Origin: Chryseobacterium sp. T16E-39
Lineage (GTDB): Bacteria; Bacteroidota; Bacteroidia; Flavobacteriales; Weeksellaceae
Reading direction: 5' to 3'
Assembly: GCF_002216065.1 (NCBI RefSeq)
Contig: NZ_CP022282.1
Location: 1,364,001 to 1,428,000 of the forward strand
Length of the DNA stretch: 64,000 nt
In this document: positions 1 to 64,000 of the stretch, piece by piece
How positions within the stretch are numbered: the stretch's first letter is position 1
How the letters are laid out: every line of letters begins with the position of its first letter
Program-made: the position numbers and the translations under genes
Notes under the pieces: model-generated
What the model was told of the DNA's origin: nothing
Databases searched by the model: none
The model's input: the letters and a program-made list of their open reading frames with translations, nothing else

Positions 1-6
1 AATATT

Positions 7-252
7 ATGGAAAACAACAATAAAAAAAGATCTGGCGCTGCAAATGCTTTTGATAGAAGATACTTAGAAGCCAATCTAGTCGGTGAAATGCATCGAGGAT
101 CTAAAGTAACCGCTGTTACAAGTAAATATATATATACAGAAACAGATCGATACGAGAAAAAAGGTTACCGAATTTCTTTCGAAGAAAAAGAGGGTACAGA
201 TAAATTTATTACACCTGATACTTCTGGCGACACTGAAGGTGACAGACTTTAA
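7..252 (+). CDS. Small hydrophilic phage protein, unknown
   Basis: 81 aa, highly charged, no membrane segment or recognised motif. It opens with an ATG six bases into the window, so its promoter and upstream neighbours are not visible. It is the first visible member of a tightly packed plus-strand operon that runs to base 5034. I do not recognise a family. Confidence 0.6.
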   Translation: MENNNKKRSGAANAFDRRYLEANLVGEMHRGSKVTAVTSKYIYTETDRYEKKGYRISFEEKEGTDKFITPDTSGDTEGDRL

Positions 253-278
253 CTACTTAACGAACTAAATAAACAATC

Positions 279-689
279 ATGAGAGAAATAAAATTTAGAG
301 GACAAAAAATCAATTCAAATGAATTTGTAATAGGTGGATATTTCGGATGCTCAGAAGAGGATGGATATGTTCATTACATTTTCACTCAACCAAATGGTGC
401 AGAAGCCGTAAAGAGTGAAACAGTAGGCCAATACACAGGCTTAAAAGACAAAAACGGAGTAGAGATATATGAGGGAGACATTCTAACAAGAACTAATGGA
501 GAAGTCCGAATTGGAAATGATTGGCACCCCAATGTGGAGAAATCATATGTAGTTTGGGAAGATGCTGCGTTTGCTTTAAAATCACCTGGTTCCGAAGCTG
601 TAGACTGGGCTCATTCAAGCTATTACCAAGAAACTGAGGTCATCGGCAACATCCACTCTAACCCCGAACTACTAAATAACAAAAATTAA
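279..689 (+). CDS. YopX-family phage protein
   Basis: 136 aa. The N-terminus (MREIKFRGQKI, then FVIGGYFG) and the middle (VGQYTGLKDKNGVEIYEGDIL) carry the hallmark pattern of the YopX family, first named in Bacillus phage SPbeta and common in phages and mobile elements of Firmicutes and Bacteroidota. The function of the family is unknown; it is usually found among early accessory genes, as here. Spacing to the next gene is 5 bp, so the two are probably co-transcribed. Confidence 0.85.
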   Translation: MREIKFRGQKINSNEFVIGGYFGCSEEDGYVHYIFTQPNGAEAVKSETVGQYTGLKDKNGVEIYEGDILTRTNGEVRIGNDWHPNVEKSYVVWEDAAFALKSPGSEAVDWAHSSYYQETEVIGNIHSNPELLNNKN

Positions 690-694
690 ATACA

Positions 695-964
695 ATGGCA
701 ATACTAGAAAATTTAAAAGGAGTAAAAAAATCCAGAACTGAGTTTGAATATATAAATGACTCTTCTGAAATACAAAACATACTAAGCGAAGGCAAGGCGT
801 GTTCTGCAGCTGGTGATAATGGCGCAATTAATATTTACAAAGATGATAAAGGTGTATTCAGGTGTGAAGCAATGCGATTCCGTGTAACAATTGAAGAAAA
901 ACGCCTTAATATTATTACCGATGTCATAGAATGGGCTGACACATGGCTAGATAATATTAAATAA
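695..964 (+). CDS. Small phage protein, unknown
   Basis: 89 aa, soluble, no motif I recognise. It starts 5 bp after the YopX-family gene and is followed 21 bp later by another small gene, so it belongs to the same early operon. Acidic in its second half (EWADTWLDNIK at the C-terminus). Confidence 0.6.
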   Translation: MAILENLKGVKKSRTEFEYINDSSEIQNILSEGKACSAAGDNGAINIYKDDKGVFRCEAMRFRVTIEEKRLNIITDVIEWADTWLDNIK

Positions 965-985
965 TATACCAAATATAAATACATT

Positions 986-1357
986 ATGGAGAATACATTA
1001 GAACAAAACGAAAATTATGGAAAAGCCACAATCGGATTTGGTACATCAGAGCAAAAAGAATTAAATATTGTTGATTTCCTTAAAGCGGAATATAAAGATA
1101 ATAGACTAATGTCTGTGGTAATGTTGGAAGATGAAACATTTATTTTTTCCGTTGAAAATCCGGTTTCATCTGGCAGAGCACCACATCAAGCAATGCGACT
1201 TGGTAAGGAGTCAGCTATCGGAATGCTTTCAACTATTTTATTATACTTCAATACTAAATTAGGAGAAAACGGCATACAGGAAGCTATAAAAGATGCTTCT
1301 GTTAGAAATGAAATAAATTATTCCACCTCTCATAATTTCAAACTAAAGACTGAATAA
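986..1357 (+). CDS. Small phage protein, unknown
   Basis: 123 aa, soluble, mixed alpha/beta composition, no recognised motif. It ends 3 bp before the next start codon, typical of a co-translated early phage gene. A short stretch around residues 65-80 (APHQAMRLGKESAIGM) could be a helix-loop segment but I cannot assign it. Confidence 0.6.
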   Translation: MENTLEQNENYGKATIGFGTSEQKELNIVDFLKAEYKDNRLMSVVMLEDETFIFSVENPVSSGRAPHQAMRLGKESAIGMLSTILLYFNTKLGENGIQEAIKDASVRNEINYSTSHNFKLKTE

Positions 1358-1360
1358 ATT

Positions 1361-1864
1361 ATGGAAAAGCTAATATCAATGACTGATTTCGTCCTACAAT
1401 TTGAAAAGCCCGTTGGTTATTTTGAAGATCAAAGTGATTTTCTTCATTGTCAAGTTGAATACATGCAGAATGTAATGAACTATGCTAAGTTTCTCAAACA
1501 GCCTTTAACCCTTGGAATGTTTGTTCCTTGTGACGAAGAGTGCAACGTTTTAAGTGAGCCGATTTTGGGACGCGAACCATTTAGTAATAATGAGGAAGAT
1601 TTTTCAAATTGGGAGCGTCACCGAAAAAAATACATTGAAGCAAAAGAAAAGGTTCTGTTTGATGGATTTGAAATAGGATCATTAAACACAGTTTTTAATG
1701 TAGAATTAGGGTTAACCATCTATTTAGACAATTGTCAATTTTCGATTGAAGATAGTTTAGGAATAGGCGGTGGTGATTTAATGGGAAAAACAATTGAGGC
1801 TTTAGCTTACGCACCTTTGGAAATTAAGTTAACCCCTTCCACCTTAAAACAAATAGGACTTTAA
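1361..1864 (+). CDS. Phage protein, unknown
   Basis: 167 aa, soluble and acidic. It starts 3 bp after the preceding gene. No catalytic or binding motif was recognised. After it comes a 50-bp gap, the largest within this part of the operon, without a visible terminator. Confidence 0.6.
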   Translation: MEKLISMTDFVLQFEKPVGYFEDQSDFLHCQVEYMQNVMNYAKFLKQPLTLGMFVPCDEECNVLSEPILGREPFSNNEEDFSNWERHRKKYIEAKEKVLFDGFEIGSLNTVFNVELGLTIYLDNCQFSIEDSLGIGGGDLMGKTIEALAYAPLEIKLTPSTLKQIGL

Positions 1865-1914
1865 CCATATACCCGACATCGGCAAAATGGTAATTAACCA
1901 ATAAAAACAAAACA

Positions 1915-2253
1915 ATGACTAAAGAAGATATTTACACCACTGAGTTTGATTTTATAAATGATTTTAAATTTTTTCAAAAAGTCCAGTTAAAGCAAGTAGT
2001 TTATCGCGATGACAGAATGTATCAAAGCATCATTTTAGAGTGGAAACATTATGCTTATGGAGATGTAAGAGAAATGATTAGTGCTATTAAGTTGGATAAA
2101 GGACTTATGGATATGCTTTCTACAGCTCAGCCTTTTGCATCATACGGTTTTACCAGCAATAAACTAGCAATAACTTTCAAAAAGGATTTAAAACTTTCCA
2201 AAGATAGGGCTGAAGCGCTGATAAGATATATAATCAAAATAATTAAAAAATAG
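1915..2253 (+). CDS. Small phage protein, unknown
   Basis: 112 aa, lysine-rich, with a basic C-terminus (RYIIKIIKK). No recognised domain. It is followed 2 bp later by the next gene, so translation is probably coupled. A role in nucleic-acid metabolism would fit the charge and context but is only a guess. Confidence 0.6.
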   Translation: MTKEDIYTTEFDFINDFKFFQKVQLKQVVYRDDRMYQSIILEWKHYAYGDVREMISAIKLDKGLMDMLSTAQPFASYGFTSNKLAITFKKDLKLSKDRAEALIRYIIKIIKK

Positions 2254-2255
2254 CC

Positions 2256-2699
2256 ATGAAAACTAAAGAAGAACAACTAAAAATATACTCAGCATATCTG
2301 CCGTATGGACTGAATTTTCAAATAACAATAGGATGGGATAATTCTGTTATAAAATTGGATTCAATTAATTGTTACCCTTCAGAAAGGCTAATATTAAATA
2401 ATAATCCATATTACGAGGCAAAAAAGGTTAAACCTATCCTTTATCCCTTAGACATGTTAACCCAGGAGATAGAGCATGAGGGGGAAAAGTTTATTCCACT
2501 TCGTAAAGTTTTGGAAGAATATCACTTTGATCTAACTAAAATGGATGAAAAGTATATATTAAGCTTTAAAGAAGCTTTATTTGAAGTCGACATGAGTTAT
2601 AAAACAGCTCAAATGTTATTATCGTGGCACTTCAATATTTTCCAATTGCCGGAAGATCTGTATATCAACAAAGCAACTTTAAATCAGAAATCATGTTAA
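2256..2699 (+). CDS. Phage protein, unknown
   Basis: 147 aa, soluble, no recognised motif. Its stop codon overlaps the start of the next gene (ATGTTAA at 2693-2699), which indicates translational coupling. Confidence 0.6.
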   Translation: MKTKEEQLKIYSAYLPYGLNFQITIGWDNSVIKLDSINCYPSERLILNNNPYYEAKKVKPILYPLDMLTQEIEHEGEKFIPLRKVLEEYHFDLTKMDEKYILSFKEALFEVDMSYKTAQMLLSWHFNIFQLPEDLYINKATLNQKSC

Positions 2700-3034
2700 C
2701 AGGAAAAGCTAAAGAAGATTTTGAAAAATGGTACATACCATTAATTAGAAAGAGAGAAGATATACAAGATAGATACTGGGATGAAAATTTATTGAGCATG
2801 ATCTACCGATCTGGAGATATAGTTTTAAATGCTTTTTTCCTTGAATGGTTTGACTCTGTCGGTATTTATATTCAAAATTGGTGTTCCAGCGCAGGAATAG
2901 ATAGGCCAGAATTTGACTCTGAGGTATTCTATAAAAAGAAACAACATACTTACAATGATTTTTTCAAGACCAGGCAAGAATCATTAAAATGGGCTATCGA
3001 AAAAGCCAATGAAATATACAATCAGCAACTTTAA
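2693..3034 (+). CDS. Small phage protein, unknown
   Basis: 113 aa from the ATG at 2693. A longer reading frame is open from 2624, but that extension lies entirely inside the preceding gene; the 2693 start gives the usual 7-bp stop/start overlap and begins with a plausible soluble N-terminus (MLTGKAKEDFEKWY). Rich in Trp and aromatic residues; ends in a helical segment (LKWAIEKANEIYN). No family recognised. Confidence 0.6.
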   Translation: MLTGKAKEDFEKWYIPLIRKREDIQDRYWDENLLSMIYRSGDIVLNAFFLEWFDSVGIYIQNWCSSAGIDRPEFDSEVFYKKKQHTYNDFFKTRQESLKWAIEKANEIYNQQL

Positions 3035-3046
3035 AAACAAAATAAG

Positions 3047-3445
3047 ATGATAAAGCCAGAAGAATTGAGAATAGGAAATTATGTGTGTATAAATAATGGA
3101 TATAGTACGGTTGGTGACTTGTTAGAGTTAACTCAAAAGAATTTTGAAATATTAATTGTTAATAACTCATATGATAGGATATATCCCATTGAACTAACCG
3201 AAGAGTGGTTATTAAAATTAGGCTTCAATAAAGATTATAAAACTGGATACATTGGAATAGATGTAAGCAATAATGATTTTGTTTTAACCTTTCCCAGTAT
3301 TTTAGGGAAATTCCAAAAATCATTTGCTTATGAATTTAAAAGCGGAGGCTGGGCAAAGTTTAAAGAATTAGAGGATGTTCATTCTCTTCAAAATCTATTT
3401 TTCGCCTTAACTGGATCTGAGCTAACTATAAAAGAAGGGAAATGA
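3047..3445 (+). CDS. Conserved Bacteroidota phage protein, unknown
   Basis: 132 aa. The pattern PEELRIGNYV near the N-terminus, IYPIELTEEWLLKLGF in the middle and LQNLFFALTGSELTIK at the C-terminus recurs in many prophages of Bacteroidota (recognised from memory of the family, not from a search). Its biochemical role is not known. It overlaps the next gene by 4 bp (ATGA). Confidence 0.75.
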   Translation: MIKPEELRIGNYVCINNGYSTVGDLLELTQKNFEILIVNNSYDRIYPIELTEEWLLKLGFNKDYKTGYIGIDVSNNDFVLTFPSILGKFQKSFAYEFKSGGWAKFKELEDVHSLQNLFFALTGSELTIKEGK

Positions 3446-3876
3446 AAAGCGTAGAATTAGATTTAGAGAAAAGACTTCTTGTTGTGGAAATTGATGAAAG
3501 TCTTGAAACGTTAGATATTTACTCACGGAATAATGAACCGTTGAAAAAAATATGTTCAGGCTCAGAGCTTACAGAGGATCTTGCAAGATGCTTAATAAAG
3601 AGAATAAATCGAATTTATGGATTAACTAAAACTGAATTCTGGTTTAAGAATTATACAGGAAGCCAAACAGGATATTTTAAAAGTGCCATACAGTCTTTTA
3701 TGTGTGCTATAGAATCAAAAGGGTATTATTGGGGTGAGAATCCTATTAATTATCCAAAACAAGGAAGCTACGAGGCGTTAATGACTACATCGTGGGAAGG
3801 TTTAAACAAAAGATTCGATGAAGCCGAATCCCGCACTTTCAACCCTGATAAAACTTTAATATTTGAAATACTGTAA
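3442..3876 (+). CDS. Phage protein, unknown
   Basis: 144 aa. It starts within the last codon of the upstream gene (ATGA overlap) and ends 3 bp before the next one. The segment FMCAIESKGYYWGENP resembles a pattern I have seen in other Bacteroidota phage early proteins, but no function is attached to it. Confidence 0.6.
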   Translation: MKSVELDLEKRLLVVEIDESLETLDIYSRNNEPLKKICSGSELTEDLARCLIKRINRIYGLTKTEFWFKNYTGSQTGYFKSAIQSFMCAIESKGYYWGENPINYPKQGSYEALMTTSWEGLNKRFDEAESRTFNPDKTLIFEIL

Positions 3877-3879
3877 AAG

Positions 3880-4161
3880 ATGACAAGAAAGCAAATTGAA
3901 AATAGGATTAAGAAAAACGAAGATAGAATAAAATCTATCAATCAACAAAACCGAGATCTGTTCTTGCAATCACTACTTATTACTGATCAAGAGCAACAAT
4001 ATTCAGAGACTTATATTGAGATAGGAAGAGGTAAAAGTAAGGAATCAGTTTTAATGGGTAAAATTACCTGGAAAGAAAATTGTATCGATGAAGATACTGG
4101 CGAGGTTATTACAATAGAAAGATCACAATTCGTGAAGAGAAATGGAGATTGGATCGTTTAA
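3880..4161 (+). CDS. Small phage protein with N-terminal coiled coil, unknown
   Basis: 93 aa. Residues 1-30 are a strongly charged helix (KQIENRIKKNEDRIKSINQ) likely to form a coiled coil; the rest looks like a small beta-rich domain (MGKITWKENCIDEDTGEV). No recognised family. Followed by 46 bp of spacer. Confidence 0.6.
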   Translation: MTRKQIENRIKKNEDRIKSINQQNRDLFLQSLLITDQEQQYSETYIEIGRGKSKESVLMGKITWKENCIDEDTGEVITIERSQFVKRNGDWIV

Positions 4162-4207
4162 TTACGGAAACCCACAACCCCAAACACTAAAACAAAACTA
4201 AATTAGC

Positions 4208-4567
4208 ATGAAAATAAGTTACAAAGGATTAACAAGAACTGTAATCTTAGTAGGAAGATTTGCTTTTAAGTTTCCAACTGTACAATTAAGTCATTATGAA
4301 TTTCTGCGAGGATGTTGTGACAACTGGAAAGAGAGATCAAATTACAAATACATAAGAAAACATCAAAAAGAGCATTTAGAAAATATCTCGCCTTCCTATT
4401 TCTGTTTCTTATTCGGATTATTACAGATACAAGCTAGATGTGAAGAGTTTGAGTCTGAACCATCAAAAGAACAGAAAGAGTTTTTCTTTCATTATTGTAA
4501 AAATGACTGTAAAAAAGATAATCTAGGGTGGTATAATGGAAAGGTTGTTTGCTTGGATTACGCTTAA
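4208..4567 (+). CDS. Conserved phage protein, unknown
   Basis: 119 aa. Begins KISYKGLTRTVILVGRFAFKFP and ends WYNGKVVCLDYA. This layout, an opening beta strand pair with 'KFP' and a closing 'G+lV.iDY', recurs in uncharacterised early proteins of phages from several phyla. Contains five cysteines (for example HYCKNDCKK), possibly metal-binding. Function unknown. Confidence 0.6.
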   Translation: MKISYKGLTRTVILVGRFAFKFPTVQLSHYEFLRGCCDNWKERSNYKYIRKHQKEHLENISPSYFCFLFGLLQIQARCEEFESEPSKEQKEFFFHYCKNDCKKDNLGWYNGKVVCLDYA

Positions 4568-4578
4568 TAAATTGAATT

Positions 4579-4806
4579 ATGAAAAAGATCAGAATAAAAC
4601 AACAGAACTCTTTCATTCTTGGTGTTATCGGAGCTTTAAAAACTTTAATGCTCGGAAAGGGAATAAGAGCGACTCATGACATTAATATTGTCCGAGGACA
4701 GAACGACTCTCTTATAGAATTTACTCGAAAAGACGAACAAGACATAAACCCTCTGGATTTCTTTATGTTCGGTTATTTCGTTGGAAGAGATTATGATAAT
4801 CACTAA
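4579..4806 (+). CDS. Small phage protein, unknown
   Basis: 75 aa, basic N-terminus (MKKIRIKQQNSFILGVIGALKTLM) with one short hydrophobic stretch that is too weak to call a membrane segment. Ten bases separate it from the next gene. Not recognised. Confidence 0.5.
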   Translation: MKKIRIKQQNSFILGVIGALKTLMLGKGIRATHDINIVRGQNDSLIEFTRKDEQDINPLDFFMFGYFVGRDYDNH

Positions 4807-4815
4807 CTTTACCTC

Positions 4816-5034
4816 ATGGAAAACATAGAGGAAATAGAAGCGAAAATAATTGAGATAACCAAAGAACAATTTAAAAAGGACGGCGGGGCTAATGGAGTAC
4901 ATATGGGATCCTTCGATCATATTTTAAACTTGTCAATTCAGGAAAGAAATGAGTTTCTTTATAACATGGTAGCAAGGAAGAAAATATTAATATTTCAAGC
5001 CCTCAATGGTAAGAGAGTAACAATGCCTAAATAA
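4816..5034 (+). CDS. Small phage protein, unknown
   Basis: 72 aa, soluble. Last gene of the visible plus-strand operon; it ends one base before a strong bidirectional terminator that separates it from a convergent gene. No family recognised. Confidence 0.55.
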   Translation: MENIEEIEAKIIEITKEQFKKDGGANGVHMGSFDHILNLSIQERNEFLYNMVARKKILIFQALNGKRVTMPK

Positions 5035-5062
5035 AATAAAGCCCAATTATATGGGCTTTATT
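5035..5062. terminator. Bidirectional terminator between convergent genes
   Basis: AATAAAGCCCA and TGGGCTTTATT form an 11-bp perfect stem around a 6-nt loop. It overlaps the stop codon of the minus-strand gene and directly follows the plus-strand operon; A and T runs are present on both sides, so it can serve both strands. Confidence 0.85.
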
Positions 5063-5297
5063 GATATCCAGTAAATGCAGTATAGTATGCTGCTACTTCG
5101 TTATTATCTTCAGGGTTTGTAACCTGAAATAATGTTACTCCGTTTATTGTTTGTACTTCCTCAATCATCCTTATTGGATGTCTCGCATAAATATCCTTGT
5201 TCATCGTATAAATTCCCTCATATACATCTTCACCTTCGACTATTTTTTCTTTTCCGTCTCTTAGCGTGAATACAAATTTTTCTTTAGGCTCCTTCAT
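5058..5297 (-). CDS. Small phage protein, unknown
   Basis: 79 aa, soluble and charged, beginning MKEPKEKFVFTLRDGKEKIV. Convergent with the early operon and sharing its terminator. Stand-alone minus-strand gene between two non-coding stretches. I do not recognise a family. Confidence 0.6.
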   Translation of the reverse strand: MKEPKEKFVFTLRDGKEKIVEGEDVYEGIYTMNKDIYARHPIRMIEEVQTINGVTLFQVTNPEDNNEVAAYYTAFTGYQ

Positions 5298-5384
5298 GAT
5301 TTTAATTTCAGTTTACAAATAACCCACAAAAATGTGATAATTACAAGTTTTTATATTAAAACGTTACACCTTTTTCTTTTAGTT

Positions 5385-5678
5385 TTATTTTGCATTAGGA
5401 TCTCTCCATGTACCAACACCATCACCTTTTTTACGGCTTGGAGGCAATGGTGGTCTTGGATGGATAATATCATATAACCAAACTTTTGCTAAAAAAGTTC
5501 CCTGGACCTCTACTGATTCAAATACAATATTAAATTCTACACGTTCACGAGTAACTAACTTCTTTACGAAAGGTTCGTTTCTAGCCGTATAAAATACGTC
5601 TATTTGTTGTTTCTTTTGACTTGTAATCAACTTGATTCGATCATGAAGAACTTCTTTTATTTCGCCACTTATTTGCAT
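5385..5678 (-). CDS. Small phage protein, unknown
   Basis: 97 aa. A beta-rich N-terminal part (residues 1-70) is followed by a Pro-rich, basic tail (PRPPLPPSRKKGDG). No recognised family; the first half resembles an OB-like strand pattern (ISGEIKEVLHDRIKLITS) but that is weak. Its upstream region holds two copies of a 14-bp repeat that may be operator sites. Confidence 0.5.
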   Translation of the reverse strand: MQISGEIKEVLHDRIKLITSQKKQQIDVFYTARNEPFVKKLVTRERVEFNIVFESVEVQGTFLAKVWLYDIIHPRPPLPPSRKKGDGVGTWRDPNAK

Positions 5679-5691
5679 TCAATAAAATTGA

Positions 5692-5738
5692 TACAATTTA
5701 TAACACTTTCAAAATATTTTTAGCTACAATTTGTAACA
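5692..5738. promoter_or_regulatory. Paired 14-bp repeats upstream of the 97-aa gene
   Basis: TACAATTTATAACA (5692-5705) and TACAATTTGTAACA (5725-5738) differ at one base and are 33 bp apart start to start, about three helical turns. The core TACAAwTTGTA is nearly palindromic. They lie just upstream of the minus-strand gene starting at 5678. Operator function is inferred from placement and phasing only. Confidence 0.4.
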
Positions 5739-5766
5739 ATATGCATTTTTCTGGGATTCATCGGCA

Positions 5767-5800
5767 TTAAAAAAGCCCATCCGAAGACAGGCTAAAAAAC
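5767..5800 (-). terminator. Hairpin with TTCG loop and T run on the minus strand
   Basis: On the minus strand AGCCTGTC-TTCG-GATGGGCT folds into an 8-bp stem (two G-U pairs) followed by six T. The plus strand cannot form it as well because the wobble pairs become mismatches. No minus-strand gene ends here, so the transcript it would stop is not known. Confidence 0.4.
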
Positions 5801-5901
5801 ACAAATGCTTGTTAAAAAAATTACATTGTATTTAATATACATAAAATTCGTGCCAACTTAATACTATGATCTCGATCATAAATAAACTAAAATACACTTT
5901 A

Positions 5902-5983
5902 TATATTTGATTATTAGTAATTCCAACTAATAATAATTTCATCATTTTTGCTTACCAAGCTTCTCTCCAACGGGAAGCTTTTT
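5902..5983 (+). ncRNA. Candidate small RNA with own promoter and terminator
   Basis: A consensus -7 box, TATATTTG (5902-5909), is followed by a perfect 9-bp inverted repeat (ATTATTAGT 5910-5918, ACTAATAAT 5926-5934), 22 nt of spacer, and a terminator-like hairpin AAGCTTC/GAAGCTT (5957-5963, 5974-5980) with a T run. There is no open reading frame of note inside. The expected transcript is about 65-75 nt. No clear -33 box was seen. It could instead be a structured leader of the gene at 6092. Confidence 0.4.
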
Positions 5984-6021
5984 ACCGAAAACACTTTTTA
6001 AAATTATCATACTTACTTGAT

Positions 6022-6053
6022 AGGAGTCTTTCATTTGAAGGGCTCCTTTTTTA
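6022..6053 (+). terminator. Hairpin plus T run upstream of the AbiC-like gene
   Basis: AGGAG (6022-6026) pairs with CTCCT (6043-6047), with further pairing of CTT and AAG inside, followed by six T. Together with the hairpin ending at 5983 it makes two successive terminator-like structures 40-110 bp before the next start codon, which could attenuate or insulate that gene. Confidence 0.5.
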
Positions 6054-6091
6054 TTTTGTGATAATTTGTATATTAGTGAAAACTAAGTACC

Positions 6092-6676
6092 ATGAATGAA
6101 CTAGAAACTGAATACAATAAATTTAAAAAAGATGAATCACGAGTTAAATTGAATATAGAAAAAGTTGATTCGTCAATTGAGACATATACTGCTATAGCAT
6201 GGTGTCTTGTATTCATAGGCATTTTAATTGTTTTCTGGTCTTTTTATGATTTTGTGATAAATAATACTGAGGCTGGATATACTTTAAATTTATACGGGGA
6301 TTTTTTGTCTGGAAGTGTTGGTTCTTTATGGGCATTGGCGGGAATTTTATTTCTTTACATTGCTTTCTTAGGACAACAGCAACAAATTTTATATCAAAAA
6401 ATTGATTTATTATATAACAGTTTTGAGATGTCAAAAACTAAAATTGAGATAGCGAGACAAATCAACGAAAGGATAAATAATGAGAATAGCCAAAATTCAC
6501 TTCATGGTCATTTAAATGGACTTTACAATGAAGAAATTGAAAAATTAAAGTCAGAAGTAGATAATCAAAAGCAATCAGCAGAGAATGCATTTATTGAATT
6601 GGTTGAGTTACGAGATAAATATGATAACTTAAAAAATGAGAATGATTTATTAAAAAACAATTCAGATAGAAAATAA
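6092..6676 (+). CDS. AbiC-like two-helix membrane protein, possible superinfection exclusion
   Basis: 194 aa. Two membrane segments (about residues 32-52 and 70-95) flank a short loop containing GDFLSGSVGSLWALAGILF; residues 105-190 form a long coiled coil. This layout and the GDF.sG..G...al.gill..Q pattern resemble the N-terminus of the putative phage abortive infection (AbiC-like) membrane family, though this protein is shorter than typical members. It stands alone between terminators, on the strand opposite the late operon, as expected for a gene expressed from the prophage. A role in blocking other phages is inference. Confidence 0.5.
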   Translation: MNELETEYNKFKKDESRVKLNIEKVDSSIETYTAIAWCLVFIGILIVFWSFYDFVINNTEAGYTLNLYGDFLSGSVGSLWALAGILFLYIAFLGQQQQILYQKIDLLYNSFEMSKTKIEIARQINERINNENSQNSLHGHLNGLYNEEIEKLKSEVDNQKQSAENAFIELVELRDKYDNLKNENDLLKNNSDRK

Positions 6677-6677
6677 A

Positions 6678-6705
6678 AATAGCCTCCTACTAAGGGGGCT
6701 TTTTA
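6678..6705. terminator. Bidirectional terminator between AbiC-like gene and endolysin
   Basis: AGCCTCC (6681-6687) and GGGGGCT (6694-6700) form a 7-bp stem with one G-U pair, with A and T runs on either side. It ends the plus-strand gene at 6676 and the long late operon coming from the right. Confidence 0.8.
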
Positions 6706-6729
6706 GATAATACTTCACATTTTGTTTAG

Positions 6730-7287
6730 TTAGTTTTTATATTTATTGTAGGCTACAGCCATCTTAACATCATAATTGTTTGCTTTATATCCCGGACCAT
6801 TATATCCTTTCGCAAATGCTGCCCAGTTTTTATTTCGTAGATGTCCGGTCAATCCAAATGCTTTAATATATCTTACAAACGAATCCAGGTGATCCGCTTC
6901 TGAACGATACATTTTATTTACGAAATCTTGGATTGAAGAATAGCCAAGTGTTTTCCAATGTTCACCCATCACCTGAAAAGTACCCCAAGAACATGACATC
7001 AAAGCGGCGTCACGATTTAGTTCAACAGCTCTTTGAAGCTTAGAATGTTGCTCAGATTCTTTGCCGTAACCACCAGGTGTTCTATTACATAAATCAGGAT
7101 TCGATTGTGCAAAAGCCCCGTTAGTATATTTATAAAATTTATGTCTTTCGAATAGTATTTTAGGTGCCCCATTCGCGAAGAATCCTGAACCTCTTCCCTC
7201 CACTTCTGATACTGCCTTAATCGCCGCAACTTCACAACCTAATTCTTTTGCAGCATTTATGTAGTCTTGCTCTGTTAGTGTTTTCAT
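6730..7287 (-). CDS. N-acetylmuramidase endolysin (DUF3380 type)
   Basis: 185 aa, single domain. It matches the N-acetylmuramidase family that cuts the glycan backbone of peptidoglycan: the glutamate-containing motif SEVEGRGSGF (about residues 27-36, with Glu30 the likely acid), then PKILFERHKFYKYT, the SWGTFQVMG segment and a C-terminal AFAKGYNGPGY. It is the last gene of the late operon, where a lysis gene is expected, and its start overlaps the stop of a tiny membrane ORF (ATGA). No signal peptide is visible, so release to the periplasm would need a holin. Confidence 0.92.
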   Translation of the reverse strand: MKTLTEQDYINAAKELGCEVAAIKAVSEVEGRGSGFFANGAPKILFERHKFYKYTNGAFAQSNPDLCNRTPGGYGKESEQHSKLQRAVELNRDAALMSCSWGTFQVMGEHWKTLGYSSIQDFVNKMYRSEADHLDSFVRYIKAFGLTGHLRNKNWAAFAKGYNGPGYKANNYDVKMAVAYNKYKN

Positions 7288-7391
7288 TTTTCTAAATATT
7301 TATCAATTATTACTTTAAAGCAGAATCCCGTACCAACACCTAACATATAAAGCATCAGACAAACTGCCATATTCAAAAGAGTTTCACTCAT
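7284..7391 (-). CDS. 35-aa single-pass membrane peptide
   Basis: A short frame fully fills the gap between the 231-aa membrane protein gene and the endolysin. Its ATG overlaps the upstream stop (TAATG) and its stop overlaps the endolysin start (ATGA). The product begins MSETLLNMAV, has one hydrophobic helix of about 22 residues and ends in a charged tail (KVIIDKYLEK). The tight coupling on both sides argues it is real. Position next to the endolysin suggests a lysis-related role such as a small holin or holin partner; this is inference. Confidence 0.6.
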   Translation of the reverse strand: MSETLLNMAVCLMLYMLGVGTGFCFKVIIDKYLEK

Positions 7392-8086
7392 TAGAGTCGA
7401 ATCAAGTTATAAGAAACTCCAATTCCAAACCCAGGATAAAACTGATTAGATGCAGGTATATAATAATATCCAGCTTGTATACCTATACCCCATTTTTTAG
7501 GCTTCATATCAATTCTCTTCTTGAAGTGTTCTACTCCATTTATTTTCATGTTCTTATCTGGAGACGAAATATCTATATAGGTATTCTCTTTACCAAAAAG
7601 CCATTTTTTGTCATTATACTTTACCACATCAACAACTGCATTATATTTATAATCTACAGTACTATCCTGAACATTTGAAACTATTTGGAGGTATTTGTTT
7701 TCATAGAATACACGAGCTTTCTTATTTACGTCCAATTCGGTTCTTGTTGCCTTTAATTGACCCTCAAGAGTAAATTTTGCCCGGGTTAATTCATCGATCT
7801 TCTCTTGTGCTATATTTAATGCAGGAGCAAGAGTATCGCTTACATAAGTCATGTAATTTTTGGTAATGTAGTTTTTTACTACTTCACCTTCTTCTTGCTT
7901 AAAAGTACCATGGGTTGTACTATCTTTCGGATTTATCCATTTAGGCAAATAAATAGTATCTCTTCTATTTTCAGATTCTTTTGCAATTCTGTCGTTTTTA
8001 CTTAAAGTAAACCATCCGCCGATAAGATTTGCAACTAATGCAATTGTTATCAAGGCTAAAACTGCTATAAATGCATTCTTTTTCAT
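7391..8086 (-). CDS. Membrane-anchored coiled-coil phage protein, spanin- or lysis-region candidate
   Basis: 231 aa. One N-terminal membrane helix (residues 5-25) is followed by an extracytoplasmic part: a linker, a coiled coil at about residues 90-125 and a C-terminal beta-rich region ending with glycine and aromatic residues (GIQAGYYYIPASNQFYPGFGIGVSYNL), like the end of a small barrel or outer-membrane contact. Similar proteins precede the endolysin in other Bacteroidota prophages. A spanin-like role in linking inner and outer membrane is possible but unproven. It overlaps the next gene upstream by 4 bp. Confidence 0.6.
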   Translation of the reverse strand: MKKNAFIAVLALITIALVANLIGGWFTLSKNDRIAKESENRRDTIYLPKWINPKDSTTHGTFKQEEGEVVKNYITKNYMTYVSDTLAPALNIAQEKIDELTRAKFTLEGQLKATRTELDVNKKARVFYENKYLQIVSNVQDSTVDYKYNAVVDVVKYNDKKWLFGKENTYIDISSPDKNMKINGVEHFKKRIDMKPKKWGIGIQAGYYYIPASNQFYPGFGIGVSYNLIRL

Positions 8087-8394
8087 TTTGCTTGGTTTAA
8101 TAGTGTTGTTGCTTGTTCTTGAGTCTTTTCCCGCAAGGTACTGTCAGCTTGTTTTATTGTTTCTTGCTTTATGTAACCCGCTTTCATTAAAAGTTCATCT
8201 TTTAGTTTATCCTTCTCTGTTTTCTCTTTTTCGTATAATTCTTTCCATGCTTTTTCAGAACTTTCATTTTTTCTGATGTTAATGAAGTAAGTGATCCAGA
8301 ACATTAAGAAAAATACCGATCCTACAAATGCAAGAGGATTTTTAGTAATAAGTTGTTGAATTTTACCGATCTCGTTTGTGTTAGGATTTGCCAT
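8083..8394 (-). CDS. Small membrane protein, holin candidate
   Basis: 103 aa. One membrane helix (about residues 22-40, AFVGSVFFLMFWITYFINI) followed by a long, highly charged cytoplasmic or periplasmic helix. Size, single helix and charged tail fit class III holins or inner-membrane spanins. It sits between the tail fibre gene and the membrane protein before the endolysin, so it belongs to the lysis region. Assignment is by context only. Confidence 0.55.
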   Translation of the reverse strand: MANPNTNEIGKIQQLITKNPLAFVGSVFFLMFWITYFINIRKNESSEKAWKELYEKEKTEKDKLKDELLMKAGYIKQETIKQADSTLREKTQEQATTLLNQAK

Positions 8395-8411
8395 TTCATT
8401 ATTTATAGTTT

Positions 8412-11153
8412 TTAATTATGAGCCACTAAAAGTCCTTTTTCAAATTGCATTGCTCTATTGGCGCCAACTGAATCTTTATAAGTTATTACAACACTTTGTC
8501 CTGCCTGCGAACCAATCAAAATGTCTCCTGTAATAATTTCAAGTGCATTATTAACGGTTCCGCCTGATGCCTCAAGTCTTAAAGCTGTATTATTAATGTT
8601 TGAGCCTGCAGAAGAAATGTCAGCTCCGATATTACTAATATTGCCTTCATCTCTCTCACTTGTAATTCTAAATCTGTTTTTATAAGTTGGGTTGCCCGGG
8701 AAATTATCCGACGAAATTGAAACGCCACTAAGGAATATTCCAGAATTATCGAATTCTCCAAAAAGTAACTTACCCATTGAACTCGTTAAAGTTGTAGGTG
8801 TTATTTTCCACCCATTAACACCACCAATAAAACCTGAATCAGCATTAATTGTCCCCTTAATGTCCGCGTTTTCAGCAATCATTTTACCGTTGTGTTGAAC
8901 TCTGAATGGGGCTGTATTTCTGTTTTCAAAATCTGAACCTGCACCAAATCGAACACTTATGCCTGTTGTATCGCCATCGTCTGTTTTTCCTGAAATAAAG
9001 GCGTTTCTTATAGTCCCCTCACCTACTTCGATAACTTCAGACATTAAAAGACCTCCGTCAATTGAAGTGAATCCATCCGAACCGTTGCCAAATTTTATTT
9101 TACCTTTAATCTCGCCAGTATCAAGGTTGAAATAATTCTGTCCGTCTAATGAAGAAATAATCCCAGTTCTGATAAGACCTCCGTTTATTGTAGTTGTACC
9201 GACGGTAACCGAAAGAACACGAACTCCATCAACTACAGAGTGCAGAAGTCCAATAAGGAAAAAATAATCATTGGCATCAGAATCGAATTTTATTTGTTCT
9301 TGTGTGAAGACAATAGATCCGGACTGATCTGTCTTGCTGCATTTACCATAAACATATCTCCAAGTATCATCAGGAATAGTTTCAATGTTTTCTGGAATAT
9401 TCCATTCTTTATCCATGGTTTGAGAGTAAATAATACCAGGATTAACTTTTACTTTGTTCTTATCGTTTTCATACATTAAATAGAAAACCACAGAACAGCT
9501 AATTTGCTGGCTTCTTGCACCAACTGTAAGCATATTCGTTTCGATTGAATTTGGACGGATGTTTTCGGGATTGAAATAATCATCTGTATCAAACACAAGG
9601 TTCTTAAGTTCTTCAGTGGTTTTTAGTCCTATTTTTGAGTAGTTAATATTTCCAAGATTGACAATCGACATTACATTTTTAATCTCTTTAATATCAAGTA
9701 TAACCTGGGAACTGTAATTAATCTCATAAGTATCTGCAATGACTATTTTTGTCCTATAGGGATTATAATCACCGTTCTCAATGAAACTTATAGTTTCTTG
9801 GTTAACTCTCAGAACCTTATTTATACCAAGTTCTTCATCTATGACACGGATATAATCACCTATATCAAACTTTCCTAAACCTATTTTCTCCATGTAAGCA
9901 GGATCTACGCCCAGATCATAAGAAACTTTTGCATTTTTATGCAAGTCGAATTGTTCCAAACCCTTTACTAAAAGTTCATTTTCCGCATTATCTATGTAAG
10001 ATTTAGGCATAACAATATCAATGATCACGTATTCATCACCTAAAGCAAATTGAAATGCAGCTGAAGCTTCATCAGGAAAGCTTTGCCCCTGATCATTTTT
10101 GAAAGGAATTATTTCAAACGATTTTGTTGTGTGATTATAACCACCTTTTTTAATTTCAAATTCATATCCAGCAAGATTTCCGGTTTTTACACTGATCTTT
10201 GCAGATGTCCCAGCAATAAGATATTTTGTAGTAACTCCATCAGACTCTTTCTCATTCAAGTCAAAATCCATTGTGTTATCACTGAATTTGAATTTTGTAT
10301 CTCCTAAAGACGTTATTTTTCCGGTTCTATGTGGGTAAATATCATCGAAAGTGATTGTACCTTCTTTAAGTCCAAATGAAGCAATGGCCTGTTCATTTTC
10401 AATGTAGTCTGAATTGGGTAGCTTTAAATGTGTACTGAAATTTCTGTATTCGTTGGGTATATTTTCGGTACCTCCGGAAACATATAGACGATTAATAATA
10501 TCATTATCATCTACATTGTTTCTATTCAGATTATATAATCCTTTCCCCTTTCCATATTCAAAAGCAATTGGGACTTTTTTGCCATAATCTCCGGTATGAA
10601 TAACAAACTTTCCATTTTCAACTTTAACCCAGAAATCAGTATTAAAGCCATTTTCTTTTGAGCATATTTTCTGTAAAGCAGATAAGCAGGTATCATCACC
10701 AAAAGTTAACGATTTTGTTTCTCCATTAGTAAAGTTTCCAATTTCCCAGTTTGTAGAGAAACGCTGCATATTGTTTTTAAGACACAATAAGAATGTTTCA
10801 ATTGTACCGATTAACGGAAAATCTGTATCTGTTTTAAAGCCTGTAGCATCGGTATTAAAATATTTACAACGAAGCAGATCAAACATTAATCCCTGTGCTA
10901 TAATATTGTATTCGTATTGAGACGAGTTGTTTTTATTTACTCCAGGTAATGCATTAATTCTATATACAGAACCGAATAGGACGAAGTAATCATTAATTCG
11001 AATATCTAATACAGAAGCAGAATTAAGCTTTATTGAGACTGAGTCATCAGACAACAGTACTCTATTTAAAGTGGCAGTTTCCACTGTGCGTTTCCCTCTC
11101 TCAATTAAATTAAAGAGAGGCGTTCCGCTTCTGTATAGTGTTATATTATTCAT
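8412..11153 (-). CDS. Tail tip / tail-associated receptor-binding protein
   Basis: 913 aa. The N-terminal 400 residues look like a Tal/baseplate-hub domain: beta-rich, beginning MNNITLYRSGTPLFNLIERG, with a section that switches lines of strands and loops. The C-terminal half carries the modular pattern of phage host-specificity proteins (GGLIRTGIISSLDGQNYFNLDTG, then GTINADSGFIGGVNGWKI), known from tail tips of many siphoviruses. It would sit at the distal end of the tail and contact the cell surface. Its start overlaps the stop of the preceding gene by one base. Usual size for this type of protein; no truncation. Confidence 0.8.
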   Translation of the reverse strand: MNNITLYRSGTPLFNLIERGKRTVETATLNRVLLSDDSVSIKLNSASVLDIRINDYFVLFGSVYRINALPGVNKNNSSQYEYNIIAQGLMFDLLRCKYFNTDATGFKTDTDFPLIGTIETFLLCLKNNMQRFSTNWEIGNFTNGETKSLTFGDDTCLSALQKICSKENGFNTDFWVKVENGKFVIHTGDYGKKVPIAFEYGKGKGLYNLNRNNVDDNDIINRLYVSGGTENIPNEYRNFSTHLKLPNSDYIENEQAIASFGLKEGTITFDDIYPHRTGKITSLGDTKFKFSDNTMDFDLNEKESDGVTTKYLIAGTSAKISVKTGNLAGYEFEIKKGGYNHTTKSFEIIPFKNDQGQSFPDEASAAFQFALGDEYVIIDIVMPKSYIDNAENELLVKGLEQFDLHKNAKVSYDLGVDPAYMEKIGLGKFDIGDYIRVIDEELGINKVLRVNQETISFIENGDYNPYRTKIVIADTYEINYSSQVILDIKEIKNVMSIVNLGNINYSKIGLKTTEELKNLVFDTDDYFNPENIRPNSIETNMLTVGARSQQISCSVVFYLMYENDKNKVKVNPGIIYSQTMDKEWNIPENIETIPDDTWRYVYGKCSKTDQSGSIVFTQEQIKFDSDANDYFFLIGLLHSVVDGVRVLSVTVGTTTINGGLIRTGIISSLDGQNYFNLDTGEIKGKIKFGNGSDGFTSIDGGLLMSEVIEVGEGTIRNAFISGKTDDGDTTGISVRFGAGSDFENRNTAPFRVQHNGKMIAENADIKGTINADSGFIGGVNGWKITPTTLTSSMGKLLFGEFDNSGIFLSGVSISSDNFPGNPTYKNRFRITSERDEGNISNIGADISSAGSNINNTALRLEASGGTVNNALEIITGDILIGSQAGQSVVITYKDSVGANRAMQFEKGLLVAHN

Positions 11154-14143
11154 TATCCAAAGAATTTTATTAAGCCAGAAATTCCCATTGCAATAGATTT
11201 AGACCCTAATATTTCATCTGGATGTACTGCATTAATTTTTACAGTTTCAGTTTTTGTACTTCCTTTGCTGACAGGCCTTGTTTCTTCTGGGAAATCATAG
11301 TCGGTATCTACAGATAGATGTACCGGAATAAGATAAACTCTATTATTGTACGAAGTACTATTATCATATTCCTGATGCAACCTTTTTTGCCAGGTCACAA
11401 GTCCTGTTTTTCTGTACATTTCTGCATATTGTCCATTCGAGTAGTTTTCACCGAAAGCGTTCTGATCAGTTGGAGGGAATGTTACTACAATACCTATTCG
11501 AATTGTAGAATCATATGCATGTATACTAGAAATAATATCATTATACTTTGCAATGGCAATATCAACTCTTGTTTGCGCATCTGATAAAGTCACTGCGCTA
11601 AATATCTCATTGATTCCTATCTGAATTGCTACAGTTCCATTACTTGCAAAAGTTTGATTTGTTATACTTAAATAATACGCGAAATCAAATTTATTAGTTG
11701 ATGGGTTAAAGAACTTATTTACTACAGGTTGTGTTACTGAAGAATAATTGATTATTGCATCACCGGAACCACTGACTTTATTCAAGGTCCCGGTGTTCGT
11801 TGGTCCAGTACCAGTCAATACTGCAACGGAAAAATAAGCAGTACCACCAGTGCCACCAGTGGGATTTACTTCGTCAACTCTATACGTATTTGATCCTTGA
11901 GAATAAACAGACCCTAATCCCGGCCAAACCGAAGGTGTAGCTGTAATATTTATTTTGTACAATGGCAGTCCAGCGGTATAAAAAGTGTCAACTCTAGCAC
12001 CTGAAATCGCTTCATTTTTATAGCCCGCAGGACCTTGTTCGCCAATACATCGGATTTTCATGACATCATTGCCAAAAATATCGTCCATTAAAGGCCCTGT
12101 AATCTTTTTACCAGTTCCTGTACTGTCTGCAATTAATAAAAAGTCCCTTGTCACGCCATTCCCCGCATTTAAACCAACAGAAAGCAGGTTTTGAACTTTA
12201 CTGGCTAAAACATCACGCCCACGCATTACATATAAAGCCATTGTTTGATTCATACTTTCTGGAACGGGATCCAAACGCCATTGTCTTTTGTATTGTTTTC
12301 CAACAGGACCATCATAGTTTAGAACATAATTATCATTATTATCTCCAAATTGAGGAACACAAACATTCTTGTTATAAATGTTTAATTGCGATCCAGGAAA
12401 TACATGATACTTCGAAGTGTATAAAACATCCGGATCTCCAAAACCTCTAATTCTGTCTGATTCCTTTTTAGTAAGTTGCTTTTCAAAATGTCCTTTAATA
12501 ACTTCACAGTACATGACATATTTCAGGTTTGAAACAGTCCCAGTTAAGGTATCCGTTCCTAATGCTGTAGTATATTTTACTGCTAAAACCGAATTAAAAT
12601 CAGTTGCAGCTGCTCCACCATATAAGGAAAACATCCCGTTCCCTATGAAAGAGACGAAAATATCTTTATCAGCTGTGTTGATGTATGTTTCATCAAGATC
12701 AAAATAAATATTCTTAATAACATTCAGCTCTAATGATACGGGCTTAGTTTTGTTAAAGATGATTGGACCTGTGCTACTTGTTTCTCTTACGATACAAGTA
12801 ACCTGGGTAGGAATCATCGTTGCATCAAATGCTTTAAACATATAACCCAATCGATTAAAATTGGTCAATTTACCTTTGATCTGTCCCCAGCCTTTGAAAA
12901 TGGAATTATTTACGTTCAAGGTAATTGTTCCCTTTGTATCAAGCGAATCAGTAACAAATCCGTCTGTAATAACAGCATCATATTCAGCTATCTTTTCCGC
13001 TACTGCTTTTGATTCAACCGGGTTAGTATCAGTCAGGGAAACTTTCTTGGATATAAGAGAATCTTTAAATTTTATAGTTTCTGTAACCTTGTTAAGAACA
13101 AGATAAAATCTTTGCTTTGGACTTGCGCCATCGGCTGATTGAGTTGGAAAATCTGCATAAGTCATTGTATCTGACTTGTACTTATAAGGAACCGTTCCAG
13201 CTGTATTGCCTTTGAAAAGTCCCGTCTTTCCATTGCACCAAAACTCTACCCAAAGAACTTTATTACTTGTATTGGTAATTAGAGAGTGATCAAATGCTAC
13301 ATCTACAACATCACCTTCAGCGATTGAAACAGTCTTCTTAACTCTAGCAAGCTCAGTTCCTGTCATTGATTCCTCACAGATACGCATATTTACTTCTGTG
13401 ACTGGCTTTGTTGTTCCTGAAATCTGACCAACTTTAATAACTGTTTGATTAAAGTCTTTATATGATGCGAAAGCAAAAGCGAAAGCTGCAAAATTATTTG
13501 AACTGGCAAAAAACTCATTTGAAGTATAAGTATCAGTTTTTACGCTTTCTGTTATGTATGTTTTTATCGAAACTGCTTCACCAATTCTCTTCCATATTAA
13601 AGAATCATCGTTGGGAATATCAGTTATTGTTGCAGACTTCCCAGGCAAAACATACCAATAAATATCATTATACAAAGTTTGTGTATCAGGACCAGCAGGA
13701 AAATCTAAATCTGCAAATTTTGCAACATTATTAGAAACATCTGGCATTTTAGTTTCTGAACGAGTCCAAACAGTACCTTTTTTATAAAACATAGTATAAT
13801 ATCCACGCTTTGCACGAAGATTACCCAGATTAGGATATTTCGTCCCCCAATCTGCTGTACTATTTGGATCAGTTGGTTTATCATCTTCTGAGGAAATTTC
13901 AGGCTTATATGATCCGTCTTCTGTTGGTGCTGGACTAGTTGGGTTTACTGTACCTTTAAAATCTGATTCTACCTGCTCTTTAAGAGTTTCAATTTTTTGA
14001 TCAAGCTGATTTGATAAGCTTGCAAAATCAGTATTGAACTTGTCTTTTGATACAGCGTTGCCAAGCAGACCATCCTTATCAATTGTTGCAATATTTGCTG
14101 GTGGTACTAAATCCGTTACATTTATGTTAATCTGATCACTCAT
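11153..14143 (-). CDS. Tail protein with C-terminal SGNH/GDSL esterase domain
   Basis: 996 aa. A short coiled N-terminus and a linker rich in Pro, Asp and Thr are followed by repeated beta-sandwich-like units. From about residue 660 the sequence changes to an SGNH hydrolase: block I FLLIADSTG (Ser nucleophile near 670), a block III-like IQIGINEIF (near 836) and block V AVHPDEILG with the catalytic His (near 972). SGNH enzymes remove acetyl or acyl groups; on a phage tail this would deacetylate capsule or LPS during adsorption. The third block has GINE instead of the common GxND. Co-transcribed with the tail tip gene. Confidence 0.8.
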   Translation of the reverse strand: MSDQININVTDLVPPANIATIDKDGLLGNAVSKDKFNTDFASLSNQLDQKIETLKEQVESDFKGTVNPTSPAPTEDGSYKPEISSEDDKPTDPNSTADWGTKYPNLGNLRAKRGYYTMFYKKGTVWTRSETKMPDVSNNVAKFADLDFPAGPDTQTLYNDIYWYVLPGKSATITDIPNDDSLIWKRIGEAVSIKTYITESVKTDTYTSNEFFASSNNFAAFAFAFASYKDFNQTVIKVGQISGTTKPVTEVNMRICEESMTGTELARVKKTVSIAEGDVVDVAFDHSLITNTSNKVLWVEFWCNGKTGLFKGNTAGTVPYKYKSDTMTYADFPTQSADGASPKQRFYLVLNKVTETIKFKDSLISKKVSLTDTNPVESKAVAEKIAEYDAVITDGFVTDSLDTKGTITLNVNNSIFKGWGQIKGKLTNFNRLGYMFKAFDATMIPTQVTCIVRETSSTGPIIFNKTKPVSLELNVIKNIYFDLDETYINTADKDIFVSFIGNGMFSLYGGAAATDFNSVLAVKYTTALGTDTLTGTVSNLKYVMYCEVIKGHFEKQLTKKESDRIRGFGDPDVLYTSKYHVFPGSQLNIYNKNVCVPQFGDNNDNYVLNYDGPVGKQYKRQWRLDPVPESMNQTMALYVMRGRDVLASKVQNLLSVGLNAGNGVTRDFLLIADSTGTGKKITGPLMDDIFGNDVMKIRCIGEQGPAGYKNEAISGARVDTFYTAGLPLYKINITATPSVWPGLGSVYSQGSNTYRVDEVNPTGGTGGTAYFSVAVLTGTGPTNTGTLNKVSGSGDAIINYSSVTQPVVNKFFNPSTNKFDFAYYLSITNQTFASNGTVAIQIGINEIFSAVTLSDAQTRVDIAIAKYNDIISSIHAYDSTIRIGIVVTFPPTDQNAFGENYSNGQYAEMYRKTGLVTWQKRLHQEYDNSTSYNNRVYLIPVHLSVDTDYDFPEETRPVSKGSTKTETVKINAVHPDEILGSKSIAMGISGLIKFFG

Positions 14144-14161
14144 TTTATATAGTTTTCTTTT

Positions 14162-15184
14162 TTAAATTTTCTCCCAAATTGTTTGAGCTGCAGTAGAGAG
14201 TTCTTTCATTTCCTCAATATTCCCTGCAATAATTATTATCTTCTCCTTTCCTGTCATATCTTTCCATTCTCCAAGTATCTCCGCTGTTTCAATGCGTGCA
14301 TCATTGTAAACTATACCAGGAATATCGTTTCCTGAAGTATCTAATATTTTGAATATGAATTTCCCGTATTGATTTACATTTAAGTCTCTGACAAAGTCGT
14401 GTGAATTTGATCCTTGAACACCTTCTATTGTGCTTGTAATTGCTGCAACTTCATAAGTGTTATCTGGTTTTCTTCCGATCACATATAGAATTACATTTTG
14501 AGCGGCTGGCAGGGTGAATTTTATACTGATAGAATATGTCTGAACGTTTTCAGGAACGGAATAGAACTCAAAAAAATCATCATTTATTGAACTCTTCTCT
14601 ATTACTGATATTCCAGAACCTTGATAAGATGGAAAAGCATAATCCTTTGTTAGGCTTACATCTCCCCTACCTATTTGTTTAGTTCCATCACCAAAGAATA
14701 TTTCAGTTTCAGAGTCTATTTTGTAAGAAAGTTTGAATTTATCAAGTGATGTCTTTAGAACGGTCTTTATTGGGTTGGGTTCGATGAATTTCAAAGAGAA
14801 GATTCCATACATAACCCCATCTTTAAAGGTTTTTTCTGGTTTTACTTCATCTTTTGCGAATACCTCATAGGGTAAAGTTTTAAATCCAAGCGGTTCAATA
14901 TGGAGTCTTTGTGTACCTGGTTTAGAAAATTCGCCAATTACGAAGTTCATGAAGTTATCAAACATTACCTCCCAATTATCACCACGGATGAAACACTTTA
15001 ACTCAATAATACGCTCTTTATATTTCGGCTTCTTTAAATCCGGGGAAATACCATGATATTCAGCCCAATCATACTGTGTGACGTTTTTACGTTCTAATAA
15101 ACCAACAAGACCAATTGATTCCGAAACATATACTCCGTAATCCTTAAAATTTTTGTCGTTTAAAGAATATTTTACTTCACTCAT
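14162..15184 (-). CDS. Distal tail (Dit-like) protein
   Basis: 340 aa. The N-terminal 130 residues match the distal-tail type: YSLNDKNFKDYGVYVSESIG, then KPKYKERIIELKCFIRG and LHIEPLGFKTLPYEV. In siphoviruses Dit forms the hexameric ring joining tail tube to tip. The C-terminal 200 residues are an extra beta-rich domain, possibly carbohydrate binding. Position directly before the large tail-tip proteins and after the tape measure fits. Overlaps the 163-aa gene by 4 bp. Confidence 0.75.
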   Translation of the reverse strand: MSEVKYSLNDKNFKDYGVYVSESIGLVGLLERKNVTQYDWAEYHGISPDLKKPKYKERIIELKCFIRGDNWEVMFDNFMNFVIGEFSKPGTQRLHIEPLGFKTLPYEVFAKDEVKPEKTFKDGVMYGIFSLKFIEPNPIKTVLKTSLDKFKLSYKIDSETEIFFGDGTKQIGRGDVSLTKDYAFPSYQGSGISVIEKSSINDDFFEFYSVPENVQTYSISIKFTLPAAQNVILYVIGRKPDNTYEVAAITSTIEGVQGSNSHDFVRDLNVNQYGKFIFKILDTSGNDIPGIVYNDARIETAEILGEWKDMTGKEKIIIIAGNIEEMKELSTAAQTIWEKI

Positions 15185-15672
15185 TTCTTAAAACTTGACT
15201 TGTGAATTCTTACATCACCTATTGATTTTATATTTTGATTTCCATAACAGAAAACTTCTACTCTTGAATTGTCGAAACTTTCAATATCTAATTCCGCATT
15301 GTCCAAAAGATTTATAATGACAAAAGCATTGTCTACTACTCTGACTTTAGCTTTTGTGTTGTGTCGCAATATCAATTGTGAAACATTGAAATCTGTATAG
15401 GTCATCTGAACATTTGAATTTCCAAAAAAAGCAGCTTTTGGTAAATTGTTTGGCATTCCGGTATAGTCGGTAAACAATCCATAGACTTCACTTTGTCCTT
15501 TAAATTCACGCAAAACATTTAATGAAGGGAAATCATTTTCCATCGACCAATCATCACCCATGAAATACATTTCACACAGATTCTTTACCGATGAATCAGA
15601 AATCATCTTTTCTTGCCATGGTTTGCACAGATTTTTTTCTATTGCCTGTTTTAAAATTTCTGATGTTTCCAT
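15181..15672 (-). CDS. Tail-module protein with beta-solenoid-like C-terminus
   Basis: 163 aa. The first 60 residues are helical; the rest is a run of short alternating strands (VRVVDNAFVIINLLDNAELDI ends with SFDNSRVEVFCYG) suggestive of a small right-handed beta helix. It lies between tape measure and Dit-like genes, overlapping both by 1-4 bp. I recall proteins of this type in other Bacteroidota phages at the same place, with no known function. Confidence 0.6.
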   Translation of the reverse strand: METSEILKQAIEKNLCKPWQEKMISDSSVKNLCEMYFMGDDWSMENDFPSLNVLREFKGQSEVYGLFTDYTGMPNNLPKAAFFGNSNVQMTYTDFNVSQLILRHNTKAKVRVVDNAFVIINLLDNAELDIESFDNSRVEVFCYGNQNIKSIGDVRIHKSSFKK

Positions 15673-18600
15673 TATATACCTGCTAGTCCGTTTTTAGTTT
15701 TAGAATTAATTTCAGATAGTGTCTTGTCCATGTTGTGAAGCTTTCGAGTGTTTGTTTCAATTTGAGAAAGCAATACTGTTTGACTATTGGCAACTGTCTG
15801 GTTAGTTTGCATTATTTTCAGAACTGCGGCTATATTTATACGCACAGCATTAAATTGAGCCTCTAATTCACCTGCTGTTTTTTCTGTGATACCTTTTATA
15901 TCTCCTTTTAATCCTTGGGCATTTTCCGCGGATTCTCCGAAAAGATCTTGATATTGCTTTAGAGCTTCCATGTACTTCTTCATAGCATCCTCGCCCATTG
16001 CTTTAATCTTCTCTCTTTCTTCTGCGGTAAGACCATCGAAACTACCACCTACCGGTGTTGCAGCCATTTGTGCTTTTAAAGCTCCGATTAAGTCTAAAAC
16101 TCTTTGTTTTTCAGCTTTTAATGCTAAAACATATTTGGTGTTTTCAGGACTGTAATAACTTGCACTTTCAGCAGTTTTAATTTTATCTTCAATATCTTTT
16201 ATATCTTGTTGGTACTTTGAGATCTGCGCATCATTTGCATTTGAGTTTCCATTACCAAATCCCATTGAAGAATAAAGCTTATTCACCATTTCCTCAATAG
16301 CAGGCTCAAGTATTTTTATTTTTAAGGCATTTGCTACCGCATTTCGCATAACATCATCCACGATCTTATCGAAAGAAGCTGCTGCATCCTCACCCTTACC
16401 GAAAGCATCAATCATTGCATTTGCAAGATTCTCAGATAATTCTTTAAAGTCAGTAGATGTTACGCTCTTTTTAAAATTGTCCATAACAGATTCAATCTGC
16501 TGTCCCACTTGACTTATTTGACCATTTAAACTCGTTATTTTATCTTGATCAACTTTTTTCTTCTTCTGTTCTTCATCACGCATCTGTGTAAGAAGTCTTT
16601 TTTGCTCGGTTAGGTTTTCAACTAATCCTCGTTGCATTTGGATTGCTGCTTCACCTGCTGTTTTCTCTATAGAATTTTGTAGTTCATCATAAGAAGTTTT
16701 AAGGTCTTCAACAGCTCTTTGCCATTCCTTTATATTTCTCTCATAGTGCTTATCATCCCCTAGTAACTTAACCATTGCACTAACAACCTGAACGATTCCG
16801 GAAATCATTTGCCCATAATTTCCAGAGAAATATCCAGCAACAGCATTTATAATTCCATCGATCAACTGTTGTACTTCAGCTAAAGTTTGTTTTAATTCAT
16901 CTGACAGACCACCGAATGCATCTCCAATTGTTGATACAACATCTAGGGTCGCATTAGCCGCAGTTGCAGTTACTTCAATAATATTTACGAATGCTTGATT
17001 GGTTTCTTCGAGCTTCTCTTTGTATTTATCACTGCCCTTTCCTGATTTTATTTCTATATCATAAAGCTCTTTTCTTTTCTGCTTATAATTATCTACAGAT
17101 ATTGATATTGCTTTAAAGGGATCTCTACTTGCTGTCATTTCTCCAAGCTTTTTATAGACATCCTGATATGCTATTAAATCCTCTGTTTTTAAAGAAAGTC
17201 CAGCGCTTGATTCTAGAAATGCCTTAAACTGTAAACGCATTTTTTCAAGCGTTTTAGGTCCAATTTTTGAAAGATCACCAAAAGCTTTAACCCATAAATC
17301 AGTTTTTTGGAAAAGCTCTAACGACATATTAGAAATATCTTTAGCTTGCTTTTTATTTGCTTTTTCAGTTAAATCTGTTTTTTGTTCAGGTGTAGTTGTT
17401 TTGTCTTTTGCAATCTTATCTCGAATAAGATCATATTCTTTTTCAATTGCCAGTTTTCTTTCCTCAAAAGTCCTTTGCTCTTTCAGAAATTCTGAATAAG
17501 TATCCTGCTGAGATTGAAGAATGTTTCGTTTTTGTTCAGTGAAATATAATTTCTTTTCTAAGAAATCTTTTGAATTTCCGCCTGCTTTCTCAAAAGCTGC
17601 ATCTTCTGCTTTTTCTAAAAATTCAAGTTGATCAACCAAAGAAGGTAACTTTTTCAGAGAATCGTCAATACCTCTTTTAAATCCTTCTAATGGAGTTTCT
17701 GTGCCATTTAATGATCTGATTTTTTCTTGAAGGAAAATAAGATCTTGCTTTTGTTGGTCAGAAATGATGCCTTGATCAGAAAGATTTTTTAAAGCTTCTT
17801 CCTGTTTTTCTAAAAATTGTAGATAGTTCTGAGAACCTTTAAATAATTCTTTATATTGAGCATCAGCTGTTTCTTTTCCATAATATTCAGCAATTTTATA
17901 ATAGTTATTCCACTGCCTTTCGCCTTCCTCCATTCTTTCTTGAAAACTTTTATATTGACGAGCTTTTATTTCTTCATTTATTTTTTCAAGACGATCAGAT
18001 GCTTCTTGAGAACTTATTACCTCGCCTGTTAAGTATGGATTACCTTTTTTATCTTTGTCGTTACCATATTTATCGACAGTTCTCAACTTTACAACACCAT
18101 TTGCGGCGGTATCATAAGCTTTTTGCAATAAATTTGCACGTCTTTGAAGCTCTTCAATAGATCCTTCTGGAATTATTTCTGCAAGTTGCTTATTGTCTTT
18201 CTTCTCCTTTTTAGGATTTAATAAGTCACGATATTTTTCGATCTGGTCACGATAAGCATTCCATGCCTTTGAGCCCACAACTGCTTTTTTCTTTAGATCT
18301 TCTAATCTCTTTATCTCTTCTTCATACCATTCTTGAGTACCTTTCTTAGGTCCGGAATCTAATGCTGCATCACCTATATTACTCCAGGCGTCACGTAATT
18401 CTTTATCATTTTTTTTGGTCGCATCATTTATACCTTTAGCAACATCGTCAGCCAGAATATTAAATTGCTTATTAATTTCATCACGCGTTTTTATAGCAGC
18501 TTTAGCAGGGTTGTATGCTGAGTAATCTATACCCTCTTCGAGTTTAAATTCACGATACATACCAGCCCCAATATTTTCCTTCTTCGCATTTTCAGCTCTT

Positions 18601-20105
18601 TTTTTAATATTAGCTGCTCTCTGTTTTTCGTAGGCATCTTGCTTTAAAACTAAATCAAGATCTGCTTGTGCCTTTTTCTTGGAATATTCTTCAAGAAGTG
18701 CTGCTTTTCCTTTTGCGATAGCAAGTTCTTTCAAGCGTGACACTAAAGCAGTATAGGCATCTGAAAGTTTAACAGTAGCTCTGTATTCCGCATCTACCGT
18801 TCCTATAAAGGACTTATTTGTTTTTGTTAGGTTTTCATATGCTTTTTTGCGCATTTCAAGCGTCGAATAGCTCGATTTAAGTATTACAATTTCCTTTTCG
18901 ACGGCACCAACAATATTTGCACTACTTCTTTTATAGGCAGCTGCAACGGAATCACTAACTTGTTGTTGAAATTCTAGGGCAGCGGTTAGTTTTTCTGCTT
19001 CTTCTTTAGCATCATAATTAGCCGTTCTAAAATAAACCATTGCGGCAACAACAGCAGCAATTCCAGATGCTAATAAAACATATGGGTTTGCATTAGCTGC
19101 AGCATTAAATAATAACTGCGCTTTAGTCATACCAGATATTCCCTGGGCGAACCTAACAGCCGCTAGAGTTCCCTCAATCCATATCTGAGCTTTTTGCAAG
19201 GCGTTAACTGTGATTAAAACAGCCTTATAAGTTCCATAAGCAGCAACTAATGTTGATATTACCTGTATAACATCTTGGTAATGCTCAACTAAATAGGTTA
19301 ATCCCTGAATTCCATCAGATAGAATACCCTCGTTAGCTTCTCCAATCTTGTTTAACATTTGATCCCAAGCATCACCCAAATTGGCAACCTGACCGGAAAG
19401 AGATTTAGATTGTTTCTCCATTAGATTGAAGAACATACCTCCTTCATTTGTCATGGAGAATAAAACATCCTGAACGTCTTTGAAGCCTATTTTACCAGCT
19501 GATACCATATCAGAAATTTCAGATGTCGTTTTACCGAACTTCTTAGCGAGTTCCGCAACCATCGGAATACCTGCTTCTGTAAACTGTCGAAGGTCATCGC
19601 CCATCAGCTTACCTTTAGCTTTTACCTGGCCATAAACGAGGTTTATTCTAGCTAGCGGTACAGATAATCCAGCAGCAATATTTCCAAGCCTTGTAAGAGT
19701 GTCAACGACTTGATCGGCTGGAATTTGAAATGCTAGTAATTGTTTTGCACCTGAAGAAACGTCTTGCAATGAAAAAGGTGTTTTAGCAGCAAGATTAACC
19801 ATATCACCCATTAGGGCCTTTGCCTCAATGGCATTACCCAGCATGGTGGTAAAGGCTATCTCTGTTTTCTGAAATTCACCTCTTACATTAATAAGCTCCA
19901 TAACAAAGCTTTTAAGTGCTGATGCAGAAAAATAACTTGCAATACCAACAGATAGATTTTTGAAAGAAGAATCCATATTACGGGATTCTTGAGAAACTGT
20001 TTGTCCCAGTCCAACTATATCTCTACGCATAGAGTTTATGTCTCTACGCCATTGTTGCAAGTCTATTCCCGCACCGAAATATAAAGCTCCTTGACTGGTG
20101 TTCAT
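15672..20105 (-). CDS. Tail tape measure protein
   Basis: 1477 aa, by far the longest gene. N-terminal region contains the tape-measure pattern (FVMELINVRGEFQKTEIAFTT... and DVSSGAKQLLAFQIPADQV). Hydrophobic segments lie near residues 275-300, 340-362 and 1090-1125, separated by long Lys/Glu-rich coiled coils, as expected for the protein that sets tail length and is ejected with the DNA. By the usual 1.5 Angstrom per residue rule the tail would be roughly 200 nm. It overlaps the gene on either side by one base. Confidence 0.93.
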   Translation of the reverse strand: MNTSQGALYFGAGIDLQQWRRDINSMRRDIVGLGQTVSQESRNMDSSFKNLSVGIASYFSASALKSFVMELINVRGEFQKTEIAFTTMLGNAIEAKALMGDMVNLAAKTPFSLQDVSSGAKQLLAFQIPADQVVDTLTRLGNIAAGLSVPLARINLVYGQVKAKGKLMGDDLRQFTEAGIPMVAELAKKFGKTTSEISDMVSAGKIGFKDVQDVLFSMTNEGGMFFNLMEKQSKSLSGQVANLGDAWDQMLNKIGEANEGILSDGIQGLTYLVEHYQDVIQVISTLVAAYGTYKAVLITVNALQKAQIWIEGTLAAVRFAQGISGMTKAQLLFNAAANANPYVLLASGIAAVVAAMVYFRTANYDAKEEAEKLTAALEFQQQVSDSVAAAYKRSSANIVGAVEKEIVILKSSYSTLEMRKKAYENLTKTNKSFIGTVDAEYRATVKLSDAYTALVSRLKELAIAKGKAALLEEYSKKKAQADLDLVLKQDAYEKQRAANIKKRAENAKKENIGAGMYREFKLEEGIDYSAYNPAKAAIKTRDEINKQFNILADDVAKGINDATKKNDKELRDAWSNIGDAALDSGPKKGTQEWYEEEIKRLEDLKKKAVVGSKAWNAYRDQIEKYRDLLNPKKEKKDNKQLAEIIPEGSIEELQRRANLLQKAYDTAANGVVKLRTVDKYGNDKDKKGNPYLTGEVISSQEASDRLEKINEEIKARQYKSFQERMEEGERQWNNYYKIAEYYGKETADAQYKELFKGSQNYLQFLEKQEEALKNLSDQGIISDQQKQDLIFLQEKIRSLNGTETPLEGFKRGIDDSLKKLPSLVDQLEFLEKAEDAAFEKAGGNSKDFLEKKLYFTEQKRNILQSQQDTYSEFLKEQRTFEERKLAIEKEYDLIRDKIAKDKTTTPEQKTDLTEKANKKQAKDISNMSLELFQKTDLWVKAFGDLSKIGPKTLEKMRLQFKAFLESSAGLSLKTEDLIAYQDVYKKLGEMTASRDPFKAISISVDNYKQKRKELYDIEIKSGKGSDKYKEKLEETNQAFVNIIEVTATAANATLDVVSTIGDAFGGLSDELKQTLAEVQQLIDGIINAVAGYFSGNYGQMISGIVQVVSAMVKLLGDDKHYERNIKEWQRAVEDLKTSYDELQNSIEKTAGEAAIQMQRGLVENLTEQKRLLTQMRDEEQKKKKVDQDKITSLNGQISQVGQQIESVMDNFKKSVTSTDFKELSENLANAMIDAFGKGEDAAASFDKIVDDVMRNAVANALKIKILEPAIEEMVNKLYSSMGFGNGNSNANDAQISKYQQDIKDIEDKIKTAESASYYSPENTKYVLALKAEKQRVLDLIGALKAQMAATPVGGSFDGLTAEEREKIKAMGEDAMKKYMEALKQYQDLFGESAENAQGLKGDIKGITEKTAGELEAQFNAVRINIAAVLKIMQTNQTVANSQTVLLSQIETNTRKLHNMDKTLSEINSKTKNGLAGI

Positions 20106-20302
20106 TATTTATTAAATAGTTGTTGTAAGAAATCTTCTGATGTTTGTTCAGAGAGATTGATAACAGGTTTTTTCTTTTCTTTTTTATCTTCTTCGCTTTC
20201 GTAACTTGGAGAATCTATAAGCATTCTTTGTACGATTCGCCAGTCAACTTTCCAAAGCAGGTAATCTAGTTCCCATCCGAAATGATGACATATTTGCCCC
20301 AT
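20105..20302 (-). CDS. Tail assembly chaperone, second frame (gpGT-like)
   Basis: 65 aa from the ATG at 20302. Contains CHHFGWELDYLLWKVDW and an acidic/basic C-terminal tail. It lies immediately before the tape measure gene and in the -1 frame relative to the upstream chaperone gene, and that frame is open without stop codons back into the upstream gene. This is the classic arrangement of the G and GT chaperones made by -1 ribosomal frameshifting. I see no perfect slippery heptamer, so an independent start at 20302 is also possible. Confidence 0.65.
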   Translation of the reverse strand: MGQICHHFGWELDYLLWKVDWRIVQRMLIDSPSYESEEDKKEKKKPVINLSEQTSEDFLQQLFNK

Positions 20303-20319
20303 TACACCATAGATAGTTT

Positions 20320-20766
20320 TTAGACCGTTTTCTCTATCGGCATCGCTTTGGTCGGTCGATTTCCGTTCATTAATGCCATAGAGATCATAAAATTTTGATA
20401 ATCTGAGAACTTTAATAGCTCAAATGCCAGGTTCTTAACTTCACTACTATTGAGAGTATTCAGGAAGTGCCATTTTAAAAACCATTTAGGAAACTTGCTG
20501 TCAACAGCTTCTGAAATTGCTTTAGCGCATAACTCAGCATTGTTTCTAACTGCTTCATATTGCGCCGGGATCTGTATTGATAAATCTTCACTTGAAATAG
20601 CTTCTTCGTCTACTTTAATTTGAATGAAAATCTTTGCAAGCCTTAACATTTTTCCCATTGGAATTTTATCTATCGACCACTTCATTTTTCTTCCAAAAAG
20701 ACTGGTTTCAAAACTGTACCCCTCGCTTGTAAGAAGCTTTAATTCTTCTTTTTCTAAGTTTTCCAT
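20320..20766 (-). CDS. Tail assembly chaperone (gpG-like)
   Basis: 148 aa, soluble and helical, beginning MENLEKEELKLLTSEGYSF. Position between the major tail protein and the tape measure gene identifies it as the tail assembly chaperone that coats the tape measure during tail assembly. It ends PIEKTV and the following frame continues 18 bp later in the -1 phase. Its start is preceded by a strong hairpin that may limit read-through from the tail tube gene. Confidence 0.7.
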   Translation of the reverse strand: MENLEKEELKLLTSEGYSFETSLFGRKMKWSIDKIPMGKMLRLAKIFIQIKVDEEAISSEDLSIQIPAQYEAVRNNAELCAKAISEAVDSKFPKWFLKWHFLNTLNSSEVKNLAFELLKFSDYQNFMISMALMNGNRPTKAMPIEKTV

Positions 20767-20778
20767 GTGTTTTAAGTA

Positions 20779-20811
20779 AAAAGAGCCTACCTAAACAAAT
20801 AGGCTCTTTTA
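20779..20811 (-). terminator. Hairpin terminator inside the late operon
   Basis: AAAGAGCCTA (20780-20789) and TAGGCTCTTT (20800-20809) form a perfect 10-bp stem with A and T runs on both sides. It lies between the major tail protein gene and the chaperone gene, where partial termination would make tail tube protein far more abundant than the tape measure. Confidence 0.75.
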
Positions 20812-20833
20812 TTTTTAATTGTTCAGAGTTTAC

Positions 20834-21337
20834 TTATGCCTTGAAAGCGATAATAGGTGCTGTGCCTGCCTTTTTTGGTTGTAAAACAGTTGCTGTCACT
20901 TCAATTCCCATTAAAGCAGCTCTACCGATTTCAGAAGAAAGTTTTGCGGTAATTTTTGCTCTAGGAATTCTTAAACCGATTCCTTGTTTTGGTGTAAACT
21001 GTAATGATCTTTCTATTGATACAGTATTCGATGGGAAATTGAAAACTTCATCTGCTCCAGTTCCTGTTTTGGTCCCGCCAAAAGTTTCCACGAATGTGCT
21101 TAAATCTGGATCTGCAATTTTGAAGACAACAGATCTTTTTCCATCTGTAGTTTCAATATGAATTGGAGTGTCGATTTCTTCGACCTTAAATTCTGTTTCC
21201 GTAGGATCATCCCAGCTTAATGAAGCTGATCCATCTTCTGTATAGCCAAGAGGTGCAAGGGTTGTTCCCATTCCGCCATCTACTGCAATAGCACCAATTG
21301 CAATCTCTGCAACTCCGATGTTAATTTGTCCTGCCAT
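20834..21337 (-). CDS. Major tail (tube) protein
   Basis: 167 aa, beta-rich. Begins MAGQINIGVAEIAIGAI and contains TEDGSASLSWDDPTETEF and SVVFKIADPDLSTFVE, a layout typical of tail tube proteins of siphoviruses. Located between the tail terminator and the tail chaperone genes and followed by a strong hairpin, as expected for a highly expressed structural gene. Confidence 0.8.
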   Translation of the reverse strand: MAGQINIGVAEIAIGAIAVDGGMGTTLAPLGYTEDGSASLSWDDPTETEFKVEEIDTPIHIETTDGKRSVVFKIADPDLSTFVETFGGTKTGTGADEVFNFPSNTVSIERSLQFTPKQGIGLRIPRAKITAKLSSEIGRAALMGIEVTATVLQPKKAGTAPIIAFKA

Positions 21338-21351
21338 TATTTGTATTATTT

Positions 21352-21759
21352 TTAGTTATATGCTTTTAAATTGATTCTGAAATTTATGTAGTTCGACTTC
21401 TCTTCATCTTCCTCAAATGTGTTGTGATTAACTACTGTAAGATTGAATTGCGGTCTGAATATGTCCTCAAAAATTGGATATACTGCCTTGCTTATTTCTA
21501 ACATTCTATTGTTGTTAGGCATGTACTGAGTAATTCCATTTAGATTTACTGAAACCATTGGAACATAACAATTGACGTTAAAAACCCCATCTTGTAAAAA
21601 AGATCCATCCATCGAAATTGAATTAATCACAATGTCTTCTTTTATGCTTCCTGACGGTTTCTTGTCTTTATAAATATTTCCGGTGATAATGGTTCTTATG
21701 TTACTTTGTGAAAGCAGTTCAAAAATCCATTGTTTCCCTTCTAACACTGTTTTCTTCAT
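21352..21759 (-). CDS. Tail terminator / tail completion protein
   Basis: 135 aa. Starts MKKTVLEGKQWIFELLSQSNI and has an alpha/beta pattern like tail terminator proteins that cap the tube before joining the head. Position between the HK97 gp10-like gene (4-bp overlap) and the tail tube gene supports this. Sequence similarity is not obvious by eye. Confidence 0.6.
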   Translation of the reverse strand: MKKTVLEGKQWIFELLSQSNIRTIITGNIYKDKKPSGSIKEDIVINSISMDGSFLQDGVFNVNCYVPMVSVNLNGITQYMPNNNRMLEISKAVYPIFEDIFRPQFNLTVVNHNTFEEDEEKSNYINFRINLKAYN

Positions 21760-22175
21760 CGTAATTGTTTTAGTAAGTTTGGAACCATAGCTTTTGCCAT
21801 TTGTTCAGCACTTGTAAGAACATTTCTACCTCTACTTTCAACCTGTGACGCGTATTTCATACCCGCAACAATTACTAAGGCTATTTCAGGCTGTTGGCTA
21901 GCTAATTCGCGGGCTAATGATTTGCCTTTACCAACTCCAACACTATTACCTGAATAGTTTTCATACTCAATTTTGCCATCTATGATTATAGAATATCCAA
22001 CAGAAGCACGTAAATTTCCAGTCACATCACGATAAGAGCCGTTTGCCCTAGCTTCATTTATTGCTAATTCTGCAACATATCTGAGAACACGTAACATTTT
22101 GCTGTTAATATCTTCATGAGCTTGAACAAATCGCTGATTGATTTCGTTCATATTTCCGATGAATCTTAGAGCCAT
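21756..22175 (-). CDS. HK97 gp10-like neck protein
   Basis: 139 aa, beginning MALRFIGNMNEINQRFVQAHE. The helix followed by DVTGNLRASVGYSI and a C-terminal KYASQVESRGRNVL is the pattern of the HK97 gp10-like family of head-tail joining proteins. It overlaps its neighbours on both sides (10 bp and 4 bp). Confidence 0.75.
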   Translation of the reverse strand: MALRFIGNMNEINQRFVQAHEDINSKMLRVLRYVAELAINEARANGSYRDVTGNLRASVGYSIIIDGKIEYENYSGNSVGVGKGKSLARELASQQPEIALVIVAGMKYASQVESRGRNVLTSAEQMAKAMVPNLLKQLR

Positions 22176-22495
22176 AGCCTAGTGTGTAATTGTTCCTTTT
22201 TCCAGAGCATTGTGTCTCCTTCTAGCCTTACATTTCCATCCAAGTCGATTACTTTAATTCTTTCACCGACTGAGACTTTTGGACAGTTTTTAGGGAGATA
22301 AATAACAGCTCCATAAACATAGACCTCGCCGTCTGTTGTTACTATTTTACTTCCCCCTCCATTTCCTTCATCCCTGCATTTTGAGATAGACACCCACCCT
22401 TCAGTGCCAGGAATAAAACTTCCATCTTCTTCATTATATGAAGCTTCAGTTTTCTTAAATACTGTAAGCGTATAAGGAAATTGTTTTATCCCCAT
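22166..22495 (-). CDS. Head closure / head-tail joining protein
   Basis: 109 aa, beta-barrel-like, beginning MGIKQFPYTLTVFKKTEAS. Size, strand-rich pattern (VSVGERIKVIDLDGNVRLEG) and place between the gp6-like adaptor and gp10-like gene fit a head closure protein of the SPP1 gp16 or HK97 gp7 type. No residue-level signature is visible. Confidence 0.6.
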   Translation of the reverse strand: MGIKQFPYTLTVFKKTEASYNEEDGSFIPGTEGWVSISKCRDEGNGGGSKIVTTDGEVYVYGAVIYLPKNCPKVSVGERIKVIDLDGNVRLEGDTMLWKKEQLHTRLWL

Positions 22496-22806
22496 TTCGA
22501 AGTGATATCAGTAATTGTATTTTCAGAAAGCAAATCAGGCAATCCTAGTTTTCTCGCTAACATTGAGTAATATTTCAAAAGAGAAGGTTTATCGTAACCG
22601 ATTGAAAAACCACCCTCAGAAATACTTGAAGGCATTGAAATAAGATCGGGGATTATGGTATAAAAGAACTTATCAAGATTTGTTTCTCCGGTAATGGTAT
22701 CGGATGATACTAAATTCAAGCGTGATAATTCAAGCGCAATCAGATCATCGGAAAACTCAACCGACCATGTAGACAATTTTTCTTTTATGTAATCCCCGAT
22801 AGTCAT
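22486..22806 (-). CDS. Head-tail adaptor (gp6-like)
   Basis: 106 aa, mainly helical, beginning MTIGDYIKEKLSTWSVEFSD. Helical adaptors of this size directly follow the major capsid gene and dock to the portal. It is 2 bp downstream of the capsid gene and overlaps the next gene by 10 bp. Confidence 0.65.
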   Translation of the reverse strand: MTIGDYIKEKLSTWSVEFSDDLIALELSRLNLVSSDTITGETNLDKFFYTIIPDLISMPSSISEGGFSIGYDKPSLLKYYSMLARKLGLPDLLSENTITDITSKWG

Positions 22807-22808
22807 TT

Positions 22809-23879
22809 TTATGCTAACTTAGTTTTCAGGATTAGACGTTTTTTAACGTTGTTCAACACTGGCGTTGCAAATGCAGCAGCTTTAGTAAGCATTCGCATTG
22901 GTGCTGCACTACCAATAGCAGATAGCAAAATGAATTCATCAACAGTTTCTTTGGTGGACTCATTTAAGTCAATAGAAGCTTCAGGAGAAATAGTATACTG
23001 AAGATTTCCAAAGTCAGCAGTTCCGGAAAGGTGAATATTTCCTAATATCCAACCACTTTTTGACGTTAATGTTCCATCTTGATCTTCTTCGTTTACGTAG
23101 CTTTCCCAAATTTCAATTGTCGGTAGGTTTTGAGCTAGTAATGCAGAATTAATCTGAGCCAATGTTGGCGTTTGGGCTAAACCTAGTGCGTTTTGAGCGA
23201 ATGATGCAGTAAACTTGATTACTTTTTCAGATGCAGCCAATTGATTGAATGTAGCTAAGTCCGTAACAGCTTTAACATATCTGTAACCTTTTGCAAGAGC
23301 TACCTTCTGTTGTTTTTGAAACTCCTTAATAGGGTCAAAAGTTGCTGCATTTGCTGGATCAAACCAATCTGAAGTAGCATTTTGTGTCGTTACTCCAAAA
23401 TCTATTTTAATACCATTCATATCATATAATCCCTGCGAAAGCAATGATTTAGACATGTACTCCATTGTTGCATTAATAGAATTTCTAACAAACAAGGCGT
23501 CATCATAGATGTTATCCAAAATTTGATTGCTAATGCTTGTATTCGATCTATTTAGTGCTAGAGAATTTCTAAGATCCTGAATTCTGAAAAAATCAGTTTC
23601 CGTTTTCACACGACCTACTTCAGATTTTGGCATTTCACCTTTTAATGCTTCAGCATTGTCTCTACCTTTAAGAATTACATTTGAGTCCTTAGCAACAAGC
23701 GGAGCAATCACCTTAGCACCAGTAGTTCCTTCTAAACTTCCGAAGGTCAATCCACTTTTATATTGTGTTGGGAAATATGTTTTATAACCCAAATCATTTA
23801 GTGGATTCGTGTCCAAGTAGGCTAACAAATCAGGATTGTTGTACTCCGGAATAATTTTATTTAATAATATATCTGCCAT
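22809..23879 (-). CDS. Major capsid protein
   Basis: 356 aa. Sits directly after scaffold and decoration genes and before the connectors. Sequence begins MADILLNKIIPEYNNPDLLAYL and contains a spine-helix-like region (NSINATMEYMSKSLLSQGLYD) and beta segments (SGWILGNIHLSGTADFG), consistent with the HK97 fold of the 'major capsid protein E' type. No signal peptide or prohead-protease cleavage site was obvious, in agreement with a separate scaffold gene. Confidence 0.82.
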   Translation of the reverse strand: MADILLNKIIPEYNNPDLLAYLDTNPLNDLGYKTYFPTQYKSGLTFGSLEGTTGAKVIAPLVAKDSNVILKGRDNAEALKGEMPKSEVGRVKTETDFFRIQDLRNSLALNRSNTSISNQILDNIYDDALFVRNSINATMEYMSKSLLSQGLYDMNGIKIDFGVTTQNATSDWFDPANAATFDPIKEFQKQQKVALAKGYRYVKAVTDLATFNQLAASEKVIKFTASFAQNALGLAQTPTLAQINSALLAQNLPTIEIWESYVNEEDQDGTLTSKSGWILGNIHLSGTADFGNLQYTISPEASIDLNESTKETVDEFILLSAIGSAAPMRMLTKAAAFATPVLNNVKKRLILKTKLA

Positions 23880-23896
23880 TGTTTAATTTTTTTTGA

Positions 23897-24265
23897 TTAC
23901 CAAGCTTTTAGAGTTGGAACTTCCTTTACAATCAATGCGACACCTGCTTTTTCCTTATCAGGTAAAGCAACCGTTCTAAAAGTCCCATCTGTCACGACAG
24001 ATACTTGTGTAAAATCATCTATTGGTACGCTTTTTTGAACTAGCCCAGCAGCACCTTTGATGTTTGTTGCTGTAAGATCTGCGTTAACTATCTTTCCTTT
24101 GTTTGGTGCAGTAATGACGATAATTGTACCCGCGGGAATAACCCCGTCTGTAAATCGAGCTTTAGCATCGACATTATCTACCAAAACACCTCCAGGATAT
24201 GTGGATAGAACAATATCGAAAACAACGTTTTCTCTTTGTCCTCCAATTTTTTTAATGTTGTTCAT
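23897..24265 (-). CDS. Head decoration / head fibre protein
   Basis: 122 aa from the ATG at 24265; the frame is open further upstream but that part lies inside the scaffold gene. Beta-rich with a hydrophobic core (PAGTIIVITAPNKGKIV). Small beta proteins between scaffold and major capsid are usually decoration proteins that stabilise the expanded shell (lambda gpD-like role). Overlaps the scaffold stop by 14 bp. Confidence 0.6.
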   Translation of the reverse strand: MNNIKKIGGQRENVVFDIVLSTYPGGVLVDNVDAKARFTDGVIPAGTIIVITAPNKGKIVNADLTATNIKGAAGLVQKSVPIDDFTQVSVVTDGTFRTVALPDKEKAGVALIVKEVPTLKAW

Positions 24266-24926
24266 TGTCTTTTGGTTTCTTTGAATCCTTGTATGCTTGC
24301 ATAGCATTAGAAATATCTCCCTCCTTGGCTGTTTCTCCGAATAATGTTGGTTTAGCCATTCCGCTTAAAGCAGCATTTCCGAATTCCTGAGCAATCGCAT
24401 CTGATTTGGTTTTCATTTCAGCTGCGTATGCTTTTATCGCTTCATCGTTCTCAAAAGTGAGCCCGGCAGGAATTAAAGCTTGAATAGATTTAGATACTTT
24501 TAATTCGTCTAATTCTGTTTGCAGTTTTTGAGCATTGGTTTGTGCCGTCTTTTCAGCTTGGAAGCCAGAAATCAATTGGTTTTGTTTCTCCATTTGTTCT
24601 CTTATAGCTTTAGCCCATGCTGGTTCTGGATCGCCCGTTGGTGCTGGTTTTGGATCTACTGGTTTTGGATCAGCGGGATCGACAGGTTTCGGATCTTCTC
24701 CTTTAGCCTTTTTTAAATCAGCGATTTCTTTAGCCAACGTTCTGTTTTGATCAGCAAATGATTGGAATATTGCCAGATCATCTTCAACCCCTGCAACTGC
24801 ATCTGTAATTTCTTCCTCTGTTTTAACCGCCTTTTCAATTTGCTTTGCTTTGGCTTTTAAAATTGTTTCACTTAACCCGAAGTCTTTGTATTTCGTTTTA
24901 AGTTGTTGTAGGATTTTTTCAAACAT
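24252..24926 (-). CDS. Capsid scaffolding protein
   Basis: 224 aa from the ATG at 24926 (an in-frame TTG at 24962 is less likely). The N-terminal 80 residues are helical and charged, followed by a Pro/Asp/Lys-rich linker with repeated DPKPV units (about residues 95-120) and then coiled coil (MEKQNQLISGFQAEK, LQTELDELK). This composition and the position just before the major capsid gene are typical of scaffolds. First gene of the late operon after the accessory island, so it may depend on its own promoter. Confidence 0.7.
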   Translation of the reverse strand: MFEKILQQLKTKYKDFGLSETILKAKAKQIEKAVKTEEEITDAVAGVEDDLAIFQSFADQNRTLAKEIADLKKAKGEDPKPVDPADPKPVDPKPAPTGDPEPAWAKAIREQMEKQNQLISGFQAEKTAQTNAQKLQTELDELKVSKSIQALIPAGLTFENDEAIKAYAAEMKTKSDAIAQEFGNAALSGMAKPTLFGETAKEGDISNAMQAYKDSKKPKDNEQH

Positions 24927-25056
24927 TACTTGAATTGTTAATTTGTTAATTATCGAAGTCAAAAATACTTTACTTACTATTGCATAACAATATGTAATTA
25001 TATAATTTAGCAGTACTTATTTAAAGTATTACTTTATAACCATAAGAAATGATGTG

Positions 25057-25362
25057 ATGGATGAACTATTAATTAAAAGGAGTGCTGACTTACTTGTGAT
25101 AGACATGTTAGAAGCAGCATATAGAATTGAATGTGTAAAAAAGATCACTCTATCATTTGACGAGTTCTGTAGGGTTGTCGGAAAAGATAGAAGCTCTATT
25201 CATAAGCTACTAAAAAACAAACTTCTTCCCGAGAATATCGTTTTAGGTGGCTATGAAAATAGGAAACAGAAGACTAAAGTATTATTTGATACAGAGAAGG
25301 TTTTAGAATGGTTGAGAAATCAGAAGGAAACAGAATTCGCTCATAAAGTGTTTAGGATTTAA
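25057..25362 (+). CDS. Small DNA-binding-like protein
   Basis: 101 aa from the ATG at 25057, directly preceded by an alternative GTG. The centre (FCRVVGKDRSSIHKLLKNKLLP) reads like a helix-turn-helix, followed by EKVLEWLRNQKE. It is the first gene of a plus-strand island within minus-strand head genes and diverges from the scaffold gene. It may control the island or the scaffold promoter; that is inference. Confidence 0.55.
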   Translation: MDELLIKRSADLLVIDMLEAAYRIECVKKITLSFDEFCRVVGKDRSSIHKLLKNKLLPENIVLGGYENRKQKTKVLFDTEKVLEWLRNQKETEFAHKVFRI

Positions 25363-25387
25363 TTGAGTGACTTAAACAATAAAGGAC

Positions 25388-25669
25388 ATGAAAGCAAAAA
25401 TCAAAAACTATACATTGTCGCAGGATTATGAGCATTTGTGGAATCTGATTAGTGAAGGTCACAGACTTGCTGCATGGCTTTTATACAGTGACAAATTTTC
25501 AGAACCAATTTATGATATTGTAGAAGTTAGGATTAATCGTTTTGGTGAACACAATATCGGAACAAGAGGTATTAGATATTCTGGTTATGAAACAGGAAAG
25601 GAAGGATTTCTGCGCACTTGCGAACACTATGATTTAAAATTTATCAACCCTATTAATTCATCAAAATAA
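25388..25669 (+). CDS. Small protein, unknown
   Basis: 93 aa, soluble, mixed charge, with two Trp near the N-terminus (HLWNLISEGHRLAAWLL). No recognised family. Lies 25 bp after the HTH-like gene and 7 bp before the HNH gene, so it is part of the island operon. Confidence 0.55.
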   Translation: MKAKIKNYTLSQDYEHLWNLISEGHRLAAWLLYSDKFSEPIYDIVEVRINRFGEHNIGTRGIRYSGYETGKEGFLRTCEHYDLKFINPINSSK

Positions 25670-25676
25670 AATACTC

Positions 25677-26246
25677 ATGAAACTAACTAAGGTTGATAGA
25701 GAAATTCTTTTTAAAAAATATGATGGTCATTGTGCTTATTGTGGTTGTGAGCTTCCTGAGCGTTGGCATGCTGATTTGATTATTGACCCGATTAGAAATA
25801 GCCGATGGAATTTTGAATTAGAGAAATGGGAACCGTTAGGAATCTACAAAAACAATGATTTAAACTCTATTGATAATAGAAATCCATGCTGTAAGGGCTG
25901 TGATGTTCACAAGGGAAATAAAACACTTGAAGAATTTAGACATTCCCTCTATGACTTGCTGAGACTTGTAGTTGAAGATTATGGTTATTATAAAATTTTA
26001 AGTCGATTTGGAATGCTTCAAGAAACAGGGCAAAAAGTTCGTTTCTTCTTCGAAACATACGAACGTAAGGAATTGACAAAACACCCAAAGCATTCTCATT
26101 ATTGGGTTGAAAATGAAATGTTTTGTGAGAGTTACCATACTATACGAGGTATGAGATATAATACAATCTGGCATGTGCAAGGGATTCCTGATTGTGAAAA
26201 TTGTGGTGAAGACATGGTAAAATATATTCAACAAGAATTTTTATGA
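25677..26246 (+). CDS. HNH endonuclease-like protein
   Basis: 189 aa. Two Cys pairs flank the core: CAYCGCELP near residue 18 and NPCCKGCDVHKGNKTLEEFR near residue 72, which fit a zinc-bound HNH/McrA-type nuclease with the CDVHKGN segment as the metal-binding 'H-N' part. A third CxxC (CENCGED) lies near the C-terminus. HNH genes are often near phage terminases and assist DNA packaging, or act as homing or defence nucleases; here it lies in an accessory island away from the terminase. Overlaps the next small ORF by 4 bp. Confidence 0.8.
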   Translation: MKLTKVDREILFKKYDGHCAYCGCELPERWHADLIIDPIRNSRWNFELEKWEPLGIYKNNDLNSIDNRNPCCKGCDVHKGNKTLEEFRHSLYDLLRLVVEDYGYYKILSRFGMLQETGQKVRFFFETYERKELTKHPKHSHYWVENEMFCESYHTIRGMRYNTIWHVQGIPDCENCGEDMVKYIQQEFL

Positions 26247-26323
26247 AAAAATACGGCATATTACCCAACGGCAAAAAGAATTTGAAACCTAAATACGTGA
26301 AACCTAAAAATAAAAGACGATGA
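26243..26323 (+). CDS. 26-aa basic peptide
   Basis: Begins with ATGA overlapping the HNH stop and ends overlapping the start of the next small ORF by 4 bp. The product is very basic (MKKYGILPNGKK at the start, PKNKRR at the end). The tight coupling on both sides supports translation, but the length gives no independent proof. Confidence 0.4.
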   Translation: MKKYGILPNGKKNLKPKYVKPKNKRR

Positions 26324-26436
26324 AATTAGATGAAAATGAATTTAGCATTCTCATTACCCTATTTTTTATGTTAGGAGTTTATTGTCAGCATAAATTTGAA
26401 ATATTAAAAAAAAGAAAAAAGGATGAGCAACTTTAA
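26320..26436 (+). CDS. 38-aa single-pass membrane peptide
   Basis: Starts inside the stop of the preceding ORF (ATGA) and overlaps the following gene by 14 bp. It has one hydrophobic helix (FSILITLFFMLGVY) and a basic C-terminal tail (KKRKKDEQL). Coupling with its neighbours suggests it is expressed; role unknown. Confidence 0.45.
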   Translation: MKLDENEFSILITLFFMLGVYCQHKFEILKKRKKDEQL

Positions 26437-26680
26437 TTTCTACAACTTCCTAGAAGAAAACGGATATCAAAAAGAGACTATACGAGAAGCAAACGGAACA
26501 ACATTCTGTACCAACTACCAGAAAGAACTATCCGAGAACATTTGGAACTCTCTCACGGTGCACAAAGACAAAACCATAACTGGAGCATCACCAAAGAACG
26601 GAATTGAATTTAAACAGATTCCACAACCTGTAACAATTGAGGATGCTAATCTTCTTTTACAAAAAATTGAAGAATTATAA
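26423..26680 (+). CDS. Small protein, unknown
   Basis: 85 aa, soluble, beginning MSNFNFYNFLEENGYQKE. Last gene of the plus-strand half of the island. No recognised family. Followed by a short hairpin-like sequence (CCCGACTgaataatagtAAGTCGGG at 26698-26721) that may serve as terminator on both strands. Confidence 0.55.
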   Translation: MSNFNFYNFLEENGYQKETIREANGTTFCTNYQKELSENIWNSLTVHKDKTITGASPKNGIEFKQIPQPVTIEDANLLLQKIEEL

Positions 26681-26697
26681 ATTCATATATTGTGTTT

Positions 26698-26728
26698 CCC
26701 GACTGAATAATAGTAAGTCGGGCTTTAT
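26698..26728. terminator. Bidirectional hairpin between convergent genes
   Basis: CCCGACT and AGTCGGG form a 7-bp stem, followed by a T-rich stretch on the plus strand and preceded by an A/T-rich one on the other side. It lies between the plus-strand gene ending at 26680 and the minus-strand gene ending at 26725. Confidence 0.6.
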
Positions 26729-27444
26729 TTACTATTTTTTGAGTGTCCGAAAAAATATCCAAGAATTAACAAAAAAGCACTTTCTACAATTTTTATAGGC
26801 TCCTTTTGTAAAAACATCATTACCAATAAAGAAATACCCATTAGAAGCAAAAGTACAGAACCAACCATTGATGCGACTGACTCCCTATTTAGAAATTTGA
26901 GAAATATATCATATTTCTTTTCCATTATTTCTGTTCTATGTTTACTTAATTCAATTTGTTCTTGGAATATTTCTCTTTCTGAAGCTTTGTTTAATTCTAA
27001 TTCTTCCTTTTTAGCTTCTAGCTCCTTAATTTCTATCGAAAGCCTCTCCTTTACATCATTTTCTGGTAATTCCTTAACTAATTCTTTGATTGACGTTACT
27101 TTTTCTCTTTGTTCTAAATAATTAATTCTGTCATTAAGAAGATCTATTACTTCTTGAATGTAAGTACGCATGTGATAAGGATAAATAACTCTTGATTTCG
27201 ATTTATCAAATATTTCAAAGTCGTATTGTTTGTAAAAGTCCCATGTTATATTACCTAAAAACATTCTATTATTCCGAATTTCATTAAGTTTCATCACAAC
27301 TTCTTTGAGTTGATTTATTGAAATATCAAAAAAGCTCCGAACATCAATATTCTTTTTAAGCAACATTTCTCCAAAATAATCATATGCAAAAAGTCTAAAA
27401 TGGGCTTTCGCTTCTTCCAAATTGTTAAAGTAAAGTTTTTCCAT
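26725..27444 (-). CDS. Coiled-coil protein with two C-terminal membrane helices
   Basis: 239 aa from the ATG at 27444 (an in-frame TTG lies at 27468). N-terminal helical domain, a long Glu/Lys coiled coil (about residues 100-175), then two membrane helices near 190-212 and 220-236 and a short basic end. No recognised family. Membrane-tethered coiled-coil proteins expressed from islands inside prophages are often phage-exclusion factors, but nothing here proves that. Downstream of the DUF4160 pair. Confidence 0.5.
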   Translation of the reverse strand: MEKLYFNNLEEAKAHFRLFAYDYFGEMLLKKNIDVRSFFDISINQLKEVVMKLNEIRNNRMFLGNITWDFYKQYDFEIFDKSKSRVIYPYHMRTYIQEVIDLLNDRINYLEQREKVTSIKELVKELPENDVKERLSIEIKELEAKKEELELNKASEREIFQEQIELSKHRTEIMEKKYDIFLKFLNRESVASMVGSVLLLLMGISLLVMMFLQKEPIKIVESAFLLILGYFFGHSKNSK

Positions 27445-27474
27445 AAAGATGGTTATAGTTTTAAGCAAATATAA

Positions 27475-27885
27475 TTACAAAATATTTATATATTTCCTAA
27501 AACTTCCATTACGGATTAGAACTTCATCACGAATAACGACTTCACGCCAGTGGTCATAATTAAGTTGCCTGTATTCCTGATCGTTTTCTCTTACAATTGG
27601 TTCTTTTAGGTAAATAAGAAGATTAGCAAAGCCGTGAGATAGATCCGGGAATTGTTCACTGTCTATTTGCTTGAATAATCGTTCTATTCTTGCTGTTAGC
27701 TTTTGGTAAATATGGGAAAGGTATTTATCATTGTAGAAGTGAAAGCAATAATACTTAATTCCAGGTAATTCATTACCGAATATAATATCTTCACAGTACC
27801 CCATAAAGGTAGGTGTAAGAGCTATAAAGTGTAGCTCCATTTCGTAGGTGAGACGATCGTATTCGATGTATTCTTTAGAGGTCAT
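27475..27885 (-). CDS. Protein of unknown function paired with DUF4160 gene
   Basis: 136 aa, soluble, rich in His and Tyr (IKYYCFHFYNDKYLSHIYQK). Its start is 1 bp after the DUF4160 stop, so the two are co-translated. No recognised family. By analogy with other DUF4160 pairs it might be the partner of a toxin-antitoxin-like module, but the sequence shows no toxin signature. Confidence 0.5.
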   Translation of the reverse strand: MTSKEYIEYDRLTYEMELHFIALTPTFMGYCEDIIFGNELPGIKYYCFHFYNDKYLSHIYQKLTARIERLFKQIDSEQFPDLSHGFANLLIYLKEPIVRENDQEYRQLNYDHWREVVIRDEVLIRNGSFRKYINIL

Positions 27886-27886
27886 A

Positions 27887-28243
27887 CTATTCCCTTTTGC
27901 TCCAAATCTTTTCCATTAAAGGCTTTACTCTAGGAGATTGATAAAATGCTTTTATCCTTTTTAACTGCTTATAGGTTAATTCTCCTGTAAGTTGTTCTCC
28001 GTTTTCAATTTTAAATTTCGCATTGATTGTTTTGTCTTTATTCACTACATGGAAGTGCGGTGGATTATGGTCATTTGTATAAATCACAACTGTTAAATCA
28101 TCTAATTTCTCAACAAGTTGTTTAATTTCATACCCATCAATCTGTAACATTACTTCAATGACTTCGTCTGAATACTGCCAATATCTATTTAAGAGGTCAG
28201 AAAATATCTTACCGTACACATCTTCTTGAGAATCCATGTTCAT
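27887..28243 (-). CDS. DUF4160 domain protein
   Basis: 118 aa. The second half carries the DUF4160 signature: DLTVVIYTNDHNPPHFHVVNKD, then INAKFKIENGEQL. DUF4160 proteins are small, widespread in bacteria and phages and often lie beside a DUF2442 gene; a link to toxin-antitoxin systems has been proposed. Here the partner is an unrelated 136-aa protein. The N-terminal 45 residues are helical. Transcribed divergently from the HEPN-like gene. Confidence 0.75.
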   Translation of the reverse strand: MNMDSQEDVYGKIFSDLLNRYWQYSDEVIEVMLQIDGYEIKQLVEKLDDLTVVIYTNDHNPPHFHVVNKDKTINAKFKIENGEQLTGELTYKQLKRIKAFYQSPRVKPLMEKIWSKRE

Positions 28244-28353
28244 AGTTTAGTTTTTCATGATCCGAATATACAAAAGATAATTTACTATTTGTTATTACTA
28301 TTATCCTCGACTATGATCGGAGATTTTTTTATTTTAGTTTTAAATAATAACCT

Positions 28354-28893
28354 ATGATTATCAATAACGAGAAACAATTATACTTAAGCGCAACAGGCTT
28401 TTATGTATCAGGTCTTGATATGGCTGCAAAAGTTAAGAATGCAAGAAATGATGAAGCATGGAGAATAGTGCCAGTTGCAACAGTGAATTTATCTTTTGCT
28501 ACGGAACTCTTTCTAAAGTTTCTTATCTATTCAACGACTCAAACAAAAGAGATTAAAAAACATGAATTCCTTGTTCTTTACGAAAAATTACCACATAAAA
28601 TAGCAAGGAAAATTAAAACGAAATATGATGAATTAAGCAAATTAGAATCTGATTTGCCAATAATTCGTTTATCAAGTAATACTGATTTTGGAAATCCTGA
28701 TGATCAGAAAACAAAATATAATATGCCAAGTCTAACCATAGAACAACTGCTAGAAGTTCATAATAATTCATTTCCTGAATGGAGATATGCATATGCAAAA
28801 GAAGAAAGGTATTTCGTAATCGATTATAATTTTAAATTGATGAATGACTTTATTTTATCTATGATTCATGTAATAGAAGAAGAAATTGACTGA
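28354..28893 (+). CDS. HEPN-like helical protein, possible defence factor
   Basis: 179 aa. The segment VATVNLSFATELFLKFLIYS followed by KKHEFLVLYEKLPHKIARKI is the pattern of HEPN-type helical bundles (E..LK..L, then HdL..Ly..Lp). The Rx(4-6)H ribonuclease motif of active HEPN toxins is not visible. The gene lies on the opposite strand from the surrounding head genes and ends exactly at the MuF-like gene's stop, so it looks like an inserted 'moron'. Defence or regulation is inference. Confidence 0.45.
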   Translation: MIINNEKQLYLSATGFYVSGLDMAAKVKNARNDEAWRIVPVATVNLSFATELFLKFLIYSTTQTKEIKKHEFLVLYEKLPHKIARKIKTKYDELSKLESDLPIIRLSSNTDFGNPDDQKTKYNMPSLTIEQLLEVHNNSFPEWRYAYAKEERYFVIDYNFKLMNDFILSMIHVIEEEID

Positions 28894-29937
28894 TTACTTC
28901 ACAAAGTATTTATTTTCGTTCAAGAAATAAGGCTTACTTTTTCGTCTATTGAACATTTCCCTATTTTCATTTATCCAAGAATGGAAGTTTTCAGGTGCAG
29001 ATCCAACAAAGTTTTGAGAAGCTTCTGGCGAAAGGTTTTGACCATTGTTTATTTCTGTGATAAGTTCTTCAGGTGATTTCATGATCATAGTCCTAAAGCA
29101 TTTACATGAGACATGCCATTTGGACCAATTGAAGTCCTTTGGATAATTCCCCTTCAATTCGTCACACATATCAAATACAGTATGTTGCGGGCTTAAATTG
29201 ATCTTCTGGCCAACTACATCATTATTAGCTTTAATTCTTAATTGTTCCGCCTCTCTGTAAGCAGTATTGATTTCGTTAGATGCTAAACGTAAAGCATTTT
29301 TGTGAGCCGATCTATAAACTCCTTGTCCTGGATGAAAAGCTGCAGCATTTTTACTCAATTGTAGATTTCCGTGTTTATCTCTCACTCTGCGAAACAGAGC
29401 ATCTGGATTATTTAAATTTCCTTTTATCTTTCTTGCTAGATCTTGGGCACTTATCCCTTCGCTTAAAGCATCATCAAGTGCAAATTCTAAGTTTTCCCTT
29501 GCTTGCTTGGTAATATTCCAAACTCTTTCAGATGTGGTAAATTTACCCTTCTTTCTCTCTTGAAATGCTTCTAGTGCTTTTTTGTTTTGAGACTGTATTG
29601 AAATCTCTCTCATTTTAGACTCATAAGCAGCTGGTAAAACTTTGCCTTTTACTTTTTCCAGGTTAGAAATGAGTAGATCATTTACTTTTGCGTTTCCATA
29701 GTCCCATTCATATGCGGTATAAGTCTTTATAGATGATAGAATATTGTCATTGTACTTTTTGAGAGCGCCACTTGTCTGTTTGGTAATTGTAGGATAGTCT
29801 TTGAATCGAAATATTTTATTTGACACTCTCAATTTTACAACCAATAAAGCTATTTCCCTTACCAAATCATCATAAATTCCGTTGATTTTGGAAAGGTATT
29901 TGTTTATTCGTTTTAAATGTTTTTCGTCTGGGGTCAT
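28894..29937 (-). CDS. MuF-like head morphogenesis protein
   Basis: 347 aa. Helical N-terminus, and a C-terminal half with the phage Mu protein F pattern (ASNEINTAYREAEQLRIKA, then FDMCDELKGNYPKD and KWHVSCKCFRTMI). Such minor capsid proteins associate with the portal in head assembly. It overlaps the portal gene by 4 bp and is the last gene before the accessory island. Confidence 0.82.
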   Translation of the reverse strand: MTPDEKHLKRINKYLSKINGIYDDLVREIALLVVKLRVSNKIFRFKDYPTITKQTSGALKKYNDNILSSIKTYTAYEWDYGNAKVNDLLISNLEKVKGKVLPAAYESKMREISIQSQNKKALEAFQERKKGKFTTSERVWNITKQARENLEFALDDALSEGISAQDLARKIKGNLNNPDALFRRVRDKHGNLQLSKNAAAFHPGQGVYRSAHKNALRLASNEINTAYREAEQLRIKANNDVVGQKINLSPQHTVFDMCDELKGNYPKDFNWSKWHVSCKCFRTMIMKSPEELITEINNGQNLSPEASQNFVGSAPENFHSWINENREMFNRRKSKPYFLNENKYFVK

Positions 29938-31319
29938 AATAGATCATTACCAGCTTTCTTTTCCATTTCAGAGTTGATTTCTGCAATTTCTTCATCTACA
30001 TTCTTTACTCCAGCTCTTTCCATTGTTGATTTCTGGCTAAATAATGGTTGATTTCCATTAACAGTCATAAGCATTTCATAGAATTTAGCTTCATTGTTTA
30101 TGATGTATGGGGTAATCACTGGTTCAGCATCTAAATCTGAATTTCTGAAAGAAGCATTCATGAGCTGAAGGAAAGATTTCACAATAGACATTCTACGCTT
30201 CAATGCAGGCACATAAACGCTCATTTTATCCATTACCTTCAAATGAGGAAGCATAAACAAGTAGGCTGCGTTTTCAGTTGCCAGCATGTTTCCCATTCCT
30301 TCCAAGGCTTCCGGTGAAATGTTTACAGAGTTGGTCATTTTGTATAAGATGCTTTCAAGATCTTCCTTTTCATTAGCGAGTGAATCGCTGGCATTTGGTG
30401 GTTGCACAAATTCTGCTCGTGAATTGTCTCCTTTCAGCTGTAGTACTTTTCCTGTTTTGTCTTTAGAAAAACTTCCGGTTACTTCACCATTTAATGCCAG
30501 AATAGGTGCAGAAAACTTCTTATTTACTTCTCCTGCATCACTTGAAATTTCTTCAAGCCTTTCAATGGCCTTTTGAACTTTAGACCATTCAACATTTTCA
30601 AATTGATAGAAAACGATTGGAATTTTCCCTATATTATTTGCTGTCTCAGAAACTAATTCAATTCCTCCATTTCCATCTCTTAAAATAGCAATCCTTTCAG
30701 CTGTATAGATTTCGTAATACTTGACCTTCACCCCTTCAATTCTCTTCTCATATTCCCTAAGAAAAGCAATCATATCTCCCTGTTCATTAAAATAAGGGTA
30801 CATTTTATTTTTGTCTGGGGTGAGTATGTTTATCTTTAATCTAAACTGTGATGGAAACCCGTAATAATTATTCGGCTCTTCGTCTACCCACCAAAGTTCA
30901 GCACACTGAGTAAAACGGCCATTTGATTTTGCAATCTCACGATCTAAGAAGATTATTTTTTCCTTATCCAAAATTTTAAGGTAAGCATCATACATTGAAA
31001 CATCTTCTAGGTTATTGGTATACTTAACAGGATTGCCATATAGGAACGTAACTGCATTTGCAACAATCTCTTTTTGATAGGCTAAAGGAATACGGTTGAG
31101 TTTCTCGATGCGTTTCCCTTCTTTCTTTTGACCTAATTCATCAGTGTATTCATACTCAACAATCCTATCCGGATAATTATATAAATCCGTCATAATCCTG
31201 TGTCTGGTTTCATCCCATTCAGCATTGTATTGCTCAATATTTGGCAAGGGAATTCCGTTATCTTTAAGATAAGCGATTTTTTCTCCGATGGTCTGTAGAT
31301 TATTAAATTTTTCGTCCAT
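29934..31319 (-). CDS. Portal protein (SPP1 gp6-like)
   Basis: 461 aa. Contains RIPLAYQKEIVANAVTFLYGNPVKY near residue 70, the long middle region with KIPIVFYQFENVEWSKVQ, and the clip/stem part (ENAAYLFMLPHLKVMD). The length and pattern fit the SPP1 family of dodecameric portals through which DNA is packaged. Start overlaps the large terminase stop by one base; the three genes terminase, portal, MuF follow the standard order. Confidence 0.88.
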   Translation of the reverse strand: MDEKFNNLQTIGEKIAYLKDNGIPLPNIEQYNAEWDETRHRIMTDLYNYPDRIVEYEYTDELGQKKEGKRIEKLNRIPLAYQKEIVANAVTFLYGNPVKYTNNLEDVSMYDAYLKILDKEKIIFLDREIAKSNGRFTQCAELWWVDEEPNNYYGFPSQFRLKINILTPDKNKMYPYFNEQGDMIAFLREYEKRIEGVKVKYYEIYTAERIAILRDGNGGIELVSETANNIGKIPIVFYQFENVEWSKVQKAIERLEEISSDAGEVNKKFSAPILALNGEVTGSFSKDKTGKVLQLKGDNSRAEFVQPPNASDSLANEKEDLESILYKMTNSVNISPEALEGMGNMLATENAAYLFMLPHLKVMDKMSVYVPALKRRMSIVKSFLQLMNASFRNSDLDAEPVITPYIINNEAKFYEMLMTVNGNQPLFSQKSTMERAGVKNVDEEIAEINSEMEKKAGNDLL

Positions 31320-32674
31320 TATATTAAAGATGCTATTCTGCTGAGGTTATTATTTGGTGCTTCTGTAAGTTCTAATACAACATATCTGATCGGATCAATA
31401 AGGTGATTCCAATCATCAATTGGAGTATTTGATTTCTTATCATGCCACACATAGTTATTTAATTCTTTTTTGAGGTTTTTACTCTCTGGATCTACAACAA
31501 GGGTATAATCAAGCATTCGGGCAATTCCACCACTTACGGATCCTGGTCCTTTTTCTGCTGCAATGACATTATTTCCTTTCTTTCGTAATTCTTCAATCAA
31601 TCTTGGTTCAGCCGAATCAGCAACTATAAGGGTTTCACCTGCAAATTCCTTATTAAAGTCATATATCTGCGTAGTGGTCATTTTTGTTCGGTACAGATAC
31701 TCTTTCAGATATATCTTCTTAAGAGACTTTTCAATACACACTTTTATTAAAGTCGTAGGATCGACGGAGAATCCATAATCTTGACCAAATATTGCTTTTC
31801 CGTTATCAACAAACTCTCCTTCTTCCCAATCTTCAAAGACAACACCTTCCGCTTTATTGAGCCATCCACCCAGTATAGTATGTAGATAATATTTAGCTTT
31901 TTTTACAAGCTTAGGATCATGGTCAGCTTTTTCCGTACCAGATAATGCTTTCCAAGTTTCAAAGATCTGCCTTAACTCTTCATATTCTTGCCAGGTATCA
32001 TCAGAGATAAATTCACGTTCAATATCTCGGTATGTTGAATGTATATAAAGAACATTTCCAACTATTCCATTGAATCCTGCTTCTACTCCTTTCCCCTCAA
32101 ATAACTCTTCGTGGATCCAATGTTCTTCCGTTGCTGGGTTTAATGAGAGAATAGAGAGATTTCTTACATCTAATGCTCTCATTGATTTCTTAATCTTATC
32201 CCATGTCGTGAAATCTGGCATTTCTTCAGCTTCGTCAAGAATAAATATTGAGAAATTCTTTAAAGACTTCAAGGAAGCGGTTTGATTTCCTGAACCTGTC
32301 TTTATTCCTTTGAAAACAATCTTACTATCATTGTAAATTCCCTTTATACTATCCTTTGTCACCTTAAATTCATCATGACAATTTAGTAATGATAGTTTTT
32401 CTTCAAATTCAGGTATAATAGAATCTTTTGCTGATGTTAAAGTGTAACGAGTATAGAGAATCCGATGATTAAAATCTTTGGTAGCTATTCCAGAAAACGT
32501 ACCAATACCAAAAGACTTCTGGGAATATCTCCCTCCTGTTATTACAACAGTATTGACAGAATAAAGAGGATCACCCTTTTCTGCACTTAACCATTGGAAT
32601 AAGGGTTCATACTTATCCGATAAGGTTAATACATCATCTTCAGTCTTTTTCTTTTGCACCTTTTGAGAACACAA
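31319..32674 (-). CDS. terL: Terminase large subunit (PBSX-like)
   Basis: 451 aa. ATPase: atypical Walker A GGRYSQKS (about residues 47-54) and Walker B FSIFILDEAEEM (about 148-159). Nuclease: FGQDYGFSVDPTTL, IVADSAEPRLI and the final PIDDWNHLIDPIRYVVLE carry the metal-binding acidic residues. This motor cuts and packages DNA into the head. The frame has no suitable ATG at its 5' end; translation must start at TTG 32674 or GTG 32659, both inside the small terminase gene. The usual size for the family is kept. Confidence 0.92.
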   Translation of the reverse strand: MCSQKVQKKKTEDDVLTLSDKYEPLFQWLSAEKGDPLYSVNTVVITGGRYSQKSFGIGTFSGIATKDFNHRILYTRYTLTSAKDSIIPEFEEKLSLLNCHDEFKVTKDSIKGIYNDSKIVFKGIKTGSGNQTASLKSLKNFSIFILDEAEEMPDFTTWDKIKKSMRALDVRNLSILSLNPATEEHWIHEELFEGKGVEAGFNGIVGNVLYIHSTYRDIEREFISDDTWQEYEELRQIFETWKALSGTEKADHDPKLVKKAKYYLHTILGGWLNKAEGVVFEDWEEGEFVDNGKAIFGQDYGFSVDPTTLIKVCIEKSLKKIYLKEYLYRTKMTTTQIYDFNKEFAGETLIVADSAEPRLIEELRKKGNNVIAAEKGPGSVSGGIARMLDYTLVVDPESKNLKKELNNYVWHDKKSNTPIDDWNHLIDPIRYVVLELTEAPNNNLSRIASLI

Positions 32675-33116
32675 TTGTTGTTTTACCTTTCAATTCACCT
32701 GAATGCTCAATTTCACTTTTACTTCCCCATGTCTTACGTTGACGGTTACTCAGCCACATATTAATTGCGTTATCTGATGGAGGAAAATATTCTTCAACCT
32801 CTACAATCTCAACTTTTTCAATTTGCCTACCTTTTTCATCATATCCTTTTACTTTGAAAGCATATTGTTTTACTTGGGTATGCCCTAGAGACCTTTTATA
32901 AAGAGTGGAAGCAACATTTGCATCAGCATCTATTTTTCCCGCGCGTATGGACTCCGAAAATTCTGGATATTTCTTTTTCCAAAGGTTCAAGGTAGATTCA
33001 ACAATTCCTAACACACCAGCTAACTGCTTATCTGTTAAACCAAGCAATGTGTATTTTAACACCTGTTTAGGATGTAAATTAGGATTATACTTTACTTTTC
33101 TACCTCTTGTTGCCAT
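32640..33116 (-). CDS. Terminase small subunit
   Basis: 158 aa. N-terminal helix-turn-helix-like segment (LTDKQLAGVLGIVESTLNLWKKKYPE) and ADANVASTLYKRSLGH, the recognised layout of DNA-recognition terminase subunits. It ends within the start of the large subunit gene, giving a 35-bp overlap, so the pair is translationally coupled. Confidence 0.85.
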   Translation of the reverse strand: MATRGRKVKYNPNLHPKQVLKYTLLGLTDKQLAGVLGIVESTLNLWKKKYPEFSESIRAGKIDADANVASTLYKRSLGHTQVKQYAFKVKGYDEKGRQIEKVEIVEVEEYFPPSDNAINMWLSNRQRKTWGSKSEIEHSGELKGKTTIVFSKGAKEKD

Positions 33117-33120
33117 GATC

Positions 33121-33333
33121 CTATTTTATCTCTGTTACCTGCATGTAAAAACCATCATTCAACTGAAGGTTAATATCTAACCATGTTGCAATTTCCAATA
33201 AAATATTATTAAACCAGTTTACACCAGTAATGTCCGGGCTGTAAGAATCCACATCCTTCGCGTATATTTTCACAACATTGTAAGTACAACCTATGTGAGT
33301 GAATCCTTTCTCTTTTGCGGTTTTTATATTCAT
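33121..33333 (-). CDS. Small phage protein, unknown
   Basis: 70 aa, soluble, acidic, beginning MNIKTAKEKGFTHIGCTYNV. Sits one base after the zinc-ribbon gene and four before the terminase small subunit. No recognised family. Confidence 0.55.
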   Translation of the reverse strand: MNIKTAKEKGFTHIGCTYNVVKIYAKDVDSYSPDITGVNWFNNILLEIATWLDINLQLNDGFYMQVTEIK

Positions 33334-33334
33334 A

Positions 33335-33523
33335 CTATTGAAATTTTGATTTATTCTTTTGACTTGTTACATGAAAGCCTTTGCATTCTTTACAGAAATA
33401 GAACCTTTTCGGGATTTTACTTCTTCGGCTTTTACTTTTACACTTACGAATTACTTCACGGGCTTCATTTGGTGTAGTGTAAGTATACTTATTACACTGG
33501 TCACACTCTCTTTCAATTCGCAT
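33335..33523 (-). CDS. Small zinc-ribbon-like protein
   Basis: 62 aa. Two CxxC pairs (CDQC near residue 8 and CKEC near 45) separated by a basic helical stretch with KSKSRRSK, so a zinc-binding nucleic-acid protein is likely. It overlaps the end of the ParB-like gene by 11 bp. Small Cys4 proteins just before the terminase are common in phages; function unknown. Confidence 0.65.
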   Translation of the reverse strand: MRIERECDQCNKYTYTTPNEAREVIRKCKSKSRRSKIPKRFYFCKECKGFHVTSQKNKSKFQ

Positions 33524-34304
33524 AGGTTTCTTCTATTTTTTCCTGAAACTCTTCTCCCTTGATGAATTTATCTTCCGGATTGAAGCCCAGGTATTCAAGA
33601 AACATAACCTTTGCGTCGTAATCTGAAAAGGAAATAGTAAAATATGGATCACCTTCAAGTACTGTATTCTCCTTTACCTTTTCTTTAATCTCCTTTATTT
33701 TAGCCTTCTTTTCTTCAGGGGTTAGCTCTGTAGCTTCTTTTCGTTCCGTTTCCAAAATACTCGCTTCTGGATGATGAATTGTGTTTGAAAGATCCTGAGT
33801 AATGCTCTTTTCGTATTCAGCGTTGATCTTCTTATCCTCCTGGGGTTCAAATGATGGGATCTCTATATTAATTGAATCTGGTAGCTCTACCTCAATAAGC
33901 TGAATATCCACGTCATCCAACCCTGCTAAAGCTGCATCAATGTCCGGGAATATTTGGGCCAGCTTCTTATAATCCATTTCGCCCTGTACTGCTTTTGAGT
34001 TGAAGAAAATATTTAATTCCTTCTCCTTCTTAATATCAACATCTATTACTTCTACTTTGATCTCATAATCATTACCAGATTCATATTTATTGATCTCGTC
34101 TGCAATGTTTAATTTTTGATGGCCAGAAACTAAATTACCGGTTTGTTTGTTCCAAACCATTCCACCAATGATGCCGTTATCCTTAATGCTTTTTTTTAGA
34201 GCCTTTCTTGCATCATCTGTGATTTTACGAGGATTGTAGTCGGCTGGAGTTATTTCTGATCTCTTTAATGTGATTGTCTCACTTTGCTTAATCTTGTTCT
34301 GCAT
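33513..34304 (-). CDS. ParB-like nuclease-domain protein
   Basis: 263 aa from the ATG at 34304; the frame stays open upstream to a TTG at 34337, but the ATG gives a better start and a 17-bp overlap. The N-terminal half is a ParB/Srx fold: ITPADYNPRKITDDARKAL, then LVSGHQKLNIADEI (the GHxR-like box reads GHQK) and YEIKVEVIDVDIKKEKELN. Phage ParB-like proteins are often encoded with PAPS-reductase-like proteins, as here. Roles proposed for such pairs include DNA modification and gene regulation (IbrA/IbrB). Confidence 0.8.
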   Translation of the reverse strand: MQNKIKQSETITLKRSEITPADYNPRKITDDARKALKKSIKDNGIIGGMVWNKQTGNLVSGHQKLNIADEINKYESGNDYEIKVEVIDVDIKKEKELNIFFNSKAVQGEMDYKKLAQIFPDIDAALAGLDDVDIQLIEVELPDSINIEIPSFEPQEDKKINAEYEKSITQDLSNTIHHPEASILETERKEATELTPEEKKAKIKEIKEKVKENTVLEGDPYFTISFSDYDAKVMFLEYLGFNPEDKFIKGEEFQEKIEETYAN

Positions 34305-35001
34305 ATGTTTTGTGTTTTTGTGAATGATCGTGTTCAAATAGCTTTCTTTCAGAATCTGGAAATTCTTTTATAACCTTTTTTAGGTCATCTGGATAATTTT
34401 TGCGAATCCATAGAAGAAATGAAATGTCATTAACATCTGTTCCTTGGCTTTTTGTATTTCCGGTATTGCCATACTTTAAAGGCTCTAACAATCTATTTTT
34501 ACGGATATATTGAAGAACTTCTTTATTTGACCAATCAGCCAAAGGATAAAGTTTCTGTCCTACTTCGCTAGTCATTGAATCAGGATAAGAATTTAGCATC
34601 AACCTACGATTTAGCGAATCATTCTTTTTGAACCCAAAAACACTCCATTCAATACCTGTTTCTTCTTTTATCTTATCATTGATTTTTGATAGATTCCATT
34701 CAGAGTATTTTATTTGATCCGTTCCATTTACTCCATGTTTCTTATTGTTGTAGTATGCATAATGGGGAGTTTGAATAAATCTACAGTTTGAATATTTCTT
34801 TTCAGCCCAATTAATATATCGGTTGATATGCTCTAGGTCTTTGACCATATACATAAACACACATACAATTTCCTTGAAATGTGGTGCCATCATATTCAAA
34901 AGACAAATACTATCCTTTCCGGCTCCTGAATGAAATAGTATCACCCTATCAACTTTTGCTGATAGGGTTTTGATACTGTTTAATGTGGCTAGTAAATCCA
35001 T
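34288..35001 (-). CDS. PAPS-reductase-like (adenine nucleotide alpha hydrolase) protein
   Basis: 237 aa. The PP-loop FHSGAGKDSICLL (about residues 22-34) is the pyrophosphate-binding SGGxDS-type motif of ATP pyrophosphatases and PAPS reductases. The later LYPLADWSNKEVLQYI matches the second conserved region. No C-terminal catalytic Cys of true PAPS reductases is visible, so it is more likely a relative such as DndC or IbrA that acts with a ParB-like partner. It overlaps the ParB-like gene by 17 bp. Confidence 0.82.
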   Translation of the reverse strand: MDLLATLNSIKTLSAKVDRVILFHSGAGKDSICLLNMMAPHFKEIVCVFMYMVKDLEHINRYINWAEKKYSNCRFIQTPHYAYYNNKKHGVNGTDQIKYSEWNLSKINDKIKEETGIEWSVFGFKKNDSLNRRLMLNSYPDSMTSEVGQKLYPLADWSNKEVLQYIRKNRLLEPLKYGNTGNTKSQGTDVNDISFLLWIRKNYPDDLKKVIKEFPDSERKLFEHDHSQKHKTYAEQD

Positions 35002-35008
35002 TTAGGAA

Positions 35009-35125
35009 TTATAACCCGTTTTGAACCGTTCTTACAGCTCTCAGCCTTGCTGATGCTCCTTGAACTCTTGCTCTTGCCCTAGCTCTCACAGTTGATCTTG
35101 AACCTGAACTTCCGCTTTCTGCCAT
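35009..35125 (-). CDS. 38-aa Ser/Arg/Ala-rich basic peptide
   Basis: A complete short frame with an ATG at 35125 and TAA at 35009 fills the gap between the ASCH-type gene and the PAPS-reductase-like gene. The product (MAESGSSGSRSTVRARAR at the N-terminus) is strongly basic with alternating Ala/Arg, followed by SARLRAVRTVQN. Spacing of 7 bp to the next start supports expression. It may bind nucleic acid; no family is known to me. Confidence 0.55.
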   Translation of the reverse strand: MAESGSSGSRSTVRARARARVQGASARLRAVRTVQNGL

Positions 35126-35143
35126 CGTTTTAATTTTAAAAGG

Positions 35144-35488
35144 TTAAACATTAAGATTTTCACAGTTTATTTTATCTAGGATTTCACCCAAAATGATAGC
35201 GAAATTGCTATTTTCGTTCGTGAACTCTTCAACATCTTCACTATCGTACTCGATAAGGACATCTTTACATTCTACTACTATTTGCGGTGCGTTCTTAGCG
35301 TAACCCAATTGAAACCGGACCGTATCAAATTTCTTCGTATCTGTTAACTCACCGTCCTTATCCAGGACACCAAGACGAGAAACATAATACTCGGTAAAAT
35401 CACGGTATTCTTCTGTTTTTTTTCCTTGTAGAATTTCGAGAAACCATTTCTTTTGAAGAACTAAATAAAGTTCTTTAGGATTTTTCAT
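35144..35488 (-). CDS. ASCH-domain-like protein (copy 1)
   Basis: 114 aa. The pattern LYLVLQKKWFLEILQGKKTEEYRDFTEYY is the N-terminal signature of ASCH domains (PUA-related RNA-binding fold), where the K.vE.R part contacts substrate; VRFQLGYAKNAPQIVVECK is the central sheet. It is a clear relative of the protein encoded at 36036-36383. ASCH proteins act in RNA binding or modified-nucleotide hydrolysis. Overlaps the NinG-like gene by 14 bp. Confidence 0.75.
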   Translation of the reverse strand: MKNPKELYLVLQKKWFLEILQGKKTEEYRDFTEYYVSRLGVLDKDGELTDTKKFDTVRFQLGYAKNAPQIVVECKDVLIEYDSEDVEEFTNENSNFAIILGEILDKINCENLNV

Positions 35489-35894
35489 GTTTAAGTTTTT
35501 CTATTTGTTCAATTAAAAATTCGCGACTGAATTTGAAGTTATTTAGGGCCGCCTTTTCTTCTAATTGCCTTAATCGACCTTCACCGATTTTAAGCAGAAG
35601 ATTAGCCCGGTATGGTATCAAATTAGCGCTCAAATACTTGTTACATCTTACGCATTGGCCGTGAATATTATCTAAATCAAAGCGAACTGCCTTATATTGC
35701 AGCGCCTCTTTTCGAAAATAGTGCCCTGCATTCATTTGATTAACTGGTTTGAGTTCTTCACATGATATGCAGATGAAAAAGCCGTCTACACTATCACGCT
35801 TTCTTACTTTCGTATTAATCAGTTCTTGTAATTTATCTTCAAGCCAGTCAATACTGCGACCTTTATATTTGATTTTTATTTCAGTCGTTAACAT
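35475..35894 (-). CDS. NinG-like recombination protein
   Basis: 139 aa from the ATG at 35894. FFICISCEELKPVNQMNAGHYF and NIHGQCVRCNKYLSANLI give two Cys pairs and a central GHYF, the pattern of the phage lambda NinG (Rap) family, a structure-specific endonuclease that resolves branched DNA during recombination. The zinc-finger Cys are all present. It lies between two ASCH-type genes. Confidence 0.85.
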   Translation of the reverse strand: MLTTEIKIKYKGRSIDWLEDKLQELINTKVRKRDSVDGFFICISCEELKPVNQMNAGHYFRKEALQYKAVRFDLDNIHGQCVRCNKYLSANLIPYRANLLLKIGEGRLRQLEEKAALNNFKFSREFLIEQIEKLKHEKS

Positions 35895-36035
35895 CACAAA
35901 CAAATATACTTACCTATTTGATTTATTGCAATTTAAAATATATAAAGTAAAGTTACACTTTAATATTATTGACTTTTAAACCATAAAAAAACACCCTAAA
36001 AAATAGAGTGGTTAAATTTTTATGTTTGAAGAAAT

Positions 36036-36383
36036 TTAGAAGTTTGTTCTTTCGAGAATTTTGCCCAGGTGAATAGTGAAGTCACGCTTTAATGTAATCT
36101 TTTCTATTTCGACTGTCATACGTTTTGCATCGCTATTGTAGCCGATTTGAAGTATTACAGTACGATAATTTTTAAAGGCTGTTTTTGCCTTGTTTAGAAG
36201 TCTTGATTGATAAAATTCGGTATTATCTCGATATTCTTCGGTTTTTTCGCCAGATTCTATTTTATCAAACCAAACCTTTTGCATGATAAGAAACAGCGGT
36301 TTTTCTTGCTCTATTTCTTCAGTAGGTAGATTTACCACTGTTCTTGATGCTTTTGTTCGGTGACGTTGGGCAATTCTTTTCAT
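36036..36383 (-). CDS. ASCH-domain-like protein (copy 2)
   Basis: 115 aa. LFLIMQKVWFDKIESGEKTEEYRDNTEFY matches copy 1 over the same ASCH signature, and TVILQIGYNSDAKRMTVEIEK matches its central part. It has a basic N-terminal extension (MKRIAQRHRTKASRTVV). Two divergent copies in one phage suggests duplication or separate specificity. Two bases downstream of the DUF2693 gene. Confidence 0.75.
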   Translation of the reverse strand: MKRIAQRHRTKASRTVVNLPTEEIEQEKPLFLIMQKVWFDKIESGEKTEEYRDNTEFYQSRLLNKAKTAFKNYRTVILQIGYNSDAKRMTVEIEKITLKRDFTIHLGKILERTNF

Positions 36384-36385
36384 GC

Positions 36386-36799
36386 TTATATGCTTTTAAC
36401 GAATTTAAGCCTTTTTCTAATAAGTTTAGAAGGTGACTTCTTAACTGCCTCAACCGCTTTTACTTCTGGTGTTCTGGCTTGCTCAACCATTATGAAATTT
36501 TCGATTTTCATACATCTGAACGCTTGAGCATCAACATCGAAATAAGTAAATACTTTCGGGTTTGGCTGATTCTGGGTTTTAAATTCGTAATCAATTTTAA
36601 GTGTGCCGGTGGCTTTTCGTATTTCACCGTCTTTTTTCTCGAAATAGAAGGTTACTTCACCCTGATGCATTTCTTTGTTAATTCTGTACAGCTGCCAGGC
36701 TTTTTGAAGGCATACAGCCCATTCTTTGCCAGTTGTTGACATTATATGATAAGCTCTTAGCATTACTGTTTTTCTGAAAGAAATATTTTGCGTTTTCAT
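36386..36799 (-). CDS. DUF2693 / SH3-like phage protein
   Basis: 137 aa from the ATG at 36799 (the open frame begins at TTG 36826). Contains WAVCLQKAWQLYRINKEMHQG, EVTFYFEKKDGEIRKATGTL, the DUF2693 pattern seen in many Bacteroidota phages and mobile elements, followed by a Lys-rich tail. Function unknown. Upstream is a small hairpin (36828-36845). Confidence 0.65.
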   Translation of the reverse strand: MKTQNISFRKTVMLRAYHIMSTTGKEWAVCLQKAWQLYRINKEMHQGEVTFYFEKKDGEIRKATGTLKIDYEFKTQNQPNPKVFTYFDVDAQAFRCMKIENFIMVEQARTPEVKAVEAVKKSPSKLIRKRLKFVKSI

Positions 36800-36827
36800 A
36801 ATGTTGATTTTTGCTTTTACCACCAAA

Positions 36828-36845
36828 AGCGGGTATTACCCCGCT
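36828..36845 (-). terminator. Short GC hairpin between basic peptide and DUF2693 genes
   Basis: AGCGGG and CCCGCT pair around a 6-nt loop, followed on the minus strand by a short T run. It lies 5 bp beyond the stop of the 41-aa basic ORF and may be a weak attenuator in the early operon. Confidence 0.45.
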
Positions 36846-36849
36846 GATT

Positions 36850-36975
36850 TTACTTTCTTTTTTTTGAACGTTTTGAATTGTTTTGCTTTCTACTCTTTAT
36901 CGGCTTTACTAAAGACGTTTTATTCTGTAGTTTAAATGTGATCTTGTTTGTTAGGTCTGTGATTGAAACTTTCAT
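36850..36975 (-). CDS. 41-aa Lys/Arg-rich peptide
   Basis: Complete frame, ATG at 36975 to TAA at 36850, in the gap between the 83-aa gene and DUF2693. The product starts MKVSITDLTNKITFKLQ and ends in a basic cluster (SKRSKKRK). It may bind nucleic acid. The only support is an intact frame with a good start and a hairpin right after the stop. Confidence 0.45.
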   Translation of the reverse strand: MKVSITDLTNKITFKLQNKTSLVKPIKSRKQNNSKRSKKRK

Positions 36976-37003
36976 ATTATTTTATATTTATTTAAGGTTA
37001 TAA

Positions 37004-37255
37004 TTAAAAAACTTTATCTACTTGTAAATCTGCTTCTTCTGACCATACATTAAAAACATAATCCATCGCTTCATCTTCATAATGATCGAGAGAAAATCTA
37101 CCATTTACACCGTTTTCAGAATAATCAATTACAATTTGATTATTGTGTAAGAAAGCGATTGCAACACCGTTTACACCATACTCTTTTGCTTTTTTATACC
37201 AGTCGTTTAATTTTTCGTTTGTATAAGTAATTACTTCTTGTGCTGTAGCTTTCAT
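37004..37255 (-). CDS. First gene of the early operon, unknown
   Basis: 83 aa, acidic, beginning MKATAQEVITYTNEKLNDWY. Transcribed divergently from the repressor and from a promoter overlapped by repressor operators, so it is the first leftward early gene, the place where many phages have Cro-like or antirepressor genes. No helix-turn-helix is visible. Function unknown. Confidence 0.6.
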   Translation of the reverse strand: MKATAQEVITYTNEKLNDWYKKAKEYGVNGVAIAFLHNNQIVIDYSENGVNGRFSLDHYEDEAMDYVFNVWSEEADLQVDKVF

Positions 37256-37294
37256 AATGTTTGTTTTAATTGTTATTATTTCGTTTTGGTGTTA

Positions 37295-37327
37295 CAAATA
37301 TAAAACAAATAGTTTTACTAAAACAAA
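37295..37327 (-). promoter_or_regulatory. Leftward early promoter
   Basis: On the minus strand TATATTTG (37302-37295) is a perfect -7 box (TAnnTTTG) and TTTG (37327-37324) a -33 box 21 bp upstream. The 17-bp operators 37301-37317 and 37319-37335 cover both boxes, so repressor bound there should block this promoter. Confidence 0.7.
37301..37317. promoter_or_regulatory. Operator O1
   Basis: TAAAACAAATAGTTTTA, a near-palindrome with half-sites TAAAAC and GTTTTA. Identical to O2 18 bp away. It overlaps the -7 box and spacer of the leftward promoter. Confidence 0.65.
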
Positions 37328-37335
37328 TAGTTTTA
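37319..37335. promoter_or_regulatory. Operator O2
   Basis: Exact copy of O1 (TAAAACAAATAGTTTTA), 18 bp start to start, covering the -33 region of the leftward early promoter. Two adjacent identical sites allow cooperative repressor binding. Confidence 0.65.
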
Positions 37336-37366
37336 TAAAATAATCGTTATTTATAATTGTTATAAA

Positions 37367-37383
37367 TAAAACCATTTGTTTTA
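37367..37383. promoter_or_regulatory. Operator O3
   Basis: TAAAACCATTTGTTTTA. Its reverse complement differs from O1/O2 at a single base. It lies upstream of the repressor promoter (-7 box at 37421), at a distance where bound repressor could act on its own promoter. Confidence 0.6.
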
Positions 37384-37420
37384 TTTTGTAATATTTTTTC
37401 ACACAATATGTTTTATTTCA

Positions 37421-37433
37421 TATCTTTGCTAAA
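37421..37433 (+). promoter_or_regulatory. Repressor promoter with nearly leaderless start
   Basis: TATCTTTG (37421-37428) is a perfect -7 box, and the repressor ATG starts at 37433, only 4 bases later. Transcription would begin at or within a few bases of the start codon, giving a leaderless mRNA. A clear -33 box is not seen, which would fit dependence on activation. Confidence 0.6.
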
Positions 37434-37681
37434 TGGATCTAAGACTTAAAGAAATACAGAAGAAAAAAAGTATAACTAATGTTGAACTTTCTAAGCGTTC
37501 TGGAGTAGGTATTCAGCAAATTTCCTATTATCATTCAGGAGACAGAATGCCACCTTTGAAGACATTGGAAAATTTGGCATCAGCATTGGATTGTGAAATG
37601 GCGGAACTGCTACCCGTTGGCTTAGGGTTCTATCATTCCTATAATTCTGATGGAGAATGGGAAGGAATAAGAAAGAAATAA
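37433..37681 (+). CDS. XRE-family prophage repressor
   Basis: 82 aa. Helix-turn-helix of the lambda cI/XRE type: KKSITNVELSKRSGVGIQQISYYHSGDRMPP, with the typical continuation LKTLENLASALDCEMAELLPV. It has no C-terminal dimerisation or autocleavage domain, so it is DNA-binding only and may be controlled by another protein. Divergent from the early operon and flanked by three 17-bp operators, so it is the likely lysogeny regulator. Confidence 0.85.
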   Translation: MDLRLKEIQKKKSITNVELSKRSGVGIQQISYYHSGDRMPPLKTLENLASALDCEMAELLPVGLGFYHSYNSDGEWEGIRKK

Positions 37682-37682
37682 A

Positions 37683-37712
37683 AAAGCCCCGAAATAATCG
37701 GAGCTTGATGTT
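37683..37712. terminator. Terminator after repressor gene
   Basis: AAGCCCCGA and TCGGAGCTT surround a short loop (with one mismatch), following the repressor stop and lying ahead of the convergent integrase stop at 37726. Confidence 0.6.
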
Positions 37713-37725
37713 TTTCATATAATTG

Positions 37726-38853
37726 CTAAAATGTTTTTATTTTGATTTGTTTCTGAGCTTCCAATCTTCTCTTTTCACGTCCTACCGTATAAATTGAAGT
37801 TGTCTGATCGTTTCTGTGTCCAGCCATTATTTGTGCGCTATAGTTCGCTTCTTCAACCATATCAAGGAAGGTATGTTTTAAAGAATAAATTGATTTGTCT
37901 ATTTTCAAAGGAACCATAACTTTCTCCTTCCAGAATCGATAAATTAAATTCCTATCCATTTCATGATCTCCTGGCTGATAGAAAAACGAGAAAATGTAAT
38001 CATCATCAAATATTGCATTTTCTAACTGATCTTTCCAAAATGGTAGAGCATCAGATATAATTGCTCTTTTCTCCCGGACATATAATTGTCCTTTTTTTAA
38101 GGTGATTGTAAATTCTGATCTGTTAATATCTACATCAGTCTTTTTCAGTGCTAACATTTCAGTGGTCCTACATCCGCACATAAAGAAAATTTGAAAATAA
38201 TTATAAAAATGTGGGTGCTTATCCTTAATATGCTTATCAATCTTTCTTAATTCCTGAATCGTGAAAATTTCCCTTTTCTCAACAATGTGTTTTTTAGGCT
38301 TTATTCCAGTGCAGGGATTCACTTTTATACATCCTTCATCTACAAGATCGGTAAACAATGATGAAAGGTGAACTCTAAATTTATTATAAGTGTAATTGCT
38401 TAGATTAAGCGATTCTAAGGTTTGTTTGACATGAATCAGCTCAACATCTTTAATCTTAAGGTAATTTAAATTATTCTTTTCAAAAGCTACCATAAACCTA
38501 TCCAAATGCAATTTAACATTCCTGGTGTGATCTAAAGTAAATTCTTTTTTGTCGAGGACTTTTTGTAGAGCTTCTCCAGTAAATAGATAAGGGTTAAGAT
38601 TTCCTCTTTCAAACATGTATTCCTTTGTTCTGGGATTGTAATCTTTTTCATCCAGAAGTTCAGACATCTGTTTTAATAGAAGCTTTTCTATTTGCTTCCT
38701 TTCTTTTTCTGTTTTGAAACGGTTTAACCTACGACGATAAGTAAATGGCTTTTCCCTGTCTGGCTCGTAGAAACGACACTGAATAAACCAATCATCACTT
38801 GAATTGGTTACAAGAAAGTCGGAGCGCTTGCATCCGAAGTTTAAATTTTTCAT
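37726..38853 (-). CDS. int: Tyrosine recombinase (integrase)
   Basis: 375 aa. The N-terminal half holds the arm-binding and SAM-like core-binding domains (FTLDHTRNVKLHLDRFM). The catalytic domain has Arg229 in MCGCRTTEML, His327 in YSLKHTFLDM, His346 in AGHRNDQTT and the tyrosine Tyr355 in SIYTVG. The usual HxLR box reads YSLK, so the second Arg is Lys, a variant I recall in other Bacteroidota integrases. The gene starts about 95 bp from the 3' end of tRNA-Arg, as expected for a phage that integrates there. Confidence 0.93.
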   Translation of the reverse strand: MKNLNFGCKRSDFLVTNSSDDWFIQCRFYEPDREKPFTYRRRLNRFKTEKERKQIEKLLLKQMSELLDEKDYNPRTKEYMFERGNLNPYLFTGEALQKVLDKKEFTLDHTRNVKLHLDRFMVAFEKNNLNYLKIKDVELIHVKQTLESLNLSNYTYNKFRVHLSSLFTDLVDEGCIKVNPCTGIKPKKHIVEKREIFTIQELRKIDKHIKDKHPHFYNYFQIFFMCGCRTTEMLALKKTDVDINRSEFTITLKKGQLYVREKRAIISDALPFWKDQLENAIFDDDYIFSFFYQPGDHEMDRNLIYRFWKEKVMVPLKIDKSIYSLKHTFLDMVEEANYSAQIMAGHRNDQTTSIYTVGREKRRLEAQKQIKIKTF

Positions 38854-38854
38854 A

Positions 38855-38892
38855 CGTATTAATTGTTACTGTTATTGTTACTGATTAATACG
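38855..38892. promoter_or_regulatory. Inverted and direct repeats upstream of integrase
   Basis: CGTATTAAT (38855-38863) and ATTAATACG (38884-38892) form a 9-bp inverted repeat; between them TTGTTACTG occurs twice 12 bp apart. The position between integrase and the attachment site fits integrase arm-type sites or integrase promoter control; not proven. Confidence 0.45.
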
Positions 38893-38913
38893 CTTCCAAA
38901 AAGTTTTAAAAGC

Positions 38914-38942
38914 AGCAAACCCGCTGTGGGATTGGGTTTGCT
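38914..38942 (-). terminator. Terminator of tRNA-Arg / attachment region
   Basis: On the minus strand AGCAAACCC and GGGTTTGCT make a perfect 9-bp stem, followed by a T-rich tract. It comes 7 bp after the tRNA 3' end and so is probably phage-supplied DNA that ends tRNA transcription. Confidence 0.7.
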
Positions 38943-38948
38943 ACATTG

Positions 38949-38990
38949 TGACCGCAGAAGGATTCGAACCCTCACTGTCGGAGCCGAAAT
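38949..38990. other. Candidate attR within the tRNA 3' half
   Basis: The phage integrase lies next to the 3' end of tRNA-Arg and all genes on the other side are chromosomal. Phages of this type carry a copy of the tRNA 3' half in attP, so this stretch should be repeated at attL outside the window. The exact core cannot be defined from one end. Confidence 0.45.
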
Positions 38991-39020
38991 CCGAAGTTCT
39001 ATCCATTAAACTATGCAGCC
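38949..39020 (-). tRNA. tRNA-Arg (UCG)
   Basis: 72 nt cloverleaf: acceptor stem GGCTGCA/TGCGGTC (two G-U pairs), D arm, anticodon stem TCGGA/TCCGA around the 7-nt loop TTTCGGC giving anticodon TCG (reads CGA), short variable loop, T arm GAGGG-TTCGAAT-CCTTC. CCA is not encoded. The 3' end points to the phage integrase, so this gene is the likely integration target, its 3' part being the attachment core. Confidence 0.9.
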
Positions 39021-39089
39021 GAATAGGGTTTAGGCATTAGGATTTAGATATTAGGAAAAAACTAAGCCCTACATCCTGATTACTATTTC

Positions 39090-40856
39090 CTAAAAACTAA
39101 TCTTCACACCACCCAAGATCTGGGCACCCAATACTTTATATCCTTTATAGGTTTGGTAATTGGAGTTCAGAAGATTATTTCCGGTTGCAAAAATACTGAA
39201 ATTTTTGTGAAATTTATACTCTGCGGAAAGATTTAAATCAGCATAACCACCAACTTTATCATTGGTATTCTCTGTAGACTGATACATCATCGCTGGATTC
39301 GCAACGCCTTCAATCGAGTAAGAGTTTGTAGTTCTGTCACTTGAGAAGATTCCTTTAAATCCAAGTAATAGTTTTTTATCCAGCATTGCATATTTTGCTC
39401 CAATGCTTGCATTAAACAAAGGAACGTTATAAATGTTATCGTAGTTCTTCAAATTATACTTTGTGAAGCGAAGTTCTGCATCTAAAACCAGATTTGCTAA
39501 AGGAAAATACTGAACACTTCCCTTGATATCGCTTACATTTCCATCATCATAAATAGCAGAGAATGTATTGGCAAAATTATAAGCAGAACGGTTGAGTGTA
39601 AAATCGTTGTTGAACAAATCATTCGCTTTAAAGAACATGATATCCTTCATTTTTCCGAAACCTGCAGAAAAATCATACTTGATTGTTTCATCGATGTCTC
39701 CTCTTAAACCTGCATAGAAATGATATTTTGTTTCGGTTGGTTTTAGCATCTGGTCAGAAAGGATGAAAGGATTCTGTTGTAAGAGATCGCTGTAGGTATT
39801 TAATTTTAAACCACCATCTACTCCACCATAGAATTTAAATTCTTTAGAAGCAGCCACCTGGAATTCCGCTTTCGGAAACCAGTAGCTTTTATTATTTTTC
39901 ACCTGCTCCATATTCAGATTTGAATTTTTACCATTCAAAAAAGCAAATGAAGAACCTATCATTAAATACGACTCCCCTTTAGCAAAAGTAACTTTAGGAT
40001 CTAAGGTCGCATTAAAATAGTTGGATGAATTTTTATCCCTGATTTCAAAATCTGTTTTTACAGTTTCCAATCCTACTCCCAAATCGGCATTCATCAGGAT
40101 GCCATTTTTAGACAGTTCTACTGCATGTTTCGATAAATTCACCAAAACGGACGCCTGATTTTCCTGAGCATCGAAATGGTCCTTTAAAAAGGATGATTTT
40201 ACCCTTACATCATTTAAGATCTCATTAGAATAAAAATCATAATATCCGTTCACCTTAAACTGATTTACCCTTTGCTTCAAATCAACATCCGCTGCAGGTT
40301 CTAAAGCATAGATCCCATAATATCTGTTATTATCCAATCCATACTGGGCATTCAAATTGAACTTTCCTTTTTCTCCATATGAGTTTAAGAAAGCTCCAAT
40401 AGATGCGGAACTCTGTTTAGAATCCCAGGCATATTCTCTTTTTAAACCCAGTGTTGAAAGAAAGTGTACATCTGCACCTACTTCCAGTTTATTATCAAGG
40501 GTTTTAGAAATGTTTGCATCGCCCAATATTTTCCCGAAATTACCCATTCCAAACTGTAAATAGTTATTCTGTGCAGTTCCTTCAAATTTCGGAGTTACAT
40601 CCTGTCCCTGGATCGTCGAAGTTTTGAAGTCTGAAACTGCCGGAACATCAGTAATCCTGTATTGTACGGGATTCTGAGATTTCTCTTCCGGTGGATAGTT
40701 CTTAATGGTTTCTATTGAAGTTTTTTTCTTTTCGATCTTTTTAACTTCCGGCTCTCTCTTTTTATTAAGAATAAGCTTTTCTTCTTTGATCTGAGAAAAC
40801 GCAATCTGCGAAACCCCTAAAAATAATATGGATAATATTTGAATTCTTCTGTTCAT
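39090..40856 (-). CDS. TonB-dependent-receptor-like outer membrane beta-barrel
   Basis: 588 aa with a Sec signal peptide (ILSILFLGVSQIAFSQ). After a Lys/Glu-rich linker the rest alternates like barrel strands and ends with FSIFATGNNLLNSNYQTYKGY and a final aromatic KISF, the C-terminal pattern of TonB-dependent receptors. The usual plug domain is absent, so it may be a barrel without TonB coupling. It follows the big TPR gene by 72 bp on the same strand; I recall the two genes together in Flavobacteriia. Substrate unknown. Confidence 0.8.
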   Translation of the reverse strand: MNRRIQILSILFLGVSQIAFSQIKEEKLILNKKREPEVKKIEKKKTSIETIKNYPPEEKSQNPVQYRITDVPAVSDFKTSTIQGQDVTPKFEGTAQNNYLQFGMGNFGKILGDANISKTLDNKLEVGADVHFLSTLGLKREYAWDSKQSSASIGAFLNSYGEKGKFNLNAQYGLDNNRYYGIYALEPAADVDLKQRVNQFKVNGYYDFYSNEILNDVRVKSSFLKDHFDAQENQASVLVNLSKHAVELSKNGILMNADLGVGLETVKTDFEIRDKNSSNYFNATLDPKVTFAKGESYLMIGSSFAFLNGKNSNLNMEQVKNNKSYWFPKAEFQVAASKEFKFYGGVDGGLKLNTYSDLLQQNPFILSDQMLKPTETKYHFYAGLRGDIDETIKYDFSAGFGKMKDIMFFKANDLFNNDFTLNRSAYNFANTFSAIYDDGNVSDIKGSVQYFPLANLVLDAELRFTKYNLKNYDNIYNVPLFNASIGAKYAMLDKKLLLGFKGIFSSDRTTNSYSIEGVANPAMMYQSTENTNDKVGGYADLNLSAEYKFHKNFSIFATGNNLLNSNYQTYKGYKVLGAQILGGVKISF

Positions 40857-40928
40857 TACTTATTGTATTTATGTATTCACGTGAAATGTATTAATGCTAA
40901 TACCCGTCAATACGACCGTACATTTTCT

Positions 40929-43892
40929 TTATTTTTTGATCTGTTTTTTTACTTCCTTAGCTTCAGCAACAATCTCTGGGAAGTCCTTATAATTGGCAAT
41001 GATCTGATCACAGGTATAACTTGCCTGGTAATTATCTTTCAAGCCAATATAATTTTTCGCCATTAGTACCAATGCTTTAGCACCCCAATATTCTTCAGAA
41101 GAATAATTGTTTGCCAGTTTGAAGATGGTTTCATTGGAAGATTTAAAAGCTTTTCCTTTATTCTGATAGAATGCTTTTGCATATAATGCTTCTGCGGCAA
41201 CCTCCGTATTGGATGATTTTTCAAGAGAAGCATATGCTGCCTGAGCATCTTTATCTTTCGAAGCGTTCATTAAGCTTCTCGCTTTGATTACTTTGGCTGT
41301 TTCAATGACTGCTGCAGAATTTTTGGTATTAGCAATCACATCATTAGCCAGCTTTTCAGCCTGAGTGAAGTTCTTTTCTTCAGCATACATCTTCATTAAT
41401 TCTACATTTGCATAGTTCTTAATATTGATGTCTGAAGAGTTTTTAATATTCTCTAAATATTTTTTAGCCTCTGCACCATTCCCCTGTGCTACATAAATCT
41501 GTGCTAAACGGGTCTGAGCATCATCCTGGTAATCATTCTGAACATTGGCAACTTCCTGCAATACCAATAATGCTTTAGTCGTATTATTTGTTTGGTAGTA
41601 GCTTTCTCCTAACTCATATTTAGCCTGATAAAGCCCCTCACCCGTTGGATTCTGAGTCAGGTATTTCTCGTAATAAGAAATAGCATTTTTGTAGTCTTTC
41701 TTGCTGAAATACTGTTTTCCTGTAGAAAGGTTGATCTCATCAATTTCCGAAGCGTCTACATTTACTCCGATATTTTTCGCAAAGCTTTCGTATCCTGCAA
41801 CATCTCCGTTTTTAGTGAAAACAGGTTTCGCTGCCTGAACGATCTTCTGTGCATAGGCTGTATTCTTATACTGCTCACCTAAAGATTTCAATTCGGCAAT
41901 CGCTTTGTCATTCTGATTCTGATCAATATAATTCTGTGCCCTGTAAATAGAAGCATTAGCGATCAAATCTTTATCAGAAGATGTTTTAATCACTTTCGCA
42001 AAATAGTCATTAGAATTAGCGAAATCATCCTGTGCTGCATATGCTGTTCCGATCTCATATTGAGAATCATCGAAATATTCAGATTGCGGATATTTGGATA
42101 AAAGAGATTTTAAACTGGTGATCTTTGCCTGAGTATCTCCTTTGAATCCTAAAGCCATCCCCTTCTGATATAAGGTATAATCCGTAGAATCTTCGTTTTT
42201 ATCGTAAATCGCGATTGCATCATTCAGTTCGTTATTCGCATAGTGAATATCAGCCAGACGAAGTTCTGCATCATTCTTAAATTCCGGTTTAGGATTAGTC
42301 AGATACTGCTTAAAGTAAGTTTGTGCCTGATCAAATTTTTTGGATTTAAAGTAAGCATATCCAAGATCATAAGGCAGCTGTTGTTTCTCAGGGAAAGTTG
42401 CTGTCAGTAATTTCTCATACCGTACGATTGCAGAAGGATAATTTCCTTTCTGGTAATACGTCTGCGCCAGCCAGTAAAGAGCTCTGCTATTGAATTCTTT
42501 ATTGATGTTAAATGCCAAGCTTCTTAAAAAATACTTTTCAGCTTCATCATAATTCCCTTTGTTGAACTCTTCCGTTCCTAACAAATAAGAAACTTCCTGG
42601 TCTACCTTATCAATTTCCGGAGAAGAACTCTGCAACCTGTCGATTGCATTTAATGTTTCTTTATAATTGCCAGAGTATAAATAAGACTTCACCAACAGAG
42701 ATCTCATCTCTGAAGCATTGTCAGCATTCTGGTTTTCATTAATATAACTTTGAATAACACCTGACGGGCTTTCGAAAGGGTTTCCGATGTCGTAGCTTAA
42801 TTTCGCGTACTGCTCATGAGCCAGTTTTTTTACTTTAGCATCATAATCCATCTGATAGGAAGAACGGAATGCGGAAAGCGCTTCCTGTTTTTTATCCACT
42901 GCCAGATAAGCATTCCCTAACTGGTAATAAGCATTTTGAGCCAATGCAGAATTGCTGTTCAACAGCTGATTGTAGTAAGAAACGGCTTCATCATATTTTT
43001 TCAGCTGAGCAGCCACAAATCCCATTTCATACAAATCATTCTCAGAAGGACTTTGCTGAACACTCAGATAATCCTTCAAATGTGGATATGCTGAAGTGTA
43101 ATCCTTTTTCATAAAGTAGCTCTCTCCGATGATCTTGTGCACTTCTGCTTTATAAGAATCTGAAATATTTTCGTTTAATAACAAATTTCCCTCAGAGATT
43201 GCTTTATCATAATCCTTGTCATTGTAATACATCTGAACGTAGTACGGACGGACTAACTTGGCATATTTAGGCTGATCTTTTACGGAATCAAAATACTGAA
43301 ATGCTTTATCATTCTGGCTGTTTGAATAATACAAATGTCCCAGCATGTAGGCAATATCTCCTTTTTGAGATTCATCGGCCGTTTTATAGGCTTCTTCCAG
43401 AGCATCGGTAGCTCCTTTAGAATCTCCGGTCATGAATTTTGCGTATCCTAATTTCAGAATATACTGGGTATTTTCCTCTTTTGAAAGTTGATACTGATTC
43501 ACATTTTTCAAAGTTTCCAGCGCCTTATCAAAATCTTTTTTAGCTAAATAATAATCCGCTAATGGCAGATTGGCCTGGGCAAAATAAGCAGAATTTGGAT
43601 ATTCTTTAATAAACGCAGTCAAACCCTCCTCAGCATGATTCTTCTGAAGGATAACACCGATCACATTATCAAAAAACTGTGCAGCTTCTTTTTTGGATCT
43701 CGACAAATTCTGATTGTAAAAATATTGTCGGGCGTATTCGTATTGAGAGGCGTTGTATATTTTGGTTTGGTAAAGATTTTCGGCTAGATTGAATCTGTAA
43801 TTTTCTTTTTGGGTAAAGTATTGAGACTGTTGAGCATCGGAAATTCCGAAATAGATCACGGCAGCCGCTAAAAGTATTTTTCTTGATTTCAT
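40929..43892 (-). CDS. Large secreted TPR-repeat protein
   Basis: 987 aa. Signal peptide at the N-terminus (KILLAAAVIYFGISDAQQ). The remainder is a nearly continuous array of tetratricopeptide repeats, for example YKAEVHKIIGESYFMKKDY and NAYYQLGNAYLAVDKKQEAL, probably more than twenty, forming a superhelix for protein-protein contacts in the periplasm or at the outer membrane. Encoded just upstream of a beta-barrel gene, so the two probably work together in envelope assembly or transport; this is inference from gene order. Confidence 0.85.
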   Translation of the reverse strand: MKSRKILLAAAVIYFGISDAQQSQYFTQKENYRFNLAENLYQTKIYNASQYEYARQYFYNQNLSRSKKEAAQFFDNVIGVILQKNHAEEGLTAFIKEYPNSAYFAQANLPLADYYLAKKDFDKALETLKNVNQYQLSKEENTQYILKLGYAKFMTGDSKGATDALEEAYKTADESQKGDIAYMLGHLYYSNSQNDKAFQYFDSVKDQPKYAKLVRPYYVQMYYNDKDYDKAISEGNLLLNENISDSYKAEVHKIIGESYFMKKDYTSAYPHLKDYLSVQQSPSENDLYEMGFVAAQLKKYDEAVSYYNQLLNSNSALAQNAYYQLGNAYLAVDKKQEALSAFRSSYQMDYDAKVKKLAHEQYAKLSYDIGNPFESPSGVIQSYINENQNADNASEMRSLLVKSYLYSGNYKETLNAIDRLQSSSPEIDKVDQEVSYLLGTEEFNKGNYDEAEKYFLRSLAFNINKEFNSRALYWLAQTYYQKGNYPSAIVRYEKLLTATFPEKQQLPYDLGYAYFKSKKFDQAQTYFKQYLTNPKPEFKNDAELRLADIHYANNELNDAIAIYDKNEDSTDYTLYQKGMALGFKGDTQAKITSLKSLLSKYPQSEYFDDSQYEIGTAYAAQDDFANSNDYFAKVIKTSSDKDLIANASIYRAQNYIDQNQNDKAIAELKSLGEQYKNTAYAQKIVQAAKPVFTKNGDVAGYESFAKNIGVNVDASEIDEINLSTGKQYFSKKDYKNAISYYEKYLTQNPTGEGLYQAKYELGESYYQTNNTTKALLVLQEVANVQNDYQDDAQTRLAQIYVAQGNGAEAKKYLENIKNSSDINIKNYANVELMKMYAEEKNFTQAEKLANDVIANTKNSAAVIETAKVIKARSLMNASKDKDAQAAYASLEKSSNTEVAAEALYAKAFYQNKGKAFKSSNETIFKLANNYSSEEYWGAKALVLMAKNYIGLKDNYQASYTCDQIIANYKDFPEIVAEAKEVKKQIKK

Positions 43893-44129
43893 TCTTTATT
43901 TGAATAAAAAAATTAGTCTATTATATCAACGAAAATATTAAAAACTTATTGTTTAAGCAAGTTTTAAAAGGTTTAATAATCTAAAATATCATTTTAAATA
44001 GATTTCACTATTTCATGAGAAAATTGTTTAATTTCACATCATAATAATCAAAACAATGTTAAAATCAATTTTTCAAAAAAATATTTAGATTTTACCCCTT
44101 TTTTACAGCATCTAAAAACATACCAATAC

Positions 44130-46370
44130 ATGAAATTTAATATACTTTTAGCATTAATATTTGTAAATCTGCTTCACGCTCAAAAGTTTTACTTTCCGAA
44201 AACAGCTGTCACAGACTCATCAGTACTCGAAAAACAAATACCTGTCCTGGCATCGGAATTGATGACCCAAAAACCGCTGCTCAAGCTTAAAGAACAGAAT
44301 AAAGCCACCTTTTTGGATAATCTTTTCCGTTTGGAGATGCTTTCAAAAGATTATAAAAAATCCATAGCCACTTTATCAGATCACCGCAATGAATTCGCTG
44401 ACCATAACATGGTTGGAAATAGATTCATTGCTCACGAAGTCTATAGTTTAGCCAAATTAATTGAAAAGAAGGACAATATAACCTTCCACAATGCACTTCA
44501 AAAGGCATTTGATGAGAAATATAAAACCCTCTCCGATAAAATGCTCGTTAGATTAGGTCTCATTTTTGACGGAGATGTCGATAATTTTAGAAAATCTTTA
44601 AAAAAATCGATTGATAAGCAAAAAGATAAAGACAGTATAGACTATCCATCCGCTTTGGCTTTATGCAAAAATTATTTAAATTATAAAGTATATGCCAGCA
44701 TTAAACCTCAGATCATGCAATTGCTGGCAGCAAAAGATCAGGAAAAATTCATTATTGAAACTAAAGATCTTAAAACGAAAAATGGAAACACACTTACCAT
44801 TACCATTGTCAGAAAAAAAGAAAACAAAACCCCGCTTCCTGTTATTCTTAGCAATAATATCTATGCAGGACCCGTGGATGTACTTTTTGGAAAAAGAGCA
44901 GCCATTTATAATTATGTAGGTGCAGTAGTCAATACCCGTGGTAAAAGAAACAGCAACGATGAAAATAATCCGTTTGAAGATGAATCACAGGATCTTTATG
45001 AAGTCATAGATTGGGTAAGTAAACAATCCTGGAGCAATGGAAAGGTTGGAATGATTGGCGGAAGTTACCTTGGTTTTAGCCAGTGGGCAGCTGTAAAAAA
45101 ATTACATCCGGCATTAAAAACAATTGTCCCTCAGGTAGCCGTAGGAATTGGAATTGATTACCCTGCACAAAACAATATATTCATGAGCTATATGCTGCAA
45201 TGGATCAAGTATGTTACTAACAATAAATTTACAGATGAAGCTGACTTTAATGATTTCTCAAAATGGGATTCTATTAACACAGCATGGTACAAAAGCGGAA
45301 AATCATTCAGAGCTTTAGACACTATAAGTGGTCAACCCAATAAGATTTTTCAAAGATGGCTGGATCATCCGGGTTACGATGAATACTGGCAGAAAATGGT
45401 TCCTTACAAAGAAGATTTTGCTAATATCAATATTCCTATATTAACTACAACCGGTTATTATGATGATGATCAGATAGGGGCCTTATCTTATTTTAAATCT
45501 CATCATCTCTATAATAAAAATGCCAATCATTACGTGGTAATGGGTCCTTATGATCACGGTGGTGCACAAAGTTTTGGATATACCTCTGTGAATGGAAATC
45601 GTATCGATCCTGTAGCGAGAATCAGTATTGATGACCTTGCTTTTTCATGGTTTGACTATATTCTTAAAAATGGTAAGAAACCTGATCTTTTAAAAGATAA
45701 AATCAATTTTCAGGTGATGAATACCAATACATGGAAACACGTTCCTACTTTGGAAAAAATGCATACCTCAACTATCAAGTTTTATCTTCAGGATCATAAA
45801 GATATTCCATCCGTTTTTACTCAGTCTCCTAATAAAAGTTTCACTAAACAAACTGTTGATTTTAAAAATCGAGATCAAAAAGATTCTTATCGTGCCGTAA
45901 GCAAAATAGACAGCGTAAAAACGACTAATTCAGTTTATTTTGAAAGTGAAGTTTTAGACAAGGACCTTATCATCAGTGGAAATCCCTCCGGATATTTTAA
46001 TGTTTCCATTAACAAGAAAGATTTTGATACAGATACTTATTTATACCAAATACAACCGGACGGCAAGGCTTTTTTATTATCAACACATATCGTAAGAGCC
46101 AGCTACGCAAAAAACAATGCACTACGTCAGCTGTTAGTTCCTGGTAAAGTTGAACAAATCCCAATAAACAATTCCATATTTATCAGTAAAAAAATAGAAA
46201 AAGGGAGCAAATTGGTACTACTAGTGGGTGTAAATAAAAACCCTAATTGGCAGATTAATTACGGAACCGGAAAAGATGTAAGTGATGAAACGATCAAGGA
46301 TGCCAATGAGCCTTTGGAAATAAAATGGTATAATGACAGCTATGTAGAAATACCTATTTACAAAGAATAA
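44130..46370 (+). CDS. CocE/NonD-family hydrolase (S15-type serine hydrolase)
   Basis: 746 aa, signal peptide at residues 1-18 (ILLALIFVNLLHAQ). The alpha/beta hydrolase core has the nucleophile elbow GMIGGSYLGFSQW with Ser, the Asp in TGYYDDDQIGA and the His in GPYDHGGAQSF. The C-terminal third is a beta-jelly-roll domain of the X-Pro dipeptidyl-peptidase type (ISGNPSGYFNVSIN, PGKVEQIPI). The family hydrolyses acyl or peptide substrates; true substrate unknown. About 200 residues precede the catalytic domain, longer than in small CocE enzymes. Confidence 0.88.
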   Translation: MKFNILLALIFVNLLHAQKFYFPKTAVTDSSVLEKQIPVLASELMTQKPLLKLKEQNKATFLDNLFRLEMLSKDYKKSIATLSDHRNEFADHNMVGNRFIAHEVYSLAKLIEKKDNITFHNALQKAFDEKYKTLSDKMLVRLGLIFDGDVDNFRKSLKKSIDKQKDKDSIDYPSALALCKNYLNYKVYASIKPQIMQLLAAKDQEKFIIETKDLKTKNGNTLTITIVRKKENKTPLPVILSNNIYAGPVDVLFGKRAAIYNYVGAVVNTRGKRNSNDENNPFEDESQDLYEVIDWVSKQSWSNGKVGMIGGSYLGFSQWAAVKKLHPALKTIVPQVAVGIGIDYPAQNNIFMSYMLQWIKYVTNNKFTDEADFNDFSKWDSINTAWYKSGKSFRALDTISGQPNKIFQRWLDHPGYDEYWQKMVPYKEDFANINIPILTTTGYYDDDQIGALSYFKSHHLYNKNANHYVVMGPYDHGGAQSFGYTSVNGNRIDPVARISIDDLAFSWFDYILKNGKKPDLLKDKINFQVMNTNTWKHVPTLEKMHTSTIKFYLQDHKDIPSVFTQSPNKSFTKQTVDFKNRDQKDSYRAVSKIDSVKTTNSVYFESEVLDKDLIISGNPSGYFNVSINKKDFDTDTYLYQIQPDGKAFLLSTHIVRASYAKNNALRQLLVPGKVEQIPINNSIFISKKIEKGSKLVLLVGVNKNPNWQINYGTGKDVSDETIKDANEPLEIKWYNDSYVEIPIYKE

Positions 46371-46422
46371 GGGTTTTTATTTATTTAAACCACACCATTT
46401 TATCTAAAATTTGTTGTCTTCA

Positions 46423-46453
46423 CCGACAACCAAACAAAAAATCATTACATTTG
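46423..46453 (+). promoter_or_regulatory. Promoter of permease gene with overlapping palindrome
   Basis: TTG (46424-46426) and TACATTTG (46446-46453) are separated by 19 bp, an ideal Bacteroidota promoter 31 bp before the start codon. The palindrome GTTGTC-TTCACC-GACAAC (46423-46440) overlaps the -33 box and spacer and looks like an operator. Confidence 0.7.
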
Positions 46454-46483
46454 CTTTTTTTCAAACTCAAATATAGACATTGA

Positions 46484-48166
46484 ATGAATCAACTTTTCAG
46501 AAGGAAAAACTATTCAGCAACAGATACATCGACTAACCTTTTAAGGGTTTTAGGTGTTTGGGATATCGTTTTTTTTGGCATTGCGGCTATCATAGGAGCA
46601 GGAAGTTTCAGCAGTTTAGGCGAAGCGGTTTTCAGAGGCGGGCCCGGAGTTATTTTACTATATTTGATTTGTGGCTTTGCCTGTGGTTTTACAGCACTTT
46701 GTTATGCTGAATTTGCCAGTAGGATTCCTACAGCAGGATCTGCTTATACTTATGCTTATGCCAGTTTCGGAGAATTGATTGCATGGATCATTGGTTGGGC
46801 ATTAATTATGGAATATTCTTTTGGAAACATCTATGTTGCCTTTTCATGGTCCGATTATTTCACCAGCTTCTTACATCGAATTGGAATGCATATTCCCGAT
46901 TATCTGACCTGTAGTTATACCGAAGCTAAAAAGGCTGTCATGAATGGTTCTGAAAATAAAGAATTACTTAACGCATGGAAATCGGCTCCATTAATAAGAA
47001 ACTTAAAGGTTATTGTAGATCTTCCTGCATTAGTGATCAATGGACTCATTACATGGCTTTGCTATGTTGGGGTAAAAGAAAGTAAGAATTTCAATAACTC
47101 ATTGGTGATATTAAAACTGGCTGTTATTGTTTTGGTGATATTGGTTGGTTTCTCTTATATCAATACAGAAAACTGGACTCCCCTAAATCCAGAAACACAT
47201 GTTGCTTCCTTCATGCCTAATGGCTTTGCGGGAGTAATGAGTGCCGTTTCCGGAGTTTTCTTTGCTTACATTGGTTTTGATGCTTTAAGTGTACTTTCTG
47301 AAGAAACCAAAGATCCACAGAAGACGTTACCGAAAGGAATGATCATTTCCCTCGTCCTTTGTACTATAATTTATATTGCTCTGACGTTAGTTCTTACGGG
47401 AATGGTAGATTACAGAAAATTTGATGGTATCGGTGATCCGCTTTCATTTATTTTTGAAAAATCAAATGCCAATGTTGCCTGGATGGAACTGGTCGTATCT
47501 TTCGTAGCTATTGTTGCGATCACAACCGTGTTATTGGTATTTCAAATGGGGCAGCCAAGAATCTGGTATGCAATGAGCCGTGATGGACTAATGCCTGAAA
47601 AATTCAAAACTGTACATCCAAAATATAAAACACCATCATTTGCAACAATCGTTACTGGTATTGCAGTAGGTGTTCCTATCCTGTTTACAGATAAAACATT
47701 TATTCTTGATTTTACAAGTATCGGGACCATTTTCGCATTCGTTCTTGTATGTGCGGGGGTTTTAATGCTTCCTGCAAAGGAAAAGATCAAAGGGAGATTT
47801 CACCTTCCTTATATCAATGGAAAAATCATATTCCCTGTTATCTTTATTGGTGGATTAATCGCTTTCTACATGTGGCAACCGGAATTTTTTCAGAACTTAA
47901 TGGACTGGAAAGATCCTAAAGAAGGCGAATTCAGGGCTTCAATTTTTGTATTTATCATCGTAAACCTTATTCTTTGTCTTTTTGCCTTTATTAAGAATTT
48001 CTCATTAATTCCTTTAATTGGTCTAAGTTCTTGCTTGTATCTTCTTACTGGAATGAGCCATGAGAACTGGTTCTGGTTCGGATTATGGTTTGCGTTAGGC
48101 TTAGTGATCTATTTCTGTTATGGATATAGAAATAGTAAGCTTGGGAAAGAATTTCAAAAGGATTAG
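46484..48166 (+). CDS. APC-family amino acid permease
   Basis: 560 aa with 12 to 14 membrane helices. The first helix region reads VFFGIAAIIGAGSFSSLGEAV, the conserved APC substrate-binding loop (GxGxF), and the SAYTYAYASFGELIAWIIGWALIMEY stretch is typical of cationic amino acid transporters. It sits in the inner membrane and imports amino acids by cation coupling. It has its own promoter with a palindromic operator, and a large inverted repeat with a T tract follows the stop codon. Confidence 0.9.
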   Translation: MNQLFRRKNYSATDTSTNLLRVLGVWDIVFFGIAAIIGAGSFSSLGEAVFRGGPGVILLYLICGFACGFTALCYAEFASRIPTAGSAYTYAYASFGELIAWIIGWALIMEYSFGNIYVAFSWSDYFTSFLHRIGMHIPDYLTCSYTEAKKAVMNGSENKELLNAWKSAPLIRNLKVIVDLPALVINGLITWLCYVGVKESKNFNNSLVILKLAVIVLVILVGFSYINTENWTPLNPETHVASFMPNGFAGVMSAVSGVFFAYIGFDALSVLSEETKDPQKTLPKGMIISLVLCTIIYIALTLVLTGMVDYRKFDGIGDPLSFIFEKSNANVAWMELVVSFVAIVAITTVLLVFQMGQPRIWYAMSRDGLMPEKFKTVHPKYKTPSFATIVTGIAVGVPILFTDKTFILDFTSIGTIFAFVLVCAGVLMLPAKEKIKGRFHLPYINGKIIFPVIFIGGLIAFYMWQPEFFQNLMDWKDPKEGEFRASIFVFIIVNLILCLFAFIKNFSLIPLIGLSSCLYLLTGMSHENWFWFGLWFALGLVIYFCYGYRNSKLGKEFQKD

Positions 48167-48207
48167 AATGTAAAGGCTGAAAGGCCGAATCGCGAAATAG
48201 TAAAATT

Positions 48208-48290
48208 GCGAAACCGCAGAATCGTAAAATCGTAAAGTAGACGAGCAAATTATTGATTCTGCAGTTTCGCTTTTTTACTTTTTTTTACCC
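48208..48290 (+). terminator. Inverted repeat plus T tract after permease gene
   Basis: GCGAAACCGCAGAATC (48208-48223) and GATTCTGCAGTTTCGC (48255-48270) pair over 16 bp with one mismatch, followed by two T tracts. The right arm recurs in each unit of the tandem array that follows, so it may be a terminator from which the array was amplified. Confidence 0.5.
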
Positions 48291-48829
48291 TTCTTAAAAT
48301 GTAAATCGTTGAATCGTAAAAACCGTTAAATTGTAAAGTCAACGAACAAATTAACGATTCCGCTATTTTACAATTTCGCCTTTTTACAGTTTCATCGATT
48401 CTGCAGTTTCGCTTTTTTGCTTCTTTACCCTTCTTAAAATGTAAATCGTTGAATCGTAAAAACCGTTAAATTGTAAAGTCAACGAACAAATTAACGATTC
48501 CGCTATTTTACAATTTCGCCTTTATACAGTTTCATCGATTCTGCAGTTTCGCTTTTTTGCTTTTTTTTATCCTTCTTAAAATGTAAATCGTTGAATCGTA
48601 AAAACCGTTAAATTGTAAAGTCAACGAACAAATTAACGATTCCGCAATTTTACAATTTCGCCTTTATACAGTTTCATCGATTCTGCAGTTTCGCTTTTTT
48701 GCTTCTTTACCCTTCTTAAAATGTAAATCGTTGAATTGTAAAGCCGTTAAATGTAAAGTCAACGAACAAATTAACGATTCCGCTATTTTGCCTTTTCGCC
48801 TTTATACAGTTTCATCTTAAGCTCCCGCA
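48291..48829. repeat. Tandem repeat array, about four units of 140 bp
   Basis: The sequence starting ttcttaaaatg recurs at 48291, 48431, 48573 and 48713, giving periods of 140, 142 and 140 bp. Units are 90-97 percent alike by eye; the last is the most diverged. Each contains internal inverted segments (AAATTGTAAA with TTTTACAATTT, and TCGTTgAATCGT with ACGATT) and ends with gattctgcagtttcgc and a T tract. No open reading frame spans it. It accounts for most of the 890-bp non-coding stretch between the permease and DUF962 genes. Confidence 0.9.
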
Positions 48830-49054
48830 GATTGAGCAGATTTATGGTTTTAACTTTAAACCTACCTAGAATACCCAATAGCCGACAATCATTTATATTT
48901 ACAAACCGCAACGTGCAAATTTACAGTTTCACAATTCCTCAATTTTGCTTTTTTGCCTTTTCGCAATTTCGCCTTTTTGCTCTTCCTCTATTCCCTTTTA
49001 ATCAAATTGGCCAACTTATTGCTCTAAACCCTAGAAACTTAAATACTAAAAACC

Positions 49055-49366
49055 ATGTCTGACAGAATAAAAACATACAGGGAATTTTATCAATTCTATC
49101 TTACTGAGCACAGTAAAACAGGAACCCGAATCTTTCATTTCTTAGGAACTCTTCTCGTATTTGCAGTAATCGCTTATGTGATCAGTTCGGGGAAGGAAAG
49201 ATTTTTGTGGTACGTCCCTATTTTCGGATATGGCTTTGCCTGGTTCAGTCATGCGGTAATAGAAAGAAATAAACCTGCTACTTTTAAATATCCGCTCTGG
49301 TCCCTGATTTCCGATTTCAGGCTTTTCTTTGAATTGTTAATTGGCAAACAGAAGTTTATAGTATAG
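49055..49366 (+). CDS. DUF962 (Mpo1/YGL010w-like) membrane protein
   Basis: 103 aa. The pattern FYLTEHSKTGTRIFHFLGTLLVF and FGYGFAWFSHAVIERNKPATFKYP is diagnostic of DUF962. The yeast homologue Mpo1 is an iron-dependent fatty-acid alpha-dioxygenase; the His residues in EH, FHFLG and SHAVIE may hold the metal. Two membrane helices. Function in bacteria is not established. Stands alone after the repeat array. Confidence 0.88.
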   Translation: MSDRIKTYREFYQFYLTEHSKTGTRIFHFLGTLLVFAVIAYVISSGKERFLWYVPIFGYGFAWFSHAVIERNKPATFKYPLWSLISDFRLFFELLIGKQKFIV

Positions 49367-49424
49367 AGAATAAGACATACTGTATATGTCTATTTTATCT
49401 TTTTTTATATGGCTGATATAGCTG

Positions 49425-49901
49425 TTAAGGTTTTCCTTTTGTTTTTACTGATCCTTTTTTAATTTCTGAATATAAAGCTTCCAACTCTCTAGGAGGTTTA
49501 CCTGCATCAAAACTGGCCGACGTGAACGTAGTTCCATTGGCAGTAATCACAATGGTAGCGGATAAAGCCTGATCAGAATACCTTCCTGTAGTAGGAGATT
49601 GTAGATTTGCTATTTTTGATAGATCAAGCATTTCTGCCTGAGCAGATATACTCAACCAGTAAGAAGCAGAAATAGGAGATTTCGTCGTTTCGCCATTTAA
49701 GCTTGATATTATGAAGTCAGAAGTAAAGGTAGAACTTTCATTAACGCCTCTTGTTTGTTCCGTCAACTGAACCTTTTCAATTTTCTGTCTTCCTTTAGAA
49801 ATAGTTAATTTATTTCCGTTATTATCATTTTTACTTTGATGAAAACAACCTACATTAGAAATAATAAAAATAATATTAATTAATAAAATTAATCTTTTCA
49901 T
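49425..49901 (-). CDS. Putative lipoprotein, unknown
   Basis: 158 aa. Signal peptide followed by lipobox ISNVGC (Cys19), then a low-complexity Asn/Lys stretch (HQSKNDNNGNK). The rest is beta-rich with no recognised domain (STFTSDFIISSLNGETTKS, ATIVITANGTTFTSASF). Convergent with DUF962. Probably an outer-membrane or inner-membrane lipoprotein facing the periplasm. Confidence 0.65.
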   Translation of the reverse strand: MKRLILLINIIFIISNVGCFHQSKNDNNGNKLTISKGRQKIEKVQLTEQTRGVNESSTFTSDFIISSLNGETTKSPISASYWLSISAQAEMLDLSKIANLQSPTTGRYSDQALSATIVITANGTTFTSASFDAGKPPRELEALYSEIKKGSVKTKGKP

Positions 49902-49965
49902 TGTTTATTTTATATTTTATTATGATATTTTATGAGTTTTATACTTTATTTTTAAACAAATAATA

Positions 49966-49973
49966 TATATTTG
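49966..49973 (+). promoter_or_regulatory. -7 box upstream of metalloprotease gene
   Basis: TATATTTG matches TAnnTTTG exactly and lies 26 bp before the ATG at 50000. No good -33 TTG is seen at the usual distance. Confidence 0.5.
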
Positions 49974-49999
49974 CTAATGTATAAAAAAATAATGTAAAA

Positions 50000-52009
50000 A
50001 TGACGAAATCTATTATTTCAAAACTTCCTTTAACAATTTTAATCCTTGGTAGCATTGGATTAACAAATGCCCAAACAAAAGGAGGTTTTAAATTTTCAAA
50101 ACAATCAGCAGCCGGAAATACAGATCCACGTGGTGTTGAAAGATGTGCAACCAATGAATATGAAGATGCTTTAAAAGCAAAATTTCCGGGAAGATCAACA
50201 ACGGAACAATTTGAATCCTGGTTAGCCCCCTTAATTGAAAACGCCAAACTGAATAAATCGCAGAATGGAAACGTAATCACCATACCGGTAGTAGTACACG
50301 TGATTCATAGTGGACAGAATATTGGAGTCGCTCCTAATATTCCTGATGCACAGGTCATGTCCCAGATCACTGTTATGAATAATGACTTCAGAAAATTAGC
50401 CAATACTCCTGGGTTTAACTCCAGTCTTGTCGGAGCTGATACTGAGATACAATTTGTACTTGCTAAAGTAGATCCTAACGGAAACCCGACCAATGGTATC
50501 GACAGAAAAAATCTTTGTCAGGATTACTGGAGCAATGATCATATCAACAGCATTGTAAAACCCCAAACTATTTGGGATCCCACTAAATACATGAATATGT
50601 GGAGTGTTGATTTTGCAAGAAACGGGCTTTTAGGATATGCTCAGTTTCCTTCCAATTCCGGCCTTCCAGGATTAAATGCAAATGGAGGGTTAGCCAATAC
50701 AGATGGTGTGGTTGCTGGCTTTAGCACTTTTGGAAGCATGGACTATAACGACGGAACATTTCTTATGCAACCTGGTTATGACAGAGGGAGAACAATGACT
50801 CATGAAGTGGGACATTTTGTGGGATTAAGACATATCTGGGGAGATTCAGCATGTGGTACAGATTACTGTGCAGACACTCCAACAGCACATGGTGAAAACT
50901 ATACCTGTGATCCTGCTATTCCAAGCTGTGATGACCCGGCAGTGTTTGAAATGGTACAAAACTATATGGATTATACCAATGATACGTGTATGAATATCTA
51001 CACCAATGACCAGAAAACAAGAATCAGAGCGGTAATGGATAATTCTCCAAGAAGAATGGAGCTGAAAACATCGACTACTGATCAGGCCATACCATTATTT
51101 CCAAATGATGCTGAAATAAAATTTGACGGAGGGTGTTCAATTGGTGTTACTAATTGTGGAGCGGGTGTATTACGCCTTGTTATCTATAACAGAGGAACAA
51201 GCAATTTAACATCTGCTATTGTTTCTTATTCATTTAATGGCGGGGCAGTTCAAAATTATAACTGGACCGGTAATTTAGCTCAGGATAAATCCAGTGTAAT
51301 CCTTATTCCTGTAGCTAATACAGTAGCCTCTTCCCCAGTTTCTGTTTCTATTGTTTCCGCTAATGGAGCTACCGATCAAAGAGCTACAAATAACGTTTCT
51401 ACAGGTAATTATGTAAAACCTGTAGCTCCTGAATATTTTGCTACAACTACTGTGACTTTCAAATTATTAAGAGACAGATATGGCAGAGAAACAAGATGGA
51501 ATTTAAAAAATAGTGCAGGACAGATTGTTAAATCCGGATATTACTCTAATACTCCTGCAGGGCAACCAAACCCTTCTTTGATCAACCAAACATGGACACT
51601 ACCTCTGGACTGTTATGTATTTACGATCTCTGATGATTACGGCGATGGTTTAAGTGATGGTGGATATGTAGATTTGTCTACAAGCACAGGACAGGTAATA
51701 TACCATGCCAGTGATGATTTTGGTTATTATGGAACAAAGGCATTCACCACTCAAAACAATTTAGGAACCAGTGAAAACACTAAAACTCCTACATTCGGTA
51801 TACACCCTAACCCTGTGAATGACATTCTTAATATTGTGAACATCTCGGGAAAAACACAATTTGAAATCCATAATATGGTAGGACAAATTGTTAAAAAAGG
51901 AGAAATAAGCAATAATCAGGTTCGAGTATCTGAACTGGCTAAAGGAACTTATATTATCACGATCAATAATGATAAAATATCTGAAAATATTAAATTCATT
52001 AAGAAGTAA
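50000..52009 (+). CDS. Secreted M43 (pappalysin-type) metalloprotease with T9SS tail
   Basis: 669 aa. Signal peptide (LTILILGSIGLTNAQ), propeptide, then the zinc motif MTHEVGHFVGLRHIWGD (HExxHxxGxxH) and the Met-turn VQNYMDYTNDTCMNI, both complete. The middle C-terminal part resembles CARDB-like beta-sandwich domains. The last 75 residues (FGIHPNPVNDILNI to KGTYIITINNDKISENIKFIKK, split here for length) form a type IX secretion sorting domain typical of Bacteroidota. The enzyme should be exported and active outside the cell. Confidence 0.93.
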   Translation: MTKSIISKLPLTILILGSIGLTNAQTKGGFKFSKQSAAGNTDPRGVERCATNEYEDALKAKFPGRSTTEQFESWLAPLIENAKLNKSQNGNVITIPVVVHVIHSGQNIGVAPNIPDAQVMSQITVMNNDFRKLANTPGFNSSLVGADTEIQFVLAKVDPNGNPTNGIDRKNLCQDYWSNDHINSIVKPQTIWDPTKYMNMWSVDFARNGLLGYAQFPSNSGLPGLNANGGLANTDGVVAGFSTFGSMDYNDGTFLMQPGYDRGRTMTHEVGHFVGLRHIWGDSACGTDYCADTPTAHGENYTCDPAIPSCDDPAVFEMVQNYMDYTNDTCMNIYTNDQKTRIRAVMDNSPRRMELKTSTTDQAIPLFPNDAEIKFDGGCSIGVTNCGAGVLRLVIYNRGTSNLTSAIVSYSFNGGAVQNYNWTGNLAQDKSSVILIPVANTVASSPVSVSIVSANGATDQRATNNVSTGNYVKPVAPEYFATTTVTFKLLRDRYGRETRWNLKNSAGQIVKSGYYSNTPAGQPNPSLINQTWTLPLDCYVFTISDDYGDGLSDGGYVDLSTSTGQVIYHASDDFGYYGTKAFTTQNNLGTSENTKTPTFGIHPNPVNDILNIVNISGKTQFEIHNMVGQIVKKGEISNNQVRVSELAKGTYIITINNDKISENIKFIKK

Positions 52010-52027
52010 TAAAAACAACATAAAATA

Positions 52028-52064
52028 AAAAAATCCCCAGCTAGTCCGGGGATTTTTTATTTTC
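52028..52064 (+). terminator. Terminator after metalloprotease gene
   Basis: AAATCCCC and GGGGATTT pair around the AGCTAGTCC-containing loop, followed by TTTTATTTT. Classic intrinsic terminator 20 bp after the stop codon. Confidence 0.85.
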
Positions 52065-52107
52065 GGATCTCTCAAGAAAAACAGTAATCTCTAGCATTAT
52101 ATTAGAG

Positions 52108-52146
52108 AGAATCGGCGGGTTTTGCTTTGCAAAACCCGCCGATTCT
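52108..52146. repeat. Perfect 18-bp hairpin
   Basis: AGAATCGGCGGGTTTTGC, loop TTT, then the exact reverse complement. GC-rich in an AT-rich setting. It lies between convergent genes and after an ordinary terminator, so it may be an additional bidirectional terminator or a dispersed palindromic repeat. Confidence 0.75.
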
Positions 52147-52178
52147 TAACTTTCAATTTTCAACTTTAACCTTTCAAC

Positions 52179-54200
52179 TTATTTAAATCTCTTTTTAAAA
52201 TTGAATTTCAATCTATTCATCAACCCTGGTTCAATAATATCAACTCCAAGCCCAAAGTTACTATCCGCCACCGTATGATGTGCAGTTCTGAAAGCTTCAA
52301 ACTCATCCTGAGGGATTTCCAGATTCACTAAAGGTTTATAATCAATAAAGACTGTTGCTCCGTTTTTTGCGATCTTTTTTCGGCTTGTATAATCAAAATA
52401 TGGATTATTGATGGTACTTTCCTGAATTGTATATTTTTCTTCCGTATCTATTTTCTGATCAGTATACAGGTTGATCTCATATTTCTCCGTATCGAAATTA
52501 TGCCAGAAAGGCAAATCCTTATGAAGAAAATCCCGGGCACTTGCCTTGATCACATTACGGTCGAAGTACATTAAAAAACGATTGTTCTGAGAATCTATAT
52601 AATAAGGGTTTTCAACTGTAGCATGATATTCAATTCTGACCTCATTCAGTTTTTTATCATCACTTACAATATCTATCGAGGTATCTTTGAAGATATTTCT
52701 AACATCCGTTCCGTTTCTGTCATTGGAATAATTCAAGCTATAGAATAGGAAATTATTCCAGCTATCGACAATTTCTCTTTTGTTGGTATTTTTAAAATAC
52801 CTTCTCATTGCATTCGCACGATTACCTTTATAGGTGGTTGTTAGCTTTAACGTTCCAGTTTTTTCTTTCGCATTAAACTCAACTTTTTCATCAATGCAAT
52901 AATAAGGATAGCGGAACGGCTTTCTCTGTTCCAGTTCCTGCCCATGTTTTACCTCCAGATAATGCATGAAATAAATAAATCCTCTGTTTTCAAGCAATCC
53001 AAATTCATCACGAATCGTAGCATCTATAAAGTATTCTTCATTTTTGTAATTGATCTTTACGACAACATGGTTGAATGAAAGCAGAGAAGGAAGATAATAT
53101 TTGATGTAATAATCCGTATGATAATTGACCAAAACAACAGAAGAATCAACTCCTATAAAATCTAAAATAACTTTTAACAGAACGCATTTAGCCTTACAAT
53201 CTCCTTGTTTATTCTCATACGTTATTGCAGGCTCCTGTGGCTTATGACCATTCATTTCATCTGCATTGAAGATGTAATAAATGTTATTCTGAACGTATTC
53301 AATTGCAAACTGAAGCTTTTCATCCTGATTGGTAATCGCATCCAGCTTTTCAATAAGTTTTGGCGCGAAATCTTTTAATGAAGATTTATTATAAATCTCT
53401 TCGTAGATGGGAGCGATATAGTTGGAAAGGTCTTTCCAGTTACTTTCTGTAGCAAAATCAATAAATGGAAAGATCTCACGACTTGCATCTACGGGATTGA
53501 TATAATTTTCCTCCTCAATTCTGAACCGTTCTCCTTTCTTCAAATGATGAATTTCAGGCTCTAAGACATTACCCTGCTCATCTCTGAAAAATACTTTTTT
53601 ATAAGCAACGGGCTCTTCACGTTCATTAACGAAAGTGAACTGATAGCTTCCATAGGCCCAATAATTATCCGGGCTTACCCAAACATATTTAGAAAATTCC
53701 TTTCTCAGAAAATCCCGGTCTGTAAAAGCTTTTACTCTGGAGTCCTCCAGAATGAGAATATCATACAACCGAAGGTCTTTAATAGTAATATTGATCTTTT
53801 TATTACTGCTTAAAATCCCACCACTGCTTTGATTTTCACTATCTAAAACCTTTATTTTCATATCCGGTATTTTATCTATTAAAACACCTTCTCTCAAAAC
53901 ACTGATCCTATGAATATTATAAACTTCATTTTCCTCAACCACCACATCCATTACCGAAGCTCTCTCCAGGTTGGAAGGCTCATTTAACGTATAAGCCATG
54001 CACACATATTCATTGCTTTCTGCATTACTTGTATAATAGATCTTATCCAGAAAATAGCAATAATCCCTCCCCTCGTTGATCTGCATATTGGAGAAATCAG
54101 ACTCTTTAATCTTTTCAATAAGCTGCTGATCATCCACACTTCCTGCCCATGATTCAGGTTTTTGAATTTTGTAATTTTCAATTTGCATTTGATTATCCAT
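52179..54200 (-). CDS. DUF3857 / transglutaminase-like protein
   Basis: 673 aa from the ATG at 54200 (MDNQMQIENYKIQKPESW). The frame is open to 54290 and would add a hydrophobic start that could act as a signal, so secretion is uncertain. N-terminal DUF3857 domain, then a transglutaminase core with the Cys in NKQGDCKAKCVLL, the His in LLSFNHVVVKI and the Asp in EYFIDATI: the Cys-His-Asp triad is complete. Family members are of unknown function in Bacteroidota; likely a protease-like or peptide-crosslinking enzyme. Confidence 0.8.
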   Translation of the reverse strand: MDNQMQIENYKIQKPESWAGSVDDQQLIEKIKESDFSNMQINEGRDYCYFLDKIYYTSNAESNEYVCMAYTLNEPSNLERASVMDVVVEENEVYNIHRISVLREGVLIDKIPDMKIKVLDSENQSSGGILSSNKKINITIKDLRLYDILILEDSRVKAFTDRDFLRKEFSKYVWVSPDNYWAYGSYQFTFVNEREEPVAYKKVFFRDEQGNVLEPEIHHLKKGERFRIEEENYINPVDASREIFPFIDFATESNWKDLSNYIAPIYEEIYNKSSLKDFAPKLIEKLDAITNQDEKLQFAIEYVQNNIYYIFNADEMNGHKPQEPAITYENKQGDCKAKCVLLKVILDFIGVDSSVVLVNYHTDYYIKYYLPSLLSFNHVVVKINYKNEEYFIDATIRDEFGLLENRGFIYFMHYLEVKHGQELEQRKPFRYPYYCIDEKVEFNAKEKTGTLKLTTTYKGNRANAMRRYFKNTNKREIVDSWNNFLFYSLNYSNDRNGTDVRNIFKDTSIDIVSDDKKLNEVRIEYHATVENPYYIDSQNNRFLMYFDRNVIKASARDFLHKDLPFWHNFDTEKYEINLYTDQKIDTEEKYTIQESTINNPYFDYTSRKKIAKNGATVFIDYKPLVNLEIPQDEFEAFRTAHHTVADSNFGLGVDIIEPGLMNRLKFNFKKRFK

Positions 54201-54350
54201 ATTATTATTTGCTATTTTATGTGTTTTGGTTGAAATAATTAAGGAGGTTGAAATTAAATAATAAATACATAAAAAACAAGAGTAGAACAACGACGATGTT
54301 CAACATGCTTTCGGCACAGTAATTGTCAGGTAAGTTTTAAATTTAGATTT

Positions 54351-54695
54351 ATGAAAAATATGATGACGATCCTGAAAGGAGCTTTTCCATTGCTGGCAAT
54401 AGCAGTATTAACGCAATGCACAACAACGAAAATTTCTAAAGGAGATGAAAAAACTTTTATCGTAGGCCCTCAGACTGCTGATTGTACAGGAGTAGCACCC
54501 ATGAAATGTCTTCAGGTAAAGGAAAATGCTTCGGAAAATTGGACTAATTTCTACAGCAATATCGAAGGATTTACATACGAGCCGGGTTATGAATATGTTT
54601 TAAAAGTAAAAACTGAAAAAATTGCGAACCCACCTGCTGATGGTTCTTCTATCAAATATACTTTGATCAGTCAGGTTTCAAAAACAAAGAAATAA
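54351..54695 (+). CDS. DUF4377 lipoprotein
   Basis: 114 aa. Signal with lipobox LTQC (Cys near 23), followed by VGPQTADCTGVAPMKCLQVKE, ASENWTNFYSNIEGFTYEPG and YEYVLKVKTEKI, the DUF4377 pattern. The domain often occurs with HslJ/META domains; here it is alone. Divergent from the transglutaminase-like gene and followed by a terminator. Confidence 0.85.
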   Translation: MKNMMTILKGAFPLLAIAVLTQCTTTKISKGDEKTFIVGPQTADCTGVAPMKCLQVKENASENWTNFYSNIEGFTYEPGYEYVLKVKTEKIANPPADGSSIKYTLISQVSKTKK

Positions 54696-54712
54696 TACGT
54701 GTATTAAAATAA

Positions 54713-54745
54713 AAAATAGCCTCCCGAAATAAGGAGGCTATTTTA
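54713..54745. terminator. Bidirectional terminator
   Basis: AATAGCCTCC and GGAGGCTATT pair over 10 bp around cgaaataa, between convergent genes ending at 54695 and 54769, with A and T runs on both sides. Confidence 0.85.
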
Positions 54746-54768
54746 ATTTATATAAAGATCTGCTGATC

Positions 54769-55701
54769 TTAGTGTTCGTGATCTTTTGGAGGCTCAGGAT
54801 ATTTTCCTTTCGTTGCTTCTCCAACTGTGTTGGCAGTAGTCATTGCAACTACAAGATCATTAAGCATTCCGCTTGCTGCAGTAGGTGAATTAGGAAGCAA
54901 TACAAGATTACTTCTGCTGCTGGCTCCCACAGAATGAAGGGTATCATAATGTTGCGTAACCACAATAAGGGCTGAAGCTTCATGAGAGTTGATATCTACA
55001 TTATTCAACATCCTTACCGACTCTTCAAGACCTTTAGCAATTTCTCTTCTCTGATCGGCAATCCCTTGTCCTTGTAGCTTTTTAGATTCAGCTTCCGCTT
55101 TAGCTACAGCAACGATTCGTATCCTTTGTGCTTCAGATTCATATTCTGCAGCTGTTTTTTCTCTTTCAGCAGCATTGATCCTATTCATGGCATGCTTTAC
55201 CTGTTCATCAGGATCGATATCTGTTACCAAGGCTTTAATGATGTCATATCCATAGCTTTGCATTGCTTCCTGAAGTTCTGCTTTTACAGCCACTGCAATA
55301 TCATCTTTTTTTAAGAAAACATCATCAAGTTTCAGTTTTGGAACCTCAGCTCTTACCACATCAAAAACATAAGAGGTAATTTGATCATGAGGACTTTCCA
55401 GACGGTAAAAAGCATCAGCAACCTGCGTTCTGATCACCTGAAACTGTACCGATATTTTCATTTTTACAAAAACATTATCCAGTGTTTTTGTATCAATCAT
55501 TACATCTAACTGCTGAATCCTTAGATTCATTCTTTTAGAGATCTTATCTAAATAAGGTATTTTCAGTTGCAACCCTGCATGACGGACAGAATGAAACTTA
55601 CCCAAACGTTCTACAATTGCTGCAGTCTCCTGCTTTACCGTAAAGAAGGACGCAAATAAAGTCACAAGCCCAATAAAAATAATAATGCCTAAATATGCCA
55701 T
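54769..55701 (-). CDS. SPFH/band 7 (stomatin-like) membrane protein
   Basis: 310 aa. One N-terminal membrane helix (IIIFIGLVTLFASFF), then the SPFH domain (VERLGKFHSVRHAGLQLKIP, MNLRIQQLDVMIDTKTLDN, KMKISVQFQVIRTQVADAFY) and a coiled coil (ERIRIVAVAKAEAESKKLQGQG style). Length typical of slipin/stomatin homologues, which organise membrane microdomains and often work with NfeD-type proteins; no NfeD gene is next to it. Ends with a His-containing tail (PKDHEH). Confidence 0.92.
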   Translation of the reverse strand: MAYLGIIIFIGLVTLFASFFTVKQETAAIVERLGKFHSVRHAGLQLKIPYLDKISKRMNLRIQQLDVMIDTKTLDNVFVKMKISVQFQVIRTQVADAFYRLESPHDQITSYVFDVVRAEVPKLKLDDVFLKKDDIAVAVKAELQEAMQSYGYDIIKALVTDIDPDEQVKHAMNRINAAEREKTAAEYESEAQRIRIVAVAKAEAESKKLQGQGIADQRREIAKGLEESVRMLNNVDINSHEASALIVVTQHYDTLHSVGASSRSNLVLLPNSPTAASGMLNDLVVAMTTANTVGEATKGKYPEPPKDHEH

Positions 55702-55856
55702 AGTATAATAATTTTAACTGATGAGTCGCAGGAAATACAGATTTGTTATTTTTCTGCCCTAAAAAAATAACTCACCCCACAGGTAGTAGTCTACTCTTTC
55801 TTATAAATCTTCAAAATTAATCTTAGAAGCAAAGCTATATAATATTATTTTTATAT

Positions 55857-55894
55857 ATTGCAACATTATTGCATTAACAAAATTAATCATTGCA
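55857..55894. promoter_or_regulatory. Phased ATTGCA repeats upstream of the lan operon
   Basis: ATTGCA occurs at 55857, 55868 and 55889, spaced by 11 and 21 bp, that is one and two helical turns. The first two form TGCAACATTATTGC (55859-55872), which also occurs with 12 of 14 bases upstream of the precursor gene. The promoter itself is not obvious here: no TAnnTTTG box with a -33 TTG was found. Confidence 0.4.
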
Positions 55895-55990
55895 CTATCA
55901 ATAAATATAACTTTTAGAAATATTTATCAAATTTTAAAAAACGTACTGAAGAAAGTTAATGAACGAAAATGGTTTAAAGAAACACCTTTG

Positions 55991-58192
55991 ATGAAGACTA
56001 TATTATTTAGAAGAAACCACTATCCATTTTTCCGGCAATTAGACACCATGGACTGTGGACCTACCTGTCTCAAAATGATTGCCTCCTATTATGGAAAAGA
56101 ATTATCACTCAATCATCTGCGTGATATCTGTGATGTCCGCAGTCAGGGAACCTCTGTTTCTGGTTTAAAATATGCCGCTGAAAAACTTAAGCTTAAAACA
56201 TTAGCCGCTGAATTAACTCAGGAGGTCTTACTTGAAAAAGCACCACTACCCTGCATACTCCATTGGGACCATAATCACTTTGTCGTTTTATGGAATCTTA
56301 CAGAAAAACATGCCTATGTCGGTAATCCTGCCCTTGGCAAGAATATGCGTTATACGATCAATGACTTTATGGAACACTGGACCATATCAGGGCATGAAAA
56401 TAAAGGCATTGCAATATTTATTGAACAGACAGAATCTTTTAACGAAATAGAAGATCAACCAGATCCTTCAATCAGTTTATTTTCTTTATTAAAACGGATC
56501 AGCGATCAACGTAAGCGTATTTACTTTGTTATGACAGCTCTTTTGGCCGCTACCCTTTTAACATTAGCAATCCCATTACTGACACAGGCAGTTGTAGACA
56601 AAGCCATTTCAAAAAAAGATATTGGAATATTATCTTTAATCTGTGCAGGGCAGCTCATTCTATTTACAGGCCGGATTTTAACTGACTTTTTTCGCAGCCG
56701 GATCCTTTTCAAACTGGGAATGAACATAAGCATAAAACTGGTTTATGAGTTTGTGGATAAGCTTATGCAGTTAAGGCTCTCTTTTTTCGAATACAGAAGC
56801 AGTGGTGACAATTTACAGCGAATTTATGACAATCAACGTGTAGAGGAATTCCTTACAAAAAACTGCGTAAGCGCCGGACTCTCTCTTATAATTCTCATCG
56901 TAAATGGCGGACTTTTATGCTACTATGACTGGAAGCTCTTTCTTCTATTTCTTGCTGCAAGTATGATAAGTGTTCTTTGGACGCATCTTTTTGAAGAGAA
57001 AAGAAGACGCCTGGATCAGCGAACTTTCAGCTTGCTTTCCAATGCCCAACGCCATCAGATAGAAACATTCGAAGCCATGGCAGAAATAAGACTGACCGGA
57101 GCAGAAGAAGAAAAAAACCAGCTTTGGAAAACGATGCAGGAGGAGACCTATGCAGTAAAAATGGAAAATCTAAAACTGGACCAGCGTATACAAGGCGTAG
57201 CACTTTTCATCAATGAAACAACAGGGGTATTGACTACTTTTTTAACCGCTTCTTTAGTAATCAACGGACATTTAACACTCGGTGCAATGCTTGCCATTAC
57301 ATATATGTATGGTTCATTGAACGGTACTGTAAACCAACTGTCAGATTTCATCCGTTCCATGCAGACTGCGAAATTCAGTCTGCAACGGATTTCTGAAGTA
57401 GAATATGAAGAAACGGAAGATGCCCATTCAACCCTGACTCTGCCCAAAGGAAACTCTGGTTCAATAGAACTGCTTGATGTCAGCTTCCGGTATGGAAAAT
57501 TATCCCCTGATGTTCTGCATAATATCTCTTTAACGATTCCTGCAGGAAAAGTAACCGCTATCGTAGGGATGAGTGGAAGTGGAAAAACAACACTTTTAAA
57601 GTTACTTCTTAAATTTTTCAATACCACCCAGGGAATCATCACTTTTGCCGGACAAGATCTGAAACTGATTAATGCAAAAAGCTTACGAAGACAGTGCGGA
57701 GCTGTTATGCAGGATTCTTTTCTATTCACAGACAGTATCGCTGGCAACATCTGGGTCGGAAGCCCTGAAAAAGATCTCTATCGGGTAAAAAATGCCTGTA
57801 AAATGGTGAACATGCAGGATTTTATTGAAAGCCTCCCCCTCTCTTATGAAACCCAGATTGGCAGCGAAGGAATTGGACTCAGCGAAGGACAGAAGCAACG
57901 CCTGCTTATCGCCCGGCTGATTTACCGTCAACCTGATTATATATTTCTCGATGAAGCCACCAATTCTCTTGATGCCAATAATGAAAAACTTATCGTTGAA
58001 AACCTGAACACTTTTTTTCTTGGCAGAACGGTCGTTATTGTTGCTCACAGACTGAGCACTGTTGTTCATGCAGATAATATTATCGTACTGGACCATGGAA
58101 ACATTGTTGAACAGGGCACTCACGAAGCATTAACAATGTCAAAAGGGGCTTATTATCACTTAGTTAAAAATCAACTGGAACTCGGAAAATAA
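55991..58192 (+). CDS. Peptidase-containing ABC transporter (PCAT) for lanthipeptide
   Basis: 733 aa from ATG 55991 (a TTG precedes it). Domain order: C39 peptidase (about residues 8-145) with oxyanion Gln16, Cys22 and His96; position 112, normally Asp, is Asn (VGNPALG). Six membrane helices follow (about residues 170-450), then the ATPase with Walker A GMSGSGKT (527-534), signature LSEGQKQR, Walker B DYIFLDEAT and H-loop IVAHRLST. The enzyme should cut the precursor after the double glycine and export the product. First gene of the operon; 10 bp before the dehydratase gene. Confidence 0.92.
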   Translation: MKTILFRRNHYPFFRQLDTMDCGPTCLKMIASYYGKELSLNHLRDICDVRSQGTSVSGLKYAAEKLKLKTLAAELTQEVLLEKAPLPCILHWDHNHFVVLWNLTEKHAYVGNPALGKNMRYTINDFMEHWTISGHENKGIAIFIEQTESFNEIEDQPDPSISLFSLLKRISDQRKRIYFVMTALLAATLLTLAIPLLTQAVVDKAISKKDIGILSLICAGQLILFTGRILTDFFRSRILFKLGMNISIKLVYEFVDKLMQLRLSFFEYRSSGDNLQRIYDNQRVEEFLTKNCVSAGLSLIILIVNGGLLCYYDWKLFLLFLAASMISVLWTHLFEEKRRRLDQRTFSLLSNAQRHQIETFEAMAEIRLTGAEEEKNQLWKTMQEETYAVKMENLKLDQRIQGVALFINETTGVLTTFLTASLVINGHLTLGAMLAITYMYGSLNGTVNQLSDFIRSMQTAKFSLQRISEVEYEETEDAHSTLTLPKGNSGSIELLDVSFRYGKLSPDVLHNISLTIPAGKVTAIVGMSGSGKTTLLKLLLKFFNTTQGIITFAGQDLKLINAKSLRRQCGAVMQDSFLFTDSIAGNIWVGSPEKDLYRVKNACKMVNMQDFIESLPLSYETQIGSEGIGLSEGQKQRLLIARLIYRQPDYIFLDEATNSLDANNEKLIVENLNTFFLGRTVVIVAHRLSTVVHADNIIVLDHGNIVEQGTHEALTMSKGAYYHLVKNQLELGK

Positions 58193-58202
58193 ATTTTGCA
58201 AA

Positions 58203-60857
58203 ATGAGCTTTACTAATTTACCTTATATTTTTACACGGTTTGCTGCATTGCCCGTCCAAAGTTTAAATGCTTTAATCATTCCTGAAATTGAAGGCCAGCT
58301 TAATCAATGGCAAATGGCAGCAGAGTACAAAAAGAATTGTAACGAAAAGTTGTGCAGTTCGCTTTACACCCTAATTGAACAATCTGCTGACGACCATGAA
58401 CGAAAGCTTCTATTAAACCTTAAGCGCGCAGTGTATAACGGTCGGCAAAATGCGAAATCGATGGCACAAAAAATACCTTCGGACACTTTTAATATAATCG
58501 AAGATTCCTGGAAAGAGTGGTTAATCGCCGTGGAAAAGCATAAAGAATACGAACAATCCTGGGAAAAGGATTTCAATGATCACCTATTCGCACACCGAAA
58601 GAATATTCAAAAGCTTACTGGGCTATATCCGCTTAAAAATGGAGTTTTACTTTCAAGCAAAGATTTATATGAACAATTGGAAAGTTTTGAAAATGCTGAT
58701 GTGAAATCTTTAAATAAAGACACCGAAAGAATTGAATTCAGTGTACTGCGCTACCTAACCCGGATGACGTATAAAACATCCCCTTTCAGCACGTTCACCT
58801 ATTTAGGCCTTACCCAAATGGACGCTGCTGATCAGACAGGTGTTTCCGCCCTTTCGAAAATCCCTGATTCTAAAATACGACTTAACAATAAACTTTTGAA
58901 ACGTATAAAAAAGTTGATGGAGTGCCATCCTGAACTACAAGGTCTGTTGGTCGTGAATATCAACAGTAGTGTAAGTGAGAACGACGGCCGATTCAGTTTT
59001 CTGCTCAATTGTGCAAACATTGAAGTCTTTCAGGAAATTCAGGCCTCGGGTGTGAATCAATATATTAAAGAACTGATCAACAATTCGGAGGAAAGTATCT
59101 CATTATCATCATTCATTGAACTTCTTTCAAACCACATTGAGGCCGATTTTTCAGAATTACGACATTATGTATTAAAATTGGTGGATTCAGGATTTTTAGA
59201 ACTCACTTTAGAGTGTTCTGAGATTGATCCTGACTGGGACAGCCACCTTTTAACATTTCTGGGACAGCACGAAAAAAACAATGAATCTGCACAACAGCTC
59301 TACGAAATGGTTTCTCACCTTCAACAGGCAAAAAATGAATTTGCATCTGCAAAGATTTCTCAGCGGGAGATTATTTTGAAAAAGATCTCAAAGATCTTTG
59401 ATACCACTATTTCAGGTCTTGAAAATCAGGCAGGTATTGTAAAACTGCCGAAAGAAGAAATTAAGGACTTGCTTGAAAATATCCTTGCACAATATAGAAA
59501 TGGGGAAGGATTTGAAAAAATTCCTTATATCCCGGTTGACTACCGCCAGGAAGGATTCATTTATGAAGATACTTATACCGACCAGCTTCATACAGCTAAA
59601 GAAAATACCATTAATGAACTTGGAAAATTACTATCTGATCTTGTCAATCGACTGACCGCTTTTGATATCAGGGCTAAGGAGAAAAACAATATTAAAAACT
59701 TCTTTATCTCCAGTTATGGCGATCATCAAAAAATTCCTCTGGTTACTTTTTACCATGAATATTATCGTCACAAAAATGAATTCGAAACAGGGGAAGAACA
59801 AATATCTTACGGCAATCTCTGGGCTGATCTTTTTTGGGCTGATCTTCAGAACGAAGGGCAGATGTCCGACGAAATAAAAATTCAAAAGAAGCACCTGTTT
59901 CAGCTCCCTGTATCAAAGAAAACAGCTCCCTCCGGTTCAGCATTCCTGCAATTTTTTGATCATCAATCCAAAACAGGCACCAAAGCGGTTGTCAATGGAC
60001 TCATGCCGGGCATGGGTAAAATGAGTGGTAGGTTTCTCCATCTTTTTGATCCTGAAGTTTCTAAAGCACATAGAGATTATAACAGACTTTTATTTCCAGA
60101 CAAGCTGCTTATTGAGCTCAATGATGACTCCAGTTTTAATGCCAATATCCATCCTCCTTTGCTTGATCATGAGATTAAGATGCCATCGTCAAATACACAG
60201 ATGAAAAAGTCTCAGCAGATCAGTTTAGACCGGATATCAGTGGGCTATAATCCAGAAAAGGATATGCTTTTTTTGACAGACAACATTTTAAAGAAAGAAA
60301 TCTATGCATTTGACTTATGCCTGGAAACAATAACAAACAGATCAAACCTTTACCAGCTTATGTCTCTGTTCAACCCGTGTATCTATGTCAGCTATCATCC
60401 ACTGATACAGGTTATCGACAAAAATTATTCAAAACAATTTAAAAATGAAGACATTCAGGTATTTCCACGAATTGTGTTTGAAGACAAGCTGGTGCTTCGA
60501 CGCAAAGGATGGCTGATCGATCTCGCCACCATTCCCCGACAAAACAGAGATGAAAAAAACAGTGTTTACTTTCTCCGCTTTCACCAATGGTTATTAAAAA
60601 ACACATTACCATCTTCTGCATTTCTTTATTTACAGTCTTCGTACATTCCTGAAAATCAATCAGCCGATAAAACTGCTGGAAACAAAGATGATTACAAACC
60701 TCAATTTATAAGTTTCGAGCAACCTTTGCTTTTCAGCCTTTTTACAAAACTTCTAAACAGGGCTGTATCCTACATTTATCTAGAGGAGGTACTACCTTCT
60801 GTACACCATTCCCAGGAAAGAGTTTCCGAGCATTTAATTCAATGGTATAATTTTTAA
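58203..60857 (+). CDS. Split LanB, glutamylation (N-terminal) half
   Basis: 884 aa. Begins FTNLPYIFTRFAALPVQSL and has the Lant_dehydr_N signature LTRMTYKTSPFSTFTYLG near residues 185-202, with a second conserved block SGRFLHLFDPEVSKAHRDYNR near 620. In LanB enzymes this domain transfers glutamate from Glu-tRNA to Ser/Thr of the precursor. It has no SpaB_C elimination domain at its end, which is instead encoded by the next gene 5 bp later. Split LanB is known for pinensin and for thiopeptides. Confidence 0.9.
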   Translation: MSFTNLPYIFTRFAALPVQSLNALIIPEIEGQLNQWQMAAEYKKNCNEKLCSSLYTLIEQSADDHERKLLLNLKRAVYNGRQNAKSMAQKIPSDTFNIIEDSWKEWLIAVEKHKEYEQSWEKDFNDHLFAHRKNIQKLTGLYPLKNGVLLSSKDLYEQLESFENADVKSLNKDTERIEFSVLRYLTRMTYKTSPFSTFTYLGLTQMDAADQTGVSALSKIPDSKIRLNNKLLKRIKKLMECHPELQGLLVVNINSSVSENDGRFSFLLNCANIEVFQEIQASGVNQYIKELINNSEESISLSSFIELLSNHIEADFSELRHYVLKLVDSGFLELTLECSEIDPDWDSHLLTFLGQHEKNNESAQQLYEMVSHLQQAKNEFASAKISQREIILKKISKIFDTTISGLENQAGIVKLPKEEIKDLLENILAQYRNGEGFEKIPYIPVDYRQEGFIYEDTYTDQLHTAKENTINELGKLLSDLVNRLTAFDIRAKEKNNIKNFFISSYGDHQKIPLVTFYHEYYRHKNEFETGEEQISYGNLWADLFWADLQNEGQMSDEIKIQKKHLFQLPVSKKTAPSGSAFLQFFDHQSKTGTKAVVNGLMPGMGKMSGRFLHLFDPEVSKAHRDYNRLLFPDKLLIELNDDSSFNANIHPPLLDHEIKMPSSNTQMKKSQQISLDRISVGYNPEKDMLFLTDNILKKEIYAFDLCLETITNRSNLYQLMSLFNPCIYVSYHPLIQVIDKNYSKQFKNEDIQVFPRIVFEDKLVLRRKGWLIDLATIPRQNRDEKNSVYFLRFHQWLLKNTLPSSAFLYLQSSYIPENQSADKTAGNKDDYKPQFISFEQPLLFSLFTKLLNRAVSYIYLEEVLPSVHHSQERVSEHLIQWYNF

Positions 60858-60862
60858 AAACG

Positions 60863-61735
60863 ATGCAGAAATCCTGGAATACTTATTATATATACTATGG
60901 TGGAAGTGCAGACCAAATATTGAAAGAAATAGTACATCCATCTATCGAAGATGTACAGCAATCAATGGAAAAAGAACTGAAATTTTTCTTTATCCGATAT
61001 TTTGAAAATGGCTATCATATCCGGTTACGCCTGTTCTTATCAGCTAAAGAATCTATTCTTTTTAAATCCATGCTAGCCAACCACGTCTCAGTATATGAGC
61101 ACATAAATAAAGCAGCAATCGTTGTGAGAGAAACTGAATATATTCCTGAAATTGGCCGATATGGAAATGCAGATACGATCAAATATGCTGAAAGCTATTT
61201 TTATGAATCGTCACGGTTTGTTTTGCATCATTTAGTAACAAAGGAACCTTTAACGATATCTGAAAGATATCTTCTCGCCCTCAAAACTCATATGATATTT
61301 TTAAAAGGAATGGGGTTTTCTAAAAATTATAGCCAACAGCTATGTGATAAATTTATACAAAGCTGGCTTCCAGTTCCTTTTTCCCAGGATTCTAACGAAT
61401 ACGAACAAAACAGGAAAAGCATACGATCAGCTTTTCAGATACAGTTTGAAACATATCAGGATTTATTATGTGAGCCTCTTGCAGAATTCTGGAATTCACT
61501 GGATACCACCACAGATGTTTTTATAAAACAGTTTCTTGAAGCGAACGGTAAGATCTGGAGTAAATACAACCAGGCTCAGTTATCATCAAATGCTCTGGAA
61601 GAAGTTTTACTTAGCTTTATTCACATGACTAATAACAGGCTGGGAATAGTAAATTCTGAAGAATCCTACCTTCTTTTCTTAATCATGAAAACCATCCCAT
61701 TAATAAAGGATTATGACAACAAACAAAGAACGTAA
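60863..61735 (+). CDS. Split LanB, elimination (SpaB_C) half
   Basis: 290 aa, a stand-alone SpaB_C / thiopeptide-type bacteriocin biosynthesis domain. FFFIRYFENGYHIRLRL (about residues 41-57) and YIPEIGRYGNADTIKYAE (about 94-111) match the conserved motifs; the Ser pair ESSRF replaces the more usual DS. In LanB this half removes glutamate to leave dehydro-Ala or dehydro-Thr. Its end overlaps the next gene by 23 bp, so translation is coupled. Confidence 0.9.
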   Translation: MQKSWNTYYIYYGGSADQILKEIVHPSIEDVQQSMEKELKFFFIRYFENGYHIRLRLFLSAKESILFKSMLANHVSVYEHINKAAIVVRETEYIPEIGRYGNADTIKYAESYFYESSRFVLHHLVTKEPLTISERYLLALKTHMIFLKGMGFSKNYSQQLCDKFIQSWLPVPFSQDSNEYEQNRKSIRSAFQIQFETYQDLLCEPLAEFWNSLDTTTDVFIKQFLEANGKIWSKYNQAQLSSNALEEVLLSFIHMTNNRLGIVNSEESYLLFLIMKTIPLIKDYDNKQRT

Positions 61736-63626
61736 AGAATTTCAGAAAGGATTGAATGAAATAAGTGAGTTTCTTTTGTCCAAGACACAGCAAGATGAAA
61801 ATGGCTTCTTTTGGGATACGATTTATCATGACAATGATACTGGAAAACTTTCTTTCACATTCAATCCCTCTCTGTGGAATGGAACGGGAGGTATCGCCTG
61901 GTTTTTTCTTGTACTTTATGAAAACTATGGCGAAAAACAATATCTCTTAACTGCCGAAGGAGCGTTTGCAAAAATATATCACCATTCAACACATCATAAA
62001 ATTTTAAATCCAAGCCTTTATGATGGGATATGTGGGTCTATTTATTTAGGTTTGGAACTGTTCGGGGTTACCGGTAAGGAACTGTATCTTCAGCAGGCCT
62101 TAGATCTCTATGAAATGTACAGGTCCAAAATACTCTCAGAAGAAACGGAAGATCTGCTGATTGGTATCTCAGGAATTTTAATCACCGTCTGCACTCTCTA
62201 TCATTTTACGCAGGATCAGAAATTATATGATGATATAATCATACTAATCAATACCCTTCTGGAAAAGGCATTAGTTGCGGAATCGGGTATTAAATGGGGT
62301 AAAAACCAACTTTCAATGGATTCACTTTGTGGTTTTTCACATGGTAATTCAGGTATAGCTTTCTGTCTGTTGCAGCTGGGTAAATACTTTAATAATGATG
62401 AATTTATCTGGATGGCTGAACAGGCATTCCTCTATGAAGATCTTTACTATAATTCCTCAAAAAACAATTGGATGGACTTACGATGGGAGGAATCTAAAAA
62501 TCAATTACCGGACCTATTTGAGTGGAATAAAAACACCTTTCTCCCTGAAGATTTTGATCTCAATGCATGGGCACACGGCGCCTGTGGTATTGGAACAGCA
62601 AGAATTTCGGCATTCAATAGGACCCGTAATCCAGTGTATAAAAAAGATTGTATCAAAGTATTTGAACGATGCAAAAATGATATCATGACCAGAACTAAAC
62701 GGAATCACATCCTCTTTAGTGGATATGGAGGACTTTCAGATTTTCTGTTGCAGTATAATCAGGTGTTTGCCAATAAAGAAGCTTTGCACCTTGCCACTGA
62801 AATTGTTCTGGAAGGTTTAAACAAAAGCAGAGAGCACAATCATTCTGCATGGGGAATCCAAAACAATGAAGATTTAGGACTTATGACAGGTACAGCCGGA
62901 ATTGGACTTTCTTTACTTATGATGATAAAAGGGAAAACCGTAAATTCAATTCTTCACCCGGAATTACCCGTGAATGAACCTGGAACAGGGAGAATCCTCA
63001 AAGCGTTTAAAGTCAAAAAAACTTTTTTTAATTTGTATTATCCTAAAACGCTGAAAGCTCTAAAGACCATTATACAGCTTAAGGACTCTATTTATGACTC
63101 TGAAGTCATAGAAGAATTTGGCAACACCTTATTGAATATCATTGAAGATCTGCCTAAAAAAGATCGGGTATATATTTCAGACATTCATCAGCTTGAAACC
63201 GCCCAAATCAAAATCAGGAAAAAACATAAAGGCGCTTTGTGCTTTCAAACGCGACTAATCATATTGAAAGAGGAATTGGCTGATCTATTAAAAAATGATA
63301 AAAGTGATCTTCAGGGAAAACGATTTATCGGTACTCCCTTCATTGAGGTTTACGAATCCAAATGGAACTGGAAGGAGGAAAACCATAAAGATTCGGATGC
63401 AGGAAAATACTATAATGTTTTGTATAGCACAGATCAGGAGATGTTCCATCTTGTATTAAACTCATTTTCTGCAACAATACTTCAGCTTTTGAAGAATCCT
63501 TTAAGTATTGAGGAACTAACAGAGTATTTCTATTATCCCGAAGGAGAAAAGGAAATAATGAAAAATAAAATAACGGAACAGGTCAGGGAGCTTTTAAACA
63601 ATTTCTTCATCAGGGTCAATCCTTAA
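61713..63626 (+). CDS. LanC-like cyclase with C-terminal extension, zinc ligands missing
   Basis: 637 aa. The first 415 residues have the LanC alpha-toroid pattern, with repeats SLWNGTGGIAW, SLYDGICGSIYLG, GFSHGNSGIAF, AWAHGACGIGTARI, ILFSGYGGLSDF and LMTGTAGIGLSLL. LanC zinc ligands are Cys in WCxG and Cys-His in CHG. Here the first reads WAHG (Ala287, with Cys291 four residues on) and the second FSG (335-337), so none of the classical ligands is present. Residues 415-637 are an extra region; its end (FHLVLNSFSATILQLL to LLNNFFIRVNP) resembles a winged-helix, PqqD-like recognition domain. Role: thioether formation or precursor binding. Confidence 0.82.
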   Translation: MTTNKERKEFQKGLNEISEFLLSKTQQDENGFFWDTIYHDNDTGKLSFTFNPSLWNGTGGIAWFFLVLYENYGEKQYLLTAEGAFAKIYHHSTHHKILNPSLYDGICGSIYLGLELFGVTGKELYLQQALDLYEMYRSKILSEETEDLLIGISGILITVCTLYHFTQDQKLYDDIIILINTLLEKALVAESGIKWGKNQLSMDSLCGFSHGNSGIAFCLLQLGKYFNNDEFIWMAEQAFLYEDLYYNSSKNNWMDLRWEESKNQLPDLFEWNKNTFLPEDFDLNAWAHGACGIGTARISAFNRTRNPVYKKDCIKVFERCKNDIMTRTKRNHILFSGYGGLSDFLLQYNQVFANKEALHLATEIVLEGLNKSREHNHSAWGIQNNEDLGLMTGTAGIGLSLLMMIKGKTVNSILHPELPVNEPGTGRILKAFKVKKTFFNLYYPKTLKALKTIIQLKDSIYDSEVIEEFGNTLLNIIEDLPKKDRVYISDIHQLETAQIKIRKKHKGALCFQTRLIILKEELADLLKNDKSDLQGKRFIGTPFIEVYESKWNWKEENHKDSDAGKYYNVLYSTDQEMFHLVLNSFSATILQLLKNPLSIEELTEYFYYPEGEKEIMKNKITEQVRELLNNFFIRVNP

Positions 63627-63633
63627 AATAAAA

Positions 63634-63663
63634 AAAGCTGCTTTATTTACATAAAGCAGCCCT
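63634..63663 (-). terminator. Terminator between lan operon and precursor
   Basis: GCTGCTTTAT (63637-63646) and ATAAAGCAGC (63651-63660) form a perfect 10-bp stem with loop TTAC. The T run is on the minus strand, so it mainly ends precursor transcription; it may also stop the operon from the other side. Confidence 0.85.
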
Positions 63664-63683
63664 TAAATTGTTCGAGTCTATAA

Positions 63684-63878
63684 TTAACACTGAACAGTAC
63701 CACAAACGTGAAGTCTGTCCTGAGTTTTTATAGTGTGAGTCGGGTGATCATGATCTCCTGCAGGAGAAATTCCTAAACCACCTTGTAATTTTTTAGACAA
63801 ATCTTTGTCTAATGCCGTTACGAAGCTTTCGATCTTAAGATCATCGATGTTAAGCTTCATCTTTTTGTTGTTTTCCAT
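63684..63878 (-). CDS. Lanthipeptide precursor peptide, pinensin-like
   Basis: 64 aa. Leader residues 1-34 contain KLNIDDLKIESFVTAL, which resembles the class I recognition box, and end with LSKKLQGG, a double-glycine cut site for the C39 transporter. The 30-residue core (from Leu35) has Ser38, Thr47, Thr49, Thr52, Thr61 and two Cys (59, 64), four His (43, 45, 48, 57) and a DHDHPTH stretch. Two thioether rings at most; Thr61-Cys64 would make a small ring. Encoded convergently with the enzymes and behind its own upstream region. I recall leaders of the 'SFVT' type in pinensin-family precursors of Bacteroidota. Confidence 0.88.
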   Translation of the reverse strand: MENNKKMKLNIDDLKIESFVTALDKDLSKKLQGGLGISPAGDHDHPTHTIKTQDRLHVCGTVQC

Positions 63879-63936
63879 AATAAAACATTTTTTTAATTTG
63901 TGCCTACTGTTTAGGGTTTCGGCTTTCCCTCTTTTG

Positions 63937-63969
63937 TAAAGATACTTATTTTATCGCAACAAAGTTGCA
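63937..63969 (-). promoter_or_regulatory. Candidate promoter and shared motif upstream of precursor
   Basis: On the minus strand TATCTTTA (63944-63937) is one base off the -7 box. The motif TGCAACTTTGTTGC (63969-63956) lies 11 bp upstream, close to the -33 region, and matches TGCAACATTATTGC upstream of the lan operon at 12 of 14 bases. The GCAAC/GTTGC halves are palindromic. Confidence 0.45.
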
Positions 63970-64000
63970 TTTAAATGTTAAAATTTGATCCCTAGCTGTA

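Follow-up and report, generated by a model that had tools for sequence, protein, structure and literature searches.

At the downstream end of the window (the whole 64,000-nucleotide stretch analysed here, positions 1364001–1428000 of a genome that is a single contig of 4.87 Mb) lies what is, judged by its sequence, a pinensin-type class I lanthipeptide cluster, in which the Cys/Cys/His zinc ligands of the LanC-like protein are replaced by Ala287, Phe335 and Ser336, so that the zinc triad of class I is absent. The best explanation of the locus as a whole, to which we give a probability of about 0.65, is that this protein acts as a zinc-less cyclase and that an adjacent TonB-dependent receptor and ABC transporter are dedicated to the peptide. 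The gene set, the leader family, the triad loss with its conservation and the linked transport operon can be read directly in the DNA and its relatives.

Gene content and predicted product

All five cluster genes are present and open in an ORF check of the window (Table 1), with the LanC-like gene overlapping the preceding LanB elimination gene (61713 against 61735). The exporter starts at 55988, and the ATG at 55991, from which a first-pass annotation of this DNA had counted, is the next codon. Since the gene set recurs in other species, the cluster is not a product of chance, and the recurrent orthologous open gene sets likewise rule out a decayed cluster; the 22 nearest full-length LanC relatives are 64–72% identical, and those with names belong to Chryseobacterium or Elizabethkingia, so that the genus of the window is probably Chryseobacterium. 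The first-pass annotation had assigned the locus to class I, with a split LanB and of pinensin type, and both the family matches and the recurrent gene set bear this out. A defence system was considered and rejected: PADLOC, run on the five proteins, returned six models on the ATPase part of the exporter only (best mad3, 95.5 bits), which we read as shared ATPase sequence. Promoter-like sites near the precursor gene (3 found, 1.9 expected) are no evidence of a promoter.

Table 1. Features of the cluster and of the adjoining operon, in window coordinates.
Feature	Position	Strand	Basis
C39 peptidase-ABC exporter, 734 aa	55988–58192	+	PF03412 (Peptidase_C39, 110.7 bits)/PF00664/PF00005; PDB PCAT1-type C39 domains; alignment
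LanB glutamylation protein, stand-alone half of split LanB, 884 aa	58203–60857	+	PF04738 (Lant_dehydr_N) 114 bits; PDB 6ec7 (lantibiotic dehydratase domain protein)
LanB elimination protein, other LanB half, 290 aa	60863–61735	+	PF14028 (Lant_dehydr_C) 124.4 bits; TIGR03891 110.4 bits
LanC-like putative cyclase, 637 aa, without zinc triad	61713–63626	+	PF05147 (LANC_like) 147.1 bits; LicM2 6st5 alignment; relatives' alignments
His210 codon, kept; catalytic acid place (NisC His212, LanCL1 His219)	62340–62342	+	alignment; role from PMC9934072
Ala287 codon, place of first zinc Cys (WAHG against WCHG)	62571–62573	+	alignments
Phe335-Ser336 codons, places of second zinc Cys and zinc His (LFSG against LCHG)	62715–62720	+	alignments
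LanC C-terminal extension, residues 425–637 (~213 residues)	62985–63623	+	common to zinc-type relatives
Terminator-like hairpin 3' of precursor gene, 14 pairs, then T run	63633–63664	-	1 found, 0.4 expected in shuffles
Precursor LanA, 64 aa, convergent	63684–63878	-	NF038180 (leader_pinensin, curated) 44.2 bits, cut-off 24
TonB-dependent receptor gene (3' end in window, 63978–64000)	63978–66167	-	ORFs past edge; Pfam and NCBIfam
ABC-2 permease (past edge)	66179–67627	-	Pfam and NCBIfam
ABC-2 permease (past edge)	67617–69050	-	Pfam and NCBIfam
ABC ATPase (past edge)	69270–69971	-	Pfam and NCBIfam

The dehydratase is of the LanB type that marks class I, and its residues are conserved among relatives (the comparison is not residue by residue on a solved LanB): Arg12, Arg75, Arg187, Lys191 and Arg388 of LanB-N are identical in 48 of 48 aligned proteins, while among 53 aligned LanB-C proteins Arg45, His52, Arg54 and Arg56 are each present in 51 and His254, Arg259 and Glu267 each in 53. 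The exporter has Cys23 and His97, and both the LanB and exporter enzymes look active; the C39 exporter presumably cleaves the GG leader and exports the product. Residue 113 of the exporter is Asn in the window and in 12 of 12 aligned Chryseobacterium/Elizabethkingia exporters (L010–L021), and is the catalytic-triad Asp in the other aligned exporters (L053 being incomplete there). Asn is compatible with catalysis in papain-type proteases.

The precursor consists of a leader (residues 1–34) that ends in GG, as the first-pass annotation had it and as the NF038180 match supports, and of a core (residues 35–64), LGISPAGDHDHPTHTIKTQDRLHVCGTVQC, of 3235.56 Da unmodified, with five Ser/Thr (Ser38, Thr47, Thr49, Thr52 and Thr61), two Cys (Cys59 and Cys64) and four His, so that its description as His-rich stands. 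Its description as a sequence of its own does not: 12 other Chryseobacterium/Elizabethkingia genomes have the core with 0–4 changes in 30 residues, which rules out a unique core. Because Ser38 is Ala in seven of 12 listed relatives, four to five dehydrations are to be expected, which would give the core, once cut off at GG, a monoisotopic mass of 3163.52 Da (four) or 3145.51 Da (five). Ten of the 32 cores with the THT motif were compared (L067, which does not fit, is outside the ten); all ten have the conserved THT, 3–4 His, two Cys five apart and a Thr three before the last Cys. Two Cys, together with Thr61 three before the last of them, fit two predicted methyllanthionine rings, and a two-ring product, as proposed earlier, is plausible given that pinensins have two such rings. 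A Thr61-Cys64 ring is suggested by the sequence; a Thr52-Cys59 ring is a weaker guess, because the spacing between THT and the first Cys ranges from 12 to 16.

Loss of the zinc triad in pinensin-type LanC proteins

Aligned with LicM2 (6st5), WAHG of the window LanC falls under WCHG and LFSG under LCHG. The first-pass annotation had called it a modified LanC-like protein, a description that conceals its chief feature, the missing zinc triad. Relatives were taken as the best 80 of 255 loci from a scan of species genomes with a LanC alignment; they were retrieved with a pair of short patterns, one of them restricted to Ala or Cys at the position of the first zinc ligand, and other triad states may therefore be under-sampled. 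The triad is absent in 34 and intact in 49 of the 83 aligned LanC rows (the downstream fragment of the broken L020 LanC is left out of the table). All 32 rows with a pinensin-type (THT) core in the stretch lack it, the states at the three places being AFS in 12 (window included), AVS in 4, ACS in 15 and ATN in 1. None of the 49 intact-triad rows among the same best 80 of 255 loci has a THT core in its stretch (12 have another core and 37 no recognised precursor), this absence being absence in the stretch, as many zinc-type stretches are short or without recognised precursor. The two remaining triad-less rows are L021 (AFS), with no precursor in its stretch, and L049 (ASE), which stands beside Cys-rich precursors without a THT core. 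The genome of L021 does hold a THT core and the receptor operon about 12 kb off and, counted in, brings the loss to 33 of 33. L049 (9995–12025, an Aminicenantes MAG) has lost the triad separately, its acid His is Asn and two Cys-rich precursors adjoin it; this LanC is perhaps a decayed enzyme.

A tree built without the three triad columns has two state changes, one in the pinensin clade including L067 and one in L049, with SH-aLRT support for the clade of 93 with L067 and 99 without; the method was a quick one, and the placement of L067, a long branch, is unsure. Most simply, these changes mean one old loss in the pinensin clade, so that the association of triad loss with the THT core would rest on about one event, not on 32. 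The second zinc Cys was lost later, to Phe in the Chryseobacterium/Elizabethkingia group and to Val in one Pedobacter group. Two wider scans (395 genomes each, up to three candidates scored per genome) returned the window and nine matches. Two of the nine, L112 and L116, duplicate L052 and L055, their 400-base pieces being identical; the other seven comprise six CCH rows and L111, AVS with a THT core. The later-found rows L105, L108, L109, L110, L113, L114 and L115 are all CCH, with Cys-rich precursors read beside the LanCs of L105 and L110. Compensation within the ligand loops was rejected, as the candidates His332 and Cys291 occur in zinc-type rows too.

One of the closest known systems is that of pinensins A and B from Chitinophaga (YR627, L039), with which the window has in common the leader family, split LanB, LanC kin and C39 exporter, the gene order, the receptor and ABC genes beside the precursor, the THT motif, the two Cys five apart and the loss of two zinc ligands, the first Cys and the His. 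The window differs in a core with a longer N-terminal part, GDHD and CGT for CTT, in the loss of the second zinc Cys as well (Phe) and in exporter Asn113 for Asp. Zinc-type LanC loci (L050, L054, L105, L110) share the leader family, the LanC C-terminal extension and, in several, the split LanB, but have the CCH triad, Cys-rich cores without THT and no receptor and permease pair in their stretches. The C-terminal extension matches no Pfam model in more than one of 32 members at E <= 0.05; its best PDB profile matches (2wpr, GCN4 fusions, best E 2e-4) were taken as chance and a coiled-coil identity was rejected. One Glu of the extension is invariant in 32 aligned members.

The kind of cluster is already known. 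The pinensin gene set, the split LanB and the kinship of pinensin LanCs to LanM domains are in print (PMC7268733), and the combination of LanB with a cyclase of undefined triad, as in the window, has been counted before in the 'B-Unk' class of PMC11251773, which tabulates 14 predicted LanB-linked peptides. The main text of that paper names neither pinensin, Bacteroid, Chitinophaga nor Chryseobacterium; some of its 14 peptides may be of the type seen here. Passages of PMC12328550, PMC7268733, PMC7296275, PMC13060382, PMC12241602, PMC9248904 and PMC10459008 do not connect the absence of the triad, or a TonB receptor, with pinensins.

A receptor and ABC operon beside the precursor

The first-pass annotation saw no dedicated immunity gene, which holds for the window, but a TonB receptor and ABC operon adjoins the precursor past its edge, and the precursor-linked genes in fact begin at 63978, the 3' end of the receptor gene being already inside. 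In the 9 kb past the window the minus-strand operon runs toward the precursor in the order ATPase, two permeases, receptor, 99 bases, precursor. Among the best 80 of 255 loci, receptor and both permeases accompany 30 of 32 THT-core rows, the exceptions being L031, whose stretch ends just past the receptor gene, and L067, where none were found; in the zinc-type stretches of the same sample the set was found in 0 of 49 rows. Two arrangements occur: most Chryseobacterium/Elizabethkingia and several Chitinophaga loci have exporter, LanB, LanB and LanC followed on the opposite strand by precursor, receptor, permeases and ATPase, and Pedobacter, Sphingobacterium and L030 have receptor and permeases on the exporter's other side.

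Within the genus, LanC (E <= 1e-30) occurs in 14 of 173 genomes, and among the matches listed (six candidates per genome scored) the receptor (E <= 1e-120) occurs in the same 14 and in none of the other 159. The second permease exceeds 800 bits in these 14 as well (the copies in G203 and G154 contain a stop), with paralogs at 109–210 bits in many genomes and some match in 81 of 173. The leader is found in the same 14 genomes and in G039. The cluster of G039 (L105) is another one with a pinensin leader, four Cys-rich precursors among large proteins and a CCH LanC; the 19.9 kb examined around it held no match to the receptor query. More widely, the LanC family is rare, being present in 3 of 395 phylum and 7 of 395 class genomes (E <= 1e-60; the window's genome in both). 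Frameshifts in sister strains, named in the first-pass annotation as a sign that would speak against the cluster, come down to a LanC gene broken by a stop in one (G154) of the 14 carriers among the 173 genus genomes. In Chryseobacterium sp. CH21 (L020, 10001–11925) the LanC gene lies in two reading frames, and that cluster looks inactivated.

The core peptide is nearly invariant across the loci. Mean identity to the window is 96.7% for the precursor and 86.5% for the receptor (11 loci each), and 87.2%, 68.6% and 62.6% for exporter, LanC and LanB-C (12 loci each), one permease being left out because its low mean includes a mispaired gene where the L021 stretch ends. Nei-Gojobori estimates, rough for a 64-codon gene, give dN 0.022 and dS 0.42 for the core and dN 0.027 and dS 0.50 for the leader (12 loci, 66 pairs), and dN 0.19 and dS 1.52 for LanC (11 loci, 55 pairs). 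The precursor gene thus has roughly a third of the synonymous divergence of LanC, a hint either of constraint at the DNA or RNA level or of exchange between species.

The peptide may instead serve chiefly as a weapon against fungi or bacteria, the receptor and ABC genes providing immunity, a reading that we hold to be less likely than not. In its favour, pinensins are antifungal (PMC13060382), and the ATPase matches the lantibiotic-protection model TIGR03740 (LanFEG) at 164.2 bits. Against it, this score lies below the cut-off of 309.75, though the ATPase may nonetheless work like a lantibiotic-protection ATPase. For C. herbae, whose core (L010) is one residue different from that of the window, passages of PMC10459008 report a pinensin-family peptide in the culture supernatant, which we infer from the contig region given there to be the product of L010, and inhibition of Magnaporthe oryzae that is weak. 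The core also hardly varies between species, and such near-invariance argues for a fixed partner (receptor, metal or conserved target).

Probable ring closure without the canonical zinc site

From its alignments, the window LanC most likely remains a class I cyclase, one that, like the class III enzymes, manages without the usual zinc site. Of the 34 triad-less rows, 33 retain the acid His (window His210), L049 being the exception, and all 34 have His at the enolate-stabilising place (NisC Tyr285, LanCL1 His277; window His288), the roles of NisC His212/LanCL1 His219 and of NisC Tyr285/LanCL1 His277 being those given in PMC9934072. Against this reading, zinc ligands are described as essential in LanC, LanM and LanL (PMC9889658). 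The cyclase domain of class III ThurKC also has no zinc triad: it has Ser726, Phe770 and Asp771 in place of the ligands, and cyclization is lost when either Phe770 or Asp771 is changed to Ala (PMC10604976). Phe335, at the place of NisC Cys330, matches Phe770 by position, but Ser336 does not match Asp771, and ThurKC differs further in being a fused kinase-lyase with Ser and Asp where the window has Ala and Ser; in the window, dehydration is by LanB. No kinase or lyase domain of class III LanKC was found in the window LanC, only LANC_like scoring above its Pfam cut-off. Chitinophaga sp. YR627 (L039) has an ACS LanC and a core identical to the described pinensin (PMC9248904), and pinensins carry two methyllanthionine rings made with LanC, the passages of PMC13060382 that say so not mentioning a lost triad.

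A LanC that is no longer a catalyst but a scaffold or chaperone, the rings forming spontaneously or through the canonical LanC of another cluster, is unlikely in our estimate. The lost triad would fit it, as would the judgement that triad-less Bacteroidales LanC-like proteins, which stand without LanB, are unlikely cyclases (PMC10352776). Further PF05147 matches in 29 of 32 relatives' genomes (YR627 has 4) and a second LanC in the window's genome make help in trans possible there. Against this, His210 and His288 are kept as above, the zinc-less LanC is the only PF05147 match in three of the 32 genomes (G007, G009 and G031, draft assemblies holding L016, L018 and L051), and the gene has been retained with dN far below dS. 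The second LanC of the window's genome belongs to another class I lanthipeptide locus (L009, C1:2978521-2979633), with LanC (WCYG, CHG), LanB and a GG precursor of a different leader type.

Quite unlikely is a non-canonical site in which other residues, with Cys320 as candidate, or the His/Asp-rich core hold a metal. Cys320 (62670–62672) has been gained in 30 of 33 pinensin-clade rows (of the 32 zinc-type rows in L036–L072, 26 have Thr there), and the conserved THT and 3–4 His of the ten compared cores would suit metal binding; yet Cys320 is missing in L031, L035 and L067, and L049 lost the triad without having a THT core.

In the preferred reading, of a zinc-less cyclase and a peptide-dedicated receptor, the split LanB would use glutamyl-tRNA to dehydrate the core Thr and perhaps Ser38, and LanC would then form the two methyllanthionine rings, one between Thr61 and Cys64 and the other perhaps between Thr52 and Cys59, with dehydrobutyrines remaining in the HPTHT motif. 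In ring closure His210 would act as acid, His288 would stabilise the enolate, and Phe335 with nearby residues would position the thiol, a scheme close to that proposed for ThurKC; the exporter would then cut after Gly34 and export. The adjacent TonB receptor and ABC transporter would serve this one peptide, most likely in recapture, sensing or clearing of the producer's own product, although the receptor could serve another ligand. That these genes are an ordinary siderophore system adjoining the cluster by chance is very doubtful: the receptor scores narrowly above the cut-off of the TonB-siderophore model TIGR01783 (233.8 against 223.5 bits), but its occurrence in the same 14 genomes as LanC and its presence in 30 of the 32 rows with a THT core, under two gene orders and across several genera, speak against chance.

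More tentatively still, in a reading that is as a whole less likely right than wrong, pinensin LanCs may form a class I lineage that has given up zinc and closes methyllanthionine rings free of metal (in this genus with the Phe of class III), and the nearly invariant His-rich peptide may be dedicated to the linked receptor, serving as a signal taken up again or as a carrier of metal more than as a weapon. With the locus of a product of known structure among its members, a zinc-less class I lineage would make LanC catalysis without metal addressable on a separate, stand-alone enzyme, with the naturally graded states CCH, ACS, AVS and AFS available for comparison, and the strict link to one receptor suggests seeking a role for pinensins other than killing fungi.
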